From positions 1 to 22,424 of the IMG/VR virus record IMGVR_UViG_3300021090_000329: a stretch of DNA of 22,424 bases; one strand, 5' to 3'. The notes below the pieces were generated by a model. It was not told the DNA's origin. It ran no database searches and worked only from the letters and a program-made list of their open reading frames with translations. The position numbers and the translations under genes are program-made. The first letter of the stretch is position 1. Each line of letters begins with the position of its first letter. Source of the DNA: a virus. Positions 1-22,424 of the stretch are shown in pieces.

Positions 1-1
1 G

Positions 2-1036
2 AAAGGTATTCAATATTCCTCTGTTTATGAAAGAGCTGTTCTTTATTGTCGTATTATTCCTTCTGAATATGGAATAGAAGCTCCTCGTAAGAATTCTCCT
101 CAAATCTGGAAGTTTATTTTTGTTAATGGAGAGCATTTATTGTATGCTTCACGTGTTTATACGGCTTTTGATCTTCTACCAATTATGATTGGGCAGCCTT
201 TAGAAGATGGCTTTAATATTCAAACACAATCTATTGCAGAAAATCAACTTCCTATGCAAGCTGTAGCTTCTACTCTTTTTAATATTCGTCTTGCATCAGC
301 TCGTCGTGCTGTTTCTGATCGTGCTTTATTTAATCCTCTTTTAATTAATGAAAGTGATGTCAATTCTCCTGTCCCAGCAGCAAAGATTCCTGTGCGTTTA
401 TCAGGCTTAAATGATCAGAATCTTGAAAGTGCTTATAAACAAATTCCTTTTGATGATTCTGGTACTCAAAGTGTAATAGGTGATGTAAGAAATGTGCTAG
501 AATTCTCAGATATGATGTCTGGAATGAATAAACCTTCTCGCGGACAATTTCAAAAGGGAAACAAATCTGTACAAGAATGGCAAGATACTATGGGAGGTGC
601 TGATGATCGTAAACGCCTACCTGCTTTATGTATTGAATCACAAATTATGGTTCCATTAAAAGAGAATATTAAACTTAATATCTATCAACATAAAGCTATT
701 GGTATCTATCAATCTTCAAAGACTGGAGAAACTTACGATGTTGATGTTCAAAAATTAGAAGCTGTGCGTAAAAAAGTTATGTCTTTCCGTCTAGCAGATG
801 GATATACACCTAAATCTAAATTAGCTTCAACAGACTTTATTGCACAACTTCTACAAACACTTTCACAAAGTCAACCTCTTGCAGCCTCATGGGGTGCTGC
901 ATTACCTCGTATGTTTGCTCATCTTGCTCAATTAGGAGGTGTAAGAGATCTTGGGCAATATCTTCCAAAACAAGTAACACAAGGAGCATCAAGTGGAGCA
1001 GCTCTCCCAGCCGCCACTACTGGTACAGCTGGATAA
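2..1036 (+). CDS. Probable portal (head-tail connector) protein, C-terminal part
   Basis: The reading frame is open from base 2 to the stop at 1034-1036, so the start lies outside the window; the TTG at 140 is only an internal codon. The visible 344 residues contain PLEDGF and MQAVASTLFNIRLASARRA, a segment I associate with portal-type proteins of podovirus-like phages. The last 40 residues are rich in Ala, Gly, Ser and Thr and look flexible. A portal would form the dodecameric ring at the capsid vertex through which DNA is packaged and ejected. The position just before probable scaffold and capsid genes fits. I see no catalytic motif. It could be another head protein; the call rests mainly on gene order and the central segment. 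Confidence 0.6.
   Translation, partial: KGIQYSSVYERAVLYCRIIPSEYGIEAPRKNSPQIWKFIFVNGEHLLYASRVYTAFDLLPIMIGQPLEDGFNIQTQSIAENQLPMQAVASTLFNIRLASARRAVSDRALFNPLLINESDVNSPVPAAKIPVRLSGLNDQNLESAYKQIPFDDSGTQSVIGDVRNVLEFSDMMSGMNKPSRGQFQKGNKSVQEWQDTMGGADDRKRLPALCIESQIMVPLKENIKLNIYQHKAIGIYQSSKTGETYDVDVQKLEAVRKKVMSFRLADGYTPKSKLASTDFIAQLLQTLSQSQPLAASWGAALPRMFAHLAQLGGVRDLGQYLPKQVTQGASSGAALPAATTGTAG
981..986 (+). promoter_or_regulatory. Shine-Dalgarno AAGGAG for the GTG at 993
   Basis: AAGGAG ends six bases before a GTG. It lies inside the end of the portal gene and decides the start of the overlapping gene downstream. Confidence 0.7.
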
Positions 1037-1274
1037 ATTAACTCCAGCATTTACAGAGGAAGAAGCAAAGAATTTAAAACAAATCTTAGCTAATCCTCTT
1101 GTTAAAAGATTTTTTCTTGCTCAATTTAATACAGCAGTAGCAGACTTCTTGGTTAATGAAGCAGATACTGATGAACAAAAACAAAAACTTACTTCTCGTT
1201 TTTTAAAGATGAAGGGAGTGCAGTATGTATGTACCTTCATCTTAAATAATTTTCAAGAGGAAAAAGCGAAATGA
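993..1274 (+). CDS. Small conserved-type head-region protein, function unknown
   Basis: This 93-residue protein begins at a GTG with an AAGGAG six bases upstream and overlaps the end of the portal frame by 44 bases in a different frame. It is predicted to be mostly helical and is rich in Lys and Glu in its second half, with no membrane segment or signal peptide. Its stop overlaps the next start in an ATGA. The place between portal and scaffold suggests a role in head assembly or DNA packaging, but this is inference from position only. I do not recognise the family. A shorter start is unlikely because the next in-frame ATG is deep in the protein (residue 73). Confidence 0.7.
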   Translation: MEQLSQPPLLVQLDKLTPAFTEEEAKNLKQILANPLVKRFFLAQFNTAVADFLVNEADTDEQKQKLTSRFLKMKGVQYVCTFILNNFQEEKAK

Positions 1275-2119
1275 GGAGAGCATTAGAAATACCGTTCCGT
1301 AAGAAACAATACGGACATGCTAATTTTAGTGGACTAATGAGCATGTTTCAGAAACCTAAAAAACCGGCTGCTACTACTGTAGATCCTGCACTTGAACCTA
1401 AAGTAGATGCTACTGGTAAGCCTCTTCCAAATCAAAATATTGATCCAGCTACAGGTAAACTACGTAAAGCTAATACTGATCCAAATGCTCCAGAGAATAT
1501 CATTGATCCTAACAAATCAAAAAATCCACTTGACGTTTTCGATGGTCTGTGGGATAATACTAACAAGAGTGGAACAGTAGATGCTCCCTCCTTTTCATTA
1601 GACCCAGAAGCACTGAAGACTGTAGCAGGTAAGTTGTCTTTTGCCCCACAGCTCACAGCAGAGCAACTTGAGAAATTCAAGACTGGGGATCCAGAGACTA
1701 TTGCTGCTCTCCTCAACGAAACGGGTCGTCAAGCTTACACCTCACTTATGCAGCACATACCTGCCTTAACAGACAAGTATGTAACTGCTAGACTACAACA
1801 CGACCGCGCTGGGCTAGGTCGATCAGTTCGTACTGAACTGACTGTAAATAGCCTGGAAAAACTGGCTAGTAAGAATCCTGTACTGAAACAGCAGCTGGAT
1901 AGGGTCGTAGCAGGCCTGTATGAAAAATATCCAGATGCGACTCCAGATTGGGTCGCTGAGCAATCCACTAAGTATTTTGTGGATATAGCAAAGCAGCTCT
2001 CTCCAGACTCTTTCAAGCCCACGGCAGCAGAAGCCGCGGTAACTCCGAAAGAAGGAGAAGTACCGGAAGATTTCTGGGCAAACTTTGTAACTAGTCAGCC
2101 TTCTAAGACTACGCCCTAA
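1271..2119 (+). CDS. Probable capsid scaffolding protein
   Basis: A 282-residue protein directly before the major capsid gene. Residues about 30-95 are low in complexity and rich in Pro, Asp, Asn and Lys. Residues about 110-250 look helical and charged. The C-terminus is again Pro/Thr-rich. That layout and gene position are typical of phage scaffolding proteins, which direct procapsid assembly and are then lost; no protease motif was seen. The start at 1271 overlaps the previous stop (ATGA) with AGAGG ten bases upstream. An in-frame ATG at 1337, which begins MSMFQKPKKP, is an alternative start with a poorer ribosome site. From about 1600 the GC content rises clearly above that of neighbouring genes. 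Function is inferred from context and composition, not from a recognised motif. Confidence 0.55.
   Translation: MRRALEIPFRKKQYGHANFSGLMSMFQKPKKPAATTVDPALEPKVDATGKPLPNQNIDPATGKLRKANTDPNAPENIIDPNKSKNPLDVFDGLWDNTNKSGTVDAPSFSLDPEALKTVAGKLSFAPQLTAEQLEKFKTGDPETIAALLNETGRQAYTSLMQHIPALTDKYVTARLQHDRAGLGRSVRTELTVNSLEKLASKNPVLKQQLDRVVAGLYEKYPDATPDWVAEQSTKYFVDIAKQLSPDSFKPTAAEAAVTPKEGEVPEDFWANFVTSQPSKTTP
1296..1315 (+). repeat. Short inverted repeat near the start of the scaffold gene
   Basis: TCCGTA and TACGGA form a 6-bp stem with an 8-base loop. It lies between the two possible starts of the scaffold gene (1271 and 1337). It is short and may be chance. Confidence 0.3.
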
Positions 2120-2133
2120 CGCCTTCCTCTCAC

Positions 2134-2139
2134 AAGGAG
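2134..2139 (+). promoter_or_regulatory. Shine-Dalgarno AAGGAG for the major capsid gene
   Basis: AAGGAG lies seven bases before the ATG at 2147. This spacing fixes the capsid start at 2147 and not at the TTG three bases earlier. It is one of few full-strength sites on this strand. Confidence 0.8.
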
Positions 2140-2146
2140 ACGTTTG

Positions 2147-3343
2147 ATGTTTGCAACAGGAGTGTTCAATACTACCGTCAATCCGACGGAGCTGAACACA
2201 AGAAGCTTTGCTGGTACTATGCTACGTCTATTTCCTAATGGATCTTTCCCACTCTGGGGACTTCTGTCTCAGCAACCACGCTCAACTGCTAAGTCTTCTA
2301 CGCATGGGTACTTTTCTAAGACCTTCATGTTTGGCTATGTACAAGCTAATGGAGGCGAAACAAACGTTGAAGTAGCTATTACTGTTGATTCTACTGTGGG
2401 TATGCTTCCTTCAATGATTCTTTACAATCCTGCTACTCGTGAGAATATGCGTATTACTACAGTAGATTCTGCTACTCAAGTTACTGTTGTGCGTGAATTT
2501 GGTCGTGTTGCTGCAGCTGCTATTGCAGATGATCAGAAACTACTTGTAATTGGTTCAGCCTTTGCAGAAGGTTCTGCTCGTCCAGATGCTCGCAATATGA
2601 CTATCGTCCATATTCCAAACTTTACACAAATCTTCCGTAATGCTTGGGCAGTTACTGATACTGCTCGTGCTTCTCTTGTAGAGGCTGGCTTCGGTAACGT
2701 ACAAGAAAACCGTCGTGACTGTTCTATGCTTCACTCTGTTGAAGCAGAATCTGCTATTTTCTTCGGTCAAGCAGAAATGAATACTGCTGGTGCTCAGCCA
2801 ATCCACACAACCCAGGGTATTTATGATGCTACAGACCAGTATGCACCAGCAAATACAAATACTGCTGCCGCTACTACAACGTTTGATCAGCTTGTAGCTC
2901 TTGTGGAACCTGCTTTCCAATATTCAACGGATATGGGCAATGCTAAACAGCGCGTAGCTTTCGTTGGTTCTACTGCTCTTAAGGTACTTAACGATATTGG
3001 CAGAATGTCCGGCCAAGTTACTCTTTCTCAAGAAGAAACTTCCTTTGGAATGCAATTTACAAGCTTCAAGTTCTACAAAGGCCGTATCAATCTGATTGAG
3101 CATCCACTTTTCAATGGTCTCCCAGAACTTTCTAAGCTCATGGTGGTTGTTGATCTTGCTGCTTTGAAGTTAGCTTTCATGAATGGACGTGATACTAAAC
3201 CAGAAGAATACGGCGGAGACGGAAAGAATAATGCTAATGGCGTTGATGCCGTAGGTGGTTCTCTTACTTCTGAATTCGCTGTTGAGCTTGTCAATCCTTA
3301 TGCCTGCTGCATCGTAGAAGGACTTACTGCGGCAGCTGCATAA
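2147..3343 (+). CDS. Major capsid protein (SU10/DUF5309-like, HK97-type fold family)
   Basis: A 398-residue protein with the pattern I recall for SU10-like major capsid proteins. The N-terminal part has AGTMLRLFPNGSFPLWGL followed by HGYFSKTFMF. The middle has LTQIFRN-like text (here FTQIFRNAWAVTDTARA), then ENRRDC. The C-terminal half has an IEHPLFNGLPE segment and an NANGVDAVGGSLTSE segment. It builds the icosahedral shell. The length is usual for the family. The start at 2147 is set by AAGGAG seven bases upstream, after a short 27-base gap that is the only real space in this part of the operon, suggesting strong independent translation. Its base composition is somewhat GC-richer than the fibre genes, fitting a highly expressed gene. 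Confidence 0.85.
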   Translation: MFATGVFNTTVNPTELNTRSFAGTMLRLFPNGSFPLWGLLSQQPRSTAKSSTHGYFSKTFMFGYVQANGGETNVEVAITVDSTVGMLPSMILYNPATRENMRITTVDSATQVTVVREFGRVAAAAIADDQKLLVIGSAFAEGSARPDARNMTIVHIPNFTQIFRNAWAVTDTARASLVEAGFGNVQENRRDCSMLHSVEAESAIFFGQAEMNTAGAQPIHTTQGIYDATDQYAPANTNTAAATTTFDQLVALVEPAFQYSTDMGNAKQRVAFVGSTALKVLNDIGRMSGQVTLSQEETSFGMQFTSFKFYKGRINLIEHPLFNGLPELSKLMVVVDLAALKLAFMNGRDTKPEEYGGDGKNNANGVDAVGGSLTSEFAVELVNPYACCIVEGLTAAAA

Positions 3344-3346
3344 TCT

Positions 3347-3760
3347 ATGAGCATCGCTGACAAGCTCGCGGCAGTAAAAAATGCCGCAATGGCCGCAGGA
3401 GGATCATTACCAAAACCTCCTGCGGCTGGTGCTTCAACAATAAATACTGGTATGGCTAATTCTTTACAAGGAGCCACAGCAAAAACATTGCTTCCTAAGA
3501 CTCCATCTAAGACCTCTGTTTTGAGACCAGAAGATATGATTCCTAAGAGAACATCTGAAGATCAAGTGCTTTTCCATTCTTCAAAAGCAACTTTCAATAC
3601 TGTGTATGCTAAACAAGGAGAAGAAACTCGTCGTATTCATTTCGTAAATCAATACTACCTTACTAATGATGCAAAGGTAATTGAATTCTTACGTGCTAAT
3701 GCTAAACATTTTGTATTAGACGAAGTTTCTCCGAAAGTTTCTACAGAAATTAAAAAGTAA
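3347..3760 (+). CDS. Small capsid-associated protein, possible decoration or head fibre
   Basis: A 137-residue protein that begins three bases after the capsid stop. Residues 1-60 are rich in Ala, Pro, Ser and Thr and look unstructured. Residues about 70-137 form a compact domain with the pattern FHSSKATFNTVYAKQGEE, then FVNQYYLTNDAKVIEFL. Small proteins with a similar F-x-S...T...G...Y-x-T-x-D-x-x-V-I-x-x-L pattern are common just after phage capsid genes, where they are suspected to be decoration or head proteins. The first 80 bases carry two GC-rich hairpins, so its expression may be lowered relative to the capsid. There is no membrane segment. The function is an inference from position. 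Confidence 0.6.
   Translation: MSIADKLAAVKNAAMAAGGSLPKPPAAGASTINTGMANSLQGATAKTLLPKTPSKTSVLRPEDMIPKRTSEDQVLFHSSKATFNTVYAKQGEETRRIHFVNQYYLTNDAKVIEFLRANAKHFVLDEVSPKVSTEIKK
3368..3387 (+). repeat. First hairpin after the capsid gene
   Basis: GCGGCA and TGCCGC form a perfect 6-bp GC-rich stem with the loop GTAAAAAA, 25 bases after the capsid stop and inside the following gene. There is no U-tract after it, so it is not a classical terminator. Confidence 0.55.
3392..3426 (+). repeat. Second hairpin after the capsid gene, 11-bp perfect stem
   Basis: GCCGCAGGAGG (3392-3402) is the exact reverse complement of CCTCCTGCGGC (3416-3426), with a 13-base loop. A G.U pair could extend the stem by one. The left arm contains AGGAGG, a consensus Shine-Dalgarno that would be buried in the stem. 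No U-tract follows. Such a stable stem is unusual in this AT-rich genome and lies 49 bases after the capsid stop. Confidence 0.7.
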
Positions 3761-3766
3761 CTAAGT

Positions 3767-3789
3767 CTAGGCGCATATGAACCTAGGCG
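3767..3789 (+). repeat. Direct repeat CTAGGCG before two in-frame ATGs
   Basis: CTAGGCG occurs at 3767-3773 and 3783-3789. The first lies three bases before the ATG at 3777 and the second two bases before the in-frame ATG at 3792. The AGG within it is the only purine-rich core near either start. Confidence 0.4.
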
Positions 3790-4370
3790 AAATGAGAGAA
3801 TGGGTGCTTAGGACTATTGGGCGCCCAGAAAGACTACAACAAGCTCTAGATTCAATTAATTCTGCTATTGAGTATGTAACAGCAAAAGGAGATTTTGCAT
3901 CTGATTTAATAGAAAACAGCTGCAATCTTTCTTCGTCTGTATATATACATGCGATTGACATAACAACCACAATGCCACGCTTTCGTAAGATTAAGTATTT
4001 ACGTCCTGATGGTTATTCTGTTTACTTAAAATGGAAAGATTCTTCTCGTGTCTTTGTTGAGAAAGCTCCTGGAGTAGGAACTGAACTTATTGATGTTTGG
4101 TATAGAGCAGGAAATCAACTTCTAATTAAGTTGTCTGTTCTTCAATCTATTCTTCATTTTGGATACTATATTTTTCCGGAAAGGCTTGTTGATACTGCAG
4201 ATGAATATTGGATGTTGGATCAAATGCCAACAGTTATTCATGCTTTTGCTGTTGCACTTGAATATGAATCAATTGGAAATGAATCTGAAGCGTCACGTTA
4301 TGATAAAAAGGCTGAACGATTCTTATTTGTGCATAAGAGCGATAAGCAAGACGCTGTGAGTCATTCTTGA
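3777..4370 (+). CDS. Probable head-tail adaptor (connector) protein
   Basis: A 197-residue protein with features I recall from podovirus head-tail adaptor families. It starts MNLGEMREWVLRTIGRPE, has an FRKIKYLRPDGYSVYLKW segment, then DVWYRAG, then YYIFPERLVDTADEYWMLDQMP, and ends with a helical A-x-x-Y-x-x-x-A-E-R tail. Adaptors of this type form a ring below the portal and join it to the tail nozzle. Gene order (capsid, small protein, adaptor, tail) agrees. The start at 3777 is chosen because MxLGEMRE is the usual beginning; the ATG at 3792 in the same frame is possible. The ribosome site is weak. The exact class (P22 gp4-like or T7 gp11-like) cannot be told by eye. Confidence 0.6.
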   Translation: MNLGEMREWVLRTIGRPERLQQALDSINSAIEYVTAKGDFASDLIENSCNLSSSVYIHAIDITTTMPRFRKIKYLRPDGYSVYLKWKDSSRVFVEKAPGVGTELIDVWYRAGNQLLIKLSVLQSILHFGYYIFPERLVDTADEYWMLDQMPTVIHAFAVALEYESIGNESEASRYDKKAERFLFVHKSDKQDAVSHS

Positions 4371-4376
4371 GAAAAT

Positions 4377-5603
4377 ATGAATCCATATAGAGGCATTAAT
4401 CCTATTGGGAAGAAAACTCTTACAAATGCTGAACTTGCAGCAATTCTTTTACCTTATCTTCTTATTTCTGATATTGATGATGTACCTGTGGATGGAGAAT
4501 TTACTGCTCCTATCTCTTCAAACTGGGCATTTGATCACTTAGCAGCGGCTGATCCACATCCTCAGTATCTTACTGTTACAGAAGGAGATGCTCTCTTCTT
4601 GACTCCTGCTGAAGGTAATGCTCTCTATTCAGTTCTTGGACATATACATGATCATGGTACTCTAACTGGATTGGCTGATAATGATCATCCACAGTATTTA
4701 CTTATTGCGAGTTATACTGCTGCTGATGTGCTGGCTAAGATTCTTACTGTTGATGGGTCTGGATCTTTATTGGATGCGGATTTGCTGGATGGCTTAAATA
4801 GTGCAAATTTTAGTAGAACTACTGTAGCAGGCCCAGGTAATAATTTTATCTCTTTAGATTCTAGAGCAACAGATTTTCTTCCACAAGATAGAAATGCAGG
4901 TTTATACGCAGATTTCAAAGAAAATACTACTGATGGCTTAGCAGATGGTGGATCATATCATGGTGTTTTAACTTTTAGAAAATACGGATCAGATGTTGAT
5001 CTTACAGGTGGCCCAGTTGCTCAAATTGCATATACAGATGCTGGCAATCTACATATACGTTTATCTACAGGAGCAACAACTTGGGGGACTTGGATTAAAT
5101 TCTGGAATTCAAATAATGGTGGTGCTGGAAGTGGTCTTGATGCTGATCTTCTAGATGGTCTTTCATCTACTGCTTTCTCTCTAGTAGGACATACACATCT
5201 TCTTATTTCTGGGGCAACAGATGTTACAATAACTGCAGCGAATCTCAACTCATTAGATGATGGTGTAAATTCTGCTTTACACTTTCACGATGTAGATCGT
5301 GCGCGAGCAAATCATACTGGGACTCAATTAGCGGCTACAATTTCAGATTTCTCTGAAGCTTCTCAAGATGTAATTGGGACTTTACTTGCAGATTCTGCCA
5401 CAATTGATTTTGTATATGATGATGGTGGAAATACTCTTACTGCTAATGTAAAAGATGGAGCTGTTGATTTATCCAATATTATTGATGGTGTTACATCAGA
5501 AGTTGCTGTAAACAAAAGTAGAGTTTATGCTTCTCCTTTAGTAATCACTGCAACTGGTATACTTAAGATACCTAATACTTCGCAAGTAGCAATAGTGGGA
5601 TAA
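4377..5603 (+). CDS. Tail fibre or appendage protein 1
   Basis: A 408-residue protein built of short fibre-type modules. The N-terminal 50 residues may be the attachment part. HPQYL occurs at residues 61-65 and 104-108. LDADLLDGL occurs at 132-140 and again near 253-261, a motif typical of trimeric phage fibres. GHIHDHG and GHTHLL are histidine-containing turns. Between the LDADLLDGL copies is a pyocin-knob-like stretch (FRKYGSDVDL ... ATTWGTWIKFWN). It likely forms a trimeric fibre used in host binding. No catalytic site is seen. The next gene starts one base after the stop, in another frame (TAATATG), and opens with a motif usually found inside longer fibres, so the two may have arisen by splitting. 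The ribosome site is weak. Confidence 0.75.
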   Translation: MNPYRGINPIGKKTLTNAELAAILLPYLLISDIDDVPVDGEFTAPISSNWAFDHLAAADPHPQYLTVTEGDALFLTPAEGNALYSVLGHIHDHGTLTGLADNDHPQYLLIASYTAADVLAKILTVDGSGSLLDADLLDGLNSANFSRTTVAGPGNNFISLDSRATDFLPQDRNAGLYADFKENTTDGLADGGSYHGVLTFRKYGSDVDLTGGPVAQIAYTDAGNLHIRLSTGATTWGTWIKFWNSNNGGAGSGLDADLLDGLSSTAFSLVGHTHLLISGATDVTITAANLNSLDDGVNSALHFHDVDRARANHTGTQLAATISDFSEASQDVIGTLLADSATIDFVYDDGGNTLTANVKDGAVDLSNIIDGVTSEVAVNKSRVYASPLVITATGILKIPNTSQVAIVG

Positions 5604-5604
5604 T

Positions 5605-6648
5605 ATGCTACTCTTACAAGAAAGAGCTACACCAGCGACTCCAGCTGCTGGTTGGTCTATTATATATCCTAAAGCAGATGGACAATGGTACTTTAAAGAT
5701 GATGCAGGCGTAGAACAGCCCCTTGCTGGTAACAATATTCCTCAAACTCTTATTGATGCTAAAGGAGACTTAATTGTTGGTACTGCCGCAGATACAGCTG
5801 GAAGATTAGCTGTAGGAGCAAATGGAACTGTTCTTACTGCTGATTCTGCAGAAGCTACAGGAACAAAATGGGCCAATGTTTCAAATGTATCTTATCCACT
5901 TTGGTATATTGCTGGTTTAACTTATTCAAATAACGTAACTGATGCTACTAATGATGTGGATATTGCGGCAGGAGTTGCTCGTAGTTCAGATGACACAGAA
6001 AACTTAATTCTTGCATCTGCTATTACTAAGCGTTTAGATGCTGCTTGGGCTGTCGGTACTAATGCTGGAGGATTAGATACTGGTGTAATTGGTAACTCTG
6101 ATTACTATATCCATCTGATAAAAAGAATTGATACTGGTGTTGTTGATGTTCTATTTTCTCTCCAGAGTAGTGCTCCTACGCTTCCTGCTAATTACACAAA
6201 AAGTAGACGTATTGGGTGGTTTAGACGTCTTGCTGGAATAATTATTCTGTTCAAAATATATGAAATTTCAGGTGGCGGATATGAATTAACATGGATTACT
6301 AATATTAAAGATATTGACACAATTACTGCTACAGCAAATCGTACAGCTAGAGCTCTCTCTGTAATGCCATCATCTATTGCTGTATTTTCTCTTTATTGGA
6401 ATTCTGGACAAGTAGGTGTTACTACTCATTATTGTTTACTAACAACTGCGGATCAGGGAGATGTTGCAGCTTCTGGTAATAATTCGTCAATTAGTTCTAC
6501 AGCATCTAATACAGGTGCCACTACTACTATTATTGTTCCTGAAGTAAGTATGAAAACTAATTCTAGTAGCCAAGTATTTGACAGAGGAGATACTGCTGGA
6601 AGTATTAAATATTTTACTCGTGGATATGTAGATGCTAGACGTACCTAG
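5605..6648 (+). CDS. Tail fibre or appendage protein 2
   Basis: A 347-residue protein. Residues about 6-42 contain ATPATPAAGW ... ADGQWYFKDDAGVEQPL, a short repeat unit common along phage fibres. Residues about 48-80 have DAKGDLIVGTAADTAGRLAVG, another fibre module. The C-terminal half, with TKRLDAAWAVGTNAGGLDTG near residues 140-160, a DTGVVDVLFS segment and RRIGWFRR, resembles a widespread domain I recall at the ends of phage tail fibres. It probably contributes to receptor binding. It begins one base after the preceding stop and has no clear Shine-Dalgarno, so translation is probably coupled. No enzyme motif is visible. Confidence 0.65.
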   Translation: MLLLQERATPATPAAGWSIIYPKADGQWYFKDDAGVEQPLAGNNIPQTLIDAKGDLIVGTAADTAGRLAVGANGTVLTADSAEATGTKWANVSNVSYPLWYIAGLTYSNNVTDATNDVDIAAGVARSSDDTENLILASAITKRLDAAWAVGTNAGGLDTGVIGNSDYYIHLIKRIDTGVVDVLFSLQSSAPTLPANYTKSRRIGWFRRLAGIIILFKIYEISGGGYELTWITNIKDIDTITATANRTARALSVMPSSIAVFSLYWNSGQVGVTTHYCLLTTADQGDVAASGNNSSISSTASNTGATTTIIVPEVSMKTNSSSQVFDRGDTAGSIKYFTRGYVDARRT

Positions 6649-6657
6649 GGATTAATT

Positions 6658-7398
6658 ATGGAAACTCTTTTTCTTGATGTTGTTCAAGCTACCCCAGTAT
6701 TTAGAGGTAATAGAATTGCTCTTTATTTTAAACCTGACGGAAATCTATACTATAAAACAGCTTACAATACAGAAGTTCAACTTGTTGCGGTTACACCAGC
6801 TTTTACTACTGCTGATGTTAAGCTTACATTAAAGACAGTTGCTGATGCTGGTTGGGTTATGTGTAATGATGGAACTATAGGTAATGCTATATCTGGAGCA
6901 ACTTCTCGTGCTAATGCTGATACAGAAGATCTCTTTATCTATCTTTGGAATAATATAGATAATATGTATGCTGTTGTATCTGGAGGACGTGGACTTAGTG
7001 CTATTGCGGATTTTGATGCAAATAAAACAATAGCCTTAACTAAAATGCTTGGTCGTGCTATTGCAATTGCAGGTGCTGGATCTGGATTAACTAATAGAGC
7101 CTTAGGGCTAATTCTTGGGCAAGAAACTGTATCTCTTACTGAAGCCCAAAATGGAGTACATACTCATATACAGAATGCTCATACGCATACTCAAGATATA
7201 CATGGGCATAATGTTGCGCAGGGTTCAGGAGTTGGTTCAACTGGGGCTCAAGATGCTAACTTTACTCATACTATAGCTACATCAGGTACTACAGCAACGA
7301 ACCAAAATACTACAGCAACAAATCAGAATTCTGGTGCTGGTTCTCCTCATGAAAATATGCCTCCTGAAACATTCTTAAATGCGATGATTAAACTTTAG
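6658..7398 (+). CDS. Tail fibre protein 3 with collar-type receptor-binding tip
   Basis: A 246-residue protein. Residues 8-42 repeat the fibre unit seen in the previous gene (ATPVFRGNR ... KPDGNLYYKTAYNTEVQL). Residues about 63-100 have GWVMCNDGTIG and DLFIYLWNNI, typical of the phage tail collar domain. LGRAIAIAGAGSG and LGQETVSLTEAQ follow. Then come three HxH pairs (168/170, 175/177, 182/184), a duplicated TTATNQN, and a closing NMPPETFLNAMIKL, which matches the usual collar ending. In related fibres the tip binds the receptor, and HxH motifs bind metal along the trimer axis. An AGGG lies nine bases before the start at 6658. It is probably the main receptor-binding protein, though that cannot be shown from sequence. 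Confidence 0.75.
   Translation: METLFLDVVQATPVFRGNRIALYFKPDGNLYYKTAYNTEVQLVAVTPAFTTADVKLTLKTVADAGWVMCNDGTIGNAISGATSRANADTEDLFIYLWNNIDNMYAVVSGGRGLSAIADFDANKTIALTKMLGRAIAIAGAGSGLTNRALGLILGQETVSLTEAQNGVHTHIQNAHTHTQDIHGHNVAQGSGVGSTGAQDANFTHTIATSGTTATNQNTTATNQNSGAGSPHENMPPETFLNAMIKL
7288..7329 (+). repeat. Two 21-bp tandem repeats in fibre gene 3
   Basis: Two adjacent 21-base units, identical at 18 positions, encode TTATNQN twice. They lie between the HxH region and the conserved C-terminal end. Confidence 0.7.
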
Positions 7399-7408
7399 TA
7401 GTATATAC

Positions 7409-7414
7409 AAGGAG
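7409..7414 (+). promoter_or_regulatory. Shine-Dalgarno AAGGAG for the secreted protein
   Basis: AAGGAG lies eight bases before the GTG at 7423, in a 24-base gap between genes. It fixes the GTG as the start, which in turn gives a complete signal peptide. Confidence 0.8.
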
Positions 7415-7422
7415 AACGCGAA

Positions 7423-8016
7423 GTGAACAGGAAGTTGAAACTCCTAGCAGTAGCCGCAGCTCTTGCATTTGCAGGATCTGCGATTGCTCAACAAGCTGTT
7501 ATTCAATCTGTAAATAATGTTTCTAACAGAGCAGATACTTATTCTGGTGCAGCCAAGAATTTCACACTTGCAGCCACTCCTTCAGATGCATGCATTCTAA
7601 ATGGATCTGCAACTAGAACTGTATATGTAACCAAGGTTTCTATTTCAGGTCTTAAAACAACTGCTGGTTTATCTCAAGTTCTTCTATTTAAGCGTACTGC
7701 AGCTAATACTGGAGGTACTGCTGTAGCAACTACGGAAGTTGCAAATGATACAGCTTCTGCTGCTCCTACTGCTGCCATGCAGCACTATACTGCTAATCCT
7801 ACTCCTGGTACAGGAACTCAAATCTACTCTAACTATGCATTGTTTCAAGCTCCTGCTGGAACTACTGATGGTGTCCTAAGAGAAATTAGATTTGGAGATG
7901 GTATGTCTCAATACAATGTGCTTCGCGGTGTTGCTCAGGGGCTTGCTGTTAATCTAGATGGTGCAACTCTTACTGGTGGAGTATTTAACTGCACATTTGA
8001 ATGGATTGAAAGATAA
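7423..8016 (+). CDS. Secreted beta-rich protein with Sec signal peptide
   Basis: A 197-residue protein starting at GTG. Residues 1-22 form a textbook signal peptide: basic NRKLK, a hydrophobic core from L7 to G18, then SAIA with cleavage expected before Q23. The mature 175 residues are rich in Ala, Thr, Gly and beta-formers. They include GSATRTVYVTKVSISG, a YTANPTPGTGTQIYS segment and a VNLDGATLTGG segment, a pattern I recall from phage-encoded beta-sandwich proteins of unknown role. Only two Cys remain in the mature part (C57 and C190), near its two ends, so a periplasmic disulfide is possible. No Cys follows the cleavage site, so it is not a lipoprotein. It stands between the fibre and lysis genes. 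The signal suggests export to the periplasm before lysis, unlike normal virion parts. Confidence 0.7.
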   Translation: MNRKLKLLAVAAALAFAGSAIAQQAVIQSVNNVSNRADTYSGAAKNFTLAATPSDACILNGSATRTVYVTKVSISGLKTTAGLSQVLLFKRTAANTGGTAVATTEVANDTASAAPTAAMQHYTANPTPGTGTQIYSNYALFQAPAGTTDGVLREIRFGDGMSQYNVLRGVAQGLAVNLDGATLTGGVFNCTFEWIER

Positions 8017-8038
8017 ATTATTCTCAATCTTACAAGAA

Positions 8039-8434
8039 ATGGAAAATCATCAAGATAACAGAGGAGTTATAGATCCTACAGCTAATGTTTTATCTTTAGT
8101 AGAAGCTGCAAATAAAAGACAAGATGATTTAAGAATTGCTGAGGCTAGAAGGGTAGATGAACAAATGGAATTACGTGCTTATTATACAGAAAAACTTGCT
8201 GATGCAGAAGCTAAAAGATTGGATGCAATTCGTCTTGTTGATGTAGGAGCTGTATCTTTAGCTAATGAAAAAGCTGGAGCACAAGCAGCTGTTCTTGCTA
8301 AGCAGGTGTCTGAATCTGCTCTTGCTTTAAGTCTAACAGCAGGAGCTAAAGGTGTTTCTACCCCACTTCTTCTTTCAATTGCTGCTATCGCTGGTGGGCT
8401 TATTTCATTTGTTATTCAACGTATTCTCTTATAG
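8039..8434 (+). CDS. Coiled-coil protein with C-terminal membrane helix, lysis region
   Basis: A 131-residue protein. Residues about 15-75 are highly charged and heptad-like (AANKRQDDLRIAEARRVDEQ, then EKLADAEAKRLDAIR), predicting a long coiled coil. Residues about 105-128 (STPLLLSIAAIAGGLISFVI) form one membrane helix, ending in QRILL. This layout recurs in phage proteins near holins. Its role is unknown; a regulator of the holin or a tail-anchored membrane protein is possible. The ATG at 8039 is preferred. An upstream in-frame ATG at 7958 would overlap the previous gene by 59 bases and put non-conserved-looking sequence in front. The ribosome site is weak, with a 22-base gap after the previous stop. 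Confidence 0.6.
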   Translation: MENHQDNRGVIDPTANVLSLVEAANKRQDDLRIAEARRVDEQMELRAYYTEKLADAEAKRLDAIRLVDVGAVSLANEKAGAQAAVLAKQVSESALALSLTAGAKGVSTPLLLSIAAIAGGLISFVIQRILL

Positions 8435-8441
8435 AAGATAT

Positions 8442-8768
8442 ATGACAGCATTTGTGGAAAAAAGATCAACTAAATTTACTGAAAGACTTTCTATGTTCAT
8501 GGCTATTTCATCTGCTTTTGGTGGATTTTATGTTCTTGTTGACCCAAAGTTTATAATTACTATTGCAGACCAATCTATTGAAATTGGAGGAAGTGGTTTC
8601 TCTCCTGATTTGAAAGGTGCTGTTGTCAGTTTGATTCTAATTGGTGGCTGGACAGCAATTAAAGAGTACTGGTTAGGAGCTAGTGCTTCAGGACAGAATC
8701 AAGCTGAATCTATGTCTCGTATTGCAGAATCTAATGTTGCTGAAACTAATGGGAAGAAATCCAGTTGA
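8442..8768 (+). CDS. Probable holin
   Basis: A 108-residue protein with two likely membrane helices, about residues 16-33 (LSMFMAISSAFGGFYVLV) and 57-76 (GAVVSLILIGGWTAIKEYWL), then a polar tail of about 30 residues rich in Ser, Ala, Asn and Glu. The size, two helices and position directly before the endolysin fit a class II-type holin, which opens the inner membrane to release the endolysin. The start at 8442 is chosen because the frame upstream of it overlaps the previous gene's membrane-helix codons. Its stop overlaps the endolysin TTG start. Small membrane proteins are hard to assign by eye, so the holin call leans on context. Confidence 0.6.
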   Translation: MTAFVEKRSTKFTERLSMFMAISSAFGGFYVLVDPKFIITIADQSIEIGGSGFSPDLKGAVVSLILIGGWTAIKEYWLGASASGQNQAESMSRIAESNVAETNGKKSS

Positions 8769-9130
8769 CTCTAGGAGAAAAGCAGAGACTCTTTACTTAT
8801 TTACTTGCTAAACTTGTAATCTGGGCTTATGAAAACGATTATGAACTATCTTATGGTGAAGCATTACGTACATTAGCTCAAGCTAAATTAAATGCTTCTA
8901 CTGGAATTGGTATTGTAAATACTCTTCATGCAATTCGCTTAGCAGTAGATTTCAATCTTTTTAAGGATGCATCCTTAGAATCAGATGAAGATATCTATCA
9001 AAAGGATTCTGAAGCTTATCGTCCACTTGGTGAATACTGGAAATCCTTACATCCTCTTTGTCGCTGGGGTGGAGACTTCAAGAGCAAAGATGGTAATCAC
9101 TTCTCAATGGAGCATGAAGGAGTCAGATGA
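8765..9130 (+). CDS. Endolysin, M15-family L-alanyl-D-glutamate-type peptidase
   Basis: A 121-residue zinc peptidase that cuts the peptide stems of peptidoglycan. It starts at a TTG that overlaps the holin stop; no in-frame ATG gives a full domain, and MTLGEKQRLF is the usual beginning of this family. H55 and D62 are spaced seven residues apart as in the HxxGxAxD motif, and D109 and H112 are spaced three apart, matching the T5 endolysin catalytic Asp and third zinc ligand. R35 sits in GEALRT as expected. The Gly of the motif is replaced by Arg (HAIRLAVD). The C-terminal CRWGGDFKSKDGNHFSMEHE is characteristic. There is no signal peptide or binding domain, so release depends on the holin. Confidence 0.85.
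   Translation: MTLGEKQRLFTYLLAKLVIWAYENDYELSYGEALRTLAQAKLNASTGIGIVNTLHAIRLAVDFNLFKDASLESDEDIYQKDSEAYRPLGEYWKSLHPLCRWGGDFKSKDGNHFSMEHEGVR
9117..9122 (+). promoter_or_regulatory. Shine-Dalgarno AAGGAG for the lipoprotein
   Basis: AAGGAG inside the last codons of the endolysin ends four bases before the ATG at 9127. It supports the overlapping ATGA start. Confidence 0.65.
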
Positions 9131-9492
9131 AGAAGATTTTAGTAGGTGCAGTAATTGCTTTGATGCTTGGCTGTGCTACAGCAGAAAAACCTGCTCAAGT
9201 TGTATTTGCTGCAACGTCTGCTTATGATGCAGCTCTTACTGCGGCTTTGACATACAAGAGACTTCCTGACTGTGCTACAACTACATCAAAGCTTTGTTCT
9301 GATAAAGATGTTCTTGTAACGATTTTGAAAGCTGATAATGCTGCATTTGATGCTCTTACTTCAGCTCAGAAAGTTGTTCGTAATACTACATCTAGCCAAT
9401 CCGCCCTCCAAACTGCAGCTAACTGGGCTAAAGAAGCAATTGCTGCTTTCTCTAGTGTTATCACTGCTCTTAGTAAGGAAACTACTAAGTGA
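9127..9492 (+). CDS. Small lipoprotein of the lysis region
   Basis: A 121-residue protein. MKKILVGAVIALMLGCAT is a short lipoprotein signal with the modified Cys expected at position 16; the lipobox MLGC is imperfect because the -3 residue is Met and -2 is Leu. The mature part is Ala/Thr/Ser-rich and mostly helical, with two more Cys (DCATTTSKLC). It starts in an ATGA overlap with the endolysin and ends in a GTGA overlap with the next gene. Lipoproteins beside endolysins can be outer-membrane spanin subunits, but this one is longer than typical Rz1 proteins and not proline-rich, so another role is equally possible. Confidence 0.65.
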   Translation: MKKILVGAVIALMLGCATAEKPAQVVFAATSAYDAALTAALTYKRLPDCATTTSKLCSDKDVLVTILKADNAAFDALTSAQKVVRNTTSSQSALQTAANWAKEAIAAFSSVITALSKETTK

Positions 9493-9698
9493 ACTCAACT
9501 ACTCTTGCTTATCTGTTACAACTTGTTGCAGCTCTTCCTTCTCTTATTCAAGGTGGAATTGATACCTATGAACTAGTGCAGAATGGAGTATCTAAAGTTA
9601 AACTAATGGTAGCAGAAAATCGTAATCCTACAGATGAAGAGTGGGAAGAACTTAACACTTCTATTGCATCTAAGCGAGCAGAATTGCACTCGGCTTAA
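9489..9698 (+). CDS. Small protein with N-terminal hydrophobic helix, lysis region
   Basis: A 69-residue protein starting at a GTG that overlaps the previous stop (GTGA), with TAAGGA ten bases upstream. Residues about 6-22 (LAYLLQLVAALPSLIQG) are hydrophobic and could be a membrane or amphipathic helix. The rest is charged and helical, with DEEWEELNTSIASKRAELH near the end. Small proteins with a similar N-PTDEEW-x-x-L pattern are common beside phage lysis genes; no function is known to me. Paired with the lipoprotein before it, it might act as the inner-membrane part of a spanin, but it is very short for that. Confidence 0.6.
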   Translation: MNSTTLAYLLQLVAALPSLIQGGIDTYELVQNGVSKVKLMVAENRNPTDEEWEELNTSIASKRAELHSA

Positions 9699-9707
9699 TT
9701 CTAGCTT

Positions 9708-10097
9708 ATGCCTCTAGAAGATGAAGTTTATATTTTTGGGACTACAAAAGGTGATGCTATTCCATTCAATATTGCACGTCCAAAAGGATGTATTATTCAC
9801 AATTTTACAGATGTTGTTTCTGGTCCTTTTGTGCTTCCAGATATTAGTCTTCCTTATGTACTTCTAGCAGATGTAGATTGTCTTGTAGGCTTTAATGTGA
9901 TCCCAGATAGAAATTCAGTTATACATCAACCTAGTGTTGTATTTGTCCCTGCAGGCAAAGAAGTTGCTGTTGCTCCTTTGAATGATTCTATTAAAGTTCA
10001 AGCATTAAGAGCTGGTGAATCAGGTAAACTCATTGTTCAATCCTTTGAACTATATAAAGCTATTGGAAGAGAAGTTCTTCAGGAGCAAACGGGCTAA
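9708..10097 (+). CDS. Small protein before the tail nozzle gene, unknown
   Basis: A 129-residue protein with no signal peptide or membrane helix. It looks beta-rich, with repeated hydrophobic strands such as SVVFVPAGKEVAVAPL and KLIVQSFELYKA. It has no clear Shine-Dalgarno; the start at 9708 lies nine bases after the previous stop. Its stop is two bases before the nozzle gene, so the two may be translated together. Position suggests a small virion component, possibly tail-associated, but no family is recognised. Confidence 0.6.
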   Translation: MPLEDEVYIFGTTKGDAIPFNIARPKGCIIHNFTDVVSGPFVLPDISLPYVLLADVDCLVGFNVIPDRNSVIHQPSVVFVPAGKEVAVAPLNDSIKVQALRAGESGKLIVQSFELYKAIGREVLQEQTG

Positions 10098-10099
10098 TT

Positions 10100-13000
10100 A
10101 TGGCACAAGTGACAAAGAAGATTGAACTTTCACGTTCTTACTTACCTATTGATCCTAATACACTTCCTGAAACAATGCATGATACTGGTGGAGAGGATCG
10201 TCCTGAAGATCGTATTCCAGTTATTCCATTTGAAGGCTGGAACTTTATGCCTACTGCTTACGGATGGAGGAGTTACTTTGGTATCAATGCTAATCTTGGA
10301 ATAGATGCTCTTGAATTACCAGCGCATTGTCGTGAATTATTTACTTTTCAAAAGCCTGATCTTACTAACTTTTTAGTTGCTTTATGTGATACAGGTATTT
10401 GGACTAAAGCAGGAGAATCTGCAGGAGCTTGGGTTCATGAGATTACTTTAGTTGATCCTAATGATGGGACATTGCTAGAATGGTCTTATGCAATTCTAGA
10501 AAATGCTTTGTATGTGTATCGTCAAGGTGAAGCAAATGCTTATAAATGTGTTTCTCCAGGATTTGCTTTCTCTGTTCATACTCCTAATACATTAAACATG
10601 GCTGGGCAACTTGGTATTTTCAAAGCTGGTGGAAGATTAGGATTCTGGGATTCTGCTGATTCTGTAGCTTACTCTTCCTTTACTAATTTTGTAGACTTTG
10701 TACCCTCTGTTTCTACTCTTGCAAACATTACTACTATTAAAGAAAAGATTGGAAAGATTATTAATATTGTACAGCATGGTGATGGTTTTATTGTTTATGC
10801 TACAAAATCAATCATTGGAGTACAGAAAGATCTTTCTAATACTTTTCTATGGAGAGCTAAATCAATCTCAAATGTAGCAGGAATTGCTTATAGAAGACAG
10901 GTTACTATTAGTTCTCCTGATACAGAGCACTATGCGTGGACTTCTATTGGTCTTATGAGAATTAGAAACTTTGAGGCGGAGATAGTTGTTCCTGAATTAT
11001 ACGATTTTCTTAAGGAGACACAAGATCCAATTTATCTAAAAATCTTGGAAGGAAGATATTTAGCTGTACAACTTGCTAATGAAAAGTATGTAAATGGTAT
11101 TTTAAGTTTCTATACTGAAACAGTAGCAGGAGAAACTATTACACTTGCTGAAGCTTATACAATATGGGGAGCTATTCCAGATATAGAGCTTGTAACTTCA
11201 TTAGATGATGCAGACGCTAGAATTCTTTACTCTGCTTTTAATATGCAGCCTGCTCAAATGGCTGTAGAATCTGAATCTGGTGGATGTGGTGGAATAGGTT
11301 TATGTGTTGATACTGATTATCCTGTTTATCAAGATAAGTTTATCTCACCAGTAAGTCCAATTTTACAGCTACTTGAAATTCTAAAAGCTGGAACTCAAGC
11401 AACTTTTGATACTGCTCCATTCGCGTTGAATGATAGAACAAGAAATCTTGGTAGTTTAGCACAACCTATTGGTACTCTTATAACGAAGAAAGCTACAGTA
11501 ATTCAAGTAAATAAGGATTATCTTGGTGATCTTGTAATTACATCAGATAATGAGAAAAACTTCTACGATAAGAGTACTGCTTTATGGCATAAATATAATG
11601 CACATTTACTTGGATATGTTGCTAAATTAAAGAATAATCTTACTGAATTAAATCCTAAACTTCTTACAACTGGAGTAGATACACAAGCATCTATCTTTTT
11701 ATTCTCAAATGAAACTCCTGTATATCCAGTAGGACTTGGGGACTTTGCCGGTTCTATTAAAGGTGCAGTAGAAATTTATCCTTCTGTAGCAACACCAATT
11801 ACACTTGCTGCTGGATCTATTGATGAATATGCTGGAATACTTCCTTATGCTTATGAACTTGAGTATGGTAAAATAGGTTATACGTATTATACAATTGCTA
11901 AACCTAGTCGTGAAATGATATATACTGGTGTATTACAAAGGAACACATCAAAACTTAAAGGTCTATTTCAATTTAATGTTGTTTCTCGTACTGGATCTGG
12001 TACTAATGTTCCAGTTGGTATTTCTCATACATCTTCTGATTTTGGGATTCTTATAAGTGAATTTAATGATATACTTACAGCTGCTGGACTCAGCTTTGTT
12101 AGTATTGCGACTCTTACTGGGGCTATTGAAGCTTACTTTATACAAAATAGAGCTGTTGCGCATCAAACAGGATTTGCTGGTCTTACAGCAAAGAATGAAA
12201 GTGGTGCTGCTTGGGCTCCTGCTACAGAAGGAGTAGTTGCTACTTATAATGTACAATTAATTAGTAATCCGTTTACTGTTGGGACAATAACATTTAATGT
12301 ACAAGCTTCTGGATTAGAAGCAAAGGATACAATGACTACTATTTTCTCTGATAATGTAGCTGTAGATACTTATTGTGCAAGAGTACAGCATATCTCATAC
12401 TCACATCCAACTTCATTTATTCGATACAATATTGTTGGAGAAGCTATTGTATCTCCAAATTCTCCCCCAGCTTATAGTGAAGCAGTTGTTTTAGCAGATT
12501 CTCTCTGTGGACAAGGTCATGAAAGTAGACCTCGTCCTACTCTGTTTAATATGGCTATATCTTCTCCTGCATCACTTATACCTAGGATTGATGTTATTAT
12601 TAATGAATTAAGATTTATGATTCAACAAGGACAAGAAGTTAACTTTACATTCCCAGGAACTTCTTTCTTAATGCAAGCTGGATCTCCTGCACCTTATGAA
12701 GTTTTGTGGAAAGGCGCTTATGTCTACGATACACAATTAAAACGTTGGGGTAAACTAAAGCAAGATTTTTATCAGCTGCTTGATTTCTCTCCTCTTAACT
12801 CTACTGCATTAAAAACTATTCCATTTACACAATTTGGTTTACAAGCAGCTTTACTTGATGTATTAGGCAATGTGAGACTTTTTGATTCTAAGCCAATAGA
12901 ATCTTATTTGAAATTTGGTAAATACGGAAATCATAGACATGGTTTTACTCAACTAGAATCTATACGAGCTGATTTTAGACAACCTTGCTCTGGTAGATTA

Positions 13001-13186
13001 GAAGTAGAACCATCTTTTGATGGTCGTACTATTGATTCTACTAATGTAAGAACATACGATTATGTTGATGCTGTACAAATTATTCAAGGTCATGGATTGT
13101 CTGCTCGTTGGCATAATATAGCTTTCAAAGGACACTTTGATCTTTCCTTTTTAGCATTAACTTCGTGGTCATCGTCCCGGAGGTAA
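10100..13186 (+). CDS. Probable tail nozzle (tail tubular) protein, extended
   Basis: A 1028-residue protein. Residues 1-390 look like a beta-propeller-type nozzle part: EGWNFMPTAYGWRSYFGIN, then FLVALCDTGIWTK, then GDGFIVYATKSIIGVQ, then HYAWTSIGLMRI. Residues about 850-1028 look like the second half of such a protein: WKGAYVYDTQLKRWGKLKQD, VLGNVRLFDSKPIES and RPCSGRLEVEPSFDG-like text (here RQPCSGRLEVEPSFDG). The middle 400-850 is beta-rich and may be an insertion. Nozzles form the lower tube of podovirus tails and carry the fibres. At 1028 residues it is longer than T7 gp12 (794) and P22 gp10 (472). It follows a stop by two bases; AGGAG lies 14 bases upstream, rather far. The call rests on the terminal segments and gene order, so it is moderate. 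Confidence 0.55.
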   Translation: MAQVTKKIELSRSYLPIDPNTLPETMHDTGGEDRPEDRIPVIPFEGWNFMPTAYGWRSYFGINANLGIDALELPAHCRELFTFQKPDLTNFLVALCDTGIWTKAGESAGAWVHEITLVDPNDGTLLEWSYAILENALYVYRQGEANAYKCVSPGFAFSVHTPNTLNMAGQLGIFKAGGRLGFWDSADSVAYSSFTNFVDFVPSVSTLANITTIKEKIGKIINIVQHGDGFIVYATKSIIGVQKDLSNTFLWRAKSISNVAGIAYRRQVTISSPDTEHYAWTSIGLMRIRNFEAEIVVPELYDFLKETQDPIYLKILEGRYLAVQLANEKYVNGILSFYTETVAGETITLAEAYTIWGAIPDIELVTSLDDADARILYSAFNMQPAQMAVESESGGCGGIGLCVDTDYPVYQDKFISPVSPILQLLEILKAGTQATFDTAPFALNDRTRNLGSLAQPIGTLITKKATVIQVNKDYLGDLVITSDNEKNFYDKSTALWHKYNAHLLGYVAKLKNNLTELNPKLLTTGVDTQASIFLFSNETPVYPVGLGDFAGSIKGAVEIYPSVATPITLAAGSIDEYAGILPYAYELEYGKIGYTYYTIAKPSREMIYTGVLQRNTSKLKGLFQFNVVSRTGSGTNVPVGISHTSSDFGILISEFNDILTAAGLSFVSIATLTGAIEAYFIQNRAVAHQTGFAGLTAKNESGAAWAPATEGVVATYNVQLISNPFTVGTITFNVQASGLEAKDTMTTIFSDNVAVDTYCARVQHISYSHPTSFIRYNIVGEAIVSPNSPPAYSEAVVLADSLCGQGHESRPRPTLFNMAISSPASLIPRIDVIINELRFMIQQGQEVNFTFPGTSFLMQAGSPAPYEVLWKGAYVYDTQLKRWGKLKQDFYQLLDFSPLNSTALKTIPFTQFGLQAALLDVLGNVRLFDSKPIESYLKFGKYGNHRHGFTQLESIRADFRQPCSGRLEVEPSFDGRTIDSTNVRTYDYVDAVQIIQGHGLSARWHNIAFKGHFDLSFLALTSWSSSRR
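13179..13183 (+). promoter_or_regulatory. Shine-Dalgarno GGAGG for ejection protein 1
   Basis: GGAGG lies in the last codons of the nozzle gene, ten bases before the ATG at 13194, and supports that start. Confidence 0.6.
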
Positions 13187-13193
13187 TCAAAGA

Positions 13194-14267
13194 ATGGTAG
13201 CATCCAATACAGCTTGGGACTTAACTGGAAGACAGGCTGGAACACAGCAATATCTTCCTACAGGTCAAAAGACTGGCACATCTGAATCTACTGGAGGTGG
13301 TAATACTTCTGTTACTGAAACAGCTACACAATTTCAAACTGTAAATAAGCAGAATACGCCAGATTTTGCTCTTAACAATTTAGAGGATCTAATCAATCAA
13401 TTAATGGATAGACCTAATTTATCAGATCAAGAAGCAAATGCTAAGTTTCCTCTTCCAGAACGTGTTTTTGATAAACGAGGAGGATGGGGATTTAGACTTC
13501 CTAATGGAACTGTAATATTTGGACCAACTGCAAATGCTGTAGCTAAAGATTGGGAAGCTAGACAACTTGCTTCAAGGGAAAAAGCACAAAGAGAATCTGG
13601 CATGACTGCTGGTGGTACTCTTGCATCTAAAGAATCTAGTGCTCAAAGAAGTTCTGAAATTCAACGTAATAGAGAACAGCAAGGTAAATATTCTAAAGAA
13701 GCAGCTTTTGCAGATGCTGCTGCCCTTTCAGGAAAATTCTCTCGTCAGCTTCTTGAACAAGTAATGCCACAAATTTCCAAAGCAATAGAAGCATCTGGGA
13801 CTTCTGGAGGTGCTGTTGGTGGACTCTTGGCACAAGATGCAGCAGCAAGAGTTGCAGAAGCTCAAGCTTCTCTTGGATTACAAGCATCTACACAATACGG
13901 ACAAATTAGCAATCAACTTGCTGCTATTCTTGCAGACTTGGCTAAATCTCAAGATCCTGCTATGCAAGCTTTACTCCAAGCTCTTGGACTTGCTAAAGGT
14001 ACTATTGAACTTGGCTCTGCATCTTCTACTGGTACTTCAACTAAAACAGGTACTAGCACAGAGCAAAAGACTGTGGATACATCAGAAGCACAAACTGGAA
14101 ATCCTCTTCTACAGCAACTTATGGCCGGTTTACGTACTGGCGTTGATGTTTCTGTACCTAATGTTGCTGCACCTAGTTCTCCGACTCCTACAATCGCAAA
14201 TACTAATTTAGATCTTGAAAAAATTCTTGGTCAAAGACAACAATACGGTGCAGGATATGCATTCTAA
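13194..14267 (+). CDS. Probable internal virion (ejection) protein 1
   Basis: A 357-residue protein. Residues 1-60 are Gly/Ser/Thr-rich. A compact segment follows, GGWGFRLPNGTVIFGPTANA near residues 95-115. Residues about 155-260 are Ala/Gln-rich and helical, with SGKFSRQLLEQVMPQISKA, a Gly-rich break (SGTSGGAVGGLL), then QDAAARVAEAQASLGLQAS. The tail is Ser/Thr- and Pro-rich. Alternating helical and Ala/Gly-rich segments are usual in the smallest ejection protein (P22 gp7 or T7 gp14 in role). It is first of three genes of rising size after the nozzle. Its stop overlaps the next start (TAATG). I infer the role from this order. Confidence 0.55.
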   Translation: MVASNTAWDLTGRQAGTQQYLPTGQKTGTSESTGGGNTSVTETATQFQTVNKQNTPDFALNNLEDLINQLMDRPNLSDQEANAKFPLPERVFDKRGGWGFRLPNGTVIFGPTANAVAKDWEARQLASREKAQRESGMTAGGTLASKESSAQRSSEIQRNREQQGKYSKEAAFADAAALSGKFSRQLLEQVMPQISKAIEASGTSGGAVGGLLAQDAAARVAEAQASLGLQASTQYGQISNQLAAILADLAKSQDPAMQALLQALGLAKGTIELGSASSTGTSTKTGTSTEQKTVDTSEAQTGNPLLQQLMAGLRTGVDVSVPNVAAPSSPTPTIANTNLDLEKILGQRQQYGAGYAF

Positions 14268-15823
14268 TGACAGATAAATTAAATTTGGATGAAGCTCTTG
14301 CTGATATTATTGCTTCTACACCATCAAGTAATCAATCTTTTATTCAGATTGCAAATACTTCTGAAGGTGGACAAACTCCTGATCGTATGCAAAGTATGCT
14401 ACAAATCTTTCAATCTGCTTTCCCAGATATGGACTTTACTATTGCAGATAATGCTGAAGGACAAAAGAGTGTAAAAGGTAGACAGAAACAACAACCTGCT
14501 GGAGTATCTAATGCTGTTCCAGATGGGTTTAGTCCACAACGGAATGCTGCTGGTATCCAAGATTTACAGTCTGCACTTGAAAAAGCTGCTACAGATGAAG
14601 ATAAACTACAAATTGCAGTAAAGCTTAATGCAGCTGTCCAGACACAGAAAGCTTTTAACTTCACTAAATACAAGCAACAAGCTGAAGCTGAATTCGGTGT
14701 TCCTGATCTTATTCAAGCGACTAATAGAATTCAGCAATCAGAACTTGCTTCTCCATTTAATCCTGGTACTGGTATGCCTTCTGCTCAACGCTTGCAGATT
14801 CTTGAGGTTCTTGGAATAGCTCGTGTGCGCGCCTCTAATAGAGTGAATGAATTGGCTCAGAATGATATCACTCTTGCAGGGGCTGAAAATCTTGCTAAGT
14901 CTGTTATTGTTGGATTGGAGAAAGGCTTGGCTGTAGCTGGTAAACAAGGATTACTAGAAGATAAAGAAGCTAGAAGACTTACTAAAGAAACAGCTATTGG
15001 TGCAATGGATCCTAATTTTATTCAGAATGTAAGTATTTTACGTAATGCTACAGCAGATCCAACAGATTCTCAACGTAGAGCTATTGCAGAAGGTATTTAT
15101 GATAATAAGATTAAACTGACTGAGATTGAGAGACTTCTTGCTACTGCAACACCAGATTCAATTAAAGGTTTCTATCTTACAGCTAAAGAACCAAAGCATA
15201 AAGAACAAGCTTTACAGTTACTAGAAGCAAAAGAAATTGCTTTAATTGGTGATGAGAAACAAGCTAAGCGTAATATGACATTATTTAAACAAGCATATAC
15301 TCATGATGTTGCTGATTTAGCTACTACTGGAGATGCCCAACTTTCTACTCGTGTAAAGCAAAAGAATGCTGAGAATATTGCTAGATATCCAGATAAGAAA
15401 GAGCGTGATATTGTGAATGCTCAAGATCGTGTTGCTTTTCAGAATGAGTATCTAAATAGGATTGTTAATAATGCTTTTAGTAATGATGTCTCTGGTTGGC
15501 AAGGAGTTATTCAAAGTGATGATACTGCTAAATCTGTGTTAAAACAAATGAGAGCTTATAATCCTAAGGAATTAAATATGAGAAAATTCATTATTGAATA
15601 CTTAAACTACAATGATGGTAAAAGTCTTGGAGATAAGTCTAAGGCGATACAAGCAATCTCTGCTTCTGCACTTTCAGCCTTTCCGCAATCTGTTGTTCTA
15701 CCTTTACCTTCTGAAGAATCTATACAAATGCAGACTCAACGTATGATTGCTTCTGCATATGTTGGTGCTCAATTTAGATTTGCTACTTCTCCATTTATGA
15801 CTGATAATCCATTTAGACAGTAA
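14267..15823 (+). CDS. Probable internal virion (ejection) protein 2
   Basis: A 518-residue, mostly helical protein with many Gln, Ala, Lys and Asp residues and no membrane segment. Residues about 55-85 are charged and flexible (GQKSVKGRQKQQPAG). Long helices follow, for instance RLQILEVLGIARVRASNRV and ALQLLEAKEIALIGDEKQAK. The start overlaps the previous stop by one base (TAATG), and the next gene begins one base after its own stop, so the three ejection genes are probably translated together. By place and size it corresponds to T7 gp15 or P22 gp20, which help form the channel across the envelope. No lysozyme or peptidase motif was seen. Confidence 0.55.
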   Translation: MTDKLNLDEALADIIASTPSSNQSFIQIANTSEGGQTPDRMQSMLQIFQSAFPDMDFTIADNAEGQKSVKGRQKQQPAGVSNAVPDGFSPQRNAAGIQDLQSALEKAATDEDKLQIAVKLNAAVQTQKAFNFTKYKQQAEAEFGVPDLIQATNRIQQSELASPFNPGTGMPSAQRLQILEVLGIARVRASNRVNELAQNDITLAGAENLAKSVIVGLEKGLAVAGKQGLLEDKEARRLTKETAIGAMDPNFIQNVSILRNATADPTDSQRRAIAEGIYDNKIKLTEIERLLATATPDSIKGFYLTAKEPKHKEQALQLLEAKEIALIGDEKQAKRNMTLFKQAYTHDVADLATTGDAQLSTRVKQKNAENIARYPDKKERDIVNAQDRVAFQNEYLNRIVNNAFSNDVSGWQGVIQSDDTAKSVLKQMRAYNPKELNMRKFIIEYLNYNDGKSLGDKSKAIQAISASALSAFPQSVVLPLPSEESIQMQTQRMIASAYVGAQFRFATSPFMTDNPFRQ

Positions 15824-15824
15824 T

Positions 15825-18800
15825 ATGATAACTCAAGATTTTGTAGATAAATTTAGTGCTCAAAAGTTAGGTAATGAAAGTGCTTTAGGTTTTGTATCTC
15901 AATCAGATGATTTTGTAGCTTCTACTGTTGTAGATATTGGAACAAGTCTGTGGAATTCTATTATTGCTGTACCTAAACTTTTGGGTATAAACACAGATGA
16001 ATATCGTGTAGATACTTATGATGTACTAAAAAGCGTGAATGAGGATTGGGCTAATTATTATGCTGAATCTAAGGATGCTGTTGAAATGGCTTCTTTCATT
16101 GGTGGATTACTACTACCTGCTGGTGCTGCAATGAAAGGTATGAAGATTCTTCAAGCTGGCAAACTAGGCTTCTATCCAACCTTTCTAAATGAAGGAACAC
16201 AAGCTGCTCGTATTTCAGAGCTACAGAAGATGCTTGAACTTGGTGGCAAATCTACTGTTGAATATCGTAATCTACGTTGGAAGATTCTTGCTACAAATGC
16301 TGGACAAGAAACTTTACAAAACGCTGGTGCGGAACTTGCTATTATTGGTACAATGAATCAGCATGCTTATATGGAAGATTACTTAAAAGATCCAATTAAG
16401 AACATTGCTATTGGACTTACTATTGGAGGAGTTATTGGATCTGGTCTAGGGCAGATTGCTATTCGTAAGACTCTTGCAGAATCCCTTGGATCTACTGCCA
16501 CAGAAGCACTTGGCAAAGTTCAATCAAAGTTAGTAGATATTCCTCTTGGTATTAGTGATGTAGATAAAGTACAACGCTTTAGTGTTAATGCTCAAATCCT
16601 CCACGGTATTGCTGAAGATACAACTCAAACTCCATTAACAAGAGATATTGCTATAGATTTTGCTAGAATGTGGGAAGGTAGAGCTGGACAACTTGAGCAG
16701 ACTTCTGTATTTGGAACTGCTTTAAAAGGGTTAAAAGATATTGAAGCTAAAAAACAAGCTCGTGAAATTATGCTTTCAGATGCTGCTTATGGAGCTAATC
16801 GTGTTGAACTTACTACATTTGATGATCGTGAGTTTATGTTACGTAAGAGACCTGGAAAAGAATTCTTTACAGATGAAGCTGAGAAAGTTGCTGGTATTAA
16901 ATTTGATAGGCTTGCCGAATATTCAAGAGAAACTAGAGCTTCTTTAATATCATCTTCTGGATTAGAAAGACTTAAACCAGATTGGGAAGAATTAATGAAA
17001 AATGTTTATAAGATTAGTTATTCACCTTTTCATAAAGCTTGGATTCCTGTATCACAAATAGCAAATTACAGTCGTGCTGTAGATACTGGGGCTACTCAAT
17101 GGGAGAAGATCCCTGCTATCTTGAGACCAAATCCAGATGCTTTTGCTGAATTTGCAACAAGAGAAGTTCCAACAGCTAAAGCTGATAAATACTGGATCAA
17201 TACTCTTGGTTCGGTGGACAATGCTGCTTTAGAATATAAAGTCTTTATTGCAAATGGTGATCTAGGAGTACAAAATGCTTGGCTTTCTAGAATTGCTATT
17301 CTTACAGAAGATAACAAATTCTTGCCAGCAATTTATCTTGTGCCTGATGTAACTGGTGAAGTTACTATTGGACAGATAAAGAAGCAGGGACGTCTAGTAT
17401 CTATTTCTGAGTTGGAGGAACACCTAGCATCAAAGAAGACTCAGCTTGTTAAAGAGATGGTCACGCAAGGCTCTTCTATTCAAGAAATAGGTATTCGTCT
17501 AAATGTTTCTTCTTCTGCTATTGAAAGAATGCTTATGACTGGAGAAGCTCTTGCTCAACAAGATGGTTGGAGACTATATACTTCTGCACGTAGTATTGAA
17601 GAAAACTATCTTTCTCAGAAAGGACGTATGCTTGATTTCACTACAAATGGTAAGCGTGTAGCTTCTCTTTACAACCGCAATGCTGATATGTCTGCACGTT
17701 TGGATTCTAAATTCATTCGTGAACAGAACCTAGGTATCATGGTAGATATCATTGCTGGATCTAAGAGTGCTATTATTAAACAGCTTTATGAAGTTTTGGA
17801 TGCTGATCGTAGAACTTGGGATATCTTTGATGAACAGCTTGCTAATATTGTTAATGAGAAAGCTGGTAGTTTCTTCTTTACTTCAGCAGACTTTGCTTCT
17901 CGTCGTATGGGAGATATTGGGCATATTGCTTCTGTAAAAGGACAAGAACTATTTGGTGTATTTAACAACGTATCTCAACGTGAATTAACTCCTCTTGCAA
18001 CAAAGACGAGAGAAATACTTACTACACAAGCTGGTTTAAATGAGTTTAATGAAACAATCAATATTCTTACAAGTACGTCTGGTTATCGTAATATTGATGA
18101 AGTTACTGGACAACTATATCGTTTAGTAGAACAAGAGCCTGGAACATTTGTTCGTTCACCTATTTACAAACCTAATGGAGGCTTGCTTAAGCCTTCTGAT
18201 GCTGTTTTATCTTGGATAAAAGAGATGAAGCGTGTTGGTGGAGAACTATTCCAGTTTAAGAATACTGTAAACAAGATTCAAGGTTTCAAGGAATTGAATG
18301 ATATTGGTTTGTGGATACCTACTTTTAATCCAGCTAATAAGTTTATCTCTTACGTTATAGACAATCAAGCTGCTGAAGGAGCTTCTCGTGTTAAGCTTCT
18401 TGCAGGCAAGAGCCCAGAAGAATTAGCTTCTCTTGAAAGAAATTGGAAATCTCAATCTGGCAATGATGCTCGCTACTCTTTAGTAACTAAAGCTGAACAA
18501 GAAGATTATAATTTCTGGCAGATGAGGCAAGACCCAATTGAGATGGACTTTGCTGATATTACTAAGTTTCACTCAGGAGCTTCTGGTCTTGCTATTACTC
18601 CTATGGACGATACTTTTGCTACTACTGTCATTGAGAATTTACATAACAGAATTATCCACTATGGAAGAAAACTTCAGGAGATGTATCTTTCTGATATTAT
18701 GACACAGCTGGATGATATGTCTGCTTTGAATCAAAAGTATATTGGTAATCAACCTATTCTTGCTGGTAAGATTGGGCTTGCTCAACGTGAAGACGCTGCT

Positions 18801-21059
18801 CGTGCAATTAAGAATGTACTTCTTGGCAATTCTCAACTTGGTAATTACAGTACATGGAAGACTATCAACAATGGCTTCACAAGTATGGTAGAGTGGGGTT
18901 CTAGAAAGACTCAAGAACTGTATAAGGGATTACTTTCTAAAGAAGTAGGCGAAAGAGATTTTGTTAAGATGCAAAAAGAACTAGGCAACATGGGAATTGC
19001 TTCCCCTTTTGGTAATTTTAATGAATTTCAACTAGCTAATGCTGAACGTATTGAAGCGGCTAAAAGAATAAGTATTGTCCCTGCTGATATGAAAGGAGAT
19101 ATTCGTGTATTTGCTCCTGGAAAACCTTTTGATCTTCTTAAAGATGGAAAAGTAGTAGGACGTGCTTATGTTGAGCAGGTTGGTACTGATCTAAAGATAC
19201 ATGACATTGCAGCTACTGGAGGTAAAGGAGCTTTTGGATTAAAAACACTACAAGAATTTGGTACATCTCTAAAAGAACTATTTCCTGGGATAGAAACAGT
19301 TTCTGGACTTCGTGTTACAGGAATGAGAGAAGCTAAGTTTATGAAATCTATTGAAGAAATAAAAGACTTAGTAAATAAAAAGATAATTACACAAGAAGAA
19401 GCTGATATCCGAATAGAGAAATTTACAACTACAGCACCTCTTTCTTTTGTGGATTTTAGTGTTGTAGAAAGAAGGAAAGAAGCTGCTCGAATGGATAGTC
19501 TTCTTGTAGGAGCGCTTGCTCGTAAGAACAATATATCTTCAGCCTCAGCTGAACAAATTATTGCTACTGGTAATTCTGTGTTGGCTACTCTTGCTCTTCG
19601 TGTTCTTGAGACAGGTCATGCTTTTGTAACAGCAGTTTCATGGCCTATTATGACACTTCCTGAACTCTTAACCAAGATGCCTAAGACATTCATGGGGAAT
19701 GCTGCAACAGGAGAAGCTATTGAAGCTATGTTTCCTGCTCGGGCTATTTATGATGGGATTCGTTGGAGACATTCTGATGCAGCTAAGCCTCATATTGAAC
19801 GCTGGATCAAAGAAGGATTTGGTAAGCCTATTGTATCAGAAGCTACAGATTTGAATCAGATGCTTTCTTCTGGAGCACAAGGTATTGTTGGTAAAATCAA
19901 TAAGATTGTTAACTCAGATTTTATTAAAACACTTTCTACTCCATCTGACTTTGCTGAGAAAGAAACTCGCTTGTGGTCTCTTTCAGTTGGTTATCAAATA
20001 GCGCGTCGCTTGTATCCTGGGATTTCTGATGAAGGAGCAGACTTGTTTGCTAAACAATTCTTAACTAAGACTGTAGGTAATTACTATGCAGCTCAACGTC
20101 CAGCTATGTTTCAGGGTACCTTTGGTGTAGCTATTGGGCTCTTCCAGACTTACATGCTTTCTTGGGCACAGCAAATGTATCGTGGAATTGAAGATCGTCA
20201 GTTTAAGGCTCTTGCTTCACAGATGTTATCACAAGCTGGATTATTCGGTATGTCTTCTCTCCCCATGTATGATATGTTTTCTAAGACTATTGGTGAGCAC
20301 TTCTCCGATAAGCATTATGATCTATCCACAGGAACTTATCGTGCACTTCCAGATCAAGCAGCTGAGTTTCTTATCTACGGTTTACCAGCCTCATTAGGAG
20401 TTGGAGTCTATACTCGTGGAGATTTACAGCCTCGCCTTCCATTTGTAGGACAGCAGAATCCACTTGATACTATTGCGGCTATTAATGCTTCTCGTCAATT
20501 TATTGGTGCAACAGGTCATTCTTTATCTAAGGTTTACGAAGCTAATGGATTAGGCGATAGGTTTCGTGGATTACTTGAAGGAATAAGTATGCAAAGTCTA
20601 TCTCGTCCACTTGCTCGTATTGTTGAGACAGTGCCTTTACCAGATGGTAAAGGAGGATTTCGTGCTGTAGGAGCTATCTCTCGTGAGGGAAATACTATTG
20701 CTACTTCAGAAGAAATATGGAGTGGCCCAGGTTTAATGTCACGCTTACTCACTTCTAGAGCTGCAGAAGAACAAGTGAAGAGAGAAGTGGATTACCTCAA
20801 TAGCTTTTATGGTGCTGTAGATTACAAGAATAGAAAGAAAGCAACTGAAGCTCTCAAGTCTTCTATTCGTAGTGGCACACTGGATGATGCAACTCTGGAA
20901 AACACTTCGAGAGAATACTTGAGGACTGGAACATCTACTGGATGGACAGCTGCACTGAACGAAGCTCTTGCTACCTCCGAAGGAGGAATAGACTACAAAC
21001 TTGGCAAGAGACTTCGTTCAGGCTCACCGCTACAACTGATGATTCAAGAGAATTACTAA
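15825..21059 (+). CDS. Very large internal virion (ejection) protein, multidomain
   Basis: A 1744-residue protein, the largest gene here. Hydrophobic stretches that could enter membranes lie at residues about 84-105 (EMASFIGGLLLPAGAAMKGM), 193-212 (NIAIGLTIGGVIGSGLGQIA), 1259-1285 and 1428-1453. A helix-turn-helix-like segment is at about 540-571 (SIQEIGIRLNVSSSAIERML). A distinct alpha/beta module is at about 1091-1170 (KPFDLLKDGKVVGRAYVEQ ... FPGIETVSGLRVTGMREA). The region 1259-1530 with DFAEKETRLWSLSVGYQIA and AEFLIYGLPASLGVGVYTRG resembles C-terminal parts of large podovirus virion proteins I recall. The role, by analogy with T7 gp16, is to cross the envelope and help DNA enter the cell. 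No muralytic or HExxH motif was found. The start follows the previous stop by one base. Confidence 0.65.
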   Translation: MITQDFVDKFSAQKLGNESALGFVSQSDDFVASTVVDIGTSLWNSIIAVPKLLGINTDEYRVDTYDVLKSVNEDWANYYAESKDAVEMASFIGGLLLPAGAAMKGMKILQAGKLGFYPTFLNEGTQAARISELQKMLELGGKSTVEYRNLRWKILATNAGQETLQNAGAELAIIGTMNQHAYMEDYLKDPIKNIAIGLTIGGVIGSGLGQIAIRKTLAESLGSTATEALGKVQSKLVDIPLGISDVDKVQRFSVNAQILHGIAEDTTQTPLTRDIAIDFARMWEGRAGQLEQTSVFGTALKGLKDIEAKKQAREIMLSDAAYGANRVELTTFDDREFMLRKRPGKEFFTDEAEKVAGIKFDRLAEYSRETRASLISSSGLERLKPDWEELMKNVYKISYSPFHKAWIPVSQIANYSRAVDTGATQWEKIPAILRPNPDAFAEFATREVPTAKADKYWINTLGSVDNAALEYKVFIANGDLGVQNAWLSRIAILTEDNKFLPAIYLVPDVTGEVTIGQIKKQGRLVSISELEEHLASKKTQLVKEMVTQGSSIQEIGIRLNVSSSAIERMLMTGEALAQQDGWRLYTSARSIEENYLSQKGRMLDFTTNGKRVASLYNRNADMSARLDSKFIREQNLGIMVDIIAGSKSAIIKQLYEVLDADRRTWDIFDEQLANIVNEKAGSFFFTSADFASRRMGDIGHIASVKGQELFGVFNNVSQRELTPLATKTREILTTQAGLNEFNETINILTSTSGYRNIDEVTGQLYRLVEQEPGTFVRSPIYKPNGGLLKPSDAVLSWIKEMKRVGGELFQFKNTVNKIQGFKELNDIGLWIPTFNPANKFISYVIDNQAAEGASRVKLLAGKSPEELASLERNWKSQSGNDARYSLVTKAEQEDYNFWQMRQDPIEMDFADITKFHSGASGLAITPMDDTFATTVIENLHNRIIHYGRKLQEMYLSDIMTQLDDMSALNQKYIGNQPILAGKIGLAQREDAARAIKNVLLGNSQLGNYSTWKTINNGFTSMVEWGSRKTQELYKGLLSKEVGERDFVKMQKELGNMGIASPFGNFNEFQLANAERIEAAKRISIVPADMKGDIRVFAPGKPFDLLKDGKVVGRAYVEQVGTDLKIHDIAATGGKGAFGLKTLQEFGTSLKELFPGIETVSGLRVTGMREAKFMKSIEEIKDLVNKKIITQEEADIRIEKFTTTAPLSFVDFSVVERRKEAARMDSLLVGALARKNNISSASAEQIIATGNSVLATLALRVLETGHAFVTAVSWPIMTLPELLTKMPKTFMGNAATGEAIEAMFPARAIYDGIRWRHSDAAKPHIERWIKEGFGKPIVSEATDLNQMLSSGAQGIVGKINKIVNSDFIKTLSTPSDFAEKETRLWSLSVGYQIARRLYPGISDEGADLFAKQFLTKTVGNYYAAQRPAMFQGTFGVAIGLFQTYMLSWAQQMYRGIEDRQFKALASQMLSQAGLFGMSSLPMYDMFSKTIGEHFSDKHYDLSTGTYRALPDQAAEFLIYGLPASLGVGVYTRGDLQPRLPFVGQQNPLDTIAAINASRQFIGATGHSLSKVYEANGLGDRFRGLLEGISMQSLSRPLARIVETVPLPDGKGGFRAVGAISREGNTIATSEEIWSGPGLMSRLLTSRAAEEQVKREVDYLNSFYGAVDYKNRKKATEALKSSIRSGTLDDATLENTSREYLRTGTSTGWTAALNEALATSEGGIDYKLGKRLRSGSPLQLMIQENY

Positions 21060-21063
21060 TTCA

Positions 21064-21070
21064 TAAGGAG
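21064..21070 (+). promoter_or_regulatory. Shine-Dalgarno TAAGGAG for the basic micro-protein
   Basis: TAAGGAG, a near-perfect match to the anti-Shine-Dalgarno, lies seven bases before the ATG at 21078. It is the strongest evidence that the 18-codon frame is translated. Confidence 0.8.
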
Positions 21071-21077
21071 ATAACTT

Positions 21078-21134
21078 ATGCCAAAAGGTAAACGTAAAAG
21101 TCCTGTGCCGCGGATGAGACGTAAGCGGTACTAG
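21078..21134 (+). CDS. 18-residue, highly basic micro-protein
   Basis: The frame reads MPKGKRKSPVPRMRRKRY and stops at TAG. Nine of 18 residues are Lys or Arg and none is acidic. It follows the largest ejection gene by 18 bases, has TAAGGAG seven bases upstream and is the last gene before a strong terminator. The coding bases are GC-richer than the genome in general. The charge suggests binding to DNA, RNA or membranes. A packaged DNA-neutralising peptide is one possibility, and a cargo- or assembly-related tail another. No known family is recognised. It is too short for usual gene callers. Confidence 0.65.
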   Translation: MPKGKRKSPVPRMRRKRY

Positions 21135-21169
21135 CTTCACTGACTAAGACTTAGAAGCTTCTCCTCTTT

Positions 21170-21221
21170 AACAGGTACAAGGTGTCAGGCTTTACGCTCG
21201 GCATCTTGTACCTGTTTTTTT
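21170..21221 (+). terminator. Intrinsic terminator of the late operon
   Basis: AACAGGTACAAGGTG (21170-21184) pairs with CATCTTGTACCTGTT (21202-21216) over 15 bp including one G.U. The loop has 17 bases, and a run of seven T ends at 21221. It lies 35 bases after the micro-protein stop. In the opposite direction the stem is followed by only two U, so it should act mainly on plus-strand transcripts. The right arm and most of the loop are also the last codons of the convergent minus-strand gene. A smaller 6-bp inverted repeat (AGCTTC/GAAGCT) lies at 21133-21159. Confidence 0.85.
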
Positions 21222-21589
21222 AAGTCCCGAATACGTTTGATGTCTGCGTTTGTCTTAGCATCAAATACAATTTCTTTTAGTCCAAATATCTCACAGTAAG
21301 TCTTGTTAAGAATATCTGGGTTAAGTAGCATTTGTTGATATCCAATAGTTTCAACAATGTTACCAAGTATCCAGAATTCAAATCTGTTGAACATATCATT
21401 AGCACGTAATCCTGAGAATTGTGCATCAGATAACTGTGTTATTGTGCGTGGATCAAATTGATTTACTTTTGGTTGTAGTAATCCAGGAGCTGTTATACCT
21501 GTAGAAGTAGCTTTACTTTTAGGAAGTGTTCTTACAAGATGTTGAATAACTCTATCTAAGATAGTTTTTGTAGTCGTATTTCGACCCAT
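21185..21589 (-). CDS. Small unknown protein, last gene of the convergent operon
   Basis: A 134-residue protein starting MGRNTTTKTILDRV, with AAGGAGGT about ten bases upstream. A longer frame to 21748 exists, but the strong ribosome site and the overlap with the upstream gene favour 21589. It has FEFWILGNIVETIGYQQ, a mildly hydrophobic helix, in the middle and a charged helical end (NADIKRIRDLKKQVQDAERKA, the last part perhaps a coiled coil). There is no signal peptide. It overlaps the upstream gene by 38 bases, and its stop lies in the loop of the terminator. No family is recognised. Confidence 0.65.
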   Translation of the reverse strand: MGRNTTTKTILDRVIQHLVRTLPKSKATSTGITAPGLLQPKVNQFDPRTITQLSDAQFSGLRANDMFNRFEFWILGNIVETIGYQQMLLNPDILNKTYCEIFGLKEIVFDAKTNADIKRIRDLKKQVQDAERKA

Positions 21590-21833
21590 TGGGTAACTTA
21601 CCTCCTTCTTCCAGTTCAGCATAAATTTGATCAAGACGATACGCTTGCTTTTTAGAAAGTTTAAGATTCTTTTTATTTTGCCAGTCTTTAATACTTGATA
21701 TGAAATTGAAGTCCCATGTGCCCATCCATTCTTCAGATTCATCAGCAAAGAATCTATCTAGGGCTTCAGTTTTAGCAAGATTGATTTCGTCTGGTGTATG
21801 TAGTGTCTTATCTTCTGAATTTACTTCTTGCAT
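21552..21833 (-). CDS. Small acidic unknown protein
   Basis: A 93-residue protein starting MQEVNSEDKTLHTPDE. An ATG at 21884 in the same frame would extend it by 17 residues but has no ribosome site and overlaps the exonuclease more. The part FISSIKDWQNKKNLKLSKKQ, followed by AYRLDQIYAEL, resembles a short helical pattern (F-x-x-S ... L-S-x-K-Q ... L-x-x-I-Y) seen in several phage DNA-metabolism proteins. The N-terminal part is acidic, with EALDRFFADESEEW. It overlaps the exonuclease gene by 26 bases and the next gene by 38 bases. A role in replication or repair is only suggested by its neighbour. Confidence 0.6.
   Translation of the reverse strand: MQEVNSEDKTLHTPDEINLAKTEALDRFFADESEEWMGTWDFNFISSIKDWQNKKNLKLSKKQAYRLDQIYAELEEGGKLPNGSKYDYKNYLR
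21600..21607 (-). promoter_or_regulatory. Shine-Dalgarno AAGGAGGT for the minus-strand gene at 21589
   Basis: On the minus strand AAGGAGGT lies ten bases before the ATG at 21589. It selects this start over the in-frame start at 21748. Confidence 0.75.
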
Positions 21834-22424
21834 GACGAGCTTTCTTAGATCTCTCCAATGTTTTAAGTGCTTTATCTCGTGCATCTAAAGCAAGAGTATG
21901 AGCTAATCTTATTGTCTTATTTTCATCTCTTAATTGTATTGCATCTTGGAATCCTTGTCTCCATTGTGGAAGAACTGATAGAATAAGATTAGCTTGAACA
22001 GCTTGATCCATAGCATCTGAAAGAGCATTGTGCATTGTCATTACACGAAAGTCTGCTTGTTTATCAAACTCAGGAGCAGTTTCTTTGATTACTCTACGAA
22101 TAGAAGCAAAGCAATTCCAATGTCTAAAATTATCTTTTTGTAGTTGTATTGGACGTTCAATTCCAAGATGATCAAATGCTTCACAAAGAATTGGAATATC
22201 AAAGAGAGATGGTTTTGACCAAATATCTTTAATGCCAGCTTTCCACAGTTGGTTCCAAGCATCTGCAGTTTGAGCAAGAGCAGATTGTAAACTTTTTCTT
22301 TTATATATAGGAAGCCCAGTTTGTTCATATTCCCACCAGTCGAGTGTGCTCTTTGATATATGTCTTTGATGTGCAAGATTATCGTAGAGTGAAATGGTGT
22401 GATGTACGCCAGTTCTTCCAATAT
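21808..22424 (-). CDS. DEDDh 3'-5' exonuclease, C-terminal part (gene runs off the window)
   Basis: The frame is open to the right edge of the window, so the start and the first DxE motif are missing. Counting from the edge, the visible 204 residues have TLDWWEYEQTG (W29, W30), IWSKPSLFDIPIL with D75 as the ExoII acid, RHWNCFASIRRV near residue 100, and HNALSDAMDQA with H131 and D136 as the ExoIII HxAxxD motif. The paired Trp and the IW...FD pattern suggest the Rv2179c/RNase T-like group of phage 3'-5' exonucleases. It would trim DNA or RNA 3' ends in the infected cell. After about residue 155 there is a charged tail ending KKARHARSKFRR. The internal ATG at 22041 is not the start. Confidence 0.8.
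   Translation of the reverse strand, partial: IGRTGVHHTISLYDNLAHQRHISKSTLDWWEYEQTGLPIYKRKSLQSALAQTADAWNQLWKAGIKDIWSKPSLFDIPILCEAFDHLGIERPIQLQKDNFRHWNCFASIRRVIKETAPEFDKQADFRVMTMHNALSDAMDQAVQANLILSVLPQWRQGFQDAIQLRDENKTIRLAHTLALDARDKALKTLERSKKARHARSKFRR

Follow-up and report, generated by a model that had tools for sequence, protein, structure and literature searches.

The late gene block of a tailed phage appears to close with a very short gene of its own. In the window (the whole 22,424-base stretch of DNA analysed here, the late gene block of a virus record), an 18-codon frame on the plus strand, the micro-ORF, encodes the predicted peptide MPKGKRKSPVPRMRRKRY with a net charge of +9, and we consider it fairly likely that this is a real, young, translated micro-gene. 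The fuller reading, that of a young, lineage-specific late micro-gene whose product binds nucleic acid, is held more tentatively and falls somewhat short of an even chance. The claim for the micro-ORF is kept modest because it is not conserved in relatives.

The micro-ORF and its surroundings

The virus, a tailed phage with an SU10-like major capsid protein (PF17236), is distantly related to PaP2, 119X and Neko (Pseudomonas phages, Jamesmcgillvirus), to EBPR podovirus 3 and to Polaromonas phage Tiera. The longest frame of the capsid gene starts at TTG 2144, but the spacing from its AAGGAG is better (7 nt) to ATG 2147, which is the likelier start. The last large virion gene (15825..21059, plus strand) encodes 1744 aa, matches phrog_16165 (E 5.7e-148) and has tblastn matches in 19 phage records at about 30% identity; the protein is akin to PaP2 p25 and Neko gp24, and its relatives are annotated as “structural” or “ejection protein”. 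Directly 3′ of the TAA of this gene come TTCATAAGGAGATAACTT and then ATGCCAAAAGGTAAACGTAAAAGTCCTGTGCCGCGGATGAGACGTAAGCGGTACTAG, which translates as MPKGKRKSPVPRMRRKRY: the micro-ORF opens at ATG 21078-21080, 18 nt after the large gene's stop, and ends at TAG 21132-21134. The frame cannot extend further upstream, because a TAA stands in frame at 21072-21074.

The Shine-Dalgarno sequence TAAGGAG (21064..21070, plus strand) lies 7 nt before the ATG and is both the best and the only 7-nt match among the 20 operon starts tested; the 6-nt AAGGAG precedes four operon genes, the major capsid gene among them, and weak sites precede most others. The peptide contains nine Lys or Arg residues, no Asp or Glu, three Pro and one Gly; it is almost without hydrophobic residues, lacks a hydrophobic face and is Arg/Lys-rich in its C-terminal half (RMRRKR). 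An intrinsic terminator (21170..21221, plus strand; a 17-bp outer and 3-bp inner stem at 21170-21216, then T7; −30.3 kcal/mol, z −9.6), which a simple terminator scanner had missed, starts 35 nt after the micro-ORF stop and also spans the last codons of a convergent 134-aa gene on the minus strand (21185..21589, start ATG 21589) with a weak match to phrog_16359. The original prediction had thus described the place correctly: an 18-residue frame with TAAGGAG at good spacing, nine basic and no acidic residues, a position between the largest virion gene and a strong terminator, and a ribosome site of a quality rare in this operon. Its further suggestion that the peptide is abundant fares less well. 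In the predicted fold, UCUCCU at 21160..21165 (plus strand) is able to pair with AGGAGA at 21066-21071 and may leave the ribosome site partly closed, so high output should not be assumed.

Distribution among relatives

The original prediction looked to related phages for a short basic frame after the largest virion gene. When 40 related records, representing 35 other distinct junctions, were read after the large-gene stop, a short basic frame led by a Shine-Dalgarno site (SD) was present in none of the records and at none of the junctions, and frame, start and charge were alike absent. The micro-ORF is therefore specific to the window's lineage at this position (in the collections searched), and is not a conserved end-of-operon gene of Jamesmcgillvirus-like phages; judged from sequence, it is either lineage-specific or spurious. 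The same zero count indicates that tiny basic SD-led frames are no common by-product of these gaps. In many relatives a terminator directly follows the large-gene stop, and several others have convergent genes and no gap after the large gene. These include L018, the nearest relative read at the junction (62% identity in the C-terminal part of the large gene), where the convergent genes overlap and the homologue of the 134-aa gene runs into the large-gene stop codon. Closer kin are represented by two capsid fragments (L044 and L045, 81-85% identity) that end short of the micro-ORF site.

Wider searches gave the same picture. A single-protein scan for conservation in relatives of the 1744-aa gene found none, and the micro-ORF was absent from all of the 26 and 28 loci that profile scans recovered; a genome contig search returned no relatives, and a near-DNA search among phages returned no match. 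For the peptide itself, tblastn against phages found no homologue of MPKGKRKSPVPRMRRKRY, Pfam no family, and a scan of IMG/VR with the C-terminal DNA pattern PRMRRKRY* no match. A scan for short basic SD-led frames elsewhere in the relatives' genomes likewise yielded no homologue (the G001 contig, from the nearest relative, covers the late operon only partly and entered without its capsid-to-large-gene part). Two other short frames in relatives deserve mention. MPIKKPRKSKGEKHRNRKNRWS of relative G021 (L059:12045, plus strand) is basic and 22 aa long, but it lies on the strand opposite the late genes and has a weak ribosome site. Tiera_023 (L005:13549-13710, annotated on the plus strand) follows a terminator just before opposite-strand genes and is possibly a spurious call.

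Chance expectation and polybasic frames in other phages

Because the micro-ORF was chosen by eye and the chance figures were computed afterwards, their significance is overstated: among dinucleotide shuffles of the 112-nt gap, 0.105% contained an ATG with an SD of at least 6 nt and at least 10 codons, 0.015% did so with an SD of at least 7 nt, and none of 20,000 did once a net charge per residue of at least 0.45 was added. The micro-ORF also ranks first by charge among the 49 short SD-led ATG frames on both strands of 711 kb of window and relatives (0.50 per residue, against a mean of 0.088 and sd of 0.123). The combination of ribosome site and charge is probably not due to chance.

Comparable frames occur in other phages. 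When IMG/VR was scanned for SD-led frames that begin with MPKxK or MPKGK, virion operons yielded very short and very basic frames that fall into several unrelated groups (by a rough estimate, about one chance match is expected in one MPK-type scan); since the patterns demanded a basic start, these parallels show recurrence, not kinship. Unrelated viral contigs carry polybasic SD-led frames of 14-25 aa between their virion genes (L093:12104, L101:8747, L097:4022, L092:2089 and L147:5944). MPKCKKKKPKRRSN and MPKKKKKKPYPKKK (14 aa) and MPKKKKKKPRKKAGTRKPSRVKRGY (25 aa) fit closely into the spaces between their neighbours, as is usual for real genes, and MPKGKKKKNKKKNKKKAKNKKKKR (24 aa) sits between portal and scaffold/capsid genes. 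A longer, conserved and very basic family of 41-44 aa (MPKGKNKKYSKKQ...) was found in 35 IMG/VR contigs and includes gp29 of Pelagibacter phage HTVC106P; in the loci read, it follows an M15 peptidase gene close to where the late gene block ends. Members of this family (MPKGKNKKYSKKQMKIARMAAPFDKITGADFAMLKKKRKKKV) have a strong ribosome site (L137:9547-9675, plus strand; L160, reverse complement, 6557; L183:7001-7129) and no significant PHROG or Pfam match; the parallel peptides also gave nothing significant against PHROG. HTVC041P gp27 has a near-identical start region (CATAAGGAG..ATGCCAAAAGGTAAA). No direct precedent for polybasic phage microproteins turned up in the literature searched. The idea of a late basic micro-protein thus gains parallels in the virion operons of other phages and loses the support that the 40 relatives might have lent it.

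Possible explanations

On the reading we favour, the micro-ORF would be a young, lineage-specific micro-gene in which the late (virion) mRNA has its 3′ end. Its own strong ribosome site would drive translation, possibly helped by reinitiation of ribosomes that come off the 1744-aa gene, whose stop is 18 nt upstream; transcription would stop at the terminator 35 nt beyond the micro-ORF stop codon. The product would be an 18-residue, protamine-like, non-amphipathic polycation (Lys/Arg with Pro and Gly) that would most likely act late in infection, through electrostatic binding to nucleic acid, either phage DNA or late RNA. We infer such binding as the simplest guess for a polycation free of a hydrophobic face. 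Placing MPKGKRKSPVPRMRRKRY in virions, or giving it a role in condensation or ejection, is pure speculation.

The most serious alternative, doubtful but only moderately less probable than the nucleic-acid-binding micro-gene, is that the frame is neutral: the gap of about 110 nt would be a spacer, either not under selection or gained recently, or what is left of a lost downstream gene, and any peptide made would have no function. The absence of the micro-ORF from 40 relatives fits this, as does the nearest relative, which has no gap at all. So does relative L124, in which the same large-gene stop is immediately followed by an AAGGAG-led gene (4030 onward, plus strand; at least 200 aa), so that a lost downstream gene is conceivable. 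Against it stand the shuffle probabilities, about 1e-3 for the start and below 1e-4 with charge (though post hoc), and the fact that MPKGKRKSPVPRMRRKRY matches no Pfam family. Rather unlikely, to our mind, is an element acting at the RNA level, in which the SD-like site, internal hairpins and terminator would form a structured 3′ UTR serving late-mRNA stability or ribosome recycling, with the peptide irrelevant, or in which the frame would be a leader tuning termination before the convergent genes. The fold of 21060-21225, terminator included, is strong (z −5.7), and the SD can pair just before the terminator; however, 21060-21168, which leaves the terminator out, folds weakly (z −1.97), and an Rfam search of the region matched no family.

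Two further functions for the peptide are each very improbable. The RMRRKR stretch with hairpins nearby resembles the arginine-rich motif of lambda N and could suggest an RNA-binding peptide that alters transcription or termination, but the micro-ORF closes the late operon, and everything that it could regulate in cis is upstream of it. A cationic, envelope-active lysis helper would agree with a short, cationic peptide of predicted late expression. The model for it, however, the disruptin of phage PhiKT, is an antimicrobial-type peptide that forms an amphipathic helix (PMC12819732), which the proline-containing and nearly hydrophobic-free MPKGKRKSPVPRMRRKRY would not, and the lysis genes of the window are 12 kb upstream of the micro-ORF (M15 endolysin, 8765-9130; lipoprotein-like, 9127-9492).

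The micro-gene reading has a bearing beyond this phage. The length limits of gene callers exceed frames as short as 18 codons, and such programs would overlook a class of polybasic, SD-led micro-genes located in virion operons. It is improbable that tailed phages repeatedly invent polybasic virion-operon peptides of 14-25 aa as late, protamine-like factors that bind DNA in packaging or ejection, with MPKGKRKSPVPRMRRKRY a recent instance. Finding peptides of this type in virions would add a protamine-like factor, not now recognised, to the tailed phages.

Comparison with known systems

The HTVC106P gp29 family (MPKGKNKKYSKKQMKIARMAAPFDKITGADFAMLKKKRKKKV) shares with the micro-ORF an MPKGK start, a strong ribosome site (AAGGAG in the family), a very basic composition and a position close to where the late gene block gives way to opposite-strand genes. 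Its members, annotated as hypothetical, belong to a different phage group, are over twice as long, have a conserved middle with two acidic residues and show no alignable similarity past the first residues; the 18-aa MPKGKRKSPVPRMRRKRY has neither the core KNKKYSKKQMKIA...FDKITGADF nor the length of 41-44 aa. HTVC041P gp27 (MPKGKGYKRGDLNKD..., 45 aa) shares the first five residues, and its start-region DNA is 93.5% identical over 31 bases (E 0.02), but it lies between scaffold and capsid genes and contains acidic residues. The similarity stops after the fifth codon, and the likeness is therefore probably convergent.

Disruptin, like MPKGKRKSPVPRMRRKRY, is a short phage-encoded peptide; MPKGKRKSPVPRMRRKRY differs in that, by its sequence, it does not form an amphipathic cationic helix and is coded outside the lysis cassette. 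The J protein of phiX174 is small and binds DNA. J, or VP8, is a capsid-interior protein of the ssDNA Microviridae (PMC11945456), and MPKGKRKSPVPRMRRKRY resembles it as a short, highly basic phage peptide with few or no acidic residues (here, none). No sequence similarity links the two, and MPKGKRKSPVPRMRRKRY, a predicted peptide, comes from a dsDNA tailed phage with an SU10-like capsid gene and not from a microvirus. If polybasic peptides of this kind do recur in tailed phages as packaging or ejection factors, they would be the dsDNA-phage counterpart of the microvirus J protein.
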